Shown here: one piece after another, positions 1-64,000 of the stretch
Position numbering within the stretch: the first letter of the stretch is position 1
How the letters are laid out: each line of letters begins with the position of its first letter
Source of the DNA: Sphingopyxis soli
Lineage (GTDB): Bacteria; Pseudomonadota; Alphaproteobacteria; Sphingomonadales; Sphingomonadaceae
Direction of reading: 5' to 3'
NCBI RefSeq assembly: GCF_018682675.1
Contig: NZ_JAFMTR010000020.1
Coordinates: 1 to 64,000 of the forward strand
Length of the DNA: 64,000 nt
Notes under the pieces: generated by a model
What the model saw: only the letters and a program-made list of their open reading frames with translations
Told to the model about the DNA's origin: nothing
Database searches by the model: none
Made by a program: the position numbers and the translations under genes

Positions 1-129
1 GACGGCGACGACTTCGCCTTCCTGCGGCTTTTCCTTGGCGGTGTCGGGGATGATGATGCCGCCCGATGTCTTCTCCTCGGCGTCGATGCGGCGGACGACG
101 ACACGGTCGTGCAAGGGACGGAAATGCAT
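1..129 (-). CDS. groES: Co-chaperonin GroES, N-terminal part (cut by window edge)
   Basis: GroES caps the GroEL folding chamber in the cytoplasm. Only the first 43 codons are here, beginning [14 protein letters not shown] and continuing through a [16 protein letters not shown] stretch, which is the classical GroES N-terminus with its mobile loop region. The full protein is normally about 95 residues, so the rest and probably groEL lie left of the window. The start is supported by a GGAGG ribosome binding site six bases upstream. An overlapping ATG four bases further upstream is in another frame. A CIRCE operator and a heat-shock-like promoter precede it. Identification is from the conserved sequence and is secure. 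Confidence 0.95.
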
Positions 130-195
130 GCATAACCTCCATGTTGCATAACGATATGATACAGACCGCGCGCCTGTCCGCGACGCGCGGCGCCG

Positions 196-227
196 AAGAG
201 CTAGGAAGCGATTTTTTTCGGTTCAAG
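196..227 (-). promoter_or_regulatory. Candidate RpoH (sigma-32) promoter of groES
   Basis: On the minus strand a CTTGAA element (CTTG at 224-227) is followed after 18 bases by CCTAGCTCTT (196-205). The alphaproteobacterial heat-shock consensus is CTTG, 17-18 bases, CYTATNTNNG. The -35 half and spacing fit well and the -10 half only partly. It lies downstream of the CIRCE operator and about 70 bases before the groES start. Another promoter nearer the operator is possible. Confidence 0.4.
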
Positions 228-243
228 AGGGTAGCCGGATTTT

Positions 244-270
244 TTGGCACTCCTTACGGGAGAGTGATAA
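244..270 (-). promoter_or_regulatory. CIRCE operator (HrcA binding site)
   Basis: TTGGCACTC, nine bases, GAGTGATAA matches the CIRCE consensus TTAGCACTC-N9-GAGTGCTAA with one mismatch in each arm and the exact nine-base spacer. CIRCE is the binding site of the HrcA heat-shock repressor and is typical of groESL promoters. It lies 115 bases upstream of groES. Confidence 0.9.
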
Positions 271-390
271 AATACATGTTCACGGCGGCATGCGCCCTCT
301 TGACTCGACACGCTCGACTAGCAAAATCCATCGTCGCAGCGCCATGCCGCACGGCGAGAAAGGAATGGCGATAAGGAAGGAGGCACGATC

Positions 391-618
391 ATGTCGCAGC
401 CATTTTCCCGATTTCTACACCCGTTCTACGTAGCGCATCGCCCGAGCCATGAGCCGGGGGGCAAGCGCGCTCTTCTCGCATTCTGGGCATCGGACTCTGC
501 TTCGGTCCGCAATAAGCCCGCGCTCGGCAAACCGCCCCGCGCGCGCCGCGCCGTTCCGGTCGAGGATGTGCTCGCGGCGCTCCGCTCGCTCGATGGCGGC
601 GAGGCGCGTTCGACATGA
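391..618 (+). CDS. Small hypothetical protein upstream of usg
   Basis: This 75-residue ORF begins MSQPFSRFLHPFYVAHRP and ends in a basic, alanine-rich segment. I recognise no family. Support is contextual: an AGGAGG ribosome binding site sits about seven bases before the ATG, and its end overlaps the start of usg at an ATGA junction (615-618), which suggests translational coupling. It has no signal peptide or membrane segment. It could be a short lineage-specific protein or a leader ORF that sets usg translation. Antisense ORFs in the same interval lack a comparable ribosome binding site. Confidence 0.5.
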   Translation: MSQPFSRFLHPFYVAHRPSHEPGGKRALLAFWASDSASVRNKPALGKPPRARRAVPVEDVLAALRSLDGGEARST

Positions 619-884
619 CCGACCGCGCGCTGATCGCGCAGCTCGACGGCTATGGGCTGACCACCGCCGAGATCCATTATTACCGGCCAGATCATCCTTT
701 GCTGCTCCAGCTGTACGTTTGGCAGGAATATGATCTTCCGCCAGACTTTCCGGTGCTGTTCGATTTTTTGGCGATGTGGCGCCGCCAGATCGAGGCGACG
801 CTTCACTCGGTCCGGATCGCGCACAACGGGTTGATCCGGCCGGCCGAGTGGCGCGCGGTCGATGTCATCCGCATGATCGACTGA
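615..884 (+). CDS. usg: Usg family protein
   Basis: This 89-residue protein carries the conserved core of the alphaproteobacterial Usg family: LDGYGLTTAEIHYYRPDHP near residue 10, then LQLYVWQEYDLPPDFP, and a C-terminal segment with SVRIAHNGLI. The family is small and cytoplasmic, and its biochemical role is not established. The name comes from linkage to tryptophan genes in other species, and no trp genes are seen here. The start overlaps the stop of the preceding small ORF (ATGA). Length and sequence match an intact member. Confidence 0.88.
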   Translation: MTDRALIAQLDGYGLTTAEIHYYRPDHPLLLQLYVWQEYDLPPDFPVLFDFLAMWRRQIEATLHSVRIAHNGLIRPAEWRAVDVIRMID

Positions 885-1774
885 CCGATCGATGTGAGCG
901 TGTCCGGCCCGTCAGCTGGGCTTCGCCAGATAAGCGGTGCCGCTGCTGAACAGCGGCCCGCAGGATTGCCAGGCGTTTTCGAGAGTCTTTTCCTTCGATG
1001 ATCCGATTGGCGCGGTCCGGTGTTATCGCTGCCGATCTCAATCTTGCGCCAGACGCATTTCCGACAGTGACCGGTTTAACCCTATCGTCATCCAAAAGCG
1101 GCCAGTCCAGAGTCGGCCATTTTAAGTTGCGCACGAGATTCTGGTCGAAATCTTCGCCGACGGAACTGCAGAACTCCATTTCCTTCTCGCTGCCGCGCTC
1201 GCGCGTCCACGAAGCTTGCGGGCGACGAGGAACTCGACTTGCCTGTGTGCTAAGCCGTGTTTTGCGCTGCGCAGCTTCGAAGACTTTGCTCGCCAGATGG
1301 CATTTCTTATCGCCCGTTATCCTTCTTCCCGCCATGGCGAAGGAGGGCGGCGGCATACCCCGTCGGCCTCCGCATGTCAGAAGTCCGTCGTCGGCATCGG
1401 CGCGACCTTCTCTTCCTTCGGCAATTTGACGTTGATCAATGTCTCGGTAGCGACACCCGTTAAAGTGTCCGGGCGCAATGGATTTCGCGACCCATGCCAT
1501 TGTGCCTCAACCTTCCCAACTGCCCCCGCCGCGTTGGCGGGGGCGCTTTGGGAACAAGGTGGCCCCGCCTCGCGGAGTCGCTCCCGCGCGACGAGGTTAG
1601 AGATCAAACGGTTAGGCGGGCCAGATGTTGCATCATCCCTCATTTGGGTTAGGCGTCGCGTGCAACGCCCCGAGGGGCCCGGTTACATTCCCTTTGAGAC
1701 ACGTGGGATATTCTGCCGCCGCCTATTAAGGATTCCGGTACCTAGGTGGGTCAAGTGGCCGGAAGGAGAGGCAT
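885..1774. other. Gene-poor interval, no supported gene
   Basis: About 0.9 kb lies between usg and the SDR gene. ORFs of up to about 210 codons exist on both strands, but none has a recognisable domain or ribosome binding site. One short leftward stretch (about 1377-1465, ending KEEKVAPMPTTDF) reads like the C-terminus of a real protein without a convincing upstream part, so a gene remnant is possible. A strong hairpin lies at 1522-1544. Confidence 0.5.
1522..1544. terminator. GC-rich stem-loop, possible terminator
   Basis: GCCCCCGCC, five bases, GGCGGGGGC forms a perfect nine-base-pair stem. There is no clear T-run after it on either strand, so it may be a structured intergenic element and not a classical intrinsic terminator. 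Confidence 0.35.
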
Positions 1775-2500
1775 TTGGACGGCAAGCGCGCATTGGTGAT
1801 CGGGAGCGGCGGTGGTATCGGCGCCGCGCTTATCGATCGGCTGGTCGCATCGGGTCGATTTAACCGCATCTATGCGGGGAACAGACGGCCCCATTCGTGG
1901 CATCATCCCAATGTGACAAGCCTGACGATCGATATATTGGACGACGCCACGCTTGCCGAGGCAGGTCGCCAAATCGCCCGGGATGGCGTCCTCGACCTTG
2001 TGATCGTGGCGACGGGGCTCCTGCACCGCGGAACGGACATCCGCCCTGAAAAGTGTCTTCGGCAGCTTGACGCCTCGGTGATGGCCGAGGTCTTTGCGGT
2101 CAACAGCATAGGGCCTGCGCTCGTCGCAAAGCATATTCTTCCTCTACTTGGCCGGAGGCAACGGGCGGTCGCCATATTTCTTTCTGCGCGTGTTGGTTCG
2201 ATAGCGGACAACAGACTCGGCGGATGGCATAGCTACCGGGCCTCCAAGGCGGCACTCAATGCCTTGGTTCGCTGCTTCGCGATAGAACTCGCCCGCAACA
2301 GTCCGGACGCGATCGTCGCGGCACTGCACCCGGGAACTGTAGACACGCCGCTTTCGCAACCATTTCAGGCGCGAATAGCTGGATCATCGCTCTTTAGTGC
2401 GGATCACAGTGCGGCAAGCATTCTGGCCGTCATTGACCAGCTAGCGCCGACGGATAGCGGCGGGTTCTTTAGCTGGGATGGAAGGCCTATCCCGTTTTAA
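1775..2500 (+). CDS. Short-chain dehydrogenase/reductase (SDR)
   Basis: A 241-residue cytoplasmic oxidoreductase of the classical SDR fold. The N-terminal NAD(P)-binding glycine motif reads GSGGGIGAAL (residues about 9-18). The active-site set is visible as N in FAVNSIGP, S in FLSARVGS, and Y and K in SYRASKAALNAL. Substrate is unknown; the overall look is closest to C-factor-like SDRs. The start is a TTG preceded by GGAAGGAGAGG, the only well-placed ribosome binding site. No operon partner is apparent: the next gene converges on it. Confidence 0.85.
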   Translation: MDGKRALVIGSGGGIGAALIDRLVASGRFNRIYAGNRRPHSWHHPNVTSLTIDILDDATLAEAGRQIARDGVLDLVIVATGLLHRGTDIRPEKCLRQLDASVMAEVFAVNSIGPALVAKHILPLLGRRQRAVAIFLSARVGSIADNRLGGWHSYRASKAALNALVRCFAIELARNSPDAIVAALHPGTVDTPLSQPFQARIAGSSLFSADHSAASILAVIDQLAPTDSGGFFSWDGRPIPF

Positions 2501-2582
2501 CCGTTTCGAGACCTCCCAAGTCTCTGGCTGTCCGCGTTAGCGAAGATCGTGGGAGAAGCAGGTCGACTGGAAGCGGCCACTG

Positions 2583-3725
2583 TCAGCCGGTGGATCTTGC
2601 GCTCGTCGAGAGACCCGCCGCGGTCGCGAGAAGCAGGAAGGCGGAACCCGCAAATGTCAGTGCGGCATTGATCGAGTAAGCTCCTACGGCCACGCCGGCG
2701 AGCGAGGGGAGGAGGGCGGCCCCGCCAAGCTGGAAAGCGGTCAGATAGAGAACGGCGCGCCGACCGGGATCGATTTCGATAAGCCAGCCCGCAAAGAAGG
2801 GCAGGGTGAACAGCCAGACGAAGCCGAAGGCGATGCCGACCATGATGATCGCCGTCGCGCTGCCGCGCGCGAGATAGAAGGCGCCGACCAGCGCCGCGGC
2901 GGCGATTGCGCAGGCGAGAATCGTCGGGCGGTTGGGCAGGCGTTCGCCGAACCGCGCCGCGGCGAGCGCGCCGACGACCTGCGCTACAAGGCAGAGCGAG
3001 ACGGCGGTCCCCTCGAAGGTCGGCGGATAACCATAATGGATGAGCCAGAGTCCGAAATAGCCCCAGACCGACACGATCGCGCCGAGGAACAGGCCGGCCG
3101 AGGTGAGGGCGGTAAGGCTGGCGGGCGTCAGTGCGCCGCGTTCGCTATCGGGCTCGGTCGGGCGGAGCGCGGCCGGGAGCGCCAGCGCGGCAGTCGCGGC
3201 GATCACGCCCGCGATCGCCAGCGCGACCAGCGCGGCGTCGACGCGCGACCCGGCGACAGTGACTGAGGGCAGAGCGGCCGCCACGATCGCCTGCATCAGC
3301 GTCTGGACGGCGAGGAAGATGGCGCTGGCGCGTTCGACCCGCGCGACGCGTGAAATCGCGACAAGCGCTATGGCGACGAGAATGCCCTCGCTGAACCCGG
3401 CCACGGCGCGCGTCATTGCCAGCATCGTCATTCCTGACTGTCCGATGAGGAAGATGTTGATCCCTCCCATCGCCAGACCGGCGCCGACCGCGACGAACCG
3501 CGCGCCGACGCGCCGGAGCAGTCCGATGCCGGCAAGCGAGCCCGGCACGATGGCAAGCATCTCGATCGTCACCAGATTGCCGACCTGTGCGTCTGCGAGA
3601 CGCCCTTCCTGAACCAGCGCGCCAAGCAGCACGGGATGGACGCCGAGGACGAGCAGCGCACACGAACCGATCAGGATCGACAGCGCGAGGGCGCGGCCGG
3701 AGACCGGCGACAGCGCGGCGGTCAT
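2583..3725 (-). CDS. MFS transporter
   Basis: A 380-residue inner-membrane transporter of the major facilitator superfamily, made of about 12 hydrophobic segments separated by short basic loops such as LLRRVGARF and SRVARVERASA. It is at the short end for the family, with little cytoplasmic sequence. Substrate cannot be read from sequence. It overlaps the upstream TetR gene by an ATGA (3722-3725), so the two are translated from one message. The TetR gene is divergent from a TonB receptor and sugar-type catabolic genes, so an uptake role for the same compound is plausible but inferred. Confidence 0.85.
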   Translation of the reverse strand: MTAALSPVSGRALALSILIGSCALLVLGVHPVLLGALVQEGRLADAQVGNLVTIEMLAIVPGSLAGIGLLRRVGARFVAVGAGLAMGGINIFLIGQSGMTMLAMTRAVAGFSEGILVAIALVAISRVARVERASAIFLAVQTLMQAIVAAALPSVTVAGSRVDAALVALAIAGVIAATAALALPAALRPTEPDSERGALTPASLTALTSAGLFLGAIVSVWGYFGLWLIHYGYPPTFEGTAVSLCLVAQVVGALAAARFGERLPNRPTILACAIAAAALVGAFYLARGSATAIIMVGIAFGFVWLFTLPFFAGWLIEIDPGRRAVLYLTAFQLGGAALLPSLAGVAVGAYSINAALTFAGSAFLLLATAAGLSTSARSTG

Positions 3726-4381
3726 GCCGGGCGGTCCTTCGCGCGCAGCGGCAGATATTCGGGGAGGAAGGTCCGCGAATAGGCAATACGCGCGCGCCGC
3801 GCCTGCTCCTCCATTTCATCGGTGATGTGGCCGTGGCGATGGATCGACAGCGACCAGATCGCGTCGTTGATGACGATGACCTCGACCAGCCGGTCGTGCA
3901 GGTCCGGAATCTCGGGCATCACGAACATCTGCGTCATCAGTTCGATGCTGCGGCCCGCGGTAACGAAATTGCTGTCGAGATCCTGCAGCCGGATGTCGGA
4001 CGACCATGCCGGCCCCTCCAGCAGCACCTGCCGCGCGGCGGGATGCTCGTTGAACCATTTTTGCGCTGCACGATATTGCAGCGTCTGCAGATCCTGCCAG
4101 CTTTCGATATTGTCGGGAACGTCGGTCAGCACCCGTTCCTCGAAACGCTTGAGATAGCGTTCGGCGAGTGCGCTGAACACGAGCTGCGGTTCAGGGAAGA
4201 AGTGATAGATCGACGGGGGTGAGATGCCGACCTCGGTCGCGATCGCCGGAATGCTGATCGCCGCCGGAGGCAGCGTGTCGAGCAGGCGCTCGGCACCGTC
4301 GAGAATCGCCTCGAACCGTGCCCGGCTCCGCTTTTGTGCGGGGCGCCTTATTTCGGCCCGGGCTACTTCATTCTTCGTCAT
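3722..4381 (-). CDS. TetR/AcrR family regulator
   Basis: A 219-residue DNA-binding regulator. The N-terminal helix-turn-helix is visible: RFEAILDGAERLLDT, then IPAIATEVGISPPSIYHFFP, the standard TetR_N pattern ending in the Y-F/H-F signature. The rest is the helical ligand-binding and dimer domain. I chose the ATG at 4381 because AGGAG lies five bases upstream; ATGs at 4396 and 4423 would add up to 14 residues. It is co-transcribed with the MFS gene and divergent from the TonB receptor, with a 153-base AT-richer spacer between them that probably holds its operator. Confidence 0.88.
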   Translation of the reverse strand: MTKNEVARAEIRRPAQKRSRARFEAILDGAERLLDTLPPAAISIPAIATEVGISPPSIYHFFPEPQLVFSALAERYLKRFEERVLTDVPDNIESWQDLQTLQYRAAQKWFNEHPAARQVLLEGPAWSSDIRLQDLDSNFVTAGRSIELMTQMFVMPEIPDLHDRLVEVIVINDAIWSLSIHRHGHITDEMEEQARRARIAYSRTFLPEYLPLRAKDRPA

Positions 4382-4534
4382 GCGCGCTCCTGTCATGGGG
4401 CCATCATTGGCAAAATCACGCACAAATCAACCAAATTTCCGAACTTGAGCGGCATATTACTAAAATTCTTGACAGATCGACGGATTTTTGATCACAAAAC
4501 CGGAAAATATTCTGATATTGAGAAGGGGACGTCG

Positions 4535-6757
4535 ATGAAACGCGGATTCGCAATGCTTTCGGTCTCGCTGCTGGCGCTCGCGCCGGCCACGGCTTTTGCG
4601 CAGGATGGTGGCGCGGGTGCGGTCGCCGACGACGGGATCGGCGAAATCGTCGTCACCGCGCAGCGGCGCGAGCAGAATATTCAGGACGTCCCGATCAGCA
4701 TCACCGCGATCAGCGGCGAGGCGCTGACCGAGGTCGGTATCCGCGATCCGCGCGACCTGTCGATCCTCGTCCCCGGCCTGTCGTCGCAGGCGGGCACGTC
4801 GGCGACGACCACCTCGCTGTTCCTGCGCGGCGTCGGCATCGGCGACTTCAACTCGAACACCACCGGTGCGGTCGGCGTCTATGTCGACGACGTTTTTCTC
4901 GGCGCGAATGCCGGTAAATTGTTCAACGTCTTCGACAGCGACGGCATCGAGGTGCTGAAAGGGCCGCAGGGCACACTTTACGGCCGCAACACGACCGCGG
5001 GCGCGATCCGATTTTCCTCGCGCAAGCCGACCGACGAATTCAGCGCCAATGCCGCCATTTCCTATGGCCGCTATAACGAGGTGCAGGTCGAAGGCGGCGT
5101 CGGCGGCCCGATCGCGGGCGATGTGCTGAAGGCGCGTGTCGCGGGCACTTATCTGCGCCGCGACGGCTGGCTGCTCAACCGTGTGACGGGGAACAAGCTC
5201 AACGACCTCGACATGTGGGCGGGACGTGCGATCGTCGATTTCACCCCAAATTCCGATATCCTGATCCGCGCGATCGTCCACGGCGGACAGAACCGCGGCG
5301 GGGCGCGCCAGTTCCAGCATCGCGGATCGGGGATCGACTTTGTCGGCAACCCGAATTTTGCCGATGGCGTGCCGCTCGACGGCCTCGGCTATGCCGACAC
5401 CGACGGCGACCTCAACGCCGGCGATTACGACATCGAGGGACAGGAACGGGTCGATGTGTTCGGAGGCTCGCTGACCGCGAGCATCGATATGGGCGGCGTT
5501 TCGCTGACCTCGATCAGCGCCTATGAGCAGGTTCGCCGCCGAACGGTGGAGGACACCGACGCCAGCCCGAACAATGTGCTGACCGCGACCTATATCGACC
5601 GGCCGCGGCAGTTCAGCAAGGAAATCCGCCTCCAGTCGAAGGGCGAGAATAGGGTCGACTGGATCGTCGGCGGTTATTATTTCCACGACAAGCTGGTTAC
5701 CGACAGCGCGTTCGACATCCTGCGCGTCTTCCGCGATCCCGACGACCTGCTCGGCACGCTCGACCCCGTCAATTCGATCGGCAATTTCGCCTATCCCTAT
5801 ACGCAGAAGACCGAGAGCTGGGCCGCCTTCGCGCAGGCCGACGTCAAGCTGACCGACCGGCTGACGCTGACCGGGGGCCTCCGCTATTCGAGCGACAGCA
5901 TCGATTTCGATTTCCACAGCTTCTTCGACGATGTCATCACCGTTCCGGTGCTCGATTTCACCGGATCGAAGACCTTCAAGGACCTGTCGTGGCGCGCCGC
6001 GCTGTCGTTCCAGGCGACCGACAATCTGCTGTTTTACGCCTCCTCGTCGAAGGGCTATAACAGCGGCGGCTTCGCCGGCGGTTCGTCGAGCGACCCGGCG
6101 CAGCTCCAGCCCTTCCGTTCGGAAAAGCTCTATGCCTATGAGGCGGGCTTCAAGAGCGACTTGCTCGATCGCAAGCTGCGCTTCAATGCTGCCGCCTTCT
6201 ATTATGATTATCGCGATCTGCAGGTGTTCGTCTTCGATACCTCGGGCGTTCTTCCGGTGCAGCGAAAGCTCAACGCGGGCAATGCCGAACTTTATGGGGT
6301 CGAGGTCGAATTGCAGGCGCGGCCGTCGCGCAATTTCAACGCCTTCGTCAACGCCAGCCTGCTGCATGCGCGTTACAAGGATTTTACTGCGCTCGCGGCC
6401 GAGGATTATTCGGGGAACAAGCTGGTCAATGCGCCTGACGTGGCGATCTCGGCGGGCTTCTCGCTCACTCAGCCGCTGCCGGGCGATAGTTCGGTGCGCC
6501 TGCGCGTCGATGGCAGCCTGCAGTCGGAGACGTTCCTGACGCCCGACAATGTGCAGACCAATCGCGTCAAGCCCTATGGCGTCGCGAACGCCCGCCTGTC
6601 GTGGCTGTCGCCCGACGAGGATATCGAGATTGCGCTGTGGGCGAAGAATTTCACCGGCACGCGCTATATCACCTACATCTCGCCCGTCGTGACGATGGAC
6701 CAGATCAATTACAACGACCCGGCGACATACGGCATTCAGGCCGTCGTCAAATTCTAG
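4535..6757 (+). CDS. TonB-dependent outer-membrane receptor
   Basis: A 740-residue active-transport barrel. It has a signal peptide (MKRGFAMLSVSLLALAPATA, then FAQ), a TonB box within GEIVVTAQRREQ, a plug domain (DVPISITAISGEAL to about residue 190, including KGPQGTLYGRNTTAGA), and a beta barrel that ends in phenylalanine (VVKF) as outer-membrane proteins do. The start at 4535 is chosen because the signal peptide begins there and AGAAGGGG precedes it; upstream in-frame codons give no export signal. It is followed by an aminotransferase, a kinase and an aldolase, so it probably imports the substrate of that pathway. A TTGACA -35-like box is at 4469-4474. Confidence 0.93.
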   Translation: MKRGFAMLSVSLLALAPATAFAQDGGAGAVADDGIGEIVVTAQRREQNIQDVPISITAISGEALTEVGIRDPRDLSILVPGLSSQAGTSATTTSLFLRGVGIGDFNSNTTGAVGVYVDDVFLGANAGKLFNVFDSDGIEVLKGPQGTLYGRNTTAGAIRFSSRKPTDEFSANAAISYGRYNEVQVEGGVGGPIAGDVLKARVAGTYLRRDGWLLNRVTGNKLNDLDMWAGRAIVDFTPNSDILIRAIVHGGQNRGGARQFQHRGSGIDFVGNPNFADGVPLDGLGYADTDGDLNAGDYDIEGQERVDVFGGSLTASIDMGGVSLTSISAYEQVRRRTVEDTDASPNNVLTATYIDRPRQFSKEIRLQSKGENRVDWIVGGYYFHDKLVTDSAFDILRVFRDPDDLLGTLDPVNSIGNFAYPYTQKTESWAAFAQADVKLTDRLTLTGGLRYSSDSIDFDFHSFFDDVITVPVLDFTGSKTFKDLSWRAALSFQATDNLLFYASSSKGYNSGGFAGGSSSDPAQLQPFRSEKLYAYEAGFKSDLLDRKLRFNAAAFYYDYRDLQVFVFDTSGVLPVQRKLNAGNAELYGVEVELQARPSRNFNAFVNASLLHARYKDFTALAAEDYSGNKLVNAPDVAISAGFSLTQPLPGDSSVRLRVDGSLQSETFLTPDNVQTNRVKPYGVANARLSWLSPDEDIEIALWAKNFTGTRYITYISPVVTMDQINYNDPATYGIQAVVKF

Positions 6758-6813
6758 GAACCCTTCCCGGCGCGTCGCAGGGACGGCGTGCCGGGCCAAC
6801 AAGCGAGATCGAC

Positions 6814-8094
6814 ATGAAAAGGACGCAGGATGCGGCGCTGCGCGCGCGCGCGCTCAAGGTCATTCCGAACGGCATGTACGGCCATGAATCGGTGCGGATG
6901 CTGCCCGACAGCTTTCCGCAATTCTTTAGCCGCGCCGAAGGTGCCTATATCTGGGATGCCGACGGCAACCGCTATCTCGATTTCATGTGCGCCTATGGCC
7001 CCAGCCTGCTCGGCTATCGCGACGCGCGCGTCGAGGCGGCGGCGCGGGCGCAAGCCGAACTGGGCGACACGCTGACCGGGCCGTCGCCGCTGATGGTCGA
7101 GCTGGCCGAGACGCTCGTGTCGATGGTCGAGCACGCCGACTGGGCGATGTTCTGCAAGAATGGCACCGACGCGACGACGATGGCGATGAGTAGCGCGCGG
7201 GCGCAGACGGGCAAGCGCATCGTGCTGGTCGCGCAGGGGGCCTATCACGGTGCCGCGCCCTGGTGCACGCCGATCCGCGCGGGCACGGTGCCCGAGGACC
7301 GCGCACATGTGCGCACCTATGGCTATAACGACGTCGCCAGTCTGGAAGCCGGGGTGGCGGCCGCCGGCGACGACCTCGCCGCGATTTTCGCGTCGCCGTT
7401 CCGTCACGATGCCTTCATCGACCAGGAGGCGCCCGATCCCGCCTATGCCCGCCGCGCGCGCGAACTCTGCGACGAAACCGGCGCGATGCTGATCGTCGAC
7501 GAGGTGCGCGCGGGTTTCCGCCTCGCGCGCGGCAGCAGTTGGAGCGACCTCGGCGTCCAGCCCGACCTCAGTGCGTGGGGCAAATGCTTCGCCAACGGCC
7601 ATCCGATTTCGGCGCTGCTCGGGTCGGATCGTTGCCGGGAGGGCGCGGGCGCGATCTATGCGACGGGCTCCTTCTGGCTGTCGGCGGTGCCGATGGCGGC
7701 GGCGATCGAGACGCTGCGCATCATCCGCGAGACCGACTATATCGAGCATAGCGTCGTGCTCGGCGAGCGGCTGCGCACCGGGCTCGACGCGGCGGCGGCA
7801 AAGCATGGTTTCACGCTGCGCCAGACGGGCCCCGTCCAGATGCCGCAGATCATGTTCGAGGGCGATCCCGATTTCCGCGTCGGTTACGGCTGGGCCGAAG
7901 AAATGCTGGCACGCGGCATCTATATGCATCCCTGGCACAATATGTTCCTGTGCGCGGCGATGACCGAGGCCGATATCGACGCCACGCTTGCGGCCGCCGA
8001 CGCGGCCTTCGCCGCCGTCGCGGAACGCCGCGGGATGCTGGAACCGCATCCGATCCTCGTCATGCTGGCGGCCGCGCAGGCGGAGCACGCCTGA
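6814..8094 (+). CDS. Class III PLP-dependent aminotransferase (GSAM-like)
   Basis: A 426-residue pyridoxal-phosphate enzyme of the fold shared by glutamate-1-semialdehyde aminomutase and omega-transaminases. Recognisable elements are the N-terminal YIWDADGNRYLDFMCAYGP, the cofactor-binding FCKNGTDATTMAM, the aspartate in LIVDEVRAGFR, and the Schiff-base lysine in SAWGKCFANGHPISAL. It is probably not heme-pathway HemL, because it sits in a catabolic operon between a TonB receptor and a sugar kinase. It more likely deaminates an amino-sugar-like or amino-alcohol substrate (inference). It starts 56 bases after the receptor and ends two bases before the kinase. Confidence 0.88.
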   Translation: MKRTQDAALRARALKVIPNGMYGHESVRMLPDSFPQFFSRAEGAYIWDADGNRYLDFMCAYGPSLLGYRDARVEAAARAQAELGDTLTGPSPLMVELAETLVSMVEHADWAMFCKNGTDATTMAMSSARAQTGKRIVLVAQGAYHGAAPWCTPIRAGTVPEDRAHVRTYGYNDVASLEAGVAAAGDDLAAIFASPFRHDAFIDQEAPDPAYARRARELCDETGAMLIVDEVRAGFRLARGSSWSDLGVQPDLSAWGKCFANGHPISALLGSDRCREGAGAIYATGSFWLSAVPMAAAIETLRIIRETDYIEHSVVLGERLRTGLDAAAAKHGFTLRQTGPVQMPQIMFEGDPDFRVGYGWAEEMLARGIYMHPWHNMFLCAAMTEADIDATLAAADAAFAAVAERRGMLEPHPILVMLAAAQAEHA

Positions 8095-8096
8095 TC

Positions 8097-9047
8097 GTGG
8101 ACAAGCCGCTCGACCTGCTCGCGATCGGGCTGACGACGATCGACATCACCGTCCATCCGGTCGCCTCGCTGCCCGAGGGCGAAGGCGGGCAGCTCGTCGA
8201 GACGATCGCGCTGTCGCCCGCCGGGACCGCGGGGGGCACCGCGCTGGTTGCGCGTGCGCTGGGGCTGGAGGTTGCGATCGCCGCGGCGGTCGGCGCCGAT
8301 CCGCAGGGGCAATTGGTGCAGTCGATGTTCTATGCGGCGGGGGTCGATACCAGCCTGCTGGAGATCGACCGCGAGCGGCCGACGTCGACCACGGTCCTGC
8401 CGATCCGTCCGAACGGCGACCGTCCGAACTGGCACATGATGGGCGCGAGCATCTTTGCGCCGGTCACCGACGCGGTCGTCGCCGCCAGCCGCCGCGCTGC
8501 GGCGGTTCACTGGGCGGCGGTCGGTTTTCCCGGCGTGGCGGGGCACGGCGCCGGGCTGCTCCGCGAGGCGCGAGCGGGCGGAGCCTTCACCTCGTGCGAC
8601 CTGATTGCGCCGACCGACGCGGCGCAGGCCGATCTCGACGCGCTGTTGCCGCACGTCGACCTGTTCATGCCCAGCCTTGCCGAAGTGCGCGCGCTTGCCG
8701 GGACCGACGATCCGGTCGAGGGGGCGCATCGCTTTATCGCGCGCGGCGCGGGCGGTTGTCTGGTCAAGATGGGCGCCAAGGGCGCGCTGCTCGTCCTGCC
8801 GGAGCTTCAGGTGCATGCGCCAGCGCACCGGATCGATCCGGTCGACACGACCAGTTGCGGCGACAGCCTGTGTGCCGGTTTCCTCACCGCGCGGCGGCGC
8901 GGGATGGACGAGGCGTCGGCGCTGCGGTTCGCGGTCGCGACGGCGGCGCAGGTGGCGCTGGGGGTCGGGACGTTGGGCCGGCTCGACGGCTATGATAGCA
9001 CGCTGGCGTTCATGCGCGATGTGCCGACGACTGGAGAGGCCCGATGA
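8097..9047 (+). CDS. PfkB family carbohydrate kinase
   Basis: A 316-residue ribokinase-type sugar kinase, ATP-dependent and cytoplasmic. The N-terminal glycine-rich region reads SPAGTAGGTALVARALG, and the C-terminal PfkB signature DTTSCGDSLCAGF contains the catalytic-base aspartate. The signature has S-C where G-A is usual (DTxGAGD), a mild deviation. The likely start is GTG at 8097, two bases after the aminotransferase stop. Its end overlaps the aldolase start by ATGA (9044-9047). Kinase plus class II aldolase implies phosphorylation of a ketose-like intermediate before retro-aldol cleavage. Confidence 0.87.
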   Translation: MDKPLDLLAIGLTTIDITVHPVASLPEGEGGQLVETIALSPAGTAGGTALVARALGLEVAIAAAVGADPQGQLVQSMFYAAGVDTSLLEIDRERPTSTTVLPIRPNGDRPNWHMMGASIFAPVTDAVVAASRRAAAVHWAAVGFPGVAGHGAGLLREARAGGAFTSCDLIAPTDAAQADLDALLPHVDLFMPSLAEVRALAGTDDPVEGAHRFIARGAGGCLVKMGAKGALLVLPELQVHAPAHRIDPVDTTSCGDSLCAGFLTARRRGMDEASALRFAVATAAQVALGVGTLGRLDGYDSTLAFMRDVPTTGEAR

Positions 9048-9694
9048 CCGAAGACGAAGCCCGCCAGCAACTGGTCGACGCAATGCGCGCCCTCGATGCG
9101 CGCGGGCTCAACCGCGGGACGTCGGGCAATCTGTCGGTGCGGTTCGGGACGGGCATGTTCGTCACGCCGTCGGGGATCACGCCCGACCGTTTGACGCCCG
9201 ACCTGATGGTTTTCGTCGATGCCGACGGCAGCGTCGCGCCGGATGCGGCCAGGCCGTCGAGCGAGTGGCGGATGCACATGGGCCTTTACCAGCGCCGCGC
9301 CGATGCGCAGGCGATCGTCCATTGCCACGCGCGCCATTCGACGATCCTCGCCTGCGCGCACCGCGAGATTCCGCCGCTGCACTATATGGTCGCGGTCGGC
9401 GGCGGCGCAAGCGTGCCCGTGGCGCCCTATGCGACCTTTGGCAGCGACGATCTGGCCGACAATGTCGCGGCGACGCTCGATGGCCGACGTGCCTGCCTGA
9501 TGGCCAATCACGGCCTGATAACGCTAGGGCCCAGTCTACCCGTCGCCATGGCAATTGCTGAGGAAATCGAGGAACAGGCGGCCGTCTACTGCGGGACGCT
9601 GGCGATCGGAGGTCCTAAGCTGCTGGACCGTGCAGAGATGGGCGGGATTCTGGATGCCTTTGGGCGATATGGTCAGCGTGACCCCGAGCGTTGA
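9044..9694 (+). CDS. Class II aldolase/adducin family protein (FucA-like)
   Basis: A 216-residue zinc-dependent aldolase of the L-fuculose-phosphate and ribulose-phosphate epimerase fold. The family pattern is clear: GLNRGTSGNLSVR near residue 21, TPSGITPDRL, the zinc histidines in IVHCHARHST (about residue 93), and a third histidine in LMANHGLITLG. The full length and all metal ligands are present. It is translationally coupled to the PfkB kinase and should cleave the phosphorylated product into dihydroxyacetone phosphate or a related triose and an aldehyde. The exact sugar is not determined. Confidence 0.88.
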   Translation: MTEDEARQQLVDAMRALDARGLNRGTSGNLSVRFGTGMFVTPSGITPDRLTPDLMVFVDADGSVAPDAARPSSEWRMHMGLYQRRADAQAIVHCHARHSTILACAHREIPPLHYMVAVGGGASVPVAPYATFGSDDLADNVAATLDGRRACLMANHGLITLGPSLPVAMAIAEEIEEQAAVYCGTLAIGGPKLLDRAEMGGILDAFGRYGQRDPER

Positions 9695-9949
9695 GAGGCG
9701 ATGCGGGAAATTACTGAACGTCCGCTCGCGTGCTTCGACGCTCATAAGCGGAACAGCCACTATCGGCCAGTTTTGTCCTGGCTTCATTCAAGGGAGGCGC
9801 GTTGAATGTTGCGATCTCCCTCGTGCGCGGGTGCCATCGAGTTCGCATATGATGGACGCGCGTACGGCGACTGCGAGCGGATGGGCTCCGTCCATGCGCC
9901 TTGACGGGCCGACGGAAAAGTCCGGCGGCCCGTCTGCTGTTCGCCCCGC

Positions 9950-10963
9950 TTATCCGGCCATCGGCAGCGGCGCGTCGGGGTTGACGAGCCCCGCGGCGCG
10001 AAGCTCGCGCCAGAAGTCGGCGGGAATGACCTCGCGCAGCGCGGCGCGATCCTCGGCGATCCGGCCCGGGCGGCTGGCGCCGGGTATCACCGCAGCGACG
10101 GCGGGGTTGGCGAGCGCGAATTGCAGTCCCGCCGCCTTCATGCTGATCCCGTACCGATCGGCAATGGCCCTGATGGCCGCAACCTTGGCGAGGATCGCGG
10201 GCGTGGCCGGCGCATATTCGAAGTTCGGCCCACCGACGAGCGCCCCCGAGCTGTACGGGCCGCCGACGACGATACCGAGCCCGCGTTCGGTCACCATCGG
10301 CATGACGCGCTGAAGCGCGCGGTCGTGGTCGAGCAACGTATAGCGCCCGGCGAGCAGGAAGGCGTCGGGGCGCGGCTCTTCGAGCGCGAGCAGCGTCTCG
10401 ATCGGCTCGACGCGATTGACGCCGAGGCCCCAGGCCTTGATCACGCCTTCGTTGCGCAGCCGGTCCAGGGCACGGAACGCCCCCTTGCGGGCGCTCTCGA
10501 AGATGGCCAGCCATTCGTCGCCATAGAAATCCTGCGCGACGTCGTGGACGAAGGCGATGTCGATGTGATCGGTCTTCAGCCGCTTCAGGCTGCCCTCGAT
10601 CGAGCGCAAGGTCGCGTCCGCGGAATAGTCGTTCACGATCTTGTTCGGGCGGCCATATTTGAAGACATCGCCTTTCTCGCCAAGGTCGCGGGCGCTGACG
10701 TCCTCGACCTCGTCAAGGATCACCCGGCCGACCTTGGTCGAGATCACATACTCTTCGCGCGGACGGCCGGCGAGCGCCTCGCCCATGCGGATTTCGGCAA
10801 GGCCGGCGCCATAGAAGGGCGCATTGTCGAAATAGCGGATGCCGTCATCCCAGGCGGCGTTCACCGTCGCCTGCGCTTCCTCCTCGGGAATGTCGCGGAA
10901 CATATTGCCGAGCGGCGCGGCGCCGAAGCCGAGCTTGCCGGGCAGGATATCCTTGATGCTCAT
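9950..10963 (-). CDS. Aldo/keto reductase (aldose dehydrogenase-like)
   Basis: A 337-residue NAD(P)-dependent oxidoreductase with a TIM-barrel fold. The catalytic tetrad is visible: D and Y in YFDNAPFYGAGLAE, K in VISTKVGRV, H in FVHDVAQDF. The sequence resembles the D-threo-aldose or pyridoxal 4-dehydrogenase subgroup. AAGGA lies eight bases before the ATG. It is the last gene of a leftward set with an ABM monooxygenase and a DJ-1-like protein, facing a divergent LysR gene. It converges on the class II aldolase, leaving 255 bases between them in which I see nothing convincing. Confidence 0.88.
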   Translation of the reverse strand: MSIKDILPGKLGFGAAPLGNMFRDIPEEEAQATVNAAWDDGIRYFDNAPFYGAGLAEIRMGEALAGRPREEYVISTKVGRVILDEVEDVSARDLGEKGDVFKYGRPNKIVNDYSADATLRSIEGSLKRLKTDHIDIAFVHDVAQDFYGDEWLAIFESARKGAFRALDRLRNEGVIKAWGLGVNRVEPIETLLALEEPRPDAFLLAGRYTLLDHDRALQRVMPMVTERGLGIVVGGPYSSGALVGGPNFEYAPATPAILAKVAAIRAIADRYGISMKAAGLQFALANPAVAAVIPGASRPGRIAEDRAALREVIPADFWRELRAAGLVNPDAPLPMAG

Positions 10964-11032
10964 AATCTTGTCCTTTCGTCGGGGTCGGGGGACAGGCAGG
11001 AGGTCGGCGCTCGTGCCTGCGGGGAGGGTGGT

Positions 11033-11338
11033 TCAGGCTTCCGGTTTCACATCGACCGGGGTCAGGGCAAAGGCGGTGCGGTCCGCAAGGTCGTTTATCT
11101 GCGCGAGATAGGCCTGGAAATGCGGGGTTTCGCGGTGTGCGGCGTTTGCCGCCGCATCGATGTAGAGCTCGTCGAAGAGGAATCGACCCGGATCGGCCTG
11201 ATCCTGCCACAGATCGTAGCGCAGGTTGCCGGGTTCGGCGCGGCTGGGGGCGATCATGCTTTCCAGCAACGCCTTTAGCGCATCGACCTGTCCGGGACGG
11301 GCGGTCAGCGCGGCGACGACTTTGACGTGTTCGGGCAT
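11033..11338 (-). CDS. Antibiotic biosynthesis monooxygenase (ABM/YgiN-like) protein
   Basis: A 101-residue single-domain protein with the dimeric alpha/beta ABM fold: VKVVAALTARPGQVDALKAL at the N-terminus and a central AEPGNLRYDLWQD, where family members place the segment after the first helix. Relatives such as YgiN act on quinols; others act on heme or polyketides. The start at 11338 is preceded by AAAGGAGAAACCCC, a strong ribosome binding site. An upstream in-frame ATG would add 25 residues lacking similarity to the fold. It lies between the aldo/keto reductase and the DJ-1-like gene. Confidence 0.8.
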   Translation of the reverse strand: MPEHVKVVAALTARPGQVDALKALLESMIAPSRAEPGNLRYDLWQDQADPGRFLFDELYIDAAANAAHRETPHFQAYLAQINDLADRTAFALTPVDVKPEA

Positions 11339-11409
11339 TGGGGTTTCTCCTTTCGGGCCGTGGCGGCCTGCGGGGCGCCAGCGCAGCGCCCCGCCGGTCA
11401 TTCGCGTTC

Positions 11410-12207
11410 TCACGCCGTAACGAGCGACCGATCGAGCGCAGCGACGAAGGTCGCCGCGATCGGGTGGTCGGACCGCGGATTCTGTCCGGTGATCAGCTCG
11501 CGATCGACGATCACGTTCGGCGCAAAGTCGACATCGGTGGTGACCACATTACCACCCGCGGCGGTCAGCGCCGAGGGCATGTCGAAATGCATCCGCGCTT
11601 GGAGGATTTGATCCTCGACGACCTTTTCCTCGCTCGCCGAGAAGACGGTCATCCTGTAGCCGACATATGGCCAACCCTTGGCGAGATCGCGTGCTTTCTC
11701 GACATCGCCTGCGATCATTGCGGCGCGAAATTCGGCTGCCTTCGGCATCGCCGAAACGACCGCCATCGGGCCGTGGCACAGCAGCGCGGTCGGCTTGGCG
11801 CGGTCGTGGAAGTGGCGCAGGATTTTGCCGGTTTCGGCGTCCTGCATCAGATCGACCACGGGCGCCTGGCCGCCGGGGACGAAAACGCCGACATAGGCGT
11901 CGAGACCTTCGTCGATCACCGAGCGGAGTGTACGCACCGCGGTCATCGCCGGATGTTCGGCCCAGAAGCTCTTGGCGCGGTCATAGGCGTCCTGGTCGCC
12001 GCCGAAATGGTCGACCGCGTCAGATGCCGGGTCGAGATGCGGACGCGTCCCGTCGGGGGTCGCGAGCACGACGTCATAGCCGGCCTCGATGATCGCCATC
12101 GCGGGAACGACGGTTTCGTTGAGATACTGGCCGGTGGCCCGCCAGCCGCCCTGGACTTCGATCCGGGTGGCGTTGGAGCCGATTACGAGCACTCTACCCT
12201 TGGTCAT
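11410..12207 (-). CDS. DJ-1/PfpI family protein (Hsp31-like)
   Basis: A 265-residue cytoplasmic protein of the DJ-1/PfpI superfamily, which includes glyoxalase III-type and chaperone members. The N-terminus RVLVIGSNATRIEVQGG is followed by VGVFVPGGQAPVVDL and the nucleophile elbow ALLCHGPMAV carrying the conserved cysteine. The size fits the larger Hsp31-like group. The start at 12207 has GAGGAGG nine bases upstream. It is first in the leftward operon with an ABM protein and an aldo/keto reductase, which together suggest handling of reactive carbonyls or quinones (inference). Confidence 0.85.
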   Translation of the reverse strand: MTKGRVLVIGSNATRIEVQGGWRATGQYLNETVVPAMAIIEAGYDVVLATPDGTRPHLDPASDAVDHFGGDQDAYDRAKSFWAEHPAMTAVRTLRSVIDEGLDAYVGVFVPGGQAPVVDLMQDAETGKILRHFHDRAKPTALLCHGPMAVVSAMPKAAEFRAAMIAGDVEKARDLAKGWPYVGYRMTVFSASEEKVVEDQILQARMHFDMPSALTAAGGNVVTTDVDFAPNVIVDRELITGQNPRSDHPIAATFVAALDRSLVTA

Positions 12208-12317
12208 GGAAACCTCCTCTGGCTGCATCCTTTCGGACGCGGGCGATATGCTCCCCCATCACATATTCCAGAACTCTATTTGTTTTTATTTCAGATATTC
12301 TTATGACAATATAACTG

Positions 12318-13223
12318 ATGCGCTACGACCTGAACCTGCTGCCGATCTTTGTCGCGCTGATGGAAGAGCGCAGCGTGACGCGCGCCGCCGAGCGGCTCGG
12401 CATGACGCAGCCCGCCATGTCGAACGCGCTCGGGCGCCTGCGCGCGATGATGCAGGACCAGCTGTTCGTCCGCGAACGCTACGGGATACAGCCGACGCCC
12501 GTCGCGCTGGATCTGGCGCCGGGAATAGCCGAGGCCCTGGCGGCGCTCGACGATGCCGTGCTGGGGCAACAGGAGTTCGACCCGGCCACCGCCGAACGCC
12601 TCTTCACCATCGCGCCCAACGGCTATGTCGAATATGCGATGGTGCCGGCGATTGTCGCGCGGCTGGGCGAGGTCGCGCCGGGGATCAAGCTGCGGTTGAC
12701 GCCCTATGGCAACGATCTTGCCGACACCGGCGTCGTCTCGGGAACGACCGCTCTGGTCATGGGGCGGATCGTCGATCCACCCGACAATCTGGTCGTCCAG
12801 CACCTGATGGACGAGAGGCTTGGCTGCGTCGTCAGGTCGGAACATCCCGAGATTTCCGGCCGTATCACCCGCGAGCAGTTCGAACGGCTGAAGCATGTCA
12901 ACGTCATGCCGCCCGGCCGTTTGCGGGCCGGCCTGTTCCAGGCGTTGGCGCAGCAGCGACTGAAGCGCGAGGTTGCGATTTCGGTGACGACCTTCTTCGC
13001 GGTGGCGGAGATGATCGCAGTGACCGACCATATCGGAACCTTGCCCCGGCTGATCTGCCGCCGCCTCGAGGCTGATGCGCGTTTGAAGATCGTACGGCCG
13101 CCGGTCGATCTCGGGACCTTTCCGGTCGATATGGCTTGGCACGTGCGATACCGTCACGATCCGGCGCACCGCTGGTTGCGTCAGCTGATCGGGGACGTGG
13201 TGCGCTCACTGGCCGGTGGCTGA
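12318..13223 (+). CDS. LysR family transcriptional regulator
   Basis: A 301-residue LysR-type regulator. The N-terminal winged helix-turn-helix reads LLPIFVALMEERSVTRAAER then MTQPAMSNALGRLR, followed by the periplasmic-binding-like effector domain. It is divergent from the DJ-1-like gene with a 110-base AT-rich spacer, the usual arrangement of a LysR gene with the operon it controls. An effector related to aldehydes or quinones would fit the operon, but this is inference. Confidence 0.9.
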   Translation: MRYDLNLLPIFVALMEERSVTRAAERLGMTQPAMSNALGRLRAMMQDQLFVRERYGIQPTPVALDLAPGIAEALAALDDAVLGQQEFDPATAERLFTIAPNGYVEYAMVPAIVARLGEVAPGIKLRLTPYGNDLADTGVVSGTTALVMGRIVDPPDNLVVQHLMDERLGCVVRSEHPEISGRITREQFERLKHVNVMPPGRLRAGLFQALAQQRLKREVAISVTTFFAVAEMIAVTDHIGTLPRLICRRLEADARLKIVRPPVDLGTFPVDMAWHVRYRHDPAHRWLRQLIGDVVRSLAGG

Positions 13224-13462
13224 CGCGTTTTGGCGGAGCGGCCGGGCTGCGAATTCATGACCAGCGCCTTTCCGCTGGGGACTGGACGCCATTGCCTGTG
13301 CGCCGAAATGCTGTCGCCAGCGATGGAGGACATCGGTGCCCGCAAGAGGTCAAATCCGGTAAGCGTCGCAGCGGGACGCCCGCGTGAGACCAACTCATGC
13401 AGGGAGGCGACAGATTGTACGGGGCGGCTTTTTCGATTTCGATATCGGAGGCGGCCATTCGA

Positions 13463-14914
13463 TCAGTCGACCCGCTCCGCCAGATTGGTGCCTCCGCCAA
13501 AACCCAGGGAAAGCGCAGTCGCCTGCGGCTCATCCGGATCGATTGCCTCTATCGTCATCACGCTATCCGGAGAGAACAGCCTGCCGCTGCTCTCGGGCAA
13601 AAGCGATCGTCCGACATGACCGTCGCGCGCCCAGTATAGATCGCCTCCGTTATTGCGTGAGATGCGGAAGCGCTCGGTCGGAAAATCCTTTAGTCGGAAG
13701 GTTCCGGCGAAGCGGGTTGCGATCGCGTCGGTGAGCGGCACCGTCGCCTGCGCCGGCATCTGTTTGCGATCGGGCCAACGATAGACGTCGCCAATGGCGC
13801 GCATGATCTCGTTGATCAGCCACCCTCCGTCATAGCCGTTGGTCATGACGACTGCGCCTTGGCAACTGTCCGGGTAGATGACGAACATCGATGTGTAGCC
13901 GATCGTCCGGCCCGTGTGGCTGATCTGCCGAGGTCCGTCTGCCGGACCGAGATCGACGCCGAGACCCCAATTGCCCGGACCGCGCGTCATCAATTGCGCC
14001 GCAGCCTCTTTGCCGAGGATGGCGTCGTCCTCGCCGCGGGCGGACCGCGCCAGTCCGATCGCGAAGCGGGCGAGATCCTTGGGCGTGGTCCAGAGGCCGG
14101 CCGCAGCCTGCTCGGGATAGACACGCCATTTGCCGGAAAGCTCCGAGCCGTCCGCCGCGGTCCCGTGCGCCGCCGACCCCGACCTGTCCGCGGCAAGCGG
14201 CTGGTCAAACCTGCTGGCCTTCATCCGGAGGGGTGAGAGGACGAGCGCGCGCATGAGCGGAGCGAAGTCCTCGTCCGACGCCTCGCGCATCACTGACTGG
14301 ATTACGACATAGCCGCCGCCCGAATAGCTCCAGCGGCTGCCGGGTTGGCCGTCCACCTTGATTGCGGGCGTATTCGCCGGAGTCTCCCCCGCGAGGATCT
14401 GCGCAAGGGTGGGCAGCGGCGCCCCCGGCTCATAACCTTTCATGCCGGCGACGTTCGTGCCAGCCGTGTGTCCGAGCAGCTGGCGCAGCGTCACGGCTCC
14501 ACGCGTACCGTCGTATCGCCAGCTTTTCGTGTAACGACGGATATCCTCGTCGAGTCCGAGAACGCCCTTCTCGACCAGGCGCAATGCGCCGATCGCGGTG
14601 ACGGATTTGCTGATCGAGCCGGCCTGAAACAGCGTATCGGGCGTCACCGGCTCGCCTCCCCAGGATTTGAGGCCGAACCCGCGCGCGTCGACAATGCGGC
14701 AATTCTCGATCACCGCGATGCTCACGCCCGGGACGCGGTAGTGGGCCATGCGATCGCCAAGCTCGAACCGCCGGTTCTCGGCGCCGGTAATCGGCACCGT
14801 GCGCCGGAGCATAAGTTCGATGCGCGGCGGGTTGCCGTCCCCGGCTGCGCTCGCCGGTCCTGTGGTTGACACAAGCAGGGCCAGAGCCAGGGTCGACAGG
14901 GTTTTGCCAGGCAT
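13463..14914 (-). CDS. Secreted serine beta-lactamase-like hydrolase
   Basis: A 483-residue exported protein of the class C beta-lactamase/esterase family. It has a signal peptide (MPGKTLSTLALALLVSTTGP then ASAAG), the nucleophile motif S-x-x-K as SISK in FQAGSISKSVTA, a Y-S-G triad in RWSYSGGGYVV where family members have Y-x-N or Y-S-G, and an HTG motif in ISHTGRTIGY. It is more likely a peptidase or esterase than a resistance enzyme. About 120 C-terminal residues form an extra beta-rich domain. The start at 14914 is chosen for the signal peptide and an AAGGA site. Confidence 0.87.
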   Translation of the reverse strand: MPGKTLSTLALALLVSTTGPASAAGDGNPPRIELMLRRTVPITGAENRRFELGDRMAHYRVPGVSIAVIENCRIVDARGFGLKSWGGEPVTPDTLFQAGSISKSVTAIGALRLVEKGVLGLDEDIRRYTKSWRYDGTRGAVTLRQLLGHTAGTNVAGMKGYEPGAPLPTLAQILAGETPANTPAIKVDGQPGSRWSYSGGGYVVIQSVMREASDEDFAPLMRALVLSPLRMKASRFDQPLAADRSGSAAHGTAADGSELSGKWRVYPEQAAAGLWTTPKDLARFAIGLARSARGEDDAILGKEAAAQLMTRGPGNWGLGVDLGPADGPRQISHTGRTIGYTSMFVIYPDSCQGAVVMTNGYDGGWLINEIMRAIGDVYRWPDRKQMPAQATVPLTDAIATRFAGTFRLKDFPTERFRISRNNGGDLYWARDGHVGRSLLPESSGRLFSPDSVMTIEAIDPDEPQATALSLGFGGGTNLAERVD

Positions 14915-15041
14915 GTTCGATCCTTTGCGATCGGCGCTCCGGTCGCTGTTTGAAAGCGCGGGGTTACCGCGCCCGCCGACATGATGGAACACGCATCACT
15001 TGCACATCATTCGTGCGTTTGGCGCCATGTGTCCGTTGGTT

Positions 15042-15956
15042 CTATGGGCCGGGGGCTGCCCGGAGCACGGTATCGCAGGCTTGCCTGACAAGTTGACGCA
15101 GCCAGCGGTGCGAGGCGTCCCCCTCCATGCGGGGATGCCAGAGCAGGGATATGGTAAAGGCGTCGGTCTCGACGGGCAGCGCGAACGTCTCCATCCCGTC
15201 ACGCAGGCCAAGCGTGTGCCGCTCTGGAACCGTGGAAACGAGGTCGGACCCGCGCGCCAATGCGAGCGCCGCGGCAAAGCCATCGACGGTGGTGACGATC
15301 GTTCGGGCGAGGCCGATCGTCTCGAGTGCCTCGTCGATCGCGCCGAGGCCAAGGCCTTGCCGTGTGACCAGCACATGGCGGCCTTCGGCATAGCGCTGTG
15401 CGGTCATTCTGCCTTTCGCAAGCGGATGACCGGCGCGCACCACGCCCACATAACGGTCTTCGAATAGAGCCTGCGCGCGCACTTCAGGGCCGATCGAAGT
15501 TCCGACAACGCCGGTTTCCAGATCGATCGCGCCGTCGCGGAGACCTGTGCTGTCCTTGTCGAGTTTGCGGATGAAGCGGATGCGGACCCGTGGTGCTTCC
15601 TCGGCGACGCGCTGGATCAGGGCTGGCCCGATCGTTTCGGCGAAGCCGTCGCTGGTTCGCAGTACAAAGGTCCGGTCGAGGCGATAGAGATCGACCGTGT
15701 CGGCGGGACGCAGGACGGCGCGGGCATCTTCGACGAGCCGGTGGACCTCTTCGCGCATCGCCTCTGCGCGCGGGGTCGCAACCAGCCCGCGACCGGCGCG
15801 GACGAGCAGGGGGTCGCCCGTCACCGTCCGGAGGCGGGCAAGGGCGCGGCTCATCGCGGAGGGACTGAGGCCGAGCTTATGCCCTGCACCGACGACGCTG
15901 CCTTGTTGAAGCAGGGCATCGAGGGTGAACAGCAGATTGAGATCGGGACCGCTCAT
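15042..15956 (-). CDS. LysR family transcriptional regulator
   Basis: A 304-residue LysR regulator beginning MSGPDLNLLFTLDALLQQGS with the DNA-binding helix SPSAMSRALARLR, then an effector-binding domain. It is divergent from the cupin gene with a 132-base spacer. A dyad CACAG-N7-CTGTG at 15971-15987 lies in that spacer and could be its operator. It is the natural candidate to control the cupin and MFS pair; a role for the upstream hydrolase gene is less clear. Confidence 0.9.
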   Translation of the reverse strand: MSGPDLNLLFTLDALLQQGSVVGAGHKLGLSPSAMSRALARLRTVTGDPLLVRAGRGLVATPRAEAMREEVHRLVEDARAVLRPADTVDLYRLDRTFVLRTSDGFAETIGPALIQRVAEEAPRVRIRFIRKLDKDSTGLRDGAIDLETGVVGTSIGPEVRAQALFEDRYVGVVRAGHPLAKGRMTAQRYAEGRHVLVTRQGLGLGAIDEALETIGLARTIVTTVDGFAAALALARGSDLVSTVPERHTLGLRDGMETFALPVETDAFTISLLWHPRMEGDASHRWLRQLVRQACDTVLRAAPGP

Positions 15957-16088
15957 GGTCGTGGCAATAGCACAGGCTCCTTCTGTGGCATAGCGTCATA
16001 CGCAATGATGGAGTGCAAATGCTGCGGCTTCCGCCATGTCGTCGTCGATCTATCTTCGGTCGCGATCACAACGAGACTGGAGGTTGTC

Positions 16089-16619
16089 ATGACTGGAACA
16101 TCGCTCGACCTTTTCGCCGGACGCGTGCGCGACAATTGGGGGGCGTTGACCTCCGAGCTGATCCAAAATTGCCGTGTGCGCCTCGCTGAATTGCTCCAGG
16201 CACCGCGAACCGAGGCGTGGCTCGCCGACCTCTGCCACGAACGCCCGGAAAGCCGCGAGCTTTACCGCGATCCGGTTCACGGCTTCGTCCTGCTCGCGCA
16301 CACCGAGGCTGAAGGGCGCTATCGCATGCCGCACGACCATGGCGAGAGCTGGGTCATCTACGGCGTTCTGCACGGCGAAATGGAAATGGGAACCTACGCG
16401 CGTGTGCAAGGGCCGGGCGAAGCGCCTCGTCTCGTCAAGCGCGGATCGACGCTGGTTCGGCCGGGCGACGTGCAGGTCTATCTGCCCGGCGACATCCACG
16501 ACACCCGGTGCGTCAGCGGACCCGCAATCCAGTTTCGCTTTACGGCGCGCGATCTTCGCCTCGAGACGACGATGGTCCGCTACGCCGACCAAGGCGGCAT
16601 CTGGGTTCCGTCGGCCTGA
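16089..16619 (+). CDS. Cupin-domain protein
   Basis: A 176-residue protein whose C-terminal two thirds form a cupin barrel. Motif 1 is visible as MPHDHGESWVIYGVLHGEME with two histidines, and motif 2 as PGDVQVYLPGDIHD with a further histidine, so a metal centre similar to cysteine-dioxygenase-type cupins is likely. The N-terminal 60 residues are helical and unrecognised. GGAGG lies five bases before the ATG. The MFS exporter gene begins 10 bases after its stop, so the two form an operon. Substrate is unknown. Confidence 0.75.
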   Translation: MTGTSLDLFAGRVRDNWGALTSELIQNCRVRLAELLQAPRTEAWLADLCHERPESRELYRDPVHGFVLLAHTEAEGRYRMPHDHGESWVIYGVLHGEMEMGTYARVQGPGEAPRLVKRGSTLVRPGDVQVYLPGDIHDTRCVSGPAIQFRFTARDLRLETTMVRYADQGGIWVPSA

Positions 16620-16629
16620 GGCCGTCGGC

Positions 16630-17973
16630 GTGTCGAGCCTTCTTGTCCGGTCTGTCGCTTTGCGCCGCCGCGCCGCTATCGCGAGCGTGCTGTTCGCGAT
16701 GGCGGCGGCAGTTGTCGACGCGTCAAGCGTCAACGTCGCGCTTCCGTCGATCGCCGGCGCGCTTCGGGTCGAGCCCTCGGCTGCGGCTTGGCTTCTCATC
16801 GCCTATCAGGGGGCGCTGGCCGCGGGCTTGCTGCCGCTCGCGGCGATCGGCGAGCGTTTTGGCTACCGTCCGACTTTTGTCGCGGGGGCGGCTCTGTTCG
16901 CGCTCTGTGCTGCGGGATCGTCGCTGGCGCCCGATTTCCCTTCGCTCATCGCCTTCCGGGTTGTCCAGGGCGTTGGCGCCGCGGCCATCATGGCCCTGGG
17001 GGTAGCCCTGCTCCGCCAGACGGTCGCGGAAAAGGAATTTGGCCGGGCGATCGGCTGGAACGCCATGACCGTCGCGCTCTGCTCGGCCGCAGGGCCGACG
17101 ATCGGGGCGTCGCTTGTGGGTTTCGGCAGTTGGCGGTTCGTTTTCGCGGGGAGCGTGCTGCTGGCCGGGATCGCGCTGCTGGCGGCGGTTTCGCTGCCGT
17201 CCCGGCGGAGCGAGAGCAAGGAAATCGACAGCGTCGGCCTGCTCGCATATGCAGCCATTGTTCCCGTTTTCATCATTGCAGTCGGCCTCGCGCGTCAGTC
17301 GGCGGCTGCCGCTGCAGTTCTGCTGGCATTTGGCGGCGCAGGGCTTTGGCTTCTCGTCCGCCGGGATGCCCGGCGGCACACTCCCTTTTTGCCGCTGACG
17401 CTCTTTCAGTCGGTCGGCTTCACGCGGTCGGTGCTGGCGTCGGTCTTGTGCTTTGCCGCAATGAGTAGCGCGCTGCTGATGTTGCCCTTCGCCCTCCACG
17501 ACCGGCTCGGACTATCGGCCCGGGATATTGCCTTCATCATGACGCCCTGGCCACTTGCCGTGCTGTTGACGACGCCGATCACCTCTCGCCTTTTGGAGCG
17601 CGCTCGGCCGGCGTTGCTCTGCGTCGAAGGGGCTTTGGTGCTGGCAGGCGGCTTCGCCTTATTGGCGGCGGCTCCACCCACTTGGGGCGTGGCCCTATAT
17701 ATCCCTGGCGTCATCCTCTGCGGGGTTGGGTTCGGCCTGTTTCAGACGCCCAACAACCGAACGTTGTTCCTGTCCGTACCCGTTGACCGTGCGGCATCGG
17801 CTGGCGGCGTGCAGGGAACGGCCCGACTTGCGGGGCAGGTCACCGGGGCTTTGACCGCGTCGATTCTGCTTTCGGCAGTCTCCGTGAAATTGGCCGCGCC
17901 GATCGCATTTGCAATCGCCGCGCTTGCCGCGCTTTCGTCTGCTGCGATCAGCTGGTCGAACGATCACCGATAA
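16630..17973 (+). CDS. MFS transporter, DHA2-like
   Basis: A 447-residue inner-membrane transporter with about 12-14 hydrophobic segments. The motif A-like loop GERFGYRPTFVAGAALF and motif C-like GPTIGASLVGFGSWRFVF match drug:proton antiporters of the DHA2 type. The likely start is GTG at 16630, giving VSSLLVRSVALRRRAAIASV and leaving only 10 bases from the cupin stop. An exporter coupled to a cupin enzyme under a divergent LysR gene suggests detoxification of a small organic compound (inference). Confidence 0.85.
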   Translation: MSSLLVRSVALRRRAAIASVLFAMAAAVVDASSVNVALPSIAGALRVEPSAAAWLLIAYQGALAAGLLPLAAIGERFGYRPTFVAGAALFALCAAGSSLAPDFPSLIAFRVVQGVGAAAIMALGVALLRQTVAEKEFGRAIGWNAMTVALCSAAGPTIGASLVGFGSWRFVFAGSVLLAGIALLAAVSLPSRRSESKEIDSVGLLAYAAIVPVFIIAVGLARQSAAAAAVLLAFGGAGLWLLVRRDARRHTPFLPLTLFQSVGFTRSVLASVLCFAAMSSALLMLPFALHDRLGLSARDIAFIMTPWPLAVLLTTPITSRLLERARPALLCVEGALVLAGGFALLAAAPPTWGVALYIPGVILCGVGFGLFQTPNNRTLFLSVPVDRAASAGGVQGTARLAGQVTGALTASILLSAVSVKLAAPIAFAIAALAALSSAAISWSNDHR

Positions 17974-18284
17974 GACAATTGTTCTTCCAGTCGGCCTGAA
18001 GCCGCACTGCCTGAAACCGGCCATCATCACATCGTGCGGCCCGCCAGCGTTTTTCCGCAGGCGGGTCACCATCCAAAAAATGAAATCGCGCCAATGGTCG
18101 AGAGGCGCACATCATATATCGATGGATCTTGTCGGCTTGCGCGCCTTTGCCGCGGCATCGGATACGGTGCGCGAGCGCGCCGCATCCGCGACGGGCGGGA
18201 TGTACGTGGTTGTGACGGGGTATCCAGTTTTTCCGGGACGCGGGCCCGGCAATTTCACGCCGACGGATGCAGCGATCTGCGCTT
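17974..18284. other. Intergenic region between convergent genes
   Basis: About 310 bases between the MFS exporter and the Flp pilin, which converge. A weak stem CCCGCC/GGCGGG is near 18041-18063. A 70-codon rightward ORF (18122-18334) overlaps the pilin antisense and lacks family similarity. No gene is supported. Confidence 0.4.
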
Positions 18285-18446
18285 TCATCGGCGGAGCGCG
18301 TTCGCGATCGTCAGAAAGATGGTTTCAAGATTGAGACCCAGCGACCGGAAGGCGATGATGCACGCGACCGAGATCAGCGCGGCGATCAGGCCATATTCGA
18401 TAGCGGTGGCGCCCTTTTCGTCTCGCAGCAGGCGTGGCTTCGCCAT
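18285..18446 (-). CDS. Flp family type IVb pilin
   Basis: A 53-residue pilin subunit. The prepilin signature is clear: a short basic leader MAKPRLLRDEKG, cleavage after glycine, then ATAIEYGLIAAL with glutamate at position +5 and a following aromatic, continuing into one hydrophobic helix. Flp pilins are assembled by Tad machinery into adhesive fibres. No tad/cpa genes are in the window, so this copy is an orphan. A GGAG ribosome binding site lies about 10 bases upstream. It sits 40 bases downstream of a GGDEF-EAL gene on the same strand, which may link it to c-di-GMP control of surface attachment. Confidence 0.85.
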   Translation of the reverse strand: MAKPRLLRDEKGATAIEYGLIAALISVACIIAFRSLGLNLETIFLTIANALRR

Positions 18447-18486
18447 CGGGTGGGTTCTCCTGTTCTGAAAGGCACAAAGGTTGAAT

Positions 18487-19983
18487 TCAGGGGTCCGGGC
18501 TCAGCTCGCGCTGCGCGGAACTACGGAAGGGATCCTTGCCGGGACGACCGAAGAAATAGCCCTGCGCCTGCGGGCAACCGGCGTCAAGCAGCATCCGCCG
18601 TTGCTCCTCGGTCTCGACCCCTTCTGCGACGATCGGCACGTTGAAGCTGCGCCCGAGCCCGACGATCGCGCGGACGATCGAGGACGCGGCCGCGTCGTGG
18701 CGCATCGCGGCGACGAAGCTGCGATCGATCCTGATCTTGTCGAAGGGGAAGGCTTTCAGATTGCCGGGCCACGAAGGGCCGGTGCCGAATTCGTCCATCG
18801 CGATGCGCACACCCGCCGCGCGGATTTCGTGGAGCGTCTGCAGCGCGCGCCCGCGGCTGCGCAGAAGCGCGGCCTCGGGAATCTCCAGTTCGAGCCGATG
18901 GCCGTCGAGGCCCGCCCGGTCGAGGGCGTCGCGAACGACCGCGACGAAATTGGGTATGCGGAGCTGCACCGCCGAGATCTTGAGCGCGACCGCGAGCGTG
19001 TCAGGCCAGGTCGCGGCGGTCGCGCAGGCCTGGCGCAGCATCCATTCGCCGATCGGGACGATCGCGCCGGTTTGTTCGGCAACAGGAAGGAAGGCCTCGC
19101 GGTCGATCTCGCCGAGCCGGGGATGGCTCCAGCGAAGCAGCGCCTCATAACCGACCACCGATCCAAAGGCGGCGGCGACAAGCGGCTGGAATTCGAGGTA
19201 AAGCTCGTTGCGCGCGACCGCAAGCCGCAGCTCGCGGTCGAGCGTGCGGCGTTCGCGGGCGACCCTGCCCATCTGCCGGTCGAAGAGCGCGGCGCCGCCG
19301 CGCCCGTCAGCTTTCGCGCGGTAAAGCGCGATATCGGCGTTGCGCCGGATCGTCGCGGCATCGGCGCCGTCGCGCGGGTAGAGCGCGACGCCGATGCTTA
19401 CCCCCACCGCCATCGGGTCGCGCGCGCGGTCCATCTCGGTCGACACCGTGTCCAGAATACGGTTCGCGAGCTTGCGAGCATCGTCGGGGCCGGAGATGCC
19501 GGTCTGGATGATCAGGAATTCGTCGCCGCCGACCCGCGCTACGATATCGGTGCCGCGAACCGCGGCGCGAAGCATGTCGGCGACGCGGCACAATATCGCG
19601 TCGCCCGCGCCGTGCCCGAAGAGGTCGTTCACCGCCTTGAAGCGGTCGAGGTCGAGCGCGAGCAGCGCGAAGGGCTTGCGCGCGTCGATCGCGTCATCGA
19701 GCGCATCGGAGAAATGCGCGCGGTTCGAGAGGTCTGTGAGCGTATCGTGCGAGGCGAGATGCTCGATCCGGCGCAGGGCGCGGTCGCGGCCGGGGAGGTC
19801 GCGGATCGCGAGCCGTCGGCCGACCGCTACGCCCGCGAGCGCGATGTTGGCGGCGGCGATCGCGGCGATCAGCCATCCGGCACCGCCCGACGCGGCAAGG
19901 CCGACATTGCCGAGCATGAAGATCGCCATCACGAAGGCGAACGGCCGCAGGCCGCGCCCATGGCCGAGGGCATCGAACATCAC
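18487..19983 (-). CDS. GGDEF-EAL domain protein (c-di-GMP turnover)
   Basis: A 498-residue protein with two N-terminal membrane segments (about residues 14-55), a GGDEF diguanylate cyclase domain and a C-terminal EAL phosphodiesterase domain. The active site reads RVGGDEF and is preceded by an intact inhibitory-site RGTD, five residues away. In the EAL domain, YEALLRW is present, but the metal motif normally DDFGTG reads DEFGTG, so phosphodiesterase activity may be altered. It follows a second GGDEF gene on the same strand. An ATG start with residues MMFDALGHGRGLRPF is assumed. Confidence 0.9.
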   Translation of the reverse strand: MMFDALGHGRGLRPFAFVMAIFMLGNVGLAASGGAGWLIAAIAAANIALAGVAVGRRLAIRDLPGRDRALRRIEHLASHDTLTDLSNRAHFSDALDDAIDARKPFALLALDLDRFKAVNDLFGHGAGDAILCRVADMLRAAVRGTDIVARVGGDEFLIIQTGISGPDDARKLANRILDTVSTEMDRARDPMAVGVSIGVALYPRDGADAATIRRNADIALYRAKADGRGGAALFDRQMGRVARERRTLDRELRLAVARNELYLEFQPLVAAAFGSVVGYEALLRWSHPRLGEIDREAFLPVAEQTGAIVPIGEWMLRQACATAATWPDTLAVALKISAVQLRIPNFVAVVRDALDRAGLDGHRLELEIPEAALLRSRGRALQTLHEIRAAGVRIAMDEFGTGPSWPGNLKAFPFDKIRIDRSFVAAMRHDAAASSIVRAIVGLGRSFNVPIVAEGVETEEQRRMLLDAGCPQAQGYFFGRPGKDPFRSSAQRELSPDP

Positions 19984-20107
19984 ATTGCTCCCCTGGTCCC
20001 CGAAACCGTTGTGGAAGGGAGCGACGAAAATTGCCTCGGCTATTCGGTATTACCCCATGAAGCAGGAACCGCTTGCGGACGCGGTGACGCCCCGGGGCCG
20101 CGGCCGG

Positions 20108-21331
20108 TCAGCCGCCGCCCGCCGCGAGCCGGACCGGCATCGGGCTGAACGCCCGCACGCGGTTGCGGCCCGCGCGTTTCGCTTCGTAAAGCGCCTGATC
20201 GGCCTGCCGCAGCAGTTCGGATAGCCCTTCGTTGGCGCGGCCCGCGGTGATGCCGATGCTCGTCGTCGGGACGAGGCTGGGCGGGATATGCTCGGCGCAC
20301 GAGGTCGGGAAGCCGATGCGGATGATCTCGGCGAGTTGGCGCGCCACCTCGATACTCGCGCCGGGAAGCAGGATCGCGAATTCCTCGCCGCCGATGCGCC
20401 CGGCGACCATGTCCGCCGGACCGAGCTGTCGCACATGCGCGCCGAACGCGGCGATGATCGTATCGCCCGCCGCATGACCGTGGCGATCGTTGACGTCCTT
20501 GAAATGGTCGAGGTCGGCGATCAGCAGCGCGATGCTGTTATCCCCGTCGGCGGCGCGGCGGAGCGCCGTGGTCGCGTTCGCCTCGAATCCGCGGCGGTTT
20601 AGCAGGCCGGACAGGTCGTCGGCATTGGCTTCGACCCTCAGCTGGCGCACCATGTCGATCGCGACCGCGACGGTCAGGCAGATCGCGGCAACGATCGACA
20701 CCATCGCCTGGCTGAACTGCACCGTGGTCCAGTAAAGCGACTGCTGGAAACCCACATAGCTGTCGAAGCCGCCGCGCAGCGACAGGAGTACCACCGGACG
20801 GACGATCAGGTTCACCGCCGAAAGCCCCGCGACCCAGAAGATCAGCTTGTCGATGAGGAAAGGCTTCGCCACCGGCCACAGCGCGCGCACGACCATCGAT
20901 GCGATCAGTCCGGCGCCGATGCTGATCGCATAGATGCGCGCGCTGATGCTGGGGTGACCGAGCAGGAACCACAGGAAGCAGGCCATCGAAATCGCGCCGG
21001 TGATCGCCATCGCGCGCCAGGGTACGGGCAGCGCGTAGCGTTTGATGATCGCTGCAGCGAAAAAGACGCCGGTCAGCAGGAAGCCGAGGTTGGCGGGAAT
21101 CCGCTGCAGCTCCATCGGCAGCGCGGGCGCGACATCCTGGATCAGGAAAGCGACCGCCGAGCAGAAATAGGCGGCGGCGGCATAGGCGATATAGCGCTCG
21201 CGGCGCTCGCGCCACATCCAGACGAAAGCGGCCGCGAACAGCAGGTCGATGCCCGGGTTGAGCAGAGAAATGAATAGCTGTCCCGTCAATGCGGCTTCCT
21301 GCGACCCCCGTCTGGCATCCTGCCCGCGCAT
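20108..21331 (-). CDS. Membrane GGDEF diguanylate cyclase
   Basis: A protein of about 407 residues with an N-terminal block of roughly six or seven membrane helices (to about residue 235) and a C-terminal GGDEF domain. The active site reads RIGGEEFAILLPG. The RxxD inhibitory site is not present at the expected place (GPAD there), so product inhibition may be absent. It should make c-di-GMP from GTP in response to a membrane signal. The start is uncertain: ATG at 21331 has no ribosome binding site, while TTG at 21289 has AGGAAG five bases upstream and would remove 14 residues. Confidence 0.85.
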   Translation of the reverse strand: MRGQDARRGSQEAALTGQLFISLLNPGIDLLFAAAFVWMWRERRERYIAYAAAAYFCSAVAFLIQDVAPALPMELQRIPANLGFLLTGVFFAAAIIKRYALPVPWRAMAITGAISMACFLWFLLGHPSISARIYAISIGAGLIASMVVRALWPVAKPFLIDKLIFWVAGLSAVNLIVRPVVLLSLRGGFDSYVGFQQSLYWTTVQFSQAMVSIVAAICLTVAVAIDMVRQLRVEANADDLSGLLNRRGFEANATTALRRAADGDNSIALLIADLDHFKDVNDRHGHAAGDTIIAAFGAHVRQLGPADMVAGRIGGEEFAILLPGASIEVARQLAEIIRIGFPTSCAEHIPPSLVPTTSIGITAGRANEGLSELLRQADQALYEAKRAGRNRVRAFSPMPVRLAAGGG

Positions 21332-21380
21332 GGATAACAAGTCGTTACAAGGACATCGGAAAATCGGAAGTGTGTAACGG

Positions 21381-22391
21381 TTAGGCGGTGCCGCGGAGCG
21401 CAAGTTGGACGGGAATCCGCGTGCCGCTGCGCGTGAAATCATCGTCCTCCAGCGCCATCGCGACCATCGCCTCGCCGGCAGCGTCGAGATCGGGCTCGAT
21501 CGTGGTCAGCGCGGGGTCGGCAAGGGTGCCCGCGCGGATGCCGTCGAAGCCGATCAGCGCGACATCGTCGGGTATGCGGCGACCGGCGTCCTTCAGGCCC
21601 TGCAGGACGCCGAGCGCGAGCATGTCCGACGCGGCGAAGATCGCTTCGACGTCGGGATGCGCGGCAAGCAGTTCGGCGGTTGCGGCAACCCCCTGTGCGT
21701 GGCGGTCGGCCGCGACGGGGGGCTCGACAATGACGGGGGCGATGCCGTGCGCTTCGAGTGCGGCGGTGAAGCCGTCGCGGCGCTCGTCGAACTGGCGCTG
21801 CGGCGAGCGCTGCGGGCCGACGAAGGCGATGCGCCTGCGGCCGCTCGCGACGAGATGCTCGGCGGCGAGGCGGCCGCCGGTATCATTGTCGCTGCGCATC
21901 CAGTGGAAGGGGTCGCCGGGGCTGCCCCAGCAGACGAAGTCGAGACCGGTGCGCTGCGCCTCGGCGAAATAGTCCCAGGCCTCGCGGTTGCTGGTGGTGC
22001 CGATGACGATCATCGCGTCGGCAAGGCCGCTGGCGACGAAATCGGCGCGGAAATTTTCGGGGCTTTCCTGGAAGGAGACGAGCAGGTTGAAACCGCGCGC
22101 CGAGGTGGCGGCGGCGATGCTGCCGAGCAAGGCAAAATAGAAGGGGTTGATCGCGCTGCGGTCCTCGCCGGGGCGGCAGATCGTGACGAGGGCGAGCGTC
22201 TCGCTGCTTTTGAGGCGCAGCGACGAGGCGTGGCGGTCGACGACATAACCAAGCTCGCGCGCGGCGGCCGAGACGCGGGCGCGGGTTTCGGCATTGACGC
22301 CGGGGCTGTTTCTGAGCGCGCGCGAGACGGTCGATTGCGACACCCCCGCGCGCTCGGCGACGTCGAACGATGTCGGGCGCAGCGTTTTCAT
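21381..22391 (-). CDS. LacI family transcriptional regulator
   Basis: A 336-residue LacI/GalR repressor. The helix-turn-helix reads SFDVAERAGVSQSTVSRALR followed by the hinge helix DRHASSLRLKSSE, then a periplasmic-binding-type effector domain (ALIGFDGIRAGTLADPALTT). The start MKTLRPTSFDV at 22391 places the HTH at its normal position. Its target is not obvious: neighbours are a GGDEF gene downstream and DUF2891 plus the pyroglutamate locus upstream, all on the same strand. An effector such as a sugar is typical of the family. Confidence 0.9.
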   Translation of the reverse strand: MKTLRPTSFDVAERAGVSQSTVSRALRNSPGVNAETRARVSAAARELGYVVDRHASSLRLKSSETLALVTICRPGEDRSAINPFYFALLGSIAAATSARGFNLLVSFQESPENFRADFVASGLADAMIVIGTTSNREAWDYFAEAQRTGLDFVCWGSPGDPFHWMRSDNDTGGRLAAEHLVASGRRRIAFVGPQRSPQRQFDERRDGFTAALEAHGIAPVIVEPPVAADRHAQGVAATAELLAAHPDVEAIFAASDMLALGVLQGLKDAGRRIPDDVALIGFDGIRAGTLADPALTTIEPDLDAAGEAMVAMALEDDDFTRSGTRIPVQLALRGTA

Positions 22392-22478
22392 GTGCAGTCC
22401 GTCTCCCCTGTTGCGTCGTCTCTCGCCGCGAGGGGCGGGCTTGTCAATGTAGGGCCGGGCGACTGCATTTCTTTCCTT

Positions 22479-22581
22479 CGTCACCCTGACCTTGCGTCAG
22501 GGTCCATGGCCGAGCCTCGCCGGAAGCGCGGCGTCGGACGAAAGGGCGCGCCATGGATGCTGAAACAAGTTCAGCATGACG
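22479..22581. repeat. Bimeric palindromic repeat, family A (CGTCA...TGACG)
   Basis: Two stem-loops face each other across about 40 bases: CCCTGAC/GTCAGGG at 22483-22502 on the left and GCTGAA/TTCAGC on the right. Outer ends are CGTCA and TGACG, and the arms end in CCATGGC and GCCATGG. The same architecture occurs at 55091-55182. It resembles REP/BIME-type elements spread by a RAYT transposase. Confidence 0.75.
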
Positions 22582-22603
22582 AGATAAAATGACGTTGGGT
22601 GAA

Positions 22604-23593
22604 TCAGAGACCGTCGAGCGCCAGCAGCGCGAAGCTCGCGAGCCAGTGTTCGCCCATATAGTCGCCCGTGACGTGCGGGAGGGCGACGGCAAGATGGTGC
22701 TGCGCGGCGGCTTCGGCGATCGGCGCGACGGGATGGTCCGGCCCGATCGCTGCGGCGATCGCGCGCCAGCACCACGCGCGGCTGAGATTGAGGCCGTCGA
22801 GATGCGCGATCTTGCCGTCGCTGCGGTCGGAGACGGTGGCGGGGGTGAACAGCGTCGCTGGCTGTTCCTGCGCGGCGCGCGGCAGGAAGGCGTCGAACCA
22901 GCCGGTGAAATCCTCGCCGAGGACGACCGCCATCAGATGCGCCTCGGTCAGCGCCGAGGAGAGAAATTCGTCGCCGCCGGGTTCCCACGCCTGGCAGTCC
23001 CGGTCGTCGGCGAACCAGCGGCGCGCGCTGGTGTCTATCAGCGCGACAAGCGCGGCATCGCGGGCTTCGGCCCCATGCCGCGCGAGAAGCAGCGCGAAGG
23101 CGATATTGAAATGGGTGCCGACGCGCAGTGGATAGGTCAGCTTCGGCAGGAAGGCGTGGAAGCGCGCGGCGAAGGCGAGCGCGAGCGGTTCGAGGGCAGC
23201 CGCCCATGGTGCGTCGTGCTGCGCGGCTTCCGCGTGGAGCGCGAGGAGCCACGCCCAGCCATAGGGACGCTCGAAGCCCGCCGAATAGGGGCGGGAGAGG
23301 AAAGCGAGTTCGCCCGCAACCTTTTCGGGGACGAGCATCGCGTCGGCGCGCGCGCGGATATCGGCGGCGACGGGCAGGTCGGGAAAGCGGCGCGCGAGGC
23401 GGAGGACCTGCCACCAGCCGTGGACGCAGCTGTGCCAGTCGAAGCTGCCATGGAAGATCGGGTGATGGTCTTGCGGGGGTTTTGCGTCCTCGGGGCCGGT
23501 GAGGACGAGGTCCATCTTGTACGGATATTCGCGGCCGAGGTGGGCGAGGGTCGCGGCCGCGAACCGCGTGGCGTGGTCGGGGGTGAGGTGCAT
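22604..23593 (-). CDS. DUF2891 family protein
   Basis: A 329-residue cytoplasmic protein of the DUF2891 family, whose function is not known. Recognisable segments are YPYKMDLVLTGPEDAKPP near residue 24, HPIFHGSFDWHSCVHGWWQV and the histidine-rich EPGGDEFLSSALTEAHLM. The fold is probably alpha-helical, similar to alpha/alpha toroids, and the conserved aromatic, Asp and His residues suggest an enzyme. It has no signal peptide. It lies between palindromic repeats, with the DUF979/DUF969 transporter genes upstream on the same strand. Confidence 0.82.
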   Translation of the reverse strand: MHLTPDHATRFAAATLAHLGREYPYKMDLVLTGPEDAKPPQDHHPIFHGSFDWHSCVHGWWQVLRLARRFPDLPVAADIRARADAMLVPEKVAGELAFLSRPYSAGFERPYGWAWLLALHAEAAQHDAPWAAALEPLALAFAARFHAFLPKLTYPLRVGTHFNIAFALLLARHGAEARDAALVALIDTSARRWFADDRDCQAWEPGGDEFLSSALTEAHLMAVVLGEDFTGWFDAFLPRAAQEQPATLFTPATVSDRSDGKIAHLDGLNLSRAWCWRAIAAAIGPDHPVAPIAEAAAQHHLAVALPHVTGDYMGEHWLASFALLALDGL

Positions 23594-23617
23594 GCGACCT
23601 TCGTACCCAAGATGATC

Positions 23618-23747
23618 CTCCCTGTCGCGCAGCGATGGGGAGGTGGCAGCGCGAAGCGCTGACGGTGGGGCTTCGGCGCGACGTTGCTGGCCCCTCCATC
23701 ACCCGCTTCGCGGGCGGTCCCCGCCCCATGGCTGCGCCACAGGGAGG
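23618..23747. repeat. Bimeric palindromic repeat, family C variant
   Basis: Long complementary ends: CCTCCCTGT-C-GCGCAGC at the left pairs with GCTGCGCCACAGGGAGG at the right. Smaller stems AGCGC/GCGCT and CCCGC/GCGGG lie within. It fills the spacer between the DUF979 and DUF2891 genes and could act as a transcript-stabilising structure between them. Confidence 0.65.
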
Positions 23748-23753
23748 AGGGCG

Positions 23754-24692
23754 CTAGAAGGCGAAGAGCCAGATGAAGAGGATGTTGACCGCGAGCAACG
23801 GCAATGCCGTGCCGACCTGTGCCCTGATCACGCCATAGGGGTTTTTGAGTTCGAGCAGTGCCGCGGGGACGAGGTTGAAGTTCGCCGCCATCGGGGTCAT
23901 CAGCGTGCCGCAAAAGCCCGCGAGCATGCCGATCGCGGCGATGACCGCGGGGTTACCGCCATATTGTTCGATCAGCAGCGGCATGCCGACCGCGGCGAGC
24001 ATCACCGGAAAGGCGGCGAAGGCGTTGCCCATCACCATCGTAAACAGGGCCATGCCGAGCCCGAAGGCGAGCGTCGCGCCGAACAGGCTGCCCTCGGGAA
24101 TCGCCGTGCCGATAAGGCCGCCGACGACTTCGCCGACGCCCGCGAGTGCGAAGACGGCGCCGAGGCTGGCGAGCATCTGCGGCAGGATCGCCGCCCAGCC
24201 GACCGCGTCGAGCAGGCGGCGGCCCTGTTGCAGCGGCAGCAGGGGTGCGGGCCTGAGGCGCGCCATCGCGACCGCGAGCGCGATCAGCACGCCGATGGCG
24301 AGCGAGATCAGCGTCGCCTGCTTCGGGTCGGCGAGGCCGGGCACCCATTTGAAGAGAAAGGTGCCCGCGAGCGCGACCGCGGGAATGATCAGCGCGACGA
24401 CCAGCAGAAAGGGGCCGTGGCGCGCGGCGCGTTCGGCCTGCACGTCGGCGGGGACATCGCCGCCCGGCGCGCGACAGATCTGGCCGGTTCCGGCAATCGC
24501 GACGAGTGCGAGGACGAGCAGGCCGTTGCCGAAGTCGCCGAGATAGTCGCCGACGATCATCGATACCGCGAGCAGGCCCCAGAAAGCGGCGTTGCCGAAG
24601 CGTTTCGGGCTGGTGCGGTCGTAGAGGCCGAGCAGCGCGAAAATGGCGAACGTCAGACCCGCGAGGATATAGACGAATTCCAGCGTGATCAT
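23754..24692 (-). CDS. DUF979 family membrane protein (5-oxoproline transporter subunit)
   Basis: A 312-residue inner-membrane protein with about nine hydrophobic segments, beginning MITLEFVYILAGLTFAIFAL. Segments such as TLAFGLGMALFTMVMGNAFA and ACFCGTLMTPMAANFN-like GFCGTLMTPMAANFN are typical of DUF979. DUF979 and DUF969 form a two-gene permease, annotated in many genomes as a 5-oxoproline transporter because of linkage to pyroglutamate enzymes. The start overlaps the DUF969 stop by ATGA (24689-24692). The 5-oxoprolinase just upstream supports the assignment. Confidence 0.87.
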   Translation of the reverse strand: MITLEFVYILAGLTFAIFALLGLYDRTSPKRFGNAAFWGLLAVSMIVGDYLGDFGNGLLVLALVAIAGTGQICRAPGGDVPADVQAERAARHGPFLLVVALIIPAVALAGTFLFKWVPGLADPKQATLISLAIGVLIALAVAMARLRPAPLLPLQQGRRLLDAVGWAAILPQMLASLGAVFALAGVGEVVGGLIGTAIPEGSLFGATLAFGLGMALFTMVMGNAFAAFPVMLAAVGMPLLIEQYGGNPAVIAAIGMLAGFCGTLMTPMAANFNLVPAALLELKNPYGVIRAQVGTALPLLAVNILFIWLFAF

Positions 24693-25372
24693 GCGCCCGT
24701 CTCCGCCCCGGCCGGCGTTTGCGCCATCCGCCTTTCGAGGCGGCGAAGACGAAATCCGTGAATCAGGAACGCGGCGACCGCGGTCGGGATCGCCCACAGC
24801 GAGAAGTGCAGGGGCTCGATCTGGTAGCCATAGCCGTCGAGCACGCCCTTCATCAGCAGGATCGAACCGATCGCGAGGAAGATATCCTCGCCGAAGAAGA
24901 GGCCGACATTGTCGGTCGCGGCGGCGAAGGCCTTGACCTCCTCGCGCTGGGCGTCGCTGAGCGCGTCGTTGCGCGCCTCGGCGGCAGCTTCGGCCATCGG
25001 GGCGACGAGCGGGCGGACGGTCTGGGCATGGCCGGCGACCGAGGTGAGGCCGACCGCCGCCATCGCCTGGCGGAGCAGGAGATAGCCGGTGAGCAGGCGG
25101 CCGAGCGTCGCGCCCTTCATCCGGTCGATCAGGCTGCGCGCGTGCTGCTGCAGGCCGTAAGCCTCGAGCAGGCCGATCACGGGGAGGACGATCCAGATGA
25201 TCGAGACGTAGCGCGTATCGTTGAACGCCTTGCCGAAGGCGGCGATGATTGCGGCGATGTCGAGCCCCGCGGCGAGCCCCGTCGCGAGCGCCGAGGCCAT
25301 GATGACGAGCAGCGGATTGAAGCGGAGCAGGAAGCCCGCGATGATGATGAGGATGCCGATCAGGACGAGCAT
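24689..25372 (-). CDS. DUF969 family membrane protein (5-oxoproline transporter subunit)
   Basis: A 227-residue inner-membrane protein starting MLVLIGILIIIAGFLLRFNP, with about five or six membrane segments. The conserved YVSIIWIVLPVIGLLEAYGL and VGLTSVAGHAQTVRPLVAP identify DUF969. It is translationally coupled to DUF979 and is expected to form a permease with it. The gene begins about 200 bases after the 5-oxoprolinase ends, on the same strand, with a palindromic repeat between them. Confidence 0.87.
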   Translation of the reverse strand: MLVLIGILIIIAGFLLRFNPLLVIMASALATGLAAGLDIAAIIAAFGKAFNDTRYVSIIWIVLPVIGLLEAYGLQQHARSLIDRMKGATLGRLLTGYLLLRQAMAAVGLTSVAGHAQTVRPLVAPMAEAAAEARNDALSDAQREEVKAFAAATDNVGLFFGEDIFLAIGSILLMKGVLDGYGYQIEPLHFSLWAIPTAVAAFLIHGFRLRRLERRMAQTPAGAETGA

Positions 25373-25379
25373 CTATTTC

Positions 25380-25553
25380 CCTCCCCCTTGATAGGGGAGG
25401 CAGCGAGACTTGCGAACTTGTTCGCTAGTCGCAGCGGTGGGGGTGTGCTTTCGGCCCGAAGTGACGGTGCGTGGATATGCCCTCGCCCTCATCCAACTGC
25501 GCCTAATCGCTTCGCGATAAGGCTGCGTATCCTTCTCCCATCGAGGGAGAAGG
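25380..25553. repeat. Palindromic repeat, family C, plus a terminator-like hairpin
   Basis: The left part has a CTCCCC-type stem, then CAGCGAGACTTG and TAGTCGCAGCGG followed by TGGGGG. These words also occur in the copy inside the 5-oxoprolinase gene (27136-27265), so the two are one family. The right end has CCTTCTCCC-N5-GGGAGAAGG (25531-25553), a perfect stem that may end or stabilise the 5-oxoprolinase message. Confidence 0.7.
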
Positions 25554-25572
25554 AGGCGGTGCAGCGATGCTT

Positions 25573-28500
25573 TCAATCCCGATCCCCCTTTGCATTTCCA
25601 TAACCCCCGCCGCCGGGTGTCTCGATCACAAAGGCGTCGCCCGCTTCGAGATCGGCGCTGCCGGTGGCGCCCAGCATCTCGATCCGGCCGTCGGCGCGTT
25701 CGACCCAGTTGCGGCCGGGCGCGGCGTCGTCGCCGCCCGCGAGGCCCGCGGGCGCGATCTTGCGACGGTTCGCGAGGATGTTGGCGGCCATCGCCTCGCG
25801 GAAGCGGATGCGGCGGGTGGCGCCGTCGCCGCCATGCCAGCGGCCCTTGCCGCCCGAGCCCTTGCGGATCGAAAATTCCTCGACGATCACGGGGAAGCGC
25901 GTTTCCATGACTTCGGGATCGGTCATGCGGCTGTTGGTCATATGCGTCTGGATGACGTCGGTGCCATCGAAGCCCGGGCCGGCGCCCGATCCGCCGGCGA
26001 TCGTTTCATAATATTGGTGCGCGTCGTTGCCGAAGGTGAAATTGTTCATCGTCCCCTGCGCACCGGCCATCGCGCCGAAAGCGATGAACAGCGCATCGGT
26101 GATGACCTGGCTCGTCTCGACATTGCCCGCGACGACCGCGGCGGGGTAGCGGGGCGAAAGCATCGAGTCCGGCGGCACGATCAGCGTAACGGGCGCAAGG
26201 CAGCCCTCGTTCATCGGGATCGGGTCGTCGAGCATCGTGCGCAGGACATAGAGGACGGCGGCGCGGACGACGGGCATCGGTGCGTTGAAGTTGTCGGGGA
26301 GCGTCGGCGACGAACCGGTGAAGTCGATCGTGACGTGGCGCGCTTCGCGATCGACTTTCACGGCAACCGCGACCTCGGCGCCATTGTCCATCGCATAGGT
26401 GAAGGCGCCATCGTCGAGCCGCGCGATGAGCTGACGGACGGCCGCCTCTGCCTGCCGCTGGCCGTACGCCATATAGGCGGCGACGGTCGCGGCGCCGTGT
26501 GCGGCGCTGAGGTCGGCGAGAGCACTCGCGCCGCGCTGGCAGGCCGCGACCTGCGCCTTGAGATCGGCGATGTTCAGCGCGGGGTTGCGCGCGGGCCAGT
26601 CGCTTGAGGTCAGATGTGCTTGAACATTTGCGTGGAGGAAATGTCCGTTGTCGACGATCAGCATATTGTCAAAGAGGATGCCTTCGTCGTCGATGCTCCT
26701 GCTGTCAGGGGGCATCGAACCGGGGGCGATGCCGCCAAGGTCGGCGTGATGGCCGCGCGCAGCGACGAAGAAGCTCGGCGTGTCGCCTTCGACAAAGACC
26801 GGCATGATGACAGTGATGTCGGGCAGATGCGTGCCGCCGTCGTAGGGGGCGTTGAGCGCATAGGCGTCGCCGCGCCGGATGCCGCGGCCGTCGCCGGTGC
26901 GCTGGCGGAGGATGGTGCGGACGCTTTCGCCCATCGAGCCGAGGTGGACGGGCATGTGCGGGGCGTTGGCGACGAGGCGGCCTTCGCCGTCGAAGATCGC
27001 GCAGGAGAAGTCGAGCCGCTCGCGGATGTTGATCGACGAGGCGCTATGCTGGAGCGCGCCGCCCATTTCCTCGGCGATCGCCATGAACAGGCTGTTGAAG
27101 ATTTCGAGGCGGATCGGGTCGGGGGCTGCATCGACGCCCTCCCCTGAAGGGGAGGGCAGCGAGACTTGGACCGGCGAAGCCGGGCTTAGTCGCAGCGGGT
27201 GGGGGCCATCGGCCGTGCGCAAGGCCGATGGCCCCCACCCCAACCCCTCCCCTGAAGGGGAGGGGCTTATTTGGGTCTTGGCAAGCCGCAGCGTCCCTTC
27301 ATGCTCGACCGTCGCATTCCAGCCCGGCTCGACGACGGTGGTCGAGAGCGCGTCGATGATGATCGCGGGGCCGGCGATGGCGCGGCCGGGGGCTAGGGCG
27401 CTGCGCTGGTGGAGCGGGACGTCGTGCGCCGCGCCGGCGAGCCATGCGGTGACGATCTCGGGAGCGGTTTCGGACGAGGCGGGGGGCGGGGGCAGCGCTG
27501 CGGGGGCGTCGCCCGTCTCGGTCAACTCGACGCGGATGCGGTCGACGACCAGATTGGCGTGCGGCGCGTAGCCGAAGCGCTGGCGGAAGGCGGCGGCGAA
27601 GGCCTGCGCGACGTCGGAGGGCGGGGCGAGCGGAAGTTCGATCGCATTGTCGCTGTCAGCGAGGCGGACGAAGACCAGGGTTTCGCGGCTGGTTTCCGCG
27701 CCTTCCGCCAGGTCGGTGCGGGCTTGATCCGACAGGTCGGCTTCCGCGGCCGCGAGCGTCGCGGCGCAATCGGCGTCGAGTTTCAACGCCAATGTGCGCT
27801 CGCGGATCGCCGAGGGCTTGGCGAGGCCCATGCCATAGGCGGAGAGCACCCCGGCGAGCGGGTGGAGGAGGATTTCGTCGACCCCGAGCGCGTCGGCGAC
27901 AAGGCAGACATGCTGACCTGCCGCGCCGCCGAAACCGACAAGGCTGTAACCCTGCGTCACGTCATGGCCGCGCGCGATGGTGATGCGCTTGATCGCGTTC
28001 GCCATCTGCCGGACCGCGATGGCGAGCAGGCCTTCGGCGAGGGTTTCGGGAGCGATGCTGCCGATTTCCGCTGCCATCGCCGCAAACTTCTGCACAACGA
28101 CCTCGCGGTCGAGCGGCCGGTCGCCGTTCGGTCCGAAAAGCTTCGGGAAATGGTCGGGCTGGATCTTGCCGAGCAGCACATTGCAGTCGGTGACGGTGAG
28201 CGGTCCGCCGCGGCCATAGGCGGCGGGGCCGGGGTTTGCGCCCGCGCTTTCGGGGCCGACGGTGAGCCGCGCGCCGTCCCAGCGGCAAATCGAGCCGCCG
28301 CCGGCAGCGACGGTGTGGATGCGGAGCATCGGGGCGCGGATGCGGGTGCCGGCGACGATCGTTTCATTGTCGCGCTCCAGGCGCCCCGCATAATGGCTGA
28401 CGTCGGTCGAGGTGCCGCCCATGTCGAAGCCGATGAGGCGGGTCTTGCCGAGCGGAGCCGCGCTCCCGACCATGCCGACGATGCCGCCCGCGGGGCCGGA

Positions 28501-29286
28501 GAGGATCGCGTCGCGGCCGTGGAAGGCGGCGGCGGAGGCGAGGCCGCCCGAGCTTTTCATGAACTGCGGGTCGATGCCCCCATCCGATCCAGCGCCGAGT
28601 TGGGCGACGAACTGGCGGACATAATGGTGGAGGACGGGCGAAAGATAGGCGTCGGCAAGCGTCGTGTCGCCGCGGCCGACGAGCTTGATCAGTGCGCTGA
28701 CCTCGTGGCTGGTCGAGATTTGGGTGAAGCCGACCGCGGCGGCGATTTCGGCAAGGCGAAGCTCGTGCGCGGGGTAGCGGTAGCCGTGCATGAGGACGAT
28801 GGCGATGCTGGCGAGCCCGCGGTCGCGGGCGGCTTGCAATGCGGCGCGGGCCTGTTCCTCGTCGAGCGGGGTCAGGACAGCACCGTCGGGACCGACGCGT
28901 TCGGCGATTTCGGCGACCTCGGCGTGCGGCGGCGGGGTGCGTTGGAGTTTGCGCGCGAACAGGTCGGGCCGGTCCTGATAGCCGATGGTCAGGGCGTCGC
29001 CGAAGCCGCGCGTGATCGCGAGCAGCGTCGGTTCGCCCTTGCGTTCGAGGAGGGCATTGGTCGCGACGGTCGAGCCCATGCGGACCGCGAACCGCGGAAG
29101 CGGGCCGCTGCCCGCGCCGGTGAGGTCGCGGATCGCATTGACCGCGGCGTCGCCGGGTCGCGCGGGATCTTCGCTCAGATATTTGGTGGTGACGACGGCG
29201 CCGTCGGGGCTGCGCGCCACGACATCGGTGAACGTGCCGCCGCGGTCGATCCAGATATGCCAGCGGTCGTCAGTTTGCAGAGCCAT
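25573..29286 (-). CDS. oplAH: 5-oxoprolinase, HyuA-HyuB fusion (ATP-dependent)
   Basis: A 1237-residue enzyme that opens 5-oxoproline (pyroglutamate) to glutamate with ATP. The N-terminal hydantoinase A part starts WIDRGGTFTDVVARSPDG and includes GFDMGGTSTDVS; the C-terminal hydantoinase B part runs from IRLEIFNSLFMAIAEEMG to the end with GGSGAGPGFDGTDVIQTHMT. The linker (about residues 675-717) contains sequence translated from a palindromic repeat, including two PSPSGEG words, making the protein longer than typical bacterial versions. Its start overlaps the end of the HWE kinase gene by 17 bases, and the DUF969/DUF979 transporter follows. The close family alternative is N-methylhydantoinase, less likely given the transporter. 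Confidence 0.9.
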   Translation of the reverse strand: MALQTDDRWHIWIDRGGTFTDVVARSPDGAVVTTKYLSEDPARPGDAAVNAIRDLTGAGSGPLPRFAVRMGSTVATNALLERKGEPTLLAITRGFGDALTIGYQDRPDLFARKLQRTPPPHAEVAEIAERVGPDGAVLTPLDEEQARAALQAARDRGLASIAIVLMHGYRYPAHELRLAEIAAAVGFTQISTSHEVSALIKLVGRGDTTLADAYLSPVLHHYVRQFVAQLGAGSDGGIDPQFMKSSGGLASAAAFHGRDAILSGPAGGIVGMVGSAAPLGKTRLIGFDMGGTSTDVSHYAGRLERDNETIVAGTRIRAPMLRIHTVAAGGGSICRWDGARLTVGPESAGANPGPAAYGRGGPLTVTDCNVLLGKIQPDHFPKLFGPNGDRPLDREVVVQKFAAMAAEIGSIAPETLAEGLLAIAVRQMANAIKRITIARGHDVTQGYSLVGFGGAAGQHVCLVADALGVDEILLHPLAGVLSAYGMGLAKPSAIRERTLALKLDADCAATLAAAEADLSDQARTDLAEGAETSRETLVFVRLADSDNAIELPLAPPSDVAQAFAAAFRQRFGYAPHANLVVDRIRVELTETGDAPAALPPPPASSETAPEIVTAWLAGAAHDVPLHQRSALAPGRAIAGPAIIIDALSTTVVEPGWNATVEHEGTLRLAKTQISPSPSGEGLGWGPSALRTADGPHPLRLSPASPVQVSLPSPSGEGVDAAPDPIRLEIFNSLFMAIAEEMGGALQHSASSINIRERLDFSCAIFDGEGRLVANAPHMPVHLGSMGESVRTILRQRTGDGRGIRRGDAYALNAPYDGGTHLPDITVIMPVFVEGDTPSFFVAARGHHADLGGIAPGSMPPDSRSIDDEGILFDNMLIVDNGHFLHANVQAHLTSSDWPARNPALNIADLKAQVAACQRGASALADLSAAHGAATVAAYMAYGQRQAEAAVRQLIARLDDGAFTYAMDNGAEVAVAVKVDREARHVTIDFTGSSPTLPDNFNAPMPVVRAAVLYVLRTMLDDPIPMNEGCLAPVTLIVPPDSMLSPRYPAAVVAGNVETSQVITDALFIAFGAMAGAQGTMNNFTFGNDAHQYYETIAGGSGAGPGFDGTDVIQTHMTNSRMTDPEVMETRFPVIVEEFSIRKGSGGKGRWHGGDGATRRIRFREAMAANILANRRKIAPAGLAGGDDAAPGRNWVERADGRIEMLGATGSADLEAGDAFVIETPGGGGYGNAKGDRD
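27136..27265. repeat. Palindromic repeat inside the 5-oxoprolinase gene
   Basis: Three perfect stems in 130 bases: GCCCTCCCCT-GA-AGGGGAGGGC (27136-27157), an 18-base-pair stem with arms 27197-27214 and 27223-27240, and CCCCTCCCCT-GA-AGGGGAGGGG (27244-27265). It shares CAGCGAGACTTG and TAGTCGCAGCGG with the intergenic copy at 25380. It is open in the reading frame and lies between the HyuA and HyuB domains. Confidence 0.85.
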
Positions 29287-30892
29287 CGTCCGGCCAGCGG
29301 ATGAGGATTGTCAGGCTGTTGTCAACGGCGGTGCGATCCCAGCTGCCCTTCAATTGCCGTTCGATCAGCGATCGGATGAACTGGGTACCGAAGCTTTCGG
29401 TGTCGATCTGCGGCGGCGCGGTCAGGCCGGTTTCGGTCCAGCGAAATTCGACCTGGCCGGCCTCGATGCGCCAGCCGACGGCCAGATCGCCGCCGCGTCC
29501 GGACAGCGCGCCATATTTGATGCTGTTCGTGACGAGCTCGTGGACCGCAAGCGTAATCGCCTGCGCGCTCTCGTCATCGAGGCAAACGACGGGGCCGTCG
29601 AGCGCCGCCAGACGCTCGCCCGACCAGCCGGCGATTTCCAGTTCGCGGTGGACGATGCGGCCGAGCTCGACGGTATCGACCGCGCCGGTGACGAGCATCT
29701 GTTTGGCATCGGAGAGCGCGCGCATGCGGCCGTCGAATTTCGTTTCGAACTCCTCCAGGCTTGCGGACTCGCGGAGAGTGATGCGCGCGAGCGCACCGAT
29801 GCGGGCGAAGGCGTTCTTCATCCGGTGCGCCATCTCGCCGATCATCAGCTCGCGGTCCTCGGCGTGGCGCGCCTGCTCGGCAGCGAGCGCCTGTGCCATC
29901 CCGACACGGCGCTGCTGGACGCGGTGGAGCTGGGTCGCCAGAATGGCGAGCAGGACGCCGAAAACGAAGATGGCGAAAGGGCGGCCGAGCCGTTCGAGAA
30001 AGCGGCCGTAGGAAATGCGCATCGTCCATTCGCGATCGGCAACGCGCAATTTTTGCTCGTGCGCGTCCCAGCCGACCTTGCCATGGCGATAAAGAAGCTG
30101 GGCTTTCGGGCCGTCGCCGGCATAGACCTCGAGGCCGTCGATCCCGCGGATCTGTTCGCCGAGGACCGCCTTCATCATGTCCTCGCTGCGAAAGGGAGCG
30201 TAGACGAACGCTTCGATCGGGCGCGCACCGGGGCGCGTCGCGACATTGGTCAGCGGCGAGGCGGGTAGCCGAGCATAGACCGGGATATAGATCAGAAAGC
30301 CCTTCTGCTTCCTCGTCGCCATGCGTTCCTGCGCGAGTTCGACGACGCCGCTCGCGGCGGGCTCACCGGTCTGCCAGGCGCGGCGCATTGCGGCGCGGCG
30401 CGTCGGGTCGCTGTACATGTCGAAGCCGAGCGCGACATGACGGCGCGGGGTATAGGGCTCGACGAGCGTGACCGCGAAGCCGATCTTCTGATCGGTGGCC
30501 GCTGGCCACACCTTGATATCTTTTCCGTAATTCTGGCGGAGCTGCGCTTCGGCGAGGCCAGGGGCGCCGGCAGGGAAGGCGGTGGCTATACCGACCCCTT
30601 CCATGCCCGGGGTACGGACCTGCGGCCGGAGCGACGACAGATAGGCGCGGATGCCCGGGCCGCTCGACCTGGCGTCCGACTGGTAAAGCGCACGGACGCC
30701 TTCGAGCACCGAGACATGGTCGCGCAGCCGCATATTGATCTGCATCGCGACACGCGCCGCCTGATCGGCTTCCTCGGACTGGTTGTAAAGAAAGCTCGCG
30801 GCGGCGGCGGTGAGCGTCGCAAGCAGGATGACGAGGCCAACAAAGCGGGCGAGCAGGCCCATCAGCCGATCTGCCCAGGTTGAGGGGCGCAT
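29270..30892 (-). CDS. CHASE-domain HWE-family sensor histidine kinase
   Basis: A membrane sensor kinase of about 540 residues. An N-terminal membrane helix (FVGLVILLATLTAAAASF) precedes an extracytoplasmic CHASE domain (about residues 60-290, with GIATAFPAGAPGL), a second helix (IFVFGVLLAILATQL), and an HWE/HisKA_2 kinase core: the phosphorylated histidine in EMAHRMKNAFARI, the HELVTNSIKYGALS N-box and the FRWTE motif that names the family. No receiver domain or partner regulator is nearby. Its 3' end overlaps the 5-oxoprolinase start by 17 bases. The ATG at 30892 has CAGGA upstream; a GTG 20 codons earlier is possible. Confidence 0.87.
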   Translation of the reverse strand: MRPSTWADRLMGLLARFVGLVILLATLTAAAASFLYNQSEEADQAARVAMQINMRLRDHVSVLEGVRALYQSDARSSGPGIRAYLSSLRPQVRTPGMEGVGIATAFPAGAPGLAEAQLRQNYGKDIKVWPAATDQKIGFAVTLVEPYTPRRHVALGFDMYSDPTRRAAMRRAWQTGEPAASGVVELAQERMATRKQKGFLIYIPVYARLPASPLTNVATRPGARPIEAFVYAPFRSEDMMKAVLGEQIRGIDGLEVYAGDGPKAQLLYRHGKVGWDAHEQKLRVADREWTMRISYGRFLERLGRPFAIFVFGVLLAILATQLHRVQQRRVGMAQALAAEQARHAEDRELMIGEMAHRMKNAFARIGALARITLRESASLEEFETKFDGRMRALSDAKQMLVTGAVDTVELGRIVHRELEIAGWSGERLAALDGPVVCLDDESAQAITLAVHELVTNSIKYGALSGRGGDLAVGWRIEAGQVEFRWTETGLTAPPQIDTESFGTQFIRSLIERQLKGSWDRTAVDNSLTILIRWPDDGSAN

Positions 30893-31063
30893 TGCGAACA
30901 TCCTGCTGATGGCTGCCGCGGCAGCGCCCCCCTCCAGGCGCCGATGTTTCACGCCCGCGCGTCGATGGCAAGCTTATTTCTTTGCCGCCCGGATCCGTCG
31001 CGCGGGTTGCGTCGCCCCGCCCTTAACCTATGCTGTGAAAGCAGAATAAAGGGAGATTGCAGG

Positions 31064-31717
31064 ATGATCATCTATGGCTCGGTGGTGTCGCCGTTCGTGC
31101 GCAAATTGCTCGGTTATCTGGGCGAAAAGGGGATCGATTTCGAGCTGAAGGGCGTAGGGATCGGCGACCCCGATCCGGGCTTTCGCGCCGCCTCGCCGCT
31201 CGGAAAAATGCCGGCGATGGACGATGACGGTTTCCTGCTCGCCGATTCGAGCGCGATCATCCATTATCTCGAGGCCAGGCACCCCGAGCCCCCGCTGATC
31301 CCGGCCGATCCGCAACAGCGCGGGCGGGTGATCTGGTGGGATGAATTCGGCGACACGGTGTTCGCGGCGTGCAGCGGCAAGATGTTCTTCAACCGCATCG
31401 TCTCGCCCAAATTTCTCGGTCGCGAGGGCGACCTCGCGGCGGCTGCGCAGGCCGAGGCCGAAGAATTGCCGAAGCTGCTCGATTATCTGGAGAGCGCGAT
31501 CCCCGCGTCGGGCTATCTGGTCGGCGACCGCTTCACGCTCGCCGATCTTGCGGTCGCTTCCCCGCTGATGAATTTACGCCATTGCGGTGCGTGCATCGAC
31601 GCGGCGAAACACCCGAAGACCGCGGCATGGAGCGAAGCGATCCTGTCGCGCCCCAGCCTCGCGCCGTGGGTCGAGAAGGAGGAGCGGATGATGGCGAAAG
31701 TGCTGGCGGCCGTCTGA
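31064..31717 (+). CDS. Glutathione S-transferase family protein
   Basis: A 217-residue cytoplasmic GST. The thioredoxin-like N-terminal domain shows MIIYGSVVSPFVRKLLGYL with the active-site serine region, the cis-proline loop in PLGKMPAMDDDG and the glutathione-contacting DSSAIIHYLE. The C-terminal helical domain includes YLVGDRFTLADLAVASPL, the N-capping motif of the fold. The ATG at 31064 follows GGGAG at a distance of about eight bases. It is divergent from the kinase gene with a roughly 170-base spacer. The substrate class cannot be determined. Confidence 0.9.
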   Translation: MIIYGSVVSPFVRKLLGYLGEKGIDFELKGVGIGDPDPGFRAASPLGKMPAMDDDGFLLADSSAIIHYLEARHPEPPLIPADPQQRGRVIWWDEFGDTVFAACSGKMFFNRIVSPKFLGREGDLAAAAQAEAEELPKLLDYLESAIPASGYLVGDRFTLADLAVASPLMNLRHCGACIDAAKHPKTAAWSEAILSRPSLAPWVEKEERMMAKVLAAV

Positions 31718-31784
31718 CCTTTCGCTCGGCACCGTCAGATAATTTTAAGCAGCGCCTCCTAGTCTGGTGGCGAGGAACAGAACC

Positions 31785-32258
31785 GTGCAAGCCCGATATC
31801 CTTTGCCGCTCCACCATAGCTGGCCGCTCTATGAGCGCGCGCGCCACTTCGACCTCGGCTGGGCCCAGCGGACGAGCGTGCGGGTGCCCGACCGGCCAGG
31901 GACCGATACGCCCGAGGATGCCGAGGCGATCGCGCGGCTGGGTGCGGGCGTGTGGCATTGCGACCTTGCGACCAACCGACTGAGTTGGACCGATACGGTG
32001 TACGATCTTTTCGGCCTGCCGCGTGGCTCGGACGTCGCGCGGGCGGCGGCGGTGGCGCAATATTGCGAGGGATCGCGCGCCGCGATGGAACGGCTGCGGG
32101 CGCACGCCATCGCGCATCGCCGCGGTTTCACGCTCGACGTCGAGATCGGCCCGGCGCGGGCGCAGACGCGCTGGATCCGGCTGATCGCCGCGCCGGTGTG
32201 CGAGGACGGCCATGTCGTCGCGCTCCACGGCCTGAAATTTCCGGTCCCCCAAGGCTGA
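31785..32258 (+). CDS. PAS-like sensor domain protein
   Basis: A 157-residue protein that appears to consist of one PAS-type domain: GAGVWHCDLATNRLSWTDTV, YDLFGLPRG, and the strand-rich end TLDVEIGPARAQTRWIRLIA. The pattern (W-x-x-D-L and RWIR) matches PAS_3-like domains found before HWE kinases or GGDEF modules, but no output domain follows. The first 50 residues are unrecognised. The GTG at 31785 is chosen because GAGG lies nine bases upstream; a GTG at 31767 is also in frame. It may be a stand-alone sensor, or the remnant of a larger signalling protein. Confidence 0.6.
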   Translation: MQARYPLPLHHSWPLYERARHFDLGWAQRTSVRVPDRPGTDTPEDAEAIARLGAGVWHCDLATNRLSWTDTVYDLFGLPRGSDVARAAAVAQYCEGSRAAMERLRAHAIAHRRGFTLDVEIGPARAQTRWIRLIAAPVCEDGHVVALHGLKFPVPQG

Positions 32259-32267
32259 CCAAAGCGG

Positions 32268-33845
32268 TCAGCGCAGCGCAATCTCGCGGGTGATCCCGAT
32301 CGCGTCCAGAAACGCCGGATCGTGACTGACCACGAGCAGCGCCCCGTCATAGGCGGCGAGCCCCATTTCGATCGCGGCCAGCGATTCGATGTCGAGGTGA
32401 TTGCCAGGCTCGTCGAGGATCAGCAGTTGCGGCGGCTGCGGGGCGCCGAGGACGCAGGCGAGGCCGGCGCGCAGCATCTGGCCGCCGCTCAGCGATCCGA
32501 CCGTCCGGTCCGCGGCGTCGGCGCGGAAGCGGAAGCGGGCGAGCGCGGCGCGGCACTGGTTGTTCGTCGTCCCCGGACTGAGGGCAAGGAAATTGTCGGC
32601 GATCGACAGCGACGGGTCGACCAGCGAAACGCGCTGGTCGAACATCGCGAACGGCACCTGCGTGCGCGCCGTGCCCGACCAAGGGCCGATCGTACCCGCC
32701 ACAAGTGCGAGCAAAGTCGATTTCCCCGAACCATTGGGCCCGGTGATCGCAACGCGCTCAGGGCCAGCGATCGTCAGCGACAAGTCGCGGATGACGGGTT
32801 GCCCCTCGATATAGCCGGCCGTCACATCGTCGAGCGCGAGAACAGTTCGCGAGGCGGCCAGCCCGGTCGGGGGCAGTCCTGCCGACAGGGGATCGACGAC
32901 TTCGATCTTCGTGCGTGCCGCCAATAGCTGGGCCTGTGCTGCGTCGCGCTGGCGCCCGGCGAGGCGGCTTGCCGCGGCGCGTGTCTCTTCGGCGCGGCGC
33001 TTCTGTCCGCCGACGATGATCTTTGGCATGTCGCCGCGCGCCGCCTTGCGCCGACCGCCCGCGTCGCGCCGGTCCTGCCTTTCGGTCGCGACCTGCGCCT
33101 CGCGCCGGGCGGCGTCCAGCCGCTTTTCCGCGTCGGCGAGTTCGGCCTCGACCGCCGCGCGTTCGATCTCTTTGCGCGAGCGATAGGCGCTCCAGCCGCC
33201 GCCGTAGCGCGCGGCGCCGAGGCCGGAGAGTTCGACGATCGCGTCCATCTCCTCAAGCAGTTCGCGATCATGGCTGACGACGATTGCGCCGCCGCGCCAG
33301 CCGCGCAGCAAATCGCGCACCGCAGCGCGCCCGTCCCGGTCGAGATTGTTGGTGGGTTCGTCGAGGAGCAAGAAGTCGGGCGCGGCGAATATCGCAGCGG
33401 CAAGCGCCGCGCGCGTGCGCTGGCCGCCCGACAGGTGCGGCAGCGGGGTGTCCGCTGAAAGCGAAAGGCCGACCTTCGCGAGCGCTTCGTCGATCCGCGC
33501 CTCGAGCGTCCAATCGGCGTCGCCGATATCTTCGGCGCTCGCATCGCCAGCTTCGGCCTTGCGGAGCAGCGCGAGCGAGTCGCGGGCGTCGAACAGGTCG
33601 GCGATCGTCTCGTCCGGGTCGACCTGCACCGTCTGGCGCAGCATTGCGACGCTGCCGTCGACCGCGACCGAGCCGGAGGCGGGCTGGCGCTCGCCGGTGA
33701 GCAGGTACAGCAGCGTCGATTTGCCGACCCCGTTGCGGCCGACGACTCCGACGCGCTCGCGCTGGAACCGAAGGTCGATGTCGGAGAGGACGGGGCGGCC
33801 GTCGGGCGTGGACCAACCGAGGTTGGCAAGGGTGATCGAGGGCAT
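32268..33845 (-). CDS. ABC-F family ATP-binding protein
   Basis: A 525-residue soluble protein with two ABC ATPase domains and no membrane segments. Domain 1 has GRNGVGKSTLLYLL, LSGGQRTRAAL and LLLDEPTNNLD; domain 2 has GPNGSGKSTLLALV, LSGGQMLRAGL and LILDEPGNHLD, with glycine in place of the usual threonine. The linker (about residues 230-310) is rich in charged residues like the ribosome-contacting P-site tract linker. ABC-F proteins act on ribosomes in translation or antibiotic protection. The ATG at 33845 is used; a TTG two codons earlier has a better-spaced AGGA. Confidence 0.88.
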   Translation of the reverse strand: MPSITLANLGWSTPDGRPVLSDIDLRFQRERVGVVGRNGVGKSTLLYLLTGERQPASGSVAVDGSVAMLRQTVQVDPDETIADLFDARDSLALLRKAEAGDASAEDIGDADWTLEARIDEALAKVGLSLSADTPLPHLSGGQRTRAALAAAIFAAPDFLLLDEPTNNLDRDGRAAVRDLLRGWRGGAIVVSHDRELLEEMDAIVELSGLGAARYGGGWSAYRSRKEIERAAVEAELADAEKRLDAARREAQVATERQDRRDAGGRRKAARGDMPKIIVGGQKRRAEETRAAASRLAGRQRDAAQAQLLAARTKIEVVDPLSAGLPPTGLAASRTVLALDDVTAGYIEGQPVIRDLSLTIAGPERVAITGPNGSGKSTLLALVAGTIGPWSGTARTQVPFAMFDQRVSLVDPSLSIADNFLALSPGTTNNQCRAALARFRFRADAADRTVGSLSGGQMLRAGLACVLGAPQPPQLLILDEPGNHLDIESLAAIEMGLAAYDGALLVVSHDPAFLDAIGITREIALR

Positions 33846-33979
33846 GGACAAGGCTTTCCTGAAGGCACGGCGTGGCGGCGATGCGTTCAGTTGCGATCCA
33901 TGATCCTGCGGACTCCCTGCTGGCTACTGCGAACCCTATACCGGAAGGGGGGCGGTCTCCGCAAGGCCGGGCCTTGCGT

Positions 33980-34645
33980 TTACAGCTCGACGATGATCCG
34001 CACCTTGTCGGGCGCGACGCCGACCGTGCGCGCGATCTGCTCGCGGCTGCGCTCGATCAGGTCATGCAGTCCTTCGGGCGCGAAGCCGCCGAGAAGGTCG
34101 GACACCTGAACGCCCAGGATCGCGGCCAGGGCGTCCATGCGGTCGTGCTTGGGGCGGGCGCGGCCCTTTTCCCAGCCCGACACCGACGGCGCGCTGACAC
34201 CGATGCGTTCGGCGACGTCGGCCTGGTTGAGCCCGGCCATGATCCTGAAGCGCTGCAGGCGTGCGCCGAAGGCCTCGTCGGCCGGACTCGGCTGGCTTTC
34301 CTCGACCTCGGGCTCTGGGGGCACGACGCTCTTGAGTTCGACCGCGCTGAGTGTCGCGGGCGATACGGGCCCTTCGAACTGGCATCCGAAGAGCCGGCCG
34401 CTGGCCCAGATCACCACCGCCGAGATGTCGCCGGCATGCGGCAGTTCGATTTCGATCCGGTCGCCTGCCTCAAGCTCGATATCGCTTTCGAAAAGCAGCC
34501 CGGTTCCCGAGATGTTGTGGATCAGCACCTCGATCTCGGTGCCGTCATGATGGGCGCCGCGCGCGAGCAGGCTGAGCTTGCGGCGTGCAGCCGACCGATT
34601 GTCGCCGTCGGCGGCTGGGGGCAGGAAATATCCGGAAATGACCAT
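33980..34645 (-). CDS. PilZ domain fused to XRE-type helix-turn-helix
   Basis: A 221-residue protein with two recognisable parts. Residues about 15-100 form a PilZ domain: the c-di-GMP-binding RxxxR lies in NRSAARRKLSLLARG, and the second motif N-x-S-x-x-G in IHNISGTGLLFES. Residues about 125-185 form an XRE/HTH_3 domain, RLQRFRIMAGLNQADVAERI then GVSAPSVSGWEKGRARP. This suggests a cytoplasmic transcription factor whose DNA binding responds to c-di-GMP (inference). It stands alone between the ABC-F and CorA genes. No target operator is evident. Confidence 0.85.
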   Translation of the reverse strand: MVISGYFLPPAADGDNRSAARRKLSLLARGAHHDGTEIEVLIHNISGTGLLFESDIELEAGDRIEIELPHAGDISAVVIWASGRLFGCQFEGPVSPATLSAVELKSVVPPEPEVEESQPSPADEAFGARLQRFRIMAGLNQADVAERIGVSAPSVSGWEKGRARPKHDRMDALAAILGVQVSDLLGGFAPEGLHDLIERSREQIARTVGVAPDKVRIIVEL

Positions 34646-34765
34646 ATCCTAATTTTGGGGTGAGACGGTTAAAAGAGGGTTATCAAAGGCCGCAAAGATG
34701 GTGCGGCGAAGCGCCTGTACAATGCGGTTGCGGGTTACATCCGCCGCCGCGGCGCGGGTGCGGCG

Positions 34766-35737
34766 CTAGAGCCAGCCGATCCGCTTGAAGCGGCGATACA
34801 GAAGACCGCAGATTCCGCCCATGAGTGCGAGCGCGAAGGGATAGCCGAAGCTCCAGCCGAGTTCGGGCATATGCTCGAAATTCATGCCATAAATGCCGGC
34901 GATCGCGGTCGGCACCGCCAGGATCGCGGCCCAGGAGGCGAGCTGGCGCGTGATCACGCCCTGGCGTTGCTGTTCGAGGAGCGAATTGGTGTCGACGACC
35001 GACGCGGCCACTTCGCGCAGGCCCTGGAGCCGGAATTCGGCGCGCTGCACATGGTCCCAAATATCGCGAAAATAGGGACGCACCGCCTCGTCGATCCATG
35101 GCAGGTCATCGGCGCCGATCAGGCGGTTCGCGACATCCTTCATCAGCCCGACGATGCGCTGGAAACGGATGATCTCATGCCGCTGGCCATAGAGATGACG
35201 GATTTCTTCGGCGTCGAGCGGCGTGTCCATCACGCTTTCCTCGACCAGCAGCAACCGGTCCTCGATCGCGTCGATCACCGGGAAATAGCCGTCGACGATG
35301 AAGTCGAGGATCGCATAGAGGACATAATCGGGGCCATGCGCGAGCTTGTGCGGCAGGCTTTCGAGCTTCGCGCGCACCTCGGTATGCGCGCGTGCCGAGC
35401 CGTGGCGGACGGTCACCGCGAAATGGCGGCCGAGGAAGATCGCCGTCTCGCCCGACTGAATCGTGTCGCCCTCCTGCCGCGCGGTTGCGGCGATGACGAA
35501 CAACTGGTCGCCATAGATTTCGACCTTGGGAAGCTGCTTCGACTTCAGCGCATCCTCGACCGCGAGCGGGTGGAGGCCGAACCTTTTGGCGATGCCCGCA
35601 AGCTCGTCGGGGGTCGGCTCGTAAAGGCCGAGCCAGAAGAAATCGCTGTCGTCGCAATCCTCGGGAATGATGTCGTCGGGGCCGAGCTCGCGGACGAGCC
35701 TTCCTTCATTATAGTGGCGGGCGGCCATGATCGGCAT
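34766..35737 (-). CDS. corA: CorA family magnesium/cobalt channel
   Basis: A 323-residue inner-membrane divalent-cation channel. The long N-terminal cytoplasmic domain is followed by two C-terminal helices with the signature YGMNFEHMPELGW between them, ending with a basic tail. This is the standard CorA pentamer subunit layout and length. AAGGAG lies seven bases before the ATG. It transports Mg2+ (and Co2+ or Ni2+ in relatives). It is a single gene, divergent from the BlaI operator region. Confidence 0.93.
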   Translation of the reverse strand: MPIMAARHYNEGRLVRELGPDDIIPEDCDDSDFFWLGLYEPTPDELAGIAKRFGLHPLAVEDALKSKQLPKVEIYGDQLFVIAATARQEGDTIQSGETAIFLGRHFAVTVRHGSARAHTEVRAKLESLPHKLAHGPDYVLYAILDFIVDGYFPVIDAIEDRLLLVEESVMDTPLDAEEIRHLYGQRHEIIRFQRIVGLMKDVANRLIGADDLPWIDEAVRPYFRDIWDHVQRAEFRLQGLREVAASVVDTNSLLEQQRQGVITRQLASWAAILAVPTAIAGIYGMNFEHMPELGWSFGYPFALALMGGICGLLYRRFKRIGWL

Positions 35738-35846
35738 CGGCGGACTCCTTGGGCGATGCGCCTACATAGGGGGCGCATCGCGTCAGGGGAATCCTGTTCG
35801 ATCGCCTGCGTGTATTATTCGAGTAAAACCCTCTTGCCAAAGCCGC

Positions 35847-35876
35847 GCTACAAATGTAGCACGCTACAAATGTAGC
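35847..35876. promoter_or_regulatory. Two tandem BlaI/MecI-type operators
   Basis: GCTACAAATGTAGC occurs twice, at 35847-35860 and 35863-35876, as direct copies with a 16-base period. Each is a near-palindrome with the TACA/TGTA half-sites recognised by BlaI and MecI repressors. They lie immediately before blaI and next to a TTGCCA -35-like box (35834-35839), so they probably cover the promoter of the operon below. Confidence 0.85.
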
Positions 35877-35892
35877 GCATGAGGTGATTCGA

Positions 35893-36270
35893 ATGCTGTC
35901 GAGCCTGCCCCCTCGCGAACGCGAGATCGTCGATATTCTCTATGAGCGCGGCGCCTCGACGGTGACCGAGATCGGCGAGGCGCTGACCGACGAGCTGTCG
36001 GGCTCGGCGATTCGTGCGATGCTGAAGCGGCTCGAGGTCAAGGGCTTTGTGGCGCGCGAGGCGACCGAGCGCGGCTTCGTCTATGCGCCGAGTGTGTCGG
36101 ACAAGGCGGCGCGCAAGTCGGCGCTGAGCCAGGTCGTGCGCGTTTTCTTCAACGGATCGGCGACGAGCGCCGCTGCGGCGCTGCTCGGTATGCAGGACGA
36201 AATGACGGGCGCCGATCTCGACGAACTTGAAAAGATGATCGCAAAAGCCCGCGACGGGAGGATGAAATGA
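35893..36270 (+). CDS. BlaI/MecI/CopY family repressor
   Basis: A 125-residue winged-helix repressor, beginning MLSSLPPREREIVDILYERG and including TVTEIGEAL, GSAIRAMLKRLEVKGFVARE and a C-terminal dimerisation helix. In known systems a BlaR1-type membrane protease triggers its cleavage and derepression. The ATG at 35893 has GAGGTG upstream; a GTG at 35884 is an alternative. It overlaps the M56 gene by ATGA (36267-36270). Two matching operators lie just upstream, so it probably represses its own operon. Confidence 0.92.
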   Translation: MLSSLPPREREIVDILYERGASTVTEIGEALTDELSGSAIRAMLKRLEVKGFVAREATERGFVYAPSVSDKAARKSALSQVVRVFFNGSATSAAAALLGMQDEMTGADLDELEKMIAKARDGRMK

Positions 36271-37940
36271 CTACGAGCGCCATGCTGCTGGGCCTTGCCT
36301 GGAAATCGCTGGTGATTGCGGGACTCACGCTCGTCGTGCTGCGGCTCGCGCGGTCGCGCTCGGCGGGCGAGCGCTCGATGGTCGCGCATGCGGGGCTCGC
36401 GGCGCTGCTCGCGCTTCCCGCTGCGATCCTTTTTCTGCCGAAATGGGCACCGCTGCCGCAGCATTGGTTTGCCGGCGATGCGCCCGTCGCGGCGATGGTT
36501 TCAGGAGTTCCGGCCGCCGATCCGGGCCCCGTCGCGATGCCGGTCCCGGCCGCGATCGAGGCTGCGGGCTCGGCGCCGGTGACCTTTCCCGCTCTCGCCG
36601 ATATCGCGCCCTTTCTCTATCTCGTTCCGCTCGCGCTGCTGTGCGGAATGATGCTGCTTGCGGTCGTGCGGCTGTTCGCGATGCGCCGCCGCGCAGAAAT
36701 CCTCGTCGAGGGATCGTGGCTGTCGGCGCTTGCCGAGGCGCAGCGGCGCATGGGGTTCAAGCATGGCACCGCGTTGCTGGTGAGCGAGGAACTGCGCTCA
36801 CCGATCAGCTGGGGTGTGCTGCGCCCGACAATCGTGCTCAACCCGCGCGCGGTCGATGCGGTCGACGAGGCGGAAGCGATCATCGCGCACGAACTGGCGC
36901 ATGTCGCACGGCTCGACTGGGCGAAGCTGCTCGGCGCGCGGATCGCCTGCGCGGTCTTCTGGTTCAACCCGCTGGTGTGGATGCTCGCGCGTGAAAGCCA
37001 CCAGCTGCGCGAGGAGGCGGCCGACGATGCCGTGCTGATGGCCGACATCGACGGGCCCGACTATGCGACCCTGCTCGTCGGCGCGGCGCGCCATGACAAT
37101 CAGGGGGCGCTGCTGGCCGCGCATGGCGTCGCGCCAGGCAGGAACAGCCTGAAGCGCAGAATCACACGCGTGCTCGATGCCAGCCTGAAGCGCGGACCAG
37201 CGAGCGCGGGCTGGATGCTGACGAGCCTGGTCGTGCTCGCCGGTGTCGCCGCGCCGCTCGCCGCCTTTTCGGCAACCGCAGATAAAAAGGCGGCGCCGGA
37301 GATCCCCGCTCCCGCCGCCGCCACCGCCCCGGCCGCGACGCAGCAGGTCGCCGCGGCCGCGGGCGGGGCCCATCATGCCGGAGAGGCCGCTGCCGATCCG
37401 TCGCGGCCGCTGAGCGCCGACGAACTGATCGGTATGCGTGCGGTCGGCGTCACGCCCGAATATGCGGCCGAGATGCGCGAGCATAACGGCCCGATGACCG
37501 CCGACGCCATCATCGGCGCCAAGGCGACCGGCGTCGACCCCGCCTATATCAGGAAAATGCGCGGCCTCTTCCCCGGCGTCAGCCTCGACGATCTGGTGGG
37601 CGCGTCGGCGCTGCACATCGAACCCGCCTTCGCCCGCGACATGAAGACGCATTTCCCCGACATCGGCATCGACGATGTGATCGCGCTGAAGGCGATGGGG
37701 GTCGACTGCGACTTTGTAACCGACATGCGCAAGGCGGGGGTGCGCATCCGCAGCGCCGACGATGCGATCGAACTGCGCGCGACGGGCGGATGGGCGAGCG
37801 CGACGGGCCGCAAGGGCGATAAGGGCGCGACCGTCCGGCTCGGCCCCGGCGCGGTGGTCGAGGCGCGCGGCGCCGATGGTCGCGTGACGCGCATCGAGGT
37901 TCCCGAGCCCCCCGAACCGCCGGAACCGCCCGCGACCTGA
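36267..37940 (+). CDS. M56 (BlaR1-like) membrane metalloprotease with periplasmic repeats
   Basis: A 557-residue integral membrane protease. Helices near residues 8-25, 45-55 and 112-132 precede a cytosolic zinc-peptidase domain with AIIAHELAHVARLDW (H208, E209, H212) and a further acidic ligand motif LREEAADDAVL; a fourth helix (MLTSLVVLAGVAAPLAAF) leads to a periplasmic tail. Unlike BlaR1, the tail has no penicillin-binding domain. It has four repeats of about 28 residues (382-493) of the type DELIGMRAVGVTPEYAAEMR, then a degenerate fifth and a proline-rich end. It should cleave or trigger cleavage of BlaI when the tail senses a signal. Confidence 0.9.
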   Translation: MTTSAMLLGLAWKSLVIAGLTLVVLRLARSRSAGERSMVAHAGLAALLALPAAILFLPKWAPLPQHWFAGDAPVAAMVSGVPAADPGPVAMPVPAAIEAAGSAPVTFPALADIAPFLYLVPLALLCGMMLLAVVRLFAMRRRAEILVEGSWLSALAEAQRRMGFKHGTALLVSEELRSPISWGVLRPTIVLNPRAVDAVDEAEAIIAHELAHVARLDWAKLLGARIACAVFWFNPLVWMLARESHQLREEAADDAVLMADIDGPDYATLLVGAARHDNQGALLAAHGVAPGRNSLKRRITRVLDASLKRGPASAGWMLTSLVVLAGVAAPLAAFSATADKKAAPEIPAPAAATAPAATQQVAAAAGGAHHAGEAAADPSRPLSADELIGMRAVGVTPEYAAEMREHNGPMTADAIIGAKATGVDPAYIRKMRGLFPGVSLDDLVGASALHIEPAFARDMKTHFPDIGIDDVIALKAMGVDCDFVTDMRKAGVRIRSADDAIELRATGGWASATGRKGDKGATVRLGPGAVVEARGADGRVTRIEVPEPPEPPEPPAT

Positions 37941-38045
37941 CGTTCGTCCAAACGCAGCTTCCGTTGATCGAACCCCTGTTTTGAAATGCCGTTGCGGCGG
38001 CGAGCGATGACGCTCGTCCGGCGCACGGAGGGAGGAGTGCACCCC

Positions 38046-38783
38046 ATGAAAATCCCGATGACGCTTGCCGGCGCCGCTTTGCTGTCGGTTCTCGCCTGCG
38101 CTGCGCCGAGCACGGCAGCCGATCCGCTGGTGCTGAGCGATATTGCCTGGCGCGCGGAGCCGACGCCGTCCGATGGCGCGCCGCGGCTGCGCGTCAGCCG
38201 CAAGACATCGAGCAGCGATGTCGTGATCGACGGAATACGGAACGAATTGGCGGGCGCAAGGGCCGCGCTGGGTCGCGGAGCGGGTCCGACAGGTTTCGCC
38301 ATCGTCCATGAGGCGGGAACCCTCGCCTGTTCGGGGCGGCTGACCGGCGCCTTCGACGGACAGGGCGATTGCCGCTTCACCGCCGACCCCGGGTTCGAAA
38401 GGGCGCTGGACCAGCGCGGCCTCGCCCCCGCCAACCGGGGCGACCTGCTGGCGATGCTGCTGGTCGATGCCACCGTCGAACTCGCCGACGGGCTGACGCG
38501 CGAAGGTGTGAAGCCGAAAGACAATGGCGACCTGATCGCCGCCGCGGCGCTTGGCGTCACGCCGGCCTATGTTCGCGACCTTCGATCGGAGGCGCTGGTG
38601 CTGGCCAGCGTCGAGGATGCGATCGCGTGCAAGGCGCTCGGCGTCGACGGCGCCTATGTGCGCGGGCTGGCCGACGCCGGATACCGGAAACTCGCGGCCG
38701 AGGAGGTCGTCGGAATGAAGGCGATGGACGTGTCCCCCGAATATGCCCGGGCGATGAACCGCGCGGCGCGGGGTGGCCAGTGA
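38046..38783 (+). CDS. Secreted protein sharing the M56 tail repeats
   Basis: A 245-residue exported protein with signal peptide MKIPMTLAGAALLSVLACAA (then PSTA). Residues about 25-155 are an unrecognised domain. Residues about 158-245 are three repeats of about 29 residues such as DLIAAAALGVTPAYVRDLR, DAIACKALGVDGAYVRGLA and EVVGMKAMDVSPEYARAM, clearly related to those in the preceding protease. A GGAGG precedes the ATG. It lies 105 bases after the protease gene and overlaps the receptor gene start at 38780. A role as soluble partner or decoy for the protease sensor tail is inference. Confidence 0.8.
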   Translation: MKIPMTLAGAALLSVLACAAPSTAADPLVLSDIAWRAEPTPSDGAPRLRVSRKTSSSDVVIDGIRNELAGARAALGRGAGPTGFAIVHEAGTLACSGRLTGAFDGQGDCRFTADPGFERALDQRGLAPANRGDLLAMLLVDATVELADGLTREGVKPKDNGDLIAAAALGVTPAYVRDLRSEALVLASVEDAIACKALGVDGAYVRGLADAGYRKLAAEEVVGMKAMDVSPEYARAMNRAARGGQ

Positions 38784-40873
38784 AGTCGACGATCAGTCTT
38801 TCGGCCATCGCCGCCGCTCTGTCGGCCTCGCCCGTCGCGGCACAGGATGCCGCCGTCGCCGGCGATGCCCCGCCGCCGGTTGCCGCTCCCGCGGGTGCGC
38901 CGGGCACGGCGCGGCAGGTGTTCGCACCCGCCGACTTCGCCCGCTACGCGCCGAAGAACGCCTATGACATGCTCGTGCAGGTTCCGGGCTTCTCGATCCG
39001 CGATAACGAGAATTTGCGCGGACTGGGGCAGGCCACCGGCAACGTCCTGTTCAACGGCGAGCGGCCGTCGAACAAGGCCGACGACATGTACACCCAGCTG
39101 TCGCGCATCCCGGCCGAGAATGTCGAGCGGATCGAGATCGTCGACGGCGCGACGCTCGACATCCCCGGACTGTCGGGGCAGGTCGCCAATATCGTCTATC
39201 GCGCCGACAGCATTTCGGGCCAGTTCTCGTGGAAGCCCGAGTTTCGCGCCCACTATACCGATGCGCTGTTCACCCGCGCCGACGTTTCGGTGCGCGGCCG
39301 GTCGGGGCAGATCGAATATGAGGCGGCGCTGAGCAATGACGACTCCGCACGCAGCGGCGCGGGCGGGCCGACGCTGATCTACGACGGCGCGGGAAATATC
39401 ATCGAGCGGCGCGAGGACAGCTGGAACACGCATTACGACACGCCGAAGCTGTCGGGGCGCATCACCTGGGATCCGCCGGGCGATACGGTCGCCAATCTGG
39501 GCGGTCATTATCAGCGCAAATATGACCGCTATTTTGAGGATGGCGTGCGGACGAGCCCCGGAACGGCCGACCGCATCCGCACCGTCTATGAAAATGCCGA
39601 CAGCTGGAATTACGAGGTGTCGGGCGATTACCAGTTCGGTTTCGGGCCGGGCAGGCTGAAACTGATCGGGCTGCGGCGGTTCAGCCACGAGCCTTACAAG
39701 CAGGAGATCGTCACGACGCCGGTGGGCGGCATCGCGACCGGCGACCGCTTCGCGCAGACCGGCGACCTTGGCGAGACGATCGCGCGCGGCGAATATCAGT
39801 GGAAGCTGTTCGGCGGCGACTGGCAGATGTCGGGCGAGGCGGCGTTCAACACGCTCGACAATGTCGCGTCGATCGCGGTGCTCGATCCGTCGGGCGCGTG
39901 GGTCGACCAGCCGTTCGACGGCGGCACCGGCGGCGTCAGCGAGGACCGCTACGAAGGCCTGCTGAGCTTCGGGCGCAAGCTGACCGACAAGCTGACCGTC
40001 CAGATCATCGCCGGGGCCGAACATTCGACGATCACCCAGACGGGCGCCAATGGGCTGACGCGCAGCTTCTTTCGCCCGAAGGGGTCGTTGACGCTCGCCT
40101 GGGCGCCGTCGGCCGATTTCGACGCGTCGCTGAAGATCCGCCGGCGGGTGCTCCAGCTCAGCTTCTATGACTTCCTCGCGCGCGCCTTCCTCAACGACGG
40201 GAACGAGAATCAGAGCAACAACGACCTGAGGCCGCAGCAGGACTGGAGCTATGAACTCGAGATCAACAAGAAGCTGGGCGCCTGGGGTTCGACCAAGCTC
40301 TATCTCGTCTTTCGCGACGTCGAGGACCGCGTCGATGTCGTACCCGTCGGCACGAACGGCGGCGAAGGCGTCGGCAATATCGCGAAGGCGAAGGCGGGCG
40401 CGATCGAGTGGTCGTCGACGATCAATCTCGATCCCGCCGGGATCAAGGGGATGAAGGTCGAGTCGAGCGTGCTGTTCCAGAAAAGCTCGCTGCGCGACCC
40501 CTTCACCGGCGACAAGCGCCAGTGGAGCGGCTTCACCGATCGCGTCGTCGACGTCAGCGTGCGCCACGATATTCCCGGCAGCGACTGGGCGTGGGGCGTC
40601 GGCGCCAATTGTTCGCACTACCAGCCCAGTTACCGCCGCAACCAGTCGGACAAGGTGTGGGAAGGGCCGGTGTTCGCGAACGTCTTCGTCGAGCACAAGA
40701 ATGTGATGGGACTGACGGTCCGCGCGCAGATCCGCAACATCGCCAATGCGCGCTCGAAACGCGACCGCACCGTCTATACCGGCGTGCGCGGGCAGAGCCC
40801 GATCGCCTTCGTCGAGGAACGCGACCGGTTGATCGGCCCGATCTTTGCGGTTTCGGTGCGCGGGAACTTCTGA
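38780..40873 (+). CDS. TonB-dependent receptor / outer-membrane beta-barrel protein
   Basis: A 697-residue outer-membrane protein. A signal peptide (KSTISLSAIAAALSASPVAA then Q) is followed by a plug domain (DMLVQVPGFSIRDNENLRGL through ERIEIVDGATLDIPG) and a long beta barrel ending in phenylalanine (VSVRGNF). The TonB box is not obvious, so TonB coupling is less certain than for the receptor at 4535. The GTG start overlaps the preceding stop (GTGA), placing it in the BlaI-controlled operon as the likely output gene. The imported compound is unknown. Confidence 0.88.
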   Translation: MKSTISLSAIAAALSASPVAAQDAAVAGDAPPPVAAPAGAPGTARQVFAPADFARYAPKNAYDMLVQVPGFSIRDNENLRGLGQATGNVLFNGERPSNKADDMYTQLSRIPAENVERIEIVDGATLDIPGLSGQVANIVYRADSISGQFSWKPEFRAHYTDALFTRADVSVRGRSGQIEYEAALSNDDSARSGAGGPTLIYDGAGNIIERREDSWNTHYDTPKLSGRITWDPPGDTVANLGGHYQRKYDRYFEDGVRTSPGTADRIRTVYENADSWNYEVSGDYQFGFGPGRLKLIGLRRFSHEPYKQEIVTTPVGGIATGDRFAQTGDLGETIARGEYQWKLFGGDWQMSGEAAFNTLDNVASIAVLDPSGAWVDQPFDGGTGGVSEDRYEGLLSFGRKLTDKLTVQIIAGAEHSTITQTGANGLTRSFFRPKGSLTLAWAPSADFDASLKIRRRVLQLSFYDFLARAFLNDGNENQSNNDLRPQQDWSYELEINKKLGAWGSTKLYLVFRDVEDRVDVVPVGTNGGEGVGNIAKAKAGAIEWSSTINLDPAGIKGMKVESSVLFQKSSLRDPFTGDKRQWSGFTDRVVDVSVRHDIPGSDWAWGVGANCSHYQPSYRRNQSDKVWEGPVFANVFVEHKNVMGLTVRAQIRNIANARSKRDRTVYTGVRGQSPIAFVEERDRLIGPIFAVSVRGNF

Positions 40874-40892
40874 TTGCCGCTATGGTGCCCGG

Positions 40893-41276
40893 ATGACCGC
40901 GCGCCGGACCAAGATCTTTTTCGATGGCGGATGCCGCCCGAACCCCGGCCCGATCGAGGTCGCCGTGGTCGCGGGCGGCGCCGCGATGATCGGGCGGAGC
41001 CTTGGCGAGGGAGGCAGCATCGATGCCGAGTGGCTGGCGCTGATCGCCGCGCTGCGGTTCGCGCGGGAGCGGGGGATCGACGATTTCGTGTTGCTCGGTG
41101 ATTCGGCATCGGTCGTGGCGCAGGCGCTGGGGAGGGTTCCGGCGCGCGGTGCGGCGGCGGCGCATCTGGCGGCCTTCCGCGATCTGGCCGGTACCGGTCC
41201 GGCGCCGCGGGTCCGGCATATCGGGCGGGCACAGAATCTGGCCGGGATTGCGCTCGCCAAGCTGCATCCGCGCTGA
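40893..41276 (+). CDS. RNase H-like protein
   Basis: A 127-residue protein with the RNase H fold. The catalytic acidic residues appear as D in FFDGGCRPNPGP, E in DAEWLALIAAL and D in LLGDSASVVAQAL, and a C-terminal region ends with RAQNLAGIALAKLHP, where family members hold a last acidic or His residue. It is shorter than RNase HI (about 155) and resembles stand-alone reverse-transcriptase-like RVT_3 proteins. The ATG at 40893 is 20 bases after the receptor stop, so it may be co-transcribed. Confidence 0.75.
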   Translation: MTARRTKIFFDGGCRPNPGPIEVAVVAGGAAMIGRSLGEGGSIDAEWLALIAALRFARERGIDDFVLLGDSASVVAQALGRVPARGAAAAHLAAFRDLAGTGPAPRVRHIGRAQNLAGIALAKLHPR

Positions 41277-41285
41277 GTGCTCGCG

Positions 41286-42311
41286 TCAGGCGTAGGCGTC
41301 TATCGCGGCAAGGTGCCGTGCCTTCTCGGCGTCGCTCAGGAACGATCCGGTGAAGCTGTTGCGCGCGAGCGCCACGAGGTCGGCCCTTGACAGGTCGAGC
41401 GCGTCGGCGACGGCGAGGTAATTGGCATTCACATAGCCGCCGAAATAGCTGGGGTCGTCGCTGTTGACGGTCGCGTGAAGACCGGCGTCGAGCATGGTCT
41501 TGAGCGGATGATCGGCGATGTCGCCGACGACGCAGAGCTTGAGGTTCGAAAGCGGGCAGACGGTGAGGGTCATGCCCTCGCCCGCGAGGCGCCTGACCAG
41601 TGCGGGATCCTCAAGGCTGCGGTTGCCGTGGTCGATGCGATCGACCTTCAGCAGGTCGAGCGCTTCGTGGACGTAGGCGGGCGGCCCCTCTTCGCCGGCG
41701 TGGGCGACGATCTTGAGGCCCAGCCCCCTGGCGCGCGCAAACACGCGCTCGAATTTCGAGGGCGGATGACCGACCTCGGAGGAATCGAGGCCGACGCCGG
41801 CGATCCGGTCCAGATAGGGCAGCGCTTCGTCGAGCGTCGCCTCGGCGTCGGCCTCGCTGAGGTGGCGAAGGAAGCACAGGATGAGCTTCGAGGTCATGCC
41901 GTAGGTCGTCCGGGCATCGTCGAGCGCGCGGGTGATGCCGGCGATGACCGTCGCGAAGGCGACGCCGCGTGACGTGTGGCCCTGGGGGTCGAAGAAGATT
42001 TCGATGTGGCGGACGTTGTCGGCGTCGGCGCGCGCGCAATAGGCGGCGGTGAGGTCGTGGAAATCCTGCTCGGTGTGGAGGACACCCATCCCCTGATAAT
42101 AGATGTCGAGGAAATCCTGGAGGTTCGAAAAGGCGTAGGCGGCGCGGACCTCTTCGACGCTGGCGAAGGGAATGGCGACATTGTTGCGCTGCGCCAGCTC
42201 GAACATCAGCTCGGGCTCGAGCGACCCCTCGATATGCAGATGCAGTTCGGCCTTCGGCACGCCCGCGATGAAGGCGGCGCGTTCCTCGCGCGAGGCGAAA
42301 CCGTCAGCCAT
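41286..42311 (-). CDS. add: Adenosine deaminase
   Basis: A 341-residue zinc amidohydrolase that converts adenosine to inosine. The metal and catalytic motifs are complete: AELHLHIEGSLEP, VAHAGEEGPP, RIDHGNRSLED and TVNSDDPSYFGG. The length is typical. Adenine deaminase belongs to the same family and cannot be excluded. The start overlaps the end of the phosphoribosyltransferase gene by eight bases (42304-42311), so the two are an operon for purine salvage. Confidence 0.9.
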   Translation of the reverse strand: MADGFASREERAAFIAGVPKAELHLHIEGSLEPELMFELAQRNNVAIPFASVEEVRAAYAFSNLQDFLDIYYQGMGVLHTEQDFHDLTAAYCARADADNVRHIEIFFDPQGHTSRGVAFATVIAGITRALDDARTTYGMTSKLILCFLRHLSEADAEATLDEALPYLDRIAGVGLDSSEVGHPPSKFERVFARARGLGLKIVAHAGEEGPPAYVHEALDLLKVDRIDHGNRSLEDPALVRRLAGEGMTLTVCPLSNLKLCVVGDIADHPLKTMLDAGLHATVNSDDPSYFGGYVNANYLAVADALDLSRADLVALARNSFTGSFLSDAEKARHLAAIDAYA

Positions 42312-42879
42312 TGGGCATGTCCTCGTCGCGCAGGATGATCGCCGCCTCGGGCTTGTGACGGCGGATTTCCTCGACCGTCAGCCCGTCGATCTCGTGCGGG
42401 AAGATCAGCCACTGGTCGGTTTCGTGGACGAAATAGTCGGGGTGGAGGCCGGTGACGTTGCGGCGCGGTTTGAACCACACCGTCGCGATGCGGATGTCGC
42501 GTGGCATATTGTTGCGGCAGCGCGCTTTCAGTTCGGCGATGAAGGCGCGGATGCTGCGGCCGCTGTCGAACACATCGTCGATGATCAGCAGCCGGTCGTC
42601 GGGGTTCAGCGTGTCGATGAGGTAGCCAAGGGCAAAGACGCGGACGTGCGGATCCTGATCGTCGATGCCCTTATAGGAGGAGGTGCGGATCGCGATATGG
42701 TCGCAGTGGTGGCCGTGATAGTCGAGCAACTCCTGCACCGCGATCCCGACCGGCGCGCCGCCGCGCCAGATGCCGACGAGATGCGTCGGGCGAAAGCCGC
42801 TGTCGATGACCTGCATCCCGAGCCGCAGCGAATCGGCGAGCAGTTCGTTCGCGCTGATGAAGATTTTCGCGTCGCTCAT
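42304..42879 (-). CDS. Purine-type phosphoribosyltransferase
   Basis: A 191-residue type I phosphoribosyltransferase. The PRPP-binding loop reads LLIIDDVFDSGRSI, preceded by LVGIWRGGAPVGIAVQELL at the family's N-terminal loop. Hypoxanthine or xanthine is the likely base, because the next gene is adenosine deaminase. The ATG at 42879 has a GGGGGG run just upstream; in-frame codons to 42936 would add 19 unlikely residues. It is divergent from the DUF983 gene. Confidence 0.87.
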   Translation of the reverse strand: MSDAKIFISANELLADSLRLGMQVIDSGFRPTHLVGIWRGGAPVGIAVQELLDYHGHHCDHIAIRTSSYKGIDDQDPHVRVFALGYLIDTLNPDDRLLIIDDVFDSGRSIRAFIAELKARCRNNMPRDIRIATVWFKPRRNVTGLHPDYFVHETDQWLIFPHEIDGLTVEEIRRHKPEAAIILRDEDMPNG

Positions 42880-42921
42880 GCCCCCCGAACTAGTCCGCCC
42901 CTCGACATTTGTCATGTGCGT

Positions 42922-42945
42922 CATTATGTATGGCATTATGTATGG
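42922..42945. repeat. Tandem 12-base direct repeat in divergent promoter region
   Basis: CATTATGTATGG occurs twice without a gap (42922-42933, 42934-42945). It lies in the AT-richer 85-base spacer between the phosphoribosyltransferase and DUF983 genes and overlaps likely -10 sequences. It may be a regulator site or a slippage duplication. Confidence 0.6.
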
Positions 42946-42964
42946 TGATCTAGGATATGAGTCG

Positions 42965-43402
42965 ATGACTGGCGAACTGGAAGGCCGCGAAAAATGGCTG
43001 TGGGTCTACCGGACCGGGCTCCACGGCCTTTGCCCGCATTGCGGCGAGGGCCGGATGTTCCGGCGCTGGCTGAAGGTGCAGGACCGCTGCCCCCACTGCG
43101 GGCTCGACTATGATTTCGCGGCGCCCGATGACGGTCCGGCGTTTTTCTCGCTCTGCTTCATCGCTTTCCCGCTGTTGTTCCTCGTCGTGTGGTTCGAGGT
43201 CGCCTTCAACCCGCCGTGGTGGATCCATCTGATCACCTCGGCGCCGCTGATGGTCATCCCGTGTCTTGCCGTGCTGCAGCCGATCAAGGGCTGGCTCGTC
43301 GCGTCGCAATATGTGAACAGGGCGCAGGAGGCGGGCACCGGCGCGCTGTGGGCGCAGCTCAATGCGCGCGCCAAGGGAGAGATGATCGACGCCGATGGCT
43401 GA
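42965..43402 (+). CDS. DUF983 family protein
   Basis: A 145-residue protein with two CxxC zinc-ribbon pairs (LCPHCGEGRMF and RCPHCGLDYDF) and two membrane helices (FSLCFIAFPLLFLVVWF and TSAPLMVIPCLAVL). This is the DUF983 pattern. Members are inner-membrane proteins of unknown function in alphaproteobacteria. Its end overlaps the MocR gene start by eight bases (43395-43402). The ATG at 42965 was chosen as the first in-frame start with the family N-terminus close by. Confidence 0.87.
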   Translation: MTGELEGREKWLWVYRTGLHGLCPHCGEGRMFRRWLKVQDRCPHCGLDYDFAAPDDGPAFFSLCFIAFPLLFLVVWFEVAFNPPWWIHLITSAPLMVIPCLAVLQPIKGWLVASQYVNRAQEAGTGALWAQLNARAKGEMIDADG

Positions 43403-44732
43403 CGGCTGGATACCCGACCTGACGCGGACGCGCGGCGCCAAATATGTCGTGATTGCCGATGCGATCGCGAACGCGGTCGAGACCGGTGCGCTGCGCAGCG
43501 GCGACCGCCTGCCGCCGCAGCGCGACCTTGCGGCGCGGCTGGGAATCGACCTTACCACCGTTACCAAGGCGTATGAGCAGGCGCGAAGCGCCGGGCTGAT
43601 CGGTGCGCGCGGGCGGGCGGGGAGCTTCGTGCTGCCGCAGGATGCGATCGCAGCGGGGCCGCCGCCGCGCGACACCGGAATGAACATGCCGCCCGAGGTC
43701 GAAGGCGGAACGTTGCTCGCGACGTGGGAGCGCACGGCAAGTGCGCTGCTGCGTGCACCGGGCGCGGGCGGGCGGCTGCACTATGCCCCTGCGGGCGGCC
43801 GCGAAGCCGACCGTGCGGCGGGAGCGGAGATTTTCGGCCGCATGGGGCTGGCGAGCGACGCCGGCCAGGTCGTCGTCACCGCAGGGGCGCAGAACGCGCT
43901 CCACGCGATCATCGGCGCGACGCTGGAGCGCGGCGATGTCGTGGCATGCGGCACGCATGTCTATCCCGGTTTTCTCGCGCTGGCGCGGCGCGCGGGGCTG
44001 CGGCTGGCGCCGCTCGCGTGCGTCGAGGCCGATGCGCTGGAGGCGCTGTGCCGGACGACGAAGGTGGCGGCGCTCTATGTGGTGCCGACAAACGACAATC
44101 CGACGACCGTGACGATCGCCGCCGACGAACGTGCGGCGCTGGCGCGGGTGGCGCGGCGGCATGGCGTCCGGATCATCGAGGACGATGCCTATGGCCAGCT
44201 TGCCGAAACGCCGATCGCGCCGCTGTCGAGCTTTGCGCCCGAACTCGGCTGGTATGTCGCCAGCCTGTCCAAGACGATCTCGCCCGCGCTCCGCGTCGCG
44301 CATGTCCGCACGCCGTCGGTCGCTGACGCGCTGGCGCTCGCGGCCGAGGTGCATGACGCGAATGTGATGCCGCCGCCGCTGGAGGCTGCGCTGGCGACGC
44401 GTTGGCTGGAGGACGGCAGTTACGACCGGCTGATCGGCGAGACACGGACCGAGGCGGCGGCGCGCCAGGCGATCGCGGCGGACGCGCTACCGGCGGGACG
44501 GTATGCCGCGCATCGGTGCGGATATCATCTGTGGGTTCCGCTGCCCGATGAGCGCGCCATGGCGAAAGCCGCGCGCGCACTGCGCGAGGCGGGGATGATG
44601 GCCATCCCGGCCAGCAGTTTTGCGGCGTGCGACAGCAATGTTCGCGCGTTACGCGTCTCGCTGGGCGGCGCCATCGACCGGGATGGATTGCGGCGCGGAC
44701 TGACGATGCTGGCAAAACATCTGGCGGCCTGA
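43395..44732 (+). CDS. MocR-type GntR/aminotransferase regulator
   Basis: A 445-residue protein made of an N-terminal GntR winged helix (ALRSGDRLPPQRDLAARLGI, then DLTTVTKAYEQARSAGLI) and a class I aminotransferase-like domain. The PLP-binding lysine is in VASLSKTISPALRVAHV. Such MocR regulators sense PLP adducts and control transcription, for example of vitamin B6, GABA or taurine genes. The target is not visible. It is coupled to DUF983 by an eight-base overlap. Confidence 0.9.
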   Translation: MADGWIPDLTRTRGAKYVVIADAIANAVETGALRSGDRLPPQRDLAARLGIDLTTVTKAYEQARSAGLIGARGRAGSFVLPQDAIAAGPPPRDTGMNMPPEVEGGTLLATWERTASALLRAPGAGGRLHYAPAGGREADRAAGAEIFGRMGLASDAGQVVVTAGAQNALHAIIGATLERGDVVACGTHVYPGFLALARRAGLRLAPLACVEADALEALCRTTKVAALYVVPTNDNPTTVTIAADERAALARVARRHGVRIIEDDAYGQLAETPIAPLSSFAPELGWYVASLSKTISPALRVAHVRTPSVADALALAAEVHDANVMPPPLEAALATRWLEDGSYDRLIGETRTEAAARQAIAADALPAGRYAAHRCGYHLWVPLPDERAMAKAARALREAGMMAIPASSFAACDSNVRALRVSLGGAIDRDGLRRGLTMLAKHLAA

Positions 44733-44872
44733 TGACCGGTGCCTGCCCTGGGGTGGATCCCAGCCTTTCAAATCTCGTCATGCTGGCTGCGGCGATGGCG
44801 GCCGACGCCCGATGTGGATCATTCCGTCTGGATAGGTGACGGCGCCCCCCAAAGCGCGCTATCGTCGACGCG

Positions 44873-47179
44873 ATGCGGGAAAAGGAACTGCGCTTCGCCC
44901 TGATTTGCTACGGCGGCATCAGCCTCGCCGTCTATATGCACGGCATCACCAAAGAGATCTGGCGGCTCGCCGCGGCGTCGCGCGCCTTTCATGAGGGGCG
45001 GCCACAACAGGGTTCGGGGCGCGTCTATGGCGAGCTGCTCGCCGCGCTCGGCGAGCGCGGCGGGGTCAGGCTGCGGGTCATGGCCGACATCGTCGCGGGG
45101 GCGAGCGCGGGCGGCATCAATGGCATCTTCCTCGCGCGCGCGATCGCGACGGGCCAGTCGCTCGATCCGCTGACCGATCTGTGGCTGAAGGATGCCGATG
45201 TCGATTATCTGCTCGACCCCGACGCGCGGCCGCTGTCGGCGGCGACCAAATTCTGGGCGGTGCCGATCGCGGGCTGGGCGATGAAGCGGCGCGGCAATGT
45301 CATCGACCGCACGGTGGGCGAGGGCGCGCAGGAGGAGGTGCGCGCCAAACTGTCGCGCCTCGTGCGTGCGCGCTGGTTCGAGCCGCCCTTTGGCGGCGAG
45401 ACTTTCTCGAACCTGCTGCTCGATGCGTTCGATGCGATGGACGAGGGGCCGGTCGGGCCGTCGCTGGTGCCCGCGGGGCAGCCGGTCGACCTGTTCGTCT
45501 CGGTCACCGATTTCGCGGGGCATAGCACGCCGCTGTCACTCAACAGCCCGCCGCGCGTCACCGAGCAGGAGCACCGGCTGGTGATCCATTTCCGGCAGGA
45601 TCCGAAGGCGCCCGACGGACTGGACGACGTTCCCGCGCTCGCCGCGGCGGCGCGCGCGACCGCGAGCTTTCCGGGCGCTTTTCCACCCTTCACCTTGCGC
45701 GAGCTCGACCGGGTGCTGGACCAGCGCGGGATCGCATGGCCCGGCCGCGACGCCTTTATCCGCGCGCAGCTTCCGCCGGGCGGTGAGGCCGATCCCGCCG
45801 ACCGGGTGCTGATCGACGGATCGGTGCTCGCCAACGCGCCCTTCCGCCCCGCGATCGCGGCGCTCAAGCAGCGGCCGGCGCGGCGCGAGATCGACCGGCG
45901 CTTCGTCTATATCGATCCCAAGCCCGATTATCGCTCGATCAGCTTCGGCAAGCCGGGCGAAGGAACGGCGGGGGAGGAGAAGAAGCTTCCCGGATTCCTG
46001 TCGACGATCCTTGGCGCGCTGTCCGAAATCCCGCGCGAGCAGCCGATCCGCGACAATGTCGAGGCGATCGAGGGCATGTCGCGGCGCATCCGGCGGATGC
46101 AGTATATCATCGACGCGATGAAGGTCGAGGTCGAGGAACAGGTCGCGGCGCTGTTCGGCACCACCTTCTTCCTCGATACGCCGACCCCGGCGCGGCTGCA
46201 GAAATGGCGCGCGAAGGCGCAGGACCAGGCGGCGGCGCGGTCAGGCTTCGCTTATGCGCCCTATGGGCATCTCAAGCTGTCGGCGGTGGTCGAGGAACTG
46301 GTCGGCACCGTCGACCGGCTGGCGCCGCCCGCGGGCGACATTCACCGGCGCAATCGCCGCAATGCGCTGTGGGACGAGGTGAGGGCGCGCGGGCTCGACC
46401 GGCTGTCGGGGCGGCGCGGGCTGGGCGCGAGCGACGATGCCGTGGTGTTTTTCCGCACCCATGATCTGGGGTTCCGCATCCGCCGTCTGCGCTTTCTCGC
46501 GCGCGAGCTCGATCGTGTCGTCGAGGCGAAGCGCGAGGTGCGCGATCCCGCGTGCGACGCGATGCGCGATGCGATCTATGCCGCGCTCGGCCAATATCTG
46601 GAGCGCGAGGGCGACGACTGGCTGGCCGAAATCGACGTGTCCGCCGACGCCGATGCGGCGGTGTGGATCGACGCGATCGGCGCGCGCCGCGACCTGATCG
46701 GCGCCGATGCCGAGGCCGACAATCTGGTCGCCGCGGGGCTCGCGCAGCTCCCCAAGGACGACCGGCGCAAGATGCTGCTCGCCTACCTCGGCTACCCCTT
46801 TTACGACATCGCGACCCTGCCGCTGCTCCAGGGCGAGGGGTTCGACGAGTTCGATCCGATCAAGGTCGACCGCATCTCGCCGTCCGACGCGACCGCGATC
46901 CGCAGCGGCGGCGCGGGGGCGATGCTGAAGGGGATCGAGTTCAACAGCTTCGGCGCCTTCTTCAGCCGCGCGTATCGCGAGAACGACTATCTGTGGGGGC
47001 GGCTCCACGGCGCCGACCGGCTGGTCGATATCGTTGCGAGCAGCGTCGCGGGCGCCTTGAGCGCGGAGCAACTGAGGGCGATCAAGCGGCGGGCGTTCCA
47101 TGCGATCCTCGACGAAGAGGAAGAGCGGTTGCCGCGCGTCGGGGCGTTGATCGAGGAGATCAGGGGGGAGATCGGGTAA
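44873..47179 (+). CDS. Patatin-like phospholipase
   Basis: A 768-residue protein with an N-terminal patatin domain: the oxyanion region YGGISLAVYMHGITKEIW, the nucleophile elbow GASAGGINGIFLARAI (G-x-S-x-G), and the catalytic aspartate in LIDGSVLANAPF, where DGS replaces the more usual DGG or DGA. The C-terminal roughly 350 residues are helical and unrecognised, similar to the DUF3376-type extension of long bacterial patatins. There is no signal peptide. It probably hydrolyses acyl lipids, and is otherwise uncharacterised. Confidence 0.85.
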   Translation: MREKELRFALICYGGISLAVYMHGITKEIWRLAAASRAFHEGRPQQGSGRVYGELLAALGERGGVRLRVMADIVAGASAGGINGIFLARAIATGQSLDPLTDLWLKDADVDYLLDPDARPLSAATKFWAVPIAGWAMKRRGNVIDRTVGEGAQEEVRAKLSRLVRARWFEPPFGGETFSNLLLDAFDAMDEGPVGPSLVPAGQPVDLFVSVTDFAGHSTPLSLNSPPRVTEQEHRLVIHFRQDPKAPDGLDDVPALAAAARATASFPGAFPPFTLRELDRVLDQRGIAWPGRDAFIRAQLPPGGEADPADRVLIDGSVLANAPFRPAIAALKQRPARREIDRRFVYIDPKPDYRSISFGKPGEGTAGEEKKLPGFLSTILGALSEIPREQPIRDNVEAIEGMSRRIRRMQYIIDAMKVEVEEQVAALFGTTFFLDTPTPARLQKWRAKAQDQAAARSGFAYAPYGHLKLSAVVEELVGTVDRLAPPAGDIHRRNRRNALWDEVRARGLDRLSGRRGLGASDDAVVFFRTHDLGFRIRRLRFLARELDRVVEAKREVRDPACDAMRDAIYAALGQYLEREGDDWLAEIDVSADADAAVWIDAIGARRDLIGADAEADNLVAAGLAQLPKDDRRKMLLAYLGYPFYDIATLPLLQGEGFDEFDPIKVDRISPSDATAIRSGGAGAMLKGIEFNSFGAFFSRAYRENDYLWGRLHGADRLVDIVASSVAGALSAEQLRAIKRRAFHAILDEEEERLPRVGALIEEIRGEIG

Positions 47180-47183
47180 GCTC

Positions 47184-47280
47184 CCCGTCATTGCGAGGAG
47201 CGGAGCGACGAAGCAATCGCCAGTTGTCGCCGGTCAAGCGCGACGGCTGGACATTGCTTCGCTTCGCTCGCAATGACGGG
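47184..47280. repeat. Bimeric palindromic repeat, family B (CGTCATTGCGAG)
   Basis: The left end CCCGTCATTGCGAGGAGC pairs with the right end GCTCGCAATGACGGG, and internal GAAGCAAT/ATTGCTTC arms form further stems. It is related to 51123-51220. It lies between the convergent patatin and dnaJ genes and may serve as a bidirectional terminator. Confidence 0.75.
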
Positions 47281-47296
47281 GTGGGACTAACGGATA

Positions 47297-48433
47297 TCAA
47301 TCCGTCAGATCGTCCCACATTTCCCTGATGCGACCGAAAAAGCCGTGGCTCGCGGGGCATTCCTCGCCGGTTTCGGTCTCGCGAAACTCGCAGAGCAGTT
47401 CCTTCTGCCGCGCGGTGAGCTTGGTCGGCGTCTCGACGTCGATCTGGACGACGAGGTCGCCGGTGCCGCGGCCGTTGAGGACGGGCATCCCCGCGCCGCG
47501 CTGGCGAAGCTGCTTGCCCGACTGGATGCCCGCGGGAATGGCGATCTCGTGCTTCTTGCCGTCGAGCCCGGGGATGGGGATCGACCCGCCGAGCGCTGCG
47601 GTGGTGAAGCTGATCGGCGCGCGCGTGAACAGCGTCGTTCCCTCGCGCTCGAAGACCTTGTGCCGCGCCATGTGGAGGAAGATGTAGAGGTCGCCCGGCG
47701 CCGCGCCGCGCGCGCCGCTCTCGCCTTCGCCCGACAGGCGGATCCGCGTCCCCTCGTCGACCCCCGGCGGGATGGTGACGGTCAGCGTCTTGCGCCGGTC
47801 GACCCGGCCTTCGCCATGGCATGTATTGCAGGGGTCGGCGATGACCTCGCCCGCGCCCTGACAGGTCGGGCAGGTGCGTTCGACCATGAAGAAACCCTGC
47901 TGCGCGCGAACCTTGCCGTGGCCGGCGCAGGTCGAGCAGCGGTGCGTCGAAGTGCCGGGTTTCGCGCCCGAGCCGTCGCATGCCTCGCAGCGTGCGGCGA
48001 CGTCGACCTGGATTTCGCGCGTCACGCCGGTGAAGGCGTCCTCGAGCTTGATCTCCATGTCGTAACGCAGGTCGGCGCCGCGGGCGGGACCGCGCTGCTG
48101 CCGCCCGCCGCCGCCAAAGGCCGAGCCGAAAATCGATTCGAAAATGTCGCCGATGTCGCCGAAATCGGAGGCATTGCCGCCGAAGCCGCCGCCGGGCCCG
48201 CCATTCTGGAACGCCGCCTTGCCGAACCGGTCATAGGCGGCGCGCTTCTGCGGGTCCTTCAGGCAGTCATAGGCTTCGTTGATCGCCTTGAACCGCGCTT
48301 CGCTGTCGCTGCACCCCGGATTCTTGTCGGGGTGATATTGCATCGCGAGCTTGCGGTACGCCGACTTCAGCGTCTTGTCGTCGGCGTTGCGCTCGACTTC
48401 GAGCAATTCGTAATAATCGATGTCGAGCGACAT
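47297..48433 (-). CDS. dnaJ: Chaperone DnaJ
   Basis: A 378-residue co-chaperone that loads clients onto DnaK and stimulates its ATPase. The J domain (residues 1-70) has the HPD motif in [10 protein letters not shown] Gly/Phe-rich region ([19 protein letters not shown]) follows, then four CxxCxGxG zinc motifs between about 145 and 215 ([32 protein letters not shown]) and the C-terminal substrate-binding domain. Full length. It lies 57 bases after dnaK, with a hairpin between. Confidence 0.97.
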
Positions 48434-48449
48434 TCTCTGACCCCCTCAT

Positions 48450-48478
48450 CCCCGCCGCGCCCAGGGGACGCGGCGGGG
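48450..48478 (-). terminator. Stem-loop between dnaK and dnaJ
   Basis: CCCCGCCGCG, nine bases, CGCGGCGGGG is a perfect ten-base-pair stem. Such stems between dnaK and dnaJ commonly reduce read-through and make DnaK more abundant than DnaJ. There is no strong T-run, so partial termination or RNA processing is likely. Confidence 0.55.
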
Positions 48479-48490
48479 AGAGTTTCCTGC

Positions 48491-50395
48491 TTACTTCTTG
48501 TCGTCTTCGACTTCCGAGAATTCGGCATCGACGACATCTTCGTCGGCCTTCTTCTCGCCCGCGTCGGCGGCGGGCGACGCCGCGGCCTGCTGTTCCTTCT
48601 CGTAGATCGCCTGGCCCAGCTTCATCGCGACCTGCGCGAGCGCCTGCGCCTTTTCGGTCATCGCGGCGGGGTCGCCGCCTTCGACGGCGGTCTTGGCTTC
48701 GGCGATCGCCGCCTCGATCTCACCCTTGAGGCCGGGGTCGACCTTGTCGGCGTGTTCTTCGAGCTGGCGTTCGGTCGTGTGGATCAGGCTTTCGGCGTTG
48801 TTCTTCGCCTCGGCCGCCTCGCGGCGCTTCTTGTCCTCTTCGGCGAACTGTTCGGCGTCCTTGACCATCTGTTCGATGTCCGCGTCGCTGAGCCCGCCCG
48901 AGGCCTGGATCTTGATCTGCTGTTCCTTGCCGGTGCCCTTGTCCTTGGCGTGGACCGACACGATGCCGTTGGCGTCGATGTCGAAGGTCACCTCGATCTG
49001 CGGCACGCCGCGCGGCGCCGGCGGGATGCCGACGAGGTCGAACTGGCCGAGCAGCTTGTTGTCGGCGGCCATTTCGCGCTCGCCCTGGAACACGCGGATC
49101 GTCACCGCCGACTGGTTGTCGTCGGCGGTCGAATAGACCTGCGACTTCTTGGTCGGGATGGTGGTGTTGCGGTCGATCATGCGCGTGAACACGCCGCCCA
49201 GCGTCTCGATGCCGAGCGACAGCGGGGTCACGTCGAGCAGCAGCACGTCCTTGACGTCGCCCTGCAGCACGCCCGCCTGGATCGCGGCGCCGATCGCGAC
49301 GACTTCGTCGGGGTTCACACCGGTGTGCGGTTCCTTGCCGAAGAAGTCCTTCACGACGTCGCGGACGCGCGGCATGCGCGTCATACCGCCGACGAGCACG
49401 ACTTCGTCGATCTCGCTCGCCGACACGCCGGCGTCCTTGATCGCCTTCTTGCAGGGCTCGAGCGTGCGCTTGATCAGATCCTCGACGAGCTTTTCGAGGT
49501 CGGCGCGGGTGATCGTTTTCACCAGGTGCTTCGGCCCGTTGGCATCGGCGGTGATGAAGGGCAGATTGACCTCGGTCGTCGCGGCCGACGACAGTTCGAT
49601 CTTCGCCTTTTCGGCGGCTTCCTTCAGCCGCTGCAGCGCGAGCTTGTCCGAACGCAGGTCGATGCCCTCGTCCTTCTTGAAGGTGTCGGCGAGATATTCG
49701 ACGAGCTTGCTGTCGAAATCCTCGCCGCCGAGGAAGGTGTCGCCGTTGGTCGACTTCACCTCGAACACGCCGTCGCCGACTTCGAGAATCGAGATGTCGA
49801 AGGTGCCGCCGCCAAGGTCATAGACCGCGATCGTCTTGTTCTCGGTCTTGTCGAGGCCATAGGCGAGCGCCGCCGCGGTCGGCTCGTTGATGATGCGCAG
49901 CACTTCGAGGCCAGCGATCTTGCCGGCGTCCTTGGTCGCCTGGCGCTGCGCGTCGTTGAAGTAGGCGGGGACGGTGATCACCGCCTGCTCGACCTTTTCA
50001 CCGAGATAGGCCTCGGCCGTTTCCTTCATCTTCTGGAGGATATAGGCGCTGATCTGCGACGGCGAATAATCCTCGCCGCCTGCCTTGACCCACGCGTCGC
50101 CGTTGGTGCCCTTGACGATGGTATAGGGGACGAGCTCCATGTCCTTCTTGGTCATGGGGTCGTCGAAGCGGCGGCCGATCAGGCGCTTCACCGCAAAAAT
50201 CGTGTTCTCGGGGTTGGTGACGGCCTGGCGCTTTGCCGGCTGGCCGATGAGGCGCTCGCCGTCCTTTGCGAAGGCGACGATCGACGGCGTCGTGCGCGTC
50301 CCCTCGACATTTTCGATAACCTTGGGCTTGCCGCCTTCCATCACCGCGACGCAGCTGTTCGTGGTGCCGAGGTCGATCCCGATCACTTTGGCCAT
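48491..50395 (-). CDS. dnaK: Chaperone DnaK (Hsp70)
   Basis: A 634-residue ATP-dependent chaperone. The nucleotide-binding domain starts [20 protein letters not shown] and contains [17 protein letters not shown] and [14 protein letters not shown]; the substrate-binding domain includes [17 protein letters not shown]; the lid ends in [14 protein letters not shown], the usual C-terminal tail. Full length and intact. It is first in the leftward dnaK-dnaJ operon, behind a heat-shock-type promoter at 50462-50492. Confidence 0.98.
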
Positions 50396-50461
50396 ATTAT
50401 CAACGTCCTTGTTGCTTTTTGGGCGCCCTCAAAAGGCACGCCTCACATGGAAATGTTGGGG

Positions 50462-50492
50462 GCGATATAGGTGCGCTTTAGCTTGGCACAAG
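50462..50492 (-). promoter_or_regulatory. RpoH-type heat-shock promoter of dnaK
   Basis: On the minus strand CTTG (50489-50492) is followed after 17 bases by CCTATATCGC (50462-50471). Against the alphaproteobacterial consensus CTTG-N17/18-CYTATNTNNG only the last base differs. It lies about 70 bases upstream of the dnaK start. The same bases also resemble a sigma-70 promoter (TTGTGC, 16 bases, TATATC). Confidence 0.65.
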
Positions 50493-50549
50493 GGCTTTGA
50501 CGGCTTATCTGGACGATGAAAATTGACGCATTTCGGGAGTCCCAGAACG

Positions 50550-51104
50550 ATGAAGCCCTTCGCACGCCGCGCATTGATCGGTGCAGCCCTTGCCGCCGCC
50601 GCCTTCACGCTGGCCGGGTGCAAGGAGAATCTGGGCGCCGGACCGCAGCTCAATGTGGTCGGCGGCTATATCCAGATGGGCGCGACGCCCGACCGTCCGG
50701 CGGTTGGATATTTCACCGTCACCGGGGGGCCGCGCGACGTGCAACTGATGGCGGTGACCGCCGACCTGGCGCAGCGCGTCGAAATGCACGAGAGCGTCAA
50801 GGAAAATGGTGTCGTGACGATGAAGCCGCTGATGAGCGCGGATGTGCCCGCCGAAGGCAAGCTGGAGTTCAAGCCCGGCGGCAAGCATCTGATGATCTGG
50901 AACATCAATCCGGCCGCCGTGCGCGCGGGCAAGCTGCCGATGGCCTTCGTGTTCACCAACAACAACAATGAGCGCATCCTCTTCGACCTGCCGATCAAGC
51001 AGGCTGCCGGAGCCGACACCGGCGGCGAGGCGGCGATGGACCACAGCAAGATGGGCCATGGCGCGATGGACGCCGACAAGGCGCCGGACCCGGAAAAGAA
51101 GTAA
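50550..51104 (+). CDS. Copper chaperone PCu(A)C family lipoprotein
   Basis: A 184-residue exported protein. The lipobox FTLAGC gives a lipid-anchored cysteine near residue 23. The PCuAC domain shows the copper ligands as VEMHES, then a methionine in VTMKPL, and HLMIW near residue 117, with AGYFTV-like PAVGYFTVTGGP at the front. It would bind Cu(I) and pass it to cytochrome oxidase CuA or store it. A His/Met-rich tail (AAMDHSKMGHGAMD) may bind additional copper. It is divergent from dnaK, so heat shock and copper genes share this spacer. Confidence 0.88.
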   Translation: MKPFARRALIGAALAAAAFTLAGCKENLGAGPQLNVVGGYIQMGATPDRPAVGYFTVTGGPRDVQLMAVTADLAQRVEMHESVKENGVVTMKPLMSADVPAEGKLEFKPGGKHLMIWNINPAAVRAGKLPMAFVFTNNNNERILFDLPIKQAAGADTGGEAAMDHSKMGHGAMDADKAPDPEKK

Positions 51105-51122
51105 GCGTGCGTTCTGACGCTT

Positions 51123-51220
51123 CGTCATTGCGAGCGAAGCGAAGCAATCCGACGCGGTTTAACGGACACGCTGGATTGCCGCGGCGCCCCGGATCAGGTC
51201 CGGGGCTCTTGGCAATGACG
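51123..51220. repeat. Bimeric palindromic repeat, family B
   Basis: The left end CGTCATTGCGAGCGAAGC shares its first 12 bases with 47184-47280, and the right end reads GGCAATGACG. A CCCCGGA/TCCGGGG stem lies in the right half. It sits between the copper chaperone and vgr-related genes. Confidence 0.7.
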
Positions 51221-51228
51221 GGGTTTTG

Positions 51229-51726
51229 ATGCCGCGGCCGTCGCGACCTCTCACGACCGGCGAGATCGCACTCGCCCGGACCGTGTTCGGCGAAGCGATC
51301 GACTATGCGCGCGTTCGCGTGCGCCACTATAAGTGGATATTCTTCCAGCCGCGCCGCATCGTGATGGCGCCGATGGGCGATTTGCACTTCCACCCGAAAG
51401 GCAGTGTCTATTGCGACGATTTCTCATGCCCGGCCGGCGGGCGCGAGGCGGAACTGGCGGCGAAGGGGTTGTTCCTTCACGAGATGACGCATGTCTGGCA
51501 GGCGCAGCGGCGCGGCCGCTGGTATCTGGTGCTGATGCGGCATCCGTTCGCGACCTATGATTACAGCCTCAAACCCGGCTGGCCGCTCGAACGTTACGGG
51601 CTGGAGCAGCAGGCCGAGATCGTCCGGCACTATTGGCTTTTGACGCAGGGCCGCCTTGTCGGTGGCGCGCCCGATGCCGAATCCTATCGCGCGATCCTGC
51701 CGGCCGAGTGGGGAGCGGGGGCGTGA
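51229..51726 (+). CDS. vgr-related protein with HEMTH metalloprotease motif
   Basis: A 165-residue protein of the group annotated as vgr-related in alphaproteobacteria, with similarity to the DUF4157/eCIS-core type: LTTGEIALARTVFGEAIDY at the start, VRVRHYKWIFFQPRR, and FLHEMTHVWQAQRRG containing an HExxH zinc motif. A later GLEQQAEIVRHYW could give a further ligand. There is no signal peptide. It overlaps the next membrane gene by GTGA (51723-51726). No secretion-system genes are nearby, so the name does not imply a type VI role. ATG at 51229 is preferred to TTG at 51226. Confidence 0.72.
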   Translation: MPRPSRPLTTGEIALARTVFGEAIDYARVRVRHYKWIFFQPRRIVMAPMGDLHFHPKGSVYCDDFSCPAGGREAELAAKGLFLHEMTHVWQAQRRGRWYLVLMRHPFATYDYSLKPGWPLERYGLEQQAEIVRHYWLLTQGRLVGGAPDAESYRAILPAEWGAGA

Positions 51727-52298
51727 GCGATTTCGAGTTCGTCTTCGCGCTCTACAGCCTGCTTCTCGGCCTCTCGATGGTCGAGCTGCTCGGCGGGCTC
51801 GGGCGCGCGCTCGAGGCGCGGTTCGCGGCGGAGGCCGAGAAGGGGCGGTTCGCGATCGGGTCGCTGACGCCGCTCCTCGCGGTGTTCGTGATGCTCGACC
51901 TGCTGTCGTTCTGGGCCTCGGCATGGCGCGTGAAAGCGGATGTCGTCGTGTCGTCGGCCGCGCTGATGGCGGTGGTGGCTTTCGCCGGCCTCTATTTTCT
52001 TGCGGCGCGACTCGTCTTTCCCTCGCATCCCGAGGGGTTCGCCAATCTGGACACCCATTATTTTCGCGTGCGCCGCCTGGTATTCGGCCTGCTGCTTGTG
52101 CTGCTGGGCGCGCAACTCGCCTATTTCCTCAATCATCCCGACCTGTCGCGGTTACTGTTCCGGCCATTTCCGCTCGGGATGACGCTGCTTTTCGTCGCGC
52201 TGGTCGTCGCGGCGATGTGGGTGAAAGGGCGGCGCGCGAGTATCGCGATCCTGTCGCTGCTGATCGCGCGCTATGTTGTTGCCAATCTGATCGTTTAG
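51723..52298 (+). CDS. Hypothetical multi-pass membrane protein
   Basis: A 191-residue protein of unknown family with about five or six membrane helices (for example VFALYSLLLGLSMVELLGGL, LTPLLAVFVMLDLLSFWA, RLVFGLLLVLLGAQLAYFL). No catalytic motif is visible. The GTG start overlaps the vgr-related stop, so the pair is translationally coupled and may act together. GC content and codon use are like the neighbours. Confidence 0.75.
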   Translation: MSDFEFVFALYSLLLGLSMVELLGGLGRALEARFAAEAEKGRFAIGSLTPLLAVFVMLDLLSFWASAWRVKADVVVSSAALMAVVAFAGLYFLAARLVFPSHPEGFANLDTHYFRVRRLVFGLLLVLLGAQLAYFLNHPDLSRLLFRPFPLGMTLLFVALVVAAMWVKGRRASIAILSLLIARYVVANLIV

Positions 52299-52325
52299 GC
52301 CAATCTGTTCATTGGGGAGGTGCCC

Positions 52326-52769
52326 GTGCCCGAAGTTATCGATCGCTTCCGTTCCTCGACCTGGGGCTGGCTGCGCGGCACGCTCGTCGGCTGGCTGACC
52401 CTGTTGCTCTGTCTCGTCGGGGTTGGCCTCCTGATCATCCTCGTCCAGAGGATCCGCAACCTCGACATGACCTATGAGCTCACCGAGGACCGGCTGATCC
52501 TGCGCAAGGGGATTTTCGTCAAGAGCGTCGACGAGATCGAGCTCTATCGGGTGAAGGACGTCCGCATGGACTTCACGCTGATCAACCAATGGGCGGGGAT
52601 CGGGACGATCAGCATCGATTCGTCCGACGAGACGACGCGCGAGGGCGCACTCGTGATGCCGCATATCGACCGTGCGGCCGAACGGCGCGAAGAACTGCGC
52701 CGGCTCGTCGATGCGGCGCGGCAGAAGCGCCGCGTGCGCGAACTCGACGTCGCGAGCGATCTCCTCTGA
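52326..52769 (+). CDS. PH domain-containing membrane protein (bPH2/YdbS-like)
   Basis: A 147-residue protein with one or two N-terminal membrane helices (GWLTLLLCLVGVGLLIILV) and a bacterial PH-type domain: YELTEDRLILRKGIFVKSVD, IELYRVKDVRMDFTLIN and GIGTISIDSSD. This matches the bPH2 pattern of YdbS/YdbT proteins, whose role is not clear. It ends in a charged tail, REELRRLVDAARQKRRVREL. GTG at 52326 has GGGGAGG five bases upstream. It starts 28 bases after the preceding membrane gene. Confidence 0.82.
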   Translation: MPEVIDRFRSSTWGWLRGTLVGWLTLLLCLVGVGLLIILVQRIRNLDMTYELTEDRLILRKGIFVKSVDEIELYRVKDVRMDFTLINQWAGIGTISIDSSDETTREGALVMPHIDRAAERREELRRLVDAARQKRRVRELDVASDLL

Positions 52770-52819
52770 GGGGATTTTAGCGCTAGCCAGAGGTGCGGTG
52801 TTCGATCTATGTTCCGCGC

Positions 52820-54169
52820 ATGGATGTCACCGCGCTCGCTATCGCCCTTGCCGCTCTCTGTCTCGGCGGCCTGATCGGCTGGCTGCTTGCCGGGCGGCAG
52901 GCGGGGGTGCTCAAGGCCGAGCGCGATGGATTGTCCGAGCGATTCAGGGCGGCGGTGACCGACCTTGCTGCGGAAGCCGAGGCGCGCAAGGCGGCGGACA
53001 TTCGACTTTCCGCACTGCTTGCCGAACAGAAGGTGCGCGACGAGGCTCACGAGGCGCAGATCGCGCAGCTTCGCGACGCGCAGACGGCGCTCACCGCGCA
53101 ATTCCGCGAGGTCGGGCAGACGATGCTGGATAAGGCGCAGCAGGATTTTCTGTCACGGGCCGCCGATCGCTTTAAGCAGAGCGAAGATATGGCGGAGCAA
53201 AAGATTGCGAAGCTGCTGCAGCCGGTCACGGATAGCCTCAAGCAATATGATGAGAAGCTGGGAGCGATCGAAAAGGCGCGGGTTGGGAGCTATGCCGAGT
53301 TGAACAAAGCGATCTCCGATCTTGCTTTAAGCAATGACGTCGTTCGCAAAGAGGCGTCCCGACTCGCGAACGTTATGACCTCAAGCCCGAAGGCGCGTGG
53401 ACGTTGGGGCGAACAGCAACTTCTCACGATCCTGGAATCGGCCGGCTTGGCCGAGAATATCGATTTTGCACTGCAAACCTCCGTTAATGACGGCGAGCGC
53501 CAGCTTCGGCCCGATTGCATCATAAATTTGCCGGGCGACCGTTGCATTGTGATCGACGTCAAGTGCCCCCTGGTGCACTTCGAGGCCGCTTACGACGAGG
53601 ATGACGAAACCAAGCGGGCCCATTTGTTGCTGCAGCATGCCAATGCACTGAGAACCTATGCTGCTGATCTTGGCCGCAAAGGCTATTGGCAGCAGTTCGA
53701 GAAATCGCCGGACTTTGTGGTGATGTTCGTGCCTGGCGAGCATTTTCTATCTGCCGCTGCGGAACGCGCCCCGGACCTTATTGAGGGCGCCTTTAGAAAC
53801 GGTGTGATTATCGCTTCGACCATCAACATGCTTGCGCTCGCAAAGGTCATGGCTGGAATGTGGCGGCAGGAAAAATTAATGGGACAGGCTCGAGAGATTG
53901 CAGACCTTGGCAAGGAACTCCACGCCCGGCTGTATAAGATGGGGGAGCATGTTGCGAAGGTCGGCCAAAATCTCCAGCGCGCTTCGTCGGCATATAATGA
54001 TTTTCTTGGCAGCCTTGATCGGCAGGTCATTTCGAGCGCCAAAAAATTCGAAAGCCTGAACATCGATACTGGCGGCAAGTCACTCGAAACGCCGCCTATG
54101 ATCGAGTCTGCAATCCGGCCGAGCGCCAAACTGACGAGCGCCCCGGCGGCGGTCAACGATGGGGAATAA
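52820..54169 (+). CDS. rmuC: DNA recombination protein RmuC
   Basis: A 449-residue RmuC protein, linked genetically to limiting DNA inversions at short repeats. It begins with a membrane helix (LAIALAALCLGGLIGWLLAG), then a coiled coil to about residue 150, then the nuclease-like domain with KARGRWGEQQLLTILESAGL and RPDCIINLPGD, IVIDVKCPL. Complete. Base composition changes within the gene: 45 of 60 bases are G/C at 52861-52920 but 29 of 60 at 53821-53880. This suggests recombination with a lower-GC relative. Confidence 0.92.
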   Translation: MDVTALAIALAALCLGGLIGWLLAGRQAGVLKAERDGLSERFRAAVTDLAAEAEARKAADIRLSALLAEQKVRDEAHEAQIAQLRDAQTALTAQFREVGQTMLDKAQQDFLSRAADRFKQSEDMAEQKIAKLLQPVTDSLKQYDEKLGAIEKARVGSYAELNKAISDLALSNDVVRKEASRLANVMTSSPKARGRWGEQQLLTILESAGLAENIDFALQTSVNDGERQLRPDCIINLPGDRCIVIDVKCPLVHFEAAYDEDDETKRAHLLLQHANALRTYAADLGRKGYWQQFEKSPDFVVMFVPGEHFLSAAAERAPDLIEGAFRNGVIIASTINMLALAKVMAGMWRQEKLMGQAREIADLGKELHARLYKMGEHVAKVGQNLQRASSAYNDFLGSLDRQVISSAKKFESLNIDTGGKSLETPPMIESAIRPSAKLTSAPAAVNDGE

Positions 54170-54253
54170 CCCACATCCGCCGTCCCCGCGAAGGCGGGAA
54201 TCCAACTTCGTGCATTGTCTGCGAGCGAGCACAAGCGGCAGACCGAAGACCCT

Positions 54254-54315
54254 TTGCGGTCTTTGCGCCTTTGCGTGATCCAAATTTATCTCACGCAAAG
54301 GCGCAAAGAACGCAA
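54254..54315. repeat. Long inverted repeat between convergent rmuC and META gene
   Basis: CTTTGCGCCTTTGCGTGA (54261-54278) pairs perfectly with TCACGCAAAGGCGCAAAG (54291-54308) around a 12-base AT-rich loop, and the stem extends by about seven more bases with one mismatch (TTTGCGGT and AACGCAAA). It probably acts as a bidirectional terminator or is a dispersed REP element. A short CCCGC-GAA-GGCGGG stem, a half copy of the element at 62885, lies at about 54184-54200. Confidence 0.7.
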
Positions 54316-54377
54316 AGAAGGAAGAAGCTGGATATTCGCGTTCGCCGGGGTGACGTGGTGAGAGCGTGGGGGATGGT

Positions 54378-55073
54378 TCAAATCACCCGCTTCAGCACTG
54401 CCTTCTGACCATCGGCTGCGGTGATTTCGAGCGTGCCGTCGCTCGGGAAGCCGAGGCTGACCGGACCGCGCATCAGCGCGAAGAAGGCGCTTTCCTGCAT
54501 CATACCCGCACCGGGACACGCCATTTTCGTCGCCATCAGCGGCCCGGCGGTCAGCGTGCTGCCCTCGATCCTGTAGCTGCCCGAGAAGCGATTGCATCCC
54601 GCGCTGCCGCTGAGGCGCGCGCCGTCGAATTGCAGCGAGGTCGCGCGGTCGCCCGCGACCGGCGCGCCGCCGATCGACACGAAGGTCCAGCTCGTCCCTG
54701 CAAGCTCGCCGGGCGGCAGCACGTCGCCGCCGCAGCCCTTCACCGTCTTGCCGCCGGCGGTGACGGTCACCGTGTCGCGATAGCGGCGGTCGCTCATCCC
54801 GTCGCTGCATGGTGCGTGCGTGACGTCGACCGTCAGTCGGTCGGTGACATAGCGTTCGCCGTTGAACGACGGCCGCGCGCCGGGGTTGGCGACGGCGATC
54901 TTCGTCTCGCCATAGTCGCCGTTGTAGTTCAGCTGTTCGGGGGTGATCTCGAGCGTCCAGCCGGGCTCGGTGCCGAGCGCGAAATAGGCGGCGGGTTTCG
55001 GACCCTGCGGCGGCTGAGCGGCGGGTGCGCAGGCGGCGAGGGCCAACATGGCCAGGGGCGCATATCGAAGCAT
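54378..55073 (-). CDS. META-domain (HslJ-like) lipoprotein
   Basis: A 231-residue exported protein. The lipobox MLALAACAP anchors it at the outer membrane or periplasmic face. Residues about 25-125 match the COG3650-type domain (YFALGTEPGWTLEITPEQL, VKGCGGDVLPP), and residues about 130-225 the META/HslJ fold (GTSWTFVSIGG, GSAGCNRFSGSY, MACPGAGMMQESAFFALM). Such proteins are linked to heat or novobiocin stress. ATG at 55073 has GGAGGAG about seven bases upstream. Confidence 0.85.
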   Translation of the reverse strand: MLRYAPLAMLALAACAPAAQPPQGPKPAAYFALGTEPGWTLEITPEQLNYNGDYGETKIAVANPGARPSFNGERYVTDRLTVDVTHAPCSDGMSDRRYRDTVTVTAGGKTVKGCGGDVLPPGELAGTSWTFVSIGGAPVAGDRATSLQFDGARLSGSAGCNRFSGSYRIEGSTLTAGPLMATKMACPGAGMMQESAFFALMRGPVSLGFPSDGTLEITAADGQKAVLKRVI

Positions 55074-55090
55074 GGATCGTCTCCTCCACT

Positions 55091-55182
55091 CGTCATGCTG
55101 AACTCGTTTCAGCATCCATGGCCCGCCTTTTCGTTCCACGCCGGCGTCAGAACATGGGCCCTGAAACACGTTCAGGGTGACG
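55091..55182. repeat. Bimeric palindromic repeat, family A
   Basis: The left unit CGTCATGCTGAACTCG-TTTCAGCAT and the right unit CCCTGAAACACG-TTCAGGG-TGACG face each other, with CATGG words inside. The ends CGTCA/TGACG, unit order and spacing match 22479-22581, so these are two members of one family. It lies in the spacer upstream of the META-domain gene. Confidence 0.75.
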
Positions 55183-55238
55183 ATGTTTCTCGAGCAATGC
55201 TTCTATGCGGCATCCGATGTCGCGCCGATGAACCGGCG

Positions 55239-56057
55239 CTAACTCGGTCGCCGCTGGTTCAGCACCTCATAGGCCATGACCGCCGCCGCAACGGCGGCGT
55301 TCAGGCTGTCGGCCTTGCCCATCATCGGCATCTTCACGCGCACGTCGGCGGCTGCGGCATAGGCTTCGGGCATTCCCTGCGATTCATTGCCGATCAGGAT
55401 GAAGGTCGGGGCCGCATAGCGCACCGCCTGATAATCCCGCGTATCGTCGCCGAGCCAGGTCGCCACCAACTGGCCGGGACCGCTGCGCAGCCAGGGCAGG
55501 AATTCCTCCCAGCGGGCCTGCACAAGGCGCTGGGTGAAAATCGCCCCCATGCTGGCGCGCACCGCCTCGACCGCATAGGGATCGGTCGACTCATCGAGCA
55601 GGATCAGCCCGCCTGCACCGACCGCATCGCCGGTGCGCAGCATCGTGCCGAGATTGCCCGGATCGCGCAGCCGCTCGGCGACGAGCCAGATCGGCGCAGC
55701 GCTGCGGTCGAGGTCGGCCAGCGCGGTTTTCGGTTCGGCATAGATGCCGACGATCGTCTGCGCATTGTCCTTGCCCGACAGTTTGGAGAGGATCGCGGGC
55801 GCGGTGTCGATCACCTCGCCGCCGCCCGCCAGCGTCGCCTCGACCAGCGTCTGCGCCAGCGGATGACCCGCGCCCTCATTGGCCAGAAACAGCCATTGCG
55901 GCAGCACGCCCGCCTCGCGTGCCTCGGTCGCGATGCGCAGCCCCTCGGCCAGGAACAGCCCCTCGGCGCGCCGGTGCCGCTTTTCGCGCAGCAGGCGCAT
56001 CCGCTTGACCAGCGGGTTGGAAAGGCTTTCGATGCGGCTGCGGCGACCGGTCGCCAT
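55239..56057 (-). CDS. TrmH family RNA 2'-O-methyltransferase
   Basis: A 272-residue SPOUT methyltransferase. An N-terminal substrate-binding domain (SNPLVKRMRLLREKRHRRAE) precedes the knotted catalytic domain with its three motifs: LRDPGNLGTMLRTGDAVG, ILIGNESQGM and PMMGKADSLNAAVAAAVMAYE. It uses S-adenosylmethionine to methylate a ribose in tRNA or rRNA; the target nucleotide is not determined. It follows ptsH by five bases on the same strand. Confidence 0.9.
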   Translation of the reverse strand: MATGRRSRIESLSNPLVKRMRLLREKRHRRAEGLFLAEGLRIATEAREAGVLPQWLFLANEGAGHPLAQTLVEATLAGGGEVIDTAPAILSKLSGKDNAQTIVGIYAEPKTALADLDRSAAPIWLVAERLRDPGNLGTMLRTGDAVGAGGLILLDESTDPYAVEAVRASMGAIFTQRLVQARWEEFLPWLRSGPGQLVATWLGDDTRDYQAVRYAAPTFILIGNESQGMPEAYAAAADVRVKMPMMGKADSLNAAVAAAVMAYEVLNQRRPS

Positions 56058-56061
56058 GGGA

Positions 56062-56340
56062 TCAATCCTCGCCGAAGCTGTCCTTGACCAGCCCGACGAG
56101 CTTCAGCAGCGCGGCATCGGCGCCGTCGCCGCGGGTGTGAATCGTGATGCGGTCGCCCTTCGCGGCGCCAAGCATCATCAGCCCCATGATAGAGGTGCCG
56201 TTGACCCGCGATCCGCCCTTTTCGACCTCGACCGAAACGGTGTCGGGCAGGCGGCTGACGAAGGTCACGAACTTGGCGCTCGCGCGTGCGTGGAGTCCCC
56301 GCTGGTTGGTGATCTCGACCGTCTCGCTGGCTTCGCTCAT
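56062..56340 (-). CDS. ptsH: Phosphocarrier HPr
   Basis: A 92-residue HPr protein. The phosphorylated histidine is in NQRGLHARASAKFV (about residue 16), and the kinase-site serine in GTSIMGLMMLGAAKGD. HPr is phosphorylated on His by enzyme I and on Ser by HprK. Here HprK, EIIA-Man and RapZ are in the same operon, while enzyme I is not in the window. It overlaps the EIIA stop by ATGA (56337-56340). A regulatory role and not sugar import is typical of this alphaproteobacterial block. Confidence 0.94.
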   Translation of the reverse strand: MSEASETVEITNQRGLHARASAKFVTFVSRLPDTVSVEVEKGGSRVNGTSIMGLMMLGAAKGDRITIHTRGDGADAALLKLVGLVKDSFGED

Positions 56341-56765
56341 GGTCCCACTCCCAGCATCTCCGATGCGACGGAGATATATTTCTGGCCCGCTTCTCTCGCT
56401 GCGGTAACCGCAGCGCGCAGGTCCATCGTCTTGCGCGCGCTTTCGAGCCGGATCAGCATCGGCAGGTTGACGCCCGCGATCACCTCGGTCCGGCCGCTCT
56501 CCAGCAGGCTGATCGCGAGGTTCGACGGGGTGCCGCCGAACAGGTCGGTCAGCATGATCACGCCGCGCCCCTCATCGACGGTGCGAATCGCGTCGGCGAT
56601 TTCCTTGCGGCGCATCTCCATATTGTCGTTGGGACCGATGCAGACGGTGGCGATCGCGCGCTGCGGGCCGACGACATGCTCCATCGCGGTCACCATTTCC
56701 TCGGCCAGCCGGCCGTGGGTCACAAGGACCATCCCGAGGAGCGGCAGTGCTTTGTCGGTGGGCAT
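56337..56765 (-). CDS. PTS EIIA-Man-like protein
   Basis: A 142-residue protein of the mannose-class EIIA fold. The phosphorylated histidine sits in MVLVTHGRLAEEMVTAMEHV (about residue 17), and VIMLTDLFGGTPSNLAISLL is the typical second conserved stretch. No EIIB or EIIC partner is present, so it is probably a regulatory phosphoacceptor downstream of HPr. It lies between rapZ and ptsH, all on the minus strand. Confidence 0.9.
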   Translation of the reverse strand: MPTDKALPLLGMVLVTHGRLAEEMVTAMEHVVGPQRAIATVCIGPNDNMEMRRKEIADAIRTVDEGRGVIMLTDLFGGTPSNLAISLLESGRTEVIAGVNLPMLIRLESARKTMDLRAAVTAAREAGQKYISVASEMLGVGP

Positions 56766-56779
56766 GAAATGCGAGACCC

Positions 56780-57721
56780 TTATCTGTCGCCGCCGGCCGC
56801 GGGAGCTGCGGGCGGGGGCTTGCCCTCAAGCCCATCTTGCGGCGCCGAGTCAAGATTGCGGTGGGTCAGCACTGGCTCATAACCGGACTCGCGTAGCGTT
56901 TGGGCAACACGCGATGCGACATGGACCGACCGGTGGCGTCCGCCAGTGCAGCCGAAAGCGATGGTGACATAGCTTTTGCCCTCGGCGCGATAGCGCGGCA
57001 GCAGCGTCAGGATCAGCCTTTCGATCTGCGCGACGCTGTCCGCATAGGCGGGATCGGCCATCACATAGGCCGCGACATCGGCGTCGAGTCCGGTGCCAGG
57101 CTTGAGCGTCGGATCCCAGTGCGGATTGCGCAGATAGCGCATGTCGAAAACCAGATCGGCGTTGCGCGGCAAACCGCGCGCGAAGCCGAAGCTCAGCACA
57201 TTGAGGACCGGCGCGCCCTCTTCGGTGTCGCCGAACCGCTGGCGGACCTCCTGTTGCAGGTCGTTGCTGCTGTAGTTGGTGGTGTCGACGACATGCTCGG
57301 CCCAGCGGCGGAGCGGCTCCATCATCTCGCGTTCGCGCGCGATGCCGTCGGCGGCGGGGCGATCCTCGGCCATCGGATGGCGGCGGCGGGTTTCGGAGAA
57401 GCGGCGTTCGAGTTCGGCGCCCGCGCAATCGAGGAACAAGGTCTGGACATCGCGGCCGCCGTTCTGGCGCAATTCCTTGATCTGTTTGACAAGCAGCGCG
57501 GGCCGAAAGCCGCGGCTGCGGCTGTCAATGCCGACCGCGATCGGCCGGTTCGCCTCGCTGCGCTTCGCCGGCGCCTCGATCAGCGCATCGAGCAGCGCGA
57601 GCGGCAGATTGTCGACGACCTCCCAGCCCAGATCCTCCAGCACCTTGAGCGCGGTCGACTTGCCCGCGCCCGAGAGTCCCGTGACGAGGAGCAGGCGCGG
57701 CTCTGCGGCGGCCGCGGTCAT
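56780..57721 (-). CDS. rapZ: RapZ (YvcJ-like) nucleotide-binding regulator
   Basis: A 313-residue P-loop protein. Walker A reads VTGLSGAGKSTALKVLED near residue 13, and the C-terminal domain carries GKSYVTIAFGCTGGRHRSVH, the RapZ signature. In enterobacteria RapZ is an RNA adaptor controlling GlmS; its target in alphaproteobacteria is not settled. The ATG at 57721 overlaps the hprK stop (ATGA), so translation is coupled. A proline- and glycine-rich tail follows the conserved core. Confidence 0.9.
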   Translation of the reverse strand: MTAAAAEPRLLLVTGLSGAGKSTALKVLEDLGWEVVDNLPLALLDALIEAPAKRSEANRPIAVGIDSRSRGFRPALLVKQIKELRQNGGRDVQTLFLDCAGAELERRFSETRRRHPMAEDRPAADGIAREREMMEPLRRWAEHVVDTTNYSSNDLQQEVRQRFGDTEEGAPVLNVLSFGFARGLPRNADLVFDMRYLRNPHWDPTLKPGTGLDADVAAYVMADPAYADSVAQIERLILTLLPRYRAEGKSYVTIAFGCTGGRHRSVHVASRVAQTLRESGYEPVLTHRNLDSAPQDGLEGKPPPAAPAAGGDR

Positions 57722-58167
57722 CGCTCGGGAGCCAGCCGTTCCAGCGCGAGCAGGATCTTGATCGGAGCCGAGGCTTCGAAGGCCGAGAGCAGCAGCGCGG
57801 GAAGCGGGTGACCGGCGACCATCTCGACCTGACCCACCGCCGGCATCCGGTCGTAACGGTCGCTGAGGCGCACCGCGAGTGCCAGGGGCACCGGCGCGGT
57901 CCAAGGCTTTTCGACAATGCCGATCCCGCGTACCTCGAGCTTGCCGGCCAGCTCCTCGGGCGGGCGGCACCACAGCCGGTCGCGGTCGTACCAGATGTCG
58001 CAGCGGTCGTCGGCGACCAGCCGCGCTCCCTTGTCGATCAAGCGCAGCGCGAGGTCGGACTTGCCCTGCCCCGAATTGCCGAGGATCAGCACGCCGCCAC
58101 TGCCCGCCGCGACGCAGCTGGCGTGGATATTCTGGATCTCGGGCTTGGTCCTGCTCGGGAACATCAC
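57718..58167 (-). CDS. hprK: HPr kinase/phosphorylase, short alphaproteobacterial form
   Basis: A 149-residue version consisting of the catalytic domain alone. The P-loop reads LILGNSGQGKSDLALRLI near residue 25, followed by the base-providing region VADDRC. Firmicute HprK has an extra N-terminal domain of about 130 residues which is absent here, as in other alphaproteobacteria. It would phosphorylate the serine of HPr. It lies 52 bases after chvG and overlaps rapZ. Confidence 0.9.
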   Translation of the reverse strand: MMFPSRTKPEIQNIHASCVAAGSGGVLILGNSGQGKSDLALRLIDKGARLVADDRCDIWYDRDRLWCRPPEELAGKLEVRGIGIVEKPWTAPVPLALAVRLSDRYDRMPAVGQVEMVAGHPLPALLLSAFEASAPIKILLALERLAPER

Positions 58168-58219
58168 CGGGGCTTAACGGCGATGTTACGCCGCTGCAAG
58201 GAAGATGGGGCGGCGAGCG

Positions 58220-59824
58220 TTAACCCTGCTCTTCCGATCGTTCGCGCGCGGGCAGGGTGATCAGCAGGCTCGCGCCGCGCTTGCCGTCGTCGCGGTCGCG
58301 CGCGGAAATCGTTCCCTGATGCCCCTCGATGATCGTCCGGGCAATCGCCAGCCCCAGCCCGCTGTGCTTGCCGAACGCTTCGTCGCGCGGCCTTTCGCTG
58401 TGAAATCGGCGAAAGATGGCCTCGCGCTGGTCGGGGTCGATGCCCGGGCCGTCGTCGTCGACGCGGATATGCACCTCGTCGCCGAGCCGCGTCGCCGCGA
58501 TGCAGACGAGGCCCGCATCGGGGGAGAAGCTGATCGCGTTGTCGATGACATTGTCGATCGCCCGTTCGAGGCGGTGGCCGTCGCCCATCACCGTCGTCGT
58601 GCCCTTGCGCGGGCGGGCGAAGGCGATGCGCGGGTTCGGCCCGTTCCCGGCGCGCGCGGCGCGGCCCGCGAGCATCGATTCGATCATCAATCCGATGTCG
58701 ATCGGCTCGAACAGGGTGCGCGAGAGCTGCGCGTCGATGCGGCTCGCATCGCTGATGTCGGTGACGAGCCGGTCGAGGCGGCGGACGTCCTCGTCGGCGA
58801 TGGCGAGCAATTGCTCGCGCTGCGCGTCGGTCGTGACGCGCCCCAGCCCCTCGATCGCCGAGCGGACCGACGCGATCGGATTCTTGAGCTCGTGCGTCAC
58901 GTCGGCCGCGAAATGCTCGCCCGCGTCGATGCGTTCGCGCAGCGCCTGCGTCATGTCGCTCAGCGCGCGCGCGAGCGTGCCGATCTCGTCGCGGCGGCTG
59001 GGCAGGCGCGGCACGACGACCTCGCGCGCGCGGCCGAGGCGAACGCGCACGGCAGCCCGCGCGAGCCGGCGCAAGGGGCGGACGATCGTGCGCGCAAGGA
59101 ACAGCGAGAGAAGAACCGAGGTGATCAGCACCATCGAAACGACGATCGCGAGCCGCAGGCGCTCGGCGCGGACGGTGCGCGTGATGTCGCGCGCGTTGAG
59201 CGTCATCATCATCACCTCGGGCGTTTCGAGGTCGACGACGCGCGCCGCGCTGAGCAGCGGAGTGCGTTCGGGGGCGTAGCGGAAGCGGCTGCTCGCCTTG
59301 CCGGTGCGGAAGGCTTCGACGACTTCGGGCCAGGCCCCGCCCACATCGGTTCGCGGCTCCTCGAAATCGGGATAGGTCGGCGCGCCGACGATCCAGTCGA
59401 TGCCGCGATCCATCGCGCGCGCGGCATCGCGCTTCCATGGCTGGAGATCGGGGTCGCGCAGCGTGTAGGTCGGCGGACCGCTCGTGAAACTGTCCGACAG
59501 CTTGGCGCCGCCGGGCGCATAGAAGCGCAGCCGCGATTCGGTCGCGCGGGTGAAGCTGTCGATCAGGCGCTGGCGCTGGTCGGGGCGGGCTGCCTCGAGC
59601 GCCTCGTCGAGCTGCGCGAGCTGGTCGGCCATCACGTCCATGCGGGTATCGACAAGGCGGGTGCGATAGGTGTCGAGATAGAAGAAGCCGCCGCCGAACA
59701 GGATGATCGCAAGGATGTTGACCGCAAGGATGCGCGTCGTCAGCGACCAGCGCGCCGACCAGACGAGCGGCGCCTCTTCCTGCTCGGCAAGGCTGCCCTC
59801 GGGTCGCTTGCTGTCAGCCGTCAT
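58220..59824 (-). CDS. chvG: ChvG-like sensor histidine kinase
   Basis: A 534-residue membrane kinase. One helix near the N-terminus ([19 protein letters not shown]) and one near residue 225 ([20 protein letters not shown]) flank a periplasmic sensor domain. HAMP, then a HisKA domain ([20 protein letters not shown]) and an HATPase domain ([40 protein letters not shown]) follow. In relatives ChvG/ExoS responds to acid and envelope stress and controls exopolysaccharide and virulence genes. The ATG at 59824 overlaps chvI by 11 bases. Confidence 0.9.
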
Positions 59825-60524
59825 CGGAAAAGCGGTAGCCCGCTCCGTACAGGGTCGCGATGGCGTCGAATTCGGGGTCGACCTCGCGGAATTTCCGGCG
59901 CAGCCGCTTGATGTGGCTGTCGATCGTGCGGTCGTCGATATAGACATCGTCCTGATAGGCCGCGTCCATCAACTGGTTGCGGCTGCGCACGATGCCGGGG
60001 CGCGACGCCAGCGTCTCCAGGATCAGGAATTCGGTGACGGTCAGGGTGACGTCCTTGCCGTCCCAGCTCACCTTGTGGCGCGCGGGGTCCATCGTCAGTC
60101 GGCCGCGGCTGATCGGATCGGCGACGGGTTCCTCATCCTCGCTCGGCGCCGCGCGGTTGAGCTCGACGCGGCGCAGGATCGCGCGGATGCGCGCGATCAC
60201 CAGCCGCTGCGAGAAGGGCTTGGCGATATAATCGTCGGCGCCCATCGCGAGGCCGAGCGCCTCGTCGATCTCGTCGTCCTTGCTGGTCAGGAAGATGACG
60301 GGAAGCTGGCTTTTCTCGCGCAGCCGACGGAGCAGTTCGAGCCCGTCCATGCGCGGCATCTTGACATCGAAGACGGCGAGGTCGGGCGGGTTGTCGATCA
60401 GCGGCTTCAGCGCCGCCTCGCCATCCGAATAGACGCGCGTGACGAACCCTTCGGCTTGGAGGGCGATCGAGAGCGATTGCAGGATGTTGCGGTCGTCGTC
60501 GACCAGCGCGATGGTTGCCGTCAT
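59814..60524 (-). CDS. chvI: ChvI-like response regulator
   Basis: A 236-residue OmpR-class regulator. The receiver domain begins [20 protein letters not shown] and has the phosphoaspartate in [13 protein letters not shown]; conserved T and K are in [10 protein letters not shown] and YIAKPFSQR. The C-terminal winged helix includes [19 protein letters not shown] and [18 protein letters not shown]. It is first in the leftward run chvI-chvG-hprK-rapZ-EIIA-ptsH-trmH, and divergent from pckA with a 246-base spacer, so it may also control pckA. Confidence 0.93.
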
Positions 60525-60770
60525 GCTCTTTCCATTGGGCGGACCAACGAGCGATTAGCCGATAAGCGGCCGAGCGACAACCGGGCCCGACCGGACGGTC
60601 ATTTACCCTTTAATCTTTTGACCTCGGCCCTCATCATCGCTAACGCGGCCGGGATTTCAGAATCGACGTATCCGTCGGCACCCCATGGTCATGCGGGCCC
60701 ATCGCTCTCGCATGGCATGTGCTGCATACCTATGCAAAGGTGCGGTCGGGACAGAGGAGAGGCGAAGAAA

Positions 60771-62372
60771 ATGACGAAGCTTGCAATCGGCGCCGACACC
60801 GTCGACACGAAGGCCGACGTAGCCGAGAACCTTGGAACCTCGGCGTTGATCGAGGAAGCAATCCGCGGCGGCGAGGGCCTGCTCGCCAAGGACGGCCCGC
60901 TGGTCGTCCAGACCGGCAAGCACACCGGGCGCAGCGCCAAGGACAAGTTCATCGTCCAGGACGACGAGACGCGGGGCACCATCTGGTGGGGCAAGACCAA
61001 CGTCCCGATGACCCCCGAGCATTTTGCGGCGCTGAAGGCCGATTTCCTTGCGCACCTCGCCGAGCGCCCGCGCCTTTATCGTCAGCAGCTGTTCGGCGGC
61101 TCGCAGCCCGAGCATCGCGTCGGCGTGCAGGTCATCACCGAATTCGCCTGGCACAGCCAGTTCATCCGCACCCTGCTCTGCCGCCCCACCGCGGCGGAGC
61201 TGGCGGCGTTCGCGGCCGAATATACGATCATCGACCTGCCGAGCTTCCGCGCCGACCCCGCCAAGCACGGCACGCGCACCGAGACGGTGATCGCGGTCAA
61301 CTTCACCGAAAAGCTGATCCTGATCGGCGGCACGCAGTACGCCGGCGAGATGAAGAAGTCGGTGTTCGGCATCCTCAACTATCTGCTGCCCGTGAAGGGC
61401 GTCATGCCGATGCACTGCTCGGCGAACATCGGTCCGAATGGCGATACGGCGGTCTTCTTCGGCCTGTCGGGCACGGGCAAGACGACCTTGTCGGCCGACG
61501 CATCGCGCACGCTGATCGGCGACGACGAGCATGGCTGGTCGGACACCGCGGTCTTCAATTTCGAGGGCGGCTGCTATGCCAAGATGATCCGCCTCTCGCC
61601 CGAGGCCGAGCCCGAGATTTTCGCGACGACGAAGCGCTTCGGCACGGTGCTCGAGAATGTCGTGATGGACCCGGAAACGCGCGAACTCGATTTCGACGAT
61701 GCGAGCCTCGCCGAGAACAGCCGCGGCTCGTATCCGATCGATTTCATTCCGAACACTTCGGAAAAGAATATGGGTCCGGTCCCGACCAACATCATCATGC
61801 TGACCGCCGACGCCTATGGCGTGCTGCCCCCGATCGCGAAGCTGACCCCCGACCAGGCCATGTATCACTTCCTCTCGGGCTATACCGCGCGCGTCGCGGG
61901 GACCGAGATCGGCGTGACCGAGCCCGAGGCAACCTTCTCGACCTGCTTCGGCGCGCCCTTCATGCCGCGCCACCCGTCGGTGTACGGCAACCTCCTCAAG
62001 GAACGCATCGCCAAGGGCGGGGTGCAGTGCTGGCTGGTCAACACCGGCTGGACCGGCGGCATGGCGACGATGGACGGCATCAAGCGCATGCCGATCAAGG
62101 CGACGCGCGCGCTGCTCAACGCCGCGCTCGACGGCAGCCTCAACGACGCCGAATTCCGCAAGGACCCGAATTTCGGCTTCATGGTGCCGGTCGCGGTGCC
62201 GGGCGTCGACAGCGGGCTGCTCGACCCGCGCGAAGCCTGGGCCGACAAGGCAGCCTATGACCGCACCGCGCAAACGCTGGTCGGGCAATTCATCGACAAT
62301 TTCGCCCAATTTGCGGAGCATGTCGACGAGGGCGTCCGTCAGGCCGCGCCGCAGGCGGCCGTCGCAGCATAA
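60771..62372 (+). CDS. pckA: Phosphoenolpyruvate carboxykinase (ATP)
   Basis: A 533-residue gluconeogenic enzyme converting oxaloacetate and ATP to phosphoenolpyruvate. The nucleotide P-loop is [18 protein letters not shown], the metal site is LIGDDEHGW, and the substrate region has [12 protein letters not shown]. All family landmarks are present. GAGGAGAGG lies 11 bases or so before the ATG. A weak promoter pair, TTGACC (60618-60623) and TAACGC, is in the spacer. The divergent placement to chvI is conserved in related bacteria to my knowledge. Confidence 0.96.
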
Positions 62373-62385
62373 TCAGCCCGGAGAT

Positions 62386-62411
62386 CTTCCGGGTGCTCCA
62401 TCACCCGGAAG
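62386..62411 (+). terminator. Stem-loop after pckA covering the next ribosome binding site
   Basis: CTTCCGGGTG and CACCCGGAAG pair perfectly (10 base pairs) around CTCCAT. The right arm contains most of the GGAAGG ribosome binding site of the gene at 62422. It could end the pckA message or shield that site until translated or processed. Confidence 0.5.
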
Positions 62412-62421
62412 GACCGGACAG

Positions 62422-62880
62422 ATGACCACCGAATTTTCGCCGCGCCTGTTCGAGCGCGATTCCGAAATCCGCGCGCTTGGCGAAGGCCTGCTCGCCTGTG
62501 CGCTGCCGCGCGAAGCCTGGACGCACGAGGCGCATCTCGGCGCCTGCCTGTGGCTGCTGAGCGAGCGCCCCGATATCGACGTCGATGCCGAGATTGGCGG
62601 CATCATCCGCCGCTTCAACGAGAGCGTCGGCGGCGTCAACGACGATACGCAGGGCTATCACGACAGCATCACGCGAGCCTATGTCGCGGGCGTGCGGCTC
62701 TTCCTATCGGAGACCACCGCAACGAGCCTTGTCGAGCGTGTCAACGCGATGCTGCTGTCCGACGTCGGCCGTCGCGACTGGCCGCTGCGCTTCTACAGCC
62801 GCGAGCTGCTTTTTTCGGTCCCGGCGCGGCGCGGGTTCGTCGAACCCGATCGGATGCCTTTGCCTGTGGCGCATAAATAA
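62422..62880 (+). CDS. Conserved-looking hypothetical protein
   Basis: A 152-residue cytoplasmic protein that I cannot assign. It is compact and well-formed: LPREAWTHEAHLGACLWLLS (a histidine-rich THEAH segment near residue 33), then GGIIRRFNESVGGVNDDTQG and HDSITRAYVAGVRLFL. The H, E and Y residues in helices could bind a metal, but this is only suggestion. It has a GGAAGG ribosome binding site and lies 49 bases after pckA, probably on the same message. Confidence 0.75.
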   Translation: MTTEFSPRLFERDSEIRALGEGLLACALPREAWTHEAHLGACLWLLSERPDIDVDAEIGGIIRRFNESVGGVNDDTQGYHDSITRAYVAGVRLFLSETTATSLVERVNAMLLSDVGRRDWPLRFYSRELLFSVPARRGFVEPDRMPLPVAHK

Positions 62881-62884
62881 GGCG

Positions 62885-62972
62885 GTGTGCTCCCGCGAAG
62901 GCGGGAGCCCATCTCCGGTCGGCGCAATTTTGAACCTTGGGAGATGGGTCCCCGCCTTTGCGGGGACACACG
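62885..62972. repeat. Bimeric palindromic repeat, family D (CCCGCGAAGGCGGG)
   Basis: The left unit has CTCCCGC-GAA-GCGGGAG-type stem (62889-62907) followed by CCCATCTCC; the right unit begins GGAGATGGG and has CCCCGC-CTTT-GCGGGG. The ends GTGTG/CACAC also pair. It lies between the convergent genes at 62422 and 62976, where it may serve as terminator. A half copy is at about 54184-54200. Confidence 0.75.
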
Positions 62973-62975
62973 ATA

Positions 62976-64000
62976 CTAGCCCTTCGCTCCCGCGATATAT
63001 TCGTCGACATTCTTCGCGAGGACGTCGAGCGGGACATTGCCGCCCTTGACCACCGTATCGTCGAAATCGCGGAGGTCGTATTTTGTCCCCAGTGCGGTCT
63101 GTGCCCGGCCGCGCTGGCGGACGATCTCGCTGTGCCCGACCTTGTAGCCGCACGCCTGGCCGACCCAGCTGCAATAGCGGTCGACTTCGCTCGCGACCTC
63201 GAGCGGGTTCGAGCCGTTTTCCCTGACGAAGAATTCGACCCCCTGCTCGCGCGTCCAGCGCTTGGCGTGGATGCCGGTGTCGACGACGAGGCGGCAGGCG
63301 CGGAAGGCGAGCGACTGAAGATAGCCGAGCCGCCCGACCTCGAAATCGTCGTAGAGGCCGAGTTCGTCGGCGAGCTGTTCGGCATAGAGCGCCCAGCCTT
63401 CCGAATAGGCGTTGAACGCCAGCATCGTGCGGATGAGCGGCATCGAATGCGCATATTCTCCCTGCCACGCATGGCCGGGGATCGCCTCGTGCATCGTCAA
63501 ATCGGGCAGCGAATATTTGCTGTGCAGATCGGTGGTGCGCAGGTTGATCCAGAACCGGCCGGGGATGCTGCCGTCGATCGACCCCGCGCCGCCATAGGCC
63601 GCTGGCGCGCCAGGTTCCTCGGCGAGCGGGAGCCGCTTCACCTCGACATTGCCCTTCACCAGCGTGCGGAAGGCGCGTGGCAATTGCGCGCGGATCTTGC
63701 CGAGCCAGGTCTGGATATAGGCGACGATCTCGGCGCGGCCCTGATCATTGTCGGGGAATTTGAAGCGCGGATCCTTGGCGAGTTCGTTCATCCGGTCGCC
63801 GACCGAGCCGTTGGTGTAGCCGAGCTTCTTGAGGATCGGGTCCATCCGGCCGTGCAGGTCGGCGAGCTGTTCGCGGCCCATCGCATGGACCTCGTCGGGC
63901 GTCATCCGCGTCGTTGTCGAGGCGCGAAGCGCCCAGGCGTAGAATTCGTCGCCGTGCGGCCGCGCCCACATGCCGGCGTCCATCGTCGCCTTCGGTCGCT
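62976..64000 (-). CDS. DUF885 family metallopeptidase-like protein (C-terminal part)
   Basis: At least 341 residues of a DUF885 protein, whose N-terminal part lies right of the window. The zinc-binding motif reads LTMHEAIPGHAWQGEY, the DUF885 version of HExxH, and SEGWALYAEQLADELGLYDD supplies the downstream glutamate. Full-length members are about 570-620 residues and usually carry a lipoprotein signal. The reading frame is open through the window edge. The family is annotated as peptidase-like, with substrate unknown. Confidence 0.88.
   Translation of the reverse strand, partial: RPKATMDAGMWARPHGDEFYAWALRASTTTRMTPDEVHAMGREQLADLHGRMDPILKKLGYTNGSVGDRMNELAKDPRFKFPDNDQGRAEIVAYIQTWLGKIRAQLPRAFRTLVKGNVEVKRLPLAEEPGAPAAYGGAGSIDGSIPGRFWINLRTTDLHSKYSLPDLTMHEAIPGHAWQGEYAHSMPLIRTMLAFNAYSEGWALYAEQLADELGLYDDFEVGRLGYLQSLAFRACRLVVDTGIHAKRWTREQGVEFFVRENGSNPLEVASEVDRYCSWVGQACGYKVGHSEIVRQRGRAQTALGTKYDLRDFDDTVVKGGNVPLDVLAKNVDEYIAGAKG

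Follow-up and report, generated by a model that had tools for sequence, protein, structure and literature searches.

Sensing of beta-lactams is the role for which BlaR1-type proteases are mainly known, and the locus analysed here, in a window of 64,000 nucleotides (the whole stretch of DNA under study), raises the question of what such a protease may sense and control when it is encoded between a BlaI-family repressor and the genes for a secreted protein and a TonB-type outer-membrane receptor. We propose, with a probability of about 0.75, a BlaR1-like regulated-proteolysis switch that has a new sensor and controls the TonB-dependent receptor. The locus comprises the following features:

35833..35839, + strand: CTTGCCA element, -35-like, 5' of the operators, kept in 90% or more of 45 promoters in an alignment anchored on operator 1
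35849..35858, no strand assigned: BlaI-type operator 1, TACAAATGTA, exact match, predicted site
35865..35874, no strand assigned: BlaI-type operator 2, TACAAATGTA, exact match 16 bp after operator 1, predicted site
35893..36270, + strand: BlaI/MecI-family repressor, 125 aa (Pfam PF03965; ATG at 35893)
36267..37940, + strand: M56 membrane protease, 557 aa (Pfam PF05569)
36888..36902, + strand: HELAH zinc motif of M56, residues 208-212, role from homology
37410..37784, + strand: periplasmic alpha-hairpin repeat domain of M56, residues 382-506 (hhalign; model helices)
38046..38783, + strand: gene 3, secreted protein of 245 aa without Pfam or NCBIfam match, leader from hydropathy
38780..40873, + strand: TonB-dependent-receptor-like outer-membrane protein, 697 aa (Pfam Plug), starting with a GTG that overlaps the stop codon of gene 3

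This layout agrees with the sequence-only reading, in which the two BlaI operators are followed, in this order, by the genes for BlaI, a HELAH-containing M56 protease, a secreted protein and a TonB-type receptor, with an ATGA junction at 36267 and a GTGA junction at 38780, both of which are correct. That reading also found no beta-lactamase in the operon, and by Pfam there is indeed neither a beta-lactamase nor a mecA-type gene among the four genes. The repressor belongs to the BlaI/MecI family (Penicillinase_R, PF03965, 78.3 bits against a cut-off of 22.6, E-value 7.5e-22). Its start is likely the ATG at 35893, preceded by a putative AGGTG Shine-Dalgarno sequence at 35882-35886; the GTG at 35884, which the family scans took as the BlaI start, falls within this sequence, an arrangement that is kept in relatives.

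The operators of the BlaR1/MecR1-BlaI/MecI systems carry a TACA..TGTA motif, and palindromic operators, as predicted sites, are likewise found at the promoter here. When up to one mismatch was allowed, TACAAATGTAG had two matches in the 64-kb window, at 35849 and 35865, both exact, and none of 100 shuffles contained two. In the whole 3.63-Mb genome, TACANNTGTA occurs at only 4 sites, against 25 for the pattern read backwards. Two of these are the operators of the operon, one lies ahead of the BlaI gene of a second M56 pair (C92:19209, the only other M56 pair detected by the Pfam profile in the genome), and the fourth is found about 50 bp 5' of an S41-peptidase gene (C7:12044). Since the second BlaI-M56 pair has the same operator core, cross-talk is possible. 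Tandem operators are present in all 45 Sphingopyxis loci whose sequence includes the promoter, spaced by 16 bp in 41 and by 17 bp in 4, and the promoter anatomy is similar throughout these 45 loci, including the CTTGCCA element, which we infer to be the -35 element. Across 397 genomes of the family, tandem sites were found in 15, one in each, compared with a single genome for the pattern read backwards; 12 of them adjoin a BlaI-M56-receptor operon, one is at another BlaI-M56 pair, and one stands beside genes without BlaI or M56. The four-gene operon with its paired operators is real and above chance level.

The protease has a clear M56 domain (PF05569, 94.9 bits against a cut-off of 31, E-value 6.7e-27) and, as in BlaR1-type proteins, combines an HEXXH motif with four membrane segments, placed by hydropathy at residues 4-28, 37-63, 105-141 and 311-339. 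By homology, the likely third zinc ligand lies in REEAAD (residues 248-253), and both this motif and HELAH are invariant in the 26 aligned M56 sequences. The similarity to BlaR1 itself is modest: the BlaR1 chains 8exs and 8exp match residues 110-309 with an E-value of about 0.001 (phmmer, 0.0009), and the NCBIfam BlaR1 model NF000326 gives 63.1 bits, below its curated cut-off of 400. The earlier observation that the protease lacks a penicillin-binding domain stands (no Pfam match at E ≤ 1), but it overlooked that the C-terminal part is a repeat domain, occupying the position of the BlaR1 penicillin-binding domain and homologous to the repeats of the secreted protein (hhalign, 98.6%, E-value 6e-16, 108 columns). 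In the structural model of M56 the helices at 384-506 reach a pLDDT of about 70-92, the mean for the whole model being 54.5, and the repeats alone are usable; a Foldseek search with this model, which is poor outside the repeats, returned nothing at E ≤ 0.001. M56 is thus predicted to have the BlaR1 layout with an alpha-hairpin repeat sensor replacing the penicillin-binding domain.

The gene 3 protein is composed of a hydrophobic leader, a beta domain (residues 29-113), in which Cys 95 and Cys 109 are invariant in 28 aligned rows, and alpha-hairpin repeats (residues 133-243). Searches of Pfam and NCBIfam gave nothing at E ≤ 1 for this protein, whose AlphaFold model (mean pLDDT 88.7) has no Foldseek match in the PDB at E ≤ 0.001. 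In a second structure comparison no Z-score exceeded 5.5; the matches fell on the N-terminal beta domain and were to the RpfR interaction domain and chemoreceptor ligand-binding domains, with lipocalin-like barrels scoring lower, and we regard them as too weak to rely on. Similar repeats may also occur in M56-linked proteins of other phyla. A gene 3 profile matched at least 14 of 246 genomes in the order (3 of 71 genera), at least one of 385 in the class sample (the genome itself) and at least three of 398 in the phylum sample, all of the same family; absence in these searches is weak evidence, because only part of the candidates of each genome was scored. Twelve Sphingopyxis genomes are without gene 3, and none of them has the M56 of the operon.

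In the receptor, Pfam finds Plug alone at E ≤ 1 (PF07715, 37 bits against a cut-off of 23.9) and no signalling domain. The Plug was found in all 26 aligned receptor relatives, and the receptor profile also hits the colicin I receptor in its plug (E-value 4.9e-6); no barrel model was matched by the sequence profiles, and a TonB box is not clear by eye.

The order of the operon is kept in 48 Sphingopyxis loci (the window and 47 relatives, several truncated by contig ends), with BlaI in 45 and the receptor in 47, the missing cases being contig ends. Gene 3 and the receptor overlap by 4 bp in 44 of 47 loci, and BlaI and M56 overlap in 38 of 45. Alignments A1, A3 and A4 took in 27, 25 and 25 of the 47 relatives, respectively, each together with the window, and contig-end loci were excluded; locus L083, whose protease is frame-shifted, was included in A2 and excluded from A3. 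A receptor of this family stands beside close M56 relatives in 7 of 7 loci and beside distant ones in 0 of 9, the two groups being split at E ≤ 1e-100, a line drawn after seeing the results. The distant count leaves out L178 (M56 and gene 3 of genome G683), where the contig ends 0.7 kb after gene 3, and L188 and L189, which are repeat-only matches without M56. The expected linkage of protease and receptor in sphingomonads is therefore borne out for the close M56 relatives, whereas the expected conservation of all four genes holds in Sphingopyxis and some other sphingomonad genera but not everywhere: in five named Sphingomonas loci gene 3 is missing from the BlaI-M56-receptor arrangement, to which it is thus not essential.

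Operators are also found at receptors outside such operons. Among 37 receptor relatives without adjacent BlaI or M56, whose promoters were placed by estimated gene starts, 6 have an exact operator 31-79 bp upstream, compared with 4 of 2000 random stretches, which suggests that BlaI targets the receptor even in trans. In the remaining 31 there is no exact operator, five of these having one-mismatch sites only, and the receptor family is therefore wider than the switch system. The three genomes in which a stand-alone receptor has tandem sites encode a close M56 with repeats elsewhere; three others combine an exact receptor operator with no close M56 (none at 1e-15 in G807 and G811, best 4.7e-16 in G812). 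In the receptor tree, the operon label requires 10 changes, indicating that the linkage was repeatedly gained or lost. This tree covers 71 of 80 loci (L195, L205, L209, L216, L221, L236, L239, L249 and L256 are absent, including two of the three tandem-operator loci), and its labels follow a classification by open-frame starts, in which L217 is labelled solo although a later scan finds a site. Taken together, the four-gene linkage, the 7 of 7 close M56 loci and the 6 of 37 stand-alone operators support the control of the receptor by BlaI that had been proposed from the letters alone. Clustering of the genes that surround 43 of the 80 named receptor loci revealed no recurrent metabolic partner in the best 14 neighbour groups. 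The largest group besides the operon's own genes is antisense-frame-like by eye and matched nothing in Pfam; 5 receptor loci have an ABC exporter family in common.

The switch that we propose draws on gene order, predicted operators, promoter anatomy, the protease motif, the shared repeat, conservation and the operators ahead of some receptors outside the operon, all of them sequence features. BlaI would bind the two palindromic operators, between the -35-like element and the Shine-Dalgarno sequence, and repress its own operon. M56 would be an inner-membrane protein, its zinc site facing the cytoplasm and its repeat solenoid the periplasm, a topology suggested by hydropathy and by BlaR1, and a periplasmic or envelope cue on this solenoid would activate the protease, with the secreted protein, which has the same repeat, probably acting jointly in sensing. 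By homology to BlaR1, which cleaves BlaI directly (available excerpts of PMC9834060), activated M56 would cut BlaI, and loss of the repressor would lead to derepression of all four operon genes, BlaI and M56 as well as those for the secreted partner and the receptor.

Two kinds of cue are each compatible with the proteolysis switch. We consider, tentatively, that the solenoid may sense the state of the envelope, that is, periplasmic or outer-membrane damage or misassembly and not a nutrient, the receptor being one adjusted envelope protein among several. All 3 Sphingopyxis genomes examined have a single operator ahead of the gene for a secreted S41-family peptidase, which would fit this, as would the operator core common to the second BlaI-M56 pair and, in the accessible portion of PMC12864828, the Caulobacter protein YjbI, a secreted repeat protein of another family silencing envelope-stress pathways that reprogram the outer membrane via TonB-dependent receptors; however, the second pair too has just one site of its own, so that the single S41 site may belong to that pair. 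It is more doubtful that the cue is cargo, as the sequence-only reading had suggested; the solenoid or the secreted protein would then detect, in the periplasm, a ligand that the receptor has imported, and receptor production would be boosted, in a proteolytic analogue of Fec-type surface signalling. Of all partners of the close M56 clade, the receptor is the most constant, even where gene 3 is missing, and the operon genes overlap, but the neighbourhoods of the 43 named loci give no hint of a cargo, the receptor has no Pfam domain besides Plug, and receptors persist without the switch.

The remaining explanations depart further from the switch. Sensing of beta-lactams or cell-wall fragments could have been retained, the receptor being a bystander of a resistance-type response; in our view this is very unlikely given a protease without penicillin-binding domain and an operon without beta-lactamase, even if BlaI and M56 belong to the families concerned and the Bla system of Bacillus licheniformis reportedly responds to a peptidoglycan fragment (PMC3305447, in part). 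We also give little credence to autoregulation only, whereby BlaI would control just the operon and M56 would have other substrates, with no signalling via BlaI cleavage: cleavage is deduced here by homology and receptor linkage changes repeatedly, but operators stand ahead of receptor genes in trans and the BlaI-M56 pairing is constant.

Among the literature matches listed, no title or abstract describes BlaI-M56 control of a TonB-dependent receptor, and the available text of PMC10470040 names such genes in tables and lists only; a text match to "BlaI" in that of PMC12864828 is the name Blair. The operon suggests a mode of receptor regulation not found described among these matches. It offers an accessible case of what M56 proteases sense when not beta-lactams, and bears on how periplasmic information reaches BlaI-family repressors and on how bacteria with many TonB receptors choose which to make, the repeat common to sensor and secreted protein pointing to direct binding as a hypothesis.

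The closest known systems are BlaR1/MecR1-BlaI/MecI (8exs, 8exp; excerpts of PMC9834060), which share with this operon a BlaI-family repressor, operators of the type given above, and an M56 protease that combines HEXXH and four membrane segments with a C-terminal domain in the periplasm. In contrast to these, the sensor here is an alpha-hairpin repeat domain, and the controlled genes encode a secreted repeat protein and a TonB-type receptor, with no beta-lactamase or PBP2a gene, so that a BlaR1-type chassis carries a different sensor and is aimed at an outer-membrane receptor in one compact conserved operon. Caulobacter YjbI similarly links a secreted repeat protein to TonB-receptor expression, but through a pentapeptide beta-helix and two-component systems, and the accessible portion of PMC12864828 does not mention BlaI/M56. 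In Fec-type surface signalling, as described in the part of PMC7593790 available, a TonB-dependent receptor is also tied to regulated proteolysis, whereas this operon has no ECF sigma/anti-sigma pair among its four genes and no receptor signalling domain, but a repressor and M56 instead. It is possible, at somewhat short of even odds, that the M56 solenoid and the secreted same-repeat solenoid together form the sensor of a further TonB-receptor control route, in which BlaI cleavage sets the receptor level; if true, this route would stand beside sigma/anti-sigma surface signalling and two-component control.

The window encodes, on the forward strand within 35833-40873 and in this order, a BlaI-family repressor, an M56 protease, a secreted protein (gene 3) and a TonB-receptor-like protein, with a tandem pair of BlaI-type operators upstream of the four genes:

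35833 onwards, +, CTTGCCA, a -35-like element
35849 and 35865, two TACAAATGTA palindromes, spacing 16 bp
35893, +, ATG, the probable start of BlaI
36267-37940, +, M56 protease
38046-38783, +, secreted alpha-hairpin repeat protein (gene 3)
38780-40873, +, TonB-receptor-like protein

On re-reading the sequence, the coordinates and gene junctions that the sequence-only reading had assigned to the BlaI/M56 operon proved correct; the GTG listed among the ORFs as a start falls within the Shine-Dalgarno sequence.

Matches to gene 3 were found in 48 of 60 same-genus genomes, this one included, versus none of 39 others of the order. In each of the 47 further gene 3 loci fetched for comparison with the window, all genes present keep the same order and strand. 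BlaI and the operators are absent only from L063, L064 and L082, all ending at contig ends, and the receptor only from L077 (contig end), with a truncated copy in L047. CTTGCCA is common to 45 promoters (at least 90% per position), all with both operators, spaced by 16 bp in 41 and by 17 bp in 4, and a Shine-Dalgarno sequence shortly downstream. With start codons chosen by script, the 4-bp overlap of gene 3 and the receptor occurs in 44/47 loci, and that of BlaI and M56 in 38/45. The protease gene is frame-shifted in L083 (genome G055) and split over two frames in L197, through either sequencing error or decay. Window-type M56 was found in none of the 12 same-genus genomes lacking gene 3 (8 of them at least 90% complete), by a profile search that included no positive row and whose profile matches in other genomes; two of the 12 have an orthologue of the receptor, five contain receptors that are all more distant, and the last five lack one.

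The M56 protease has four hydrophobic segments, with HELAH at residue 208; this motif and REEAAD are invariant in 26/26 aligned relatives, and residues 110-309 match BlaR1 chains, from which the predicted topology is taken, with the sensor outside and the zinc site inside. The penicillin-binding domain is indeed missing, as previously claimed: past the last membrane segment come helical hairpins of about 28 residues and then a proline-rich end. Gene 3 encodes a leader, then a beta domain that contains two invariant cysteines, and hairpins of the kind seen in the protease; profile comparison shows the repeat regions of the two proteins to be homologous (98.6%, E 6e-16, 108 columns). The secreted protein, absent from some lineages, probably either pairs with the sensor or competes with it, the repeat being common to both. 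The receptor is identified by its Plug domain, present in 26/26 aligned relatives, and not by barrel or TonB box.

TACANNTGTA has four sites in the 3.63 Mb genome, versus 25 for the pattern read backwards: two in the window operon, a third ahead of BlaI in the single further M56 pair detected, and the fourth ahead of an S41-family peptidase gene. Tandem operators occur in 15 of 397 family genomes, one each (backwards control, 1/397), and 12 of these precede BlaI-M56 plus receptor, in six Sphingopyxis and six other genomes, including G926, where the receptor runs off the contig end. The remaining three lie ahead of BlaI-M56-gene 3 with the receptor absent from the stretch fetched (G896), ahead of a BlaI-M56 pair of a different kind (G900), and beside genes without BlaI or M56 (G804). 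At locus L316 (5065-5093), tandem operators adjoin two genes that by eye resemble GIN-domain surface proteins, and neither BlaI nor M56 lies within the 10 kb fetched. The second BlaI-M56 pair (L007:4259-6315, on C92 of the window's own genome; also L321 and L322) has a single operator (at 4210 in L007), no repeats of the window-protease kind marked in its protease and, in this genome, an MBL-fold-like gene (by eye) downstream.

Linkage to the receptor extends beyond the genus. Among the best 80 of 128 receptor relatives, 36 loci read BlaI-M56-gene 3-receptor and five BlaI-M56-receptor, without gene 3; in two, M56 and gene 3 are both there but the locus is truncated on its upstream side, and the last 37 lack M56 next to the receptor. 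The 43 M56-linked loci come from Sphingopyxis, Sphingomonas, Altererythrobacter, Alteripontixanthobacter, Tsuneonella and higher-rank-only records; since many of their genomes recur among the loci of the other scans, the two sets are not additive. In a protease-first scan of 199 family genomes (at most six candidates scored per genome; 16 with a match at 1e-15), the proposed M56-receptor linkage held for close proteases, with the receptor adjacent in 7/7 loci at E <= 1e-100, and failed for more distant ones, where the fetched 8.5-11.5 kb contained a receptor of the same family in 0/9 loci, a further locus being cut by a contig end. The 1e-100 line was set post hoc and the loci compared are related to one another, which means that this contrast is no test of independent events. 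In L177, one of the seven, the receptor is divergent from BlaI-M56 around one single operator common to both (7182), and no repeats are marked in the M56. Loci L143-L146, from another genus of the family, keep BlaI-M56-gene 3, with the receptor in 3/4, and in Sphingomonas sp. URHD0057 gene 3 is separated from a more distant receptor by a large gene (L305:1881-4532) that by eye resembles a TPR/regulator.

For six of the 37 stand-alone receptors, an exact operator lies 31-79 bp ahead of the estimated gene start, versus 4/2000 same-size random stretches from the same loci, suggesting that BlaI also targets the receptor in trans. In three of these six promoters the operator is a tandem with 16-bp spacing that matches the window pair almost letter for letter, in genomes with a close, repeat-bearing M56 elsewhere; no close M56 occurs in the genomes of the remaining three (G807 and G811, none at 1e-15; G812, 4.7e-16). 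The exact site is absent from the other 31 promoters, five of which have one-mismatch sites, and a tree built from 71 of the 80 receptors requires 10 changes of the operon label; the receptor family is thus wider than the switch, the linkage having been gained or lost several times.

BlaR1 cleaves BlaI directly (PMC9834060). The most likely mechanism here takes its steps from BlaR1, anatomy and conservation being what is read from the DNA itself. BlaI would repress by occupying the DNA between the -35 element and the ribosome site; a cue received by the periplasmic solenoid would switch on the protease, which would then cut BlaI, raising expression of the operon and its receptor. The main candidates for the cue are the envelope state and the receptor cargo, and we lean slightly towards the former, as an operator is also found at the gene of a secreted peptidase, one that could instead be a site of the second BlaI-M56 pair. 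This S41-family gene (L008:3876-4994; also L320 and L323) has its single site just upstream (at 5045 in L008, C7:12044 in this genome), in 3/3 Sphingopyxis genomes looked at.

A full-text literature search, with subscription papers mostly outside its scope, gave no description of such a BlaI-M56-receptor system among the matches listed. The repressor, the protease family and the operator type are known. In contrast, the window protease scores under the BlaR1 cut-off, and its sensor domain, the probable secreted partner and the putative receptor target set the system apart from BlaR1/MecR1.
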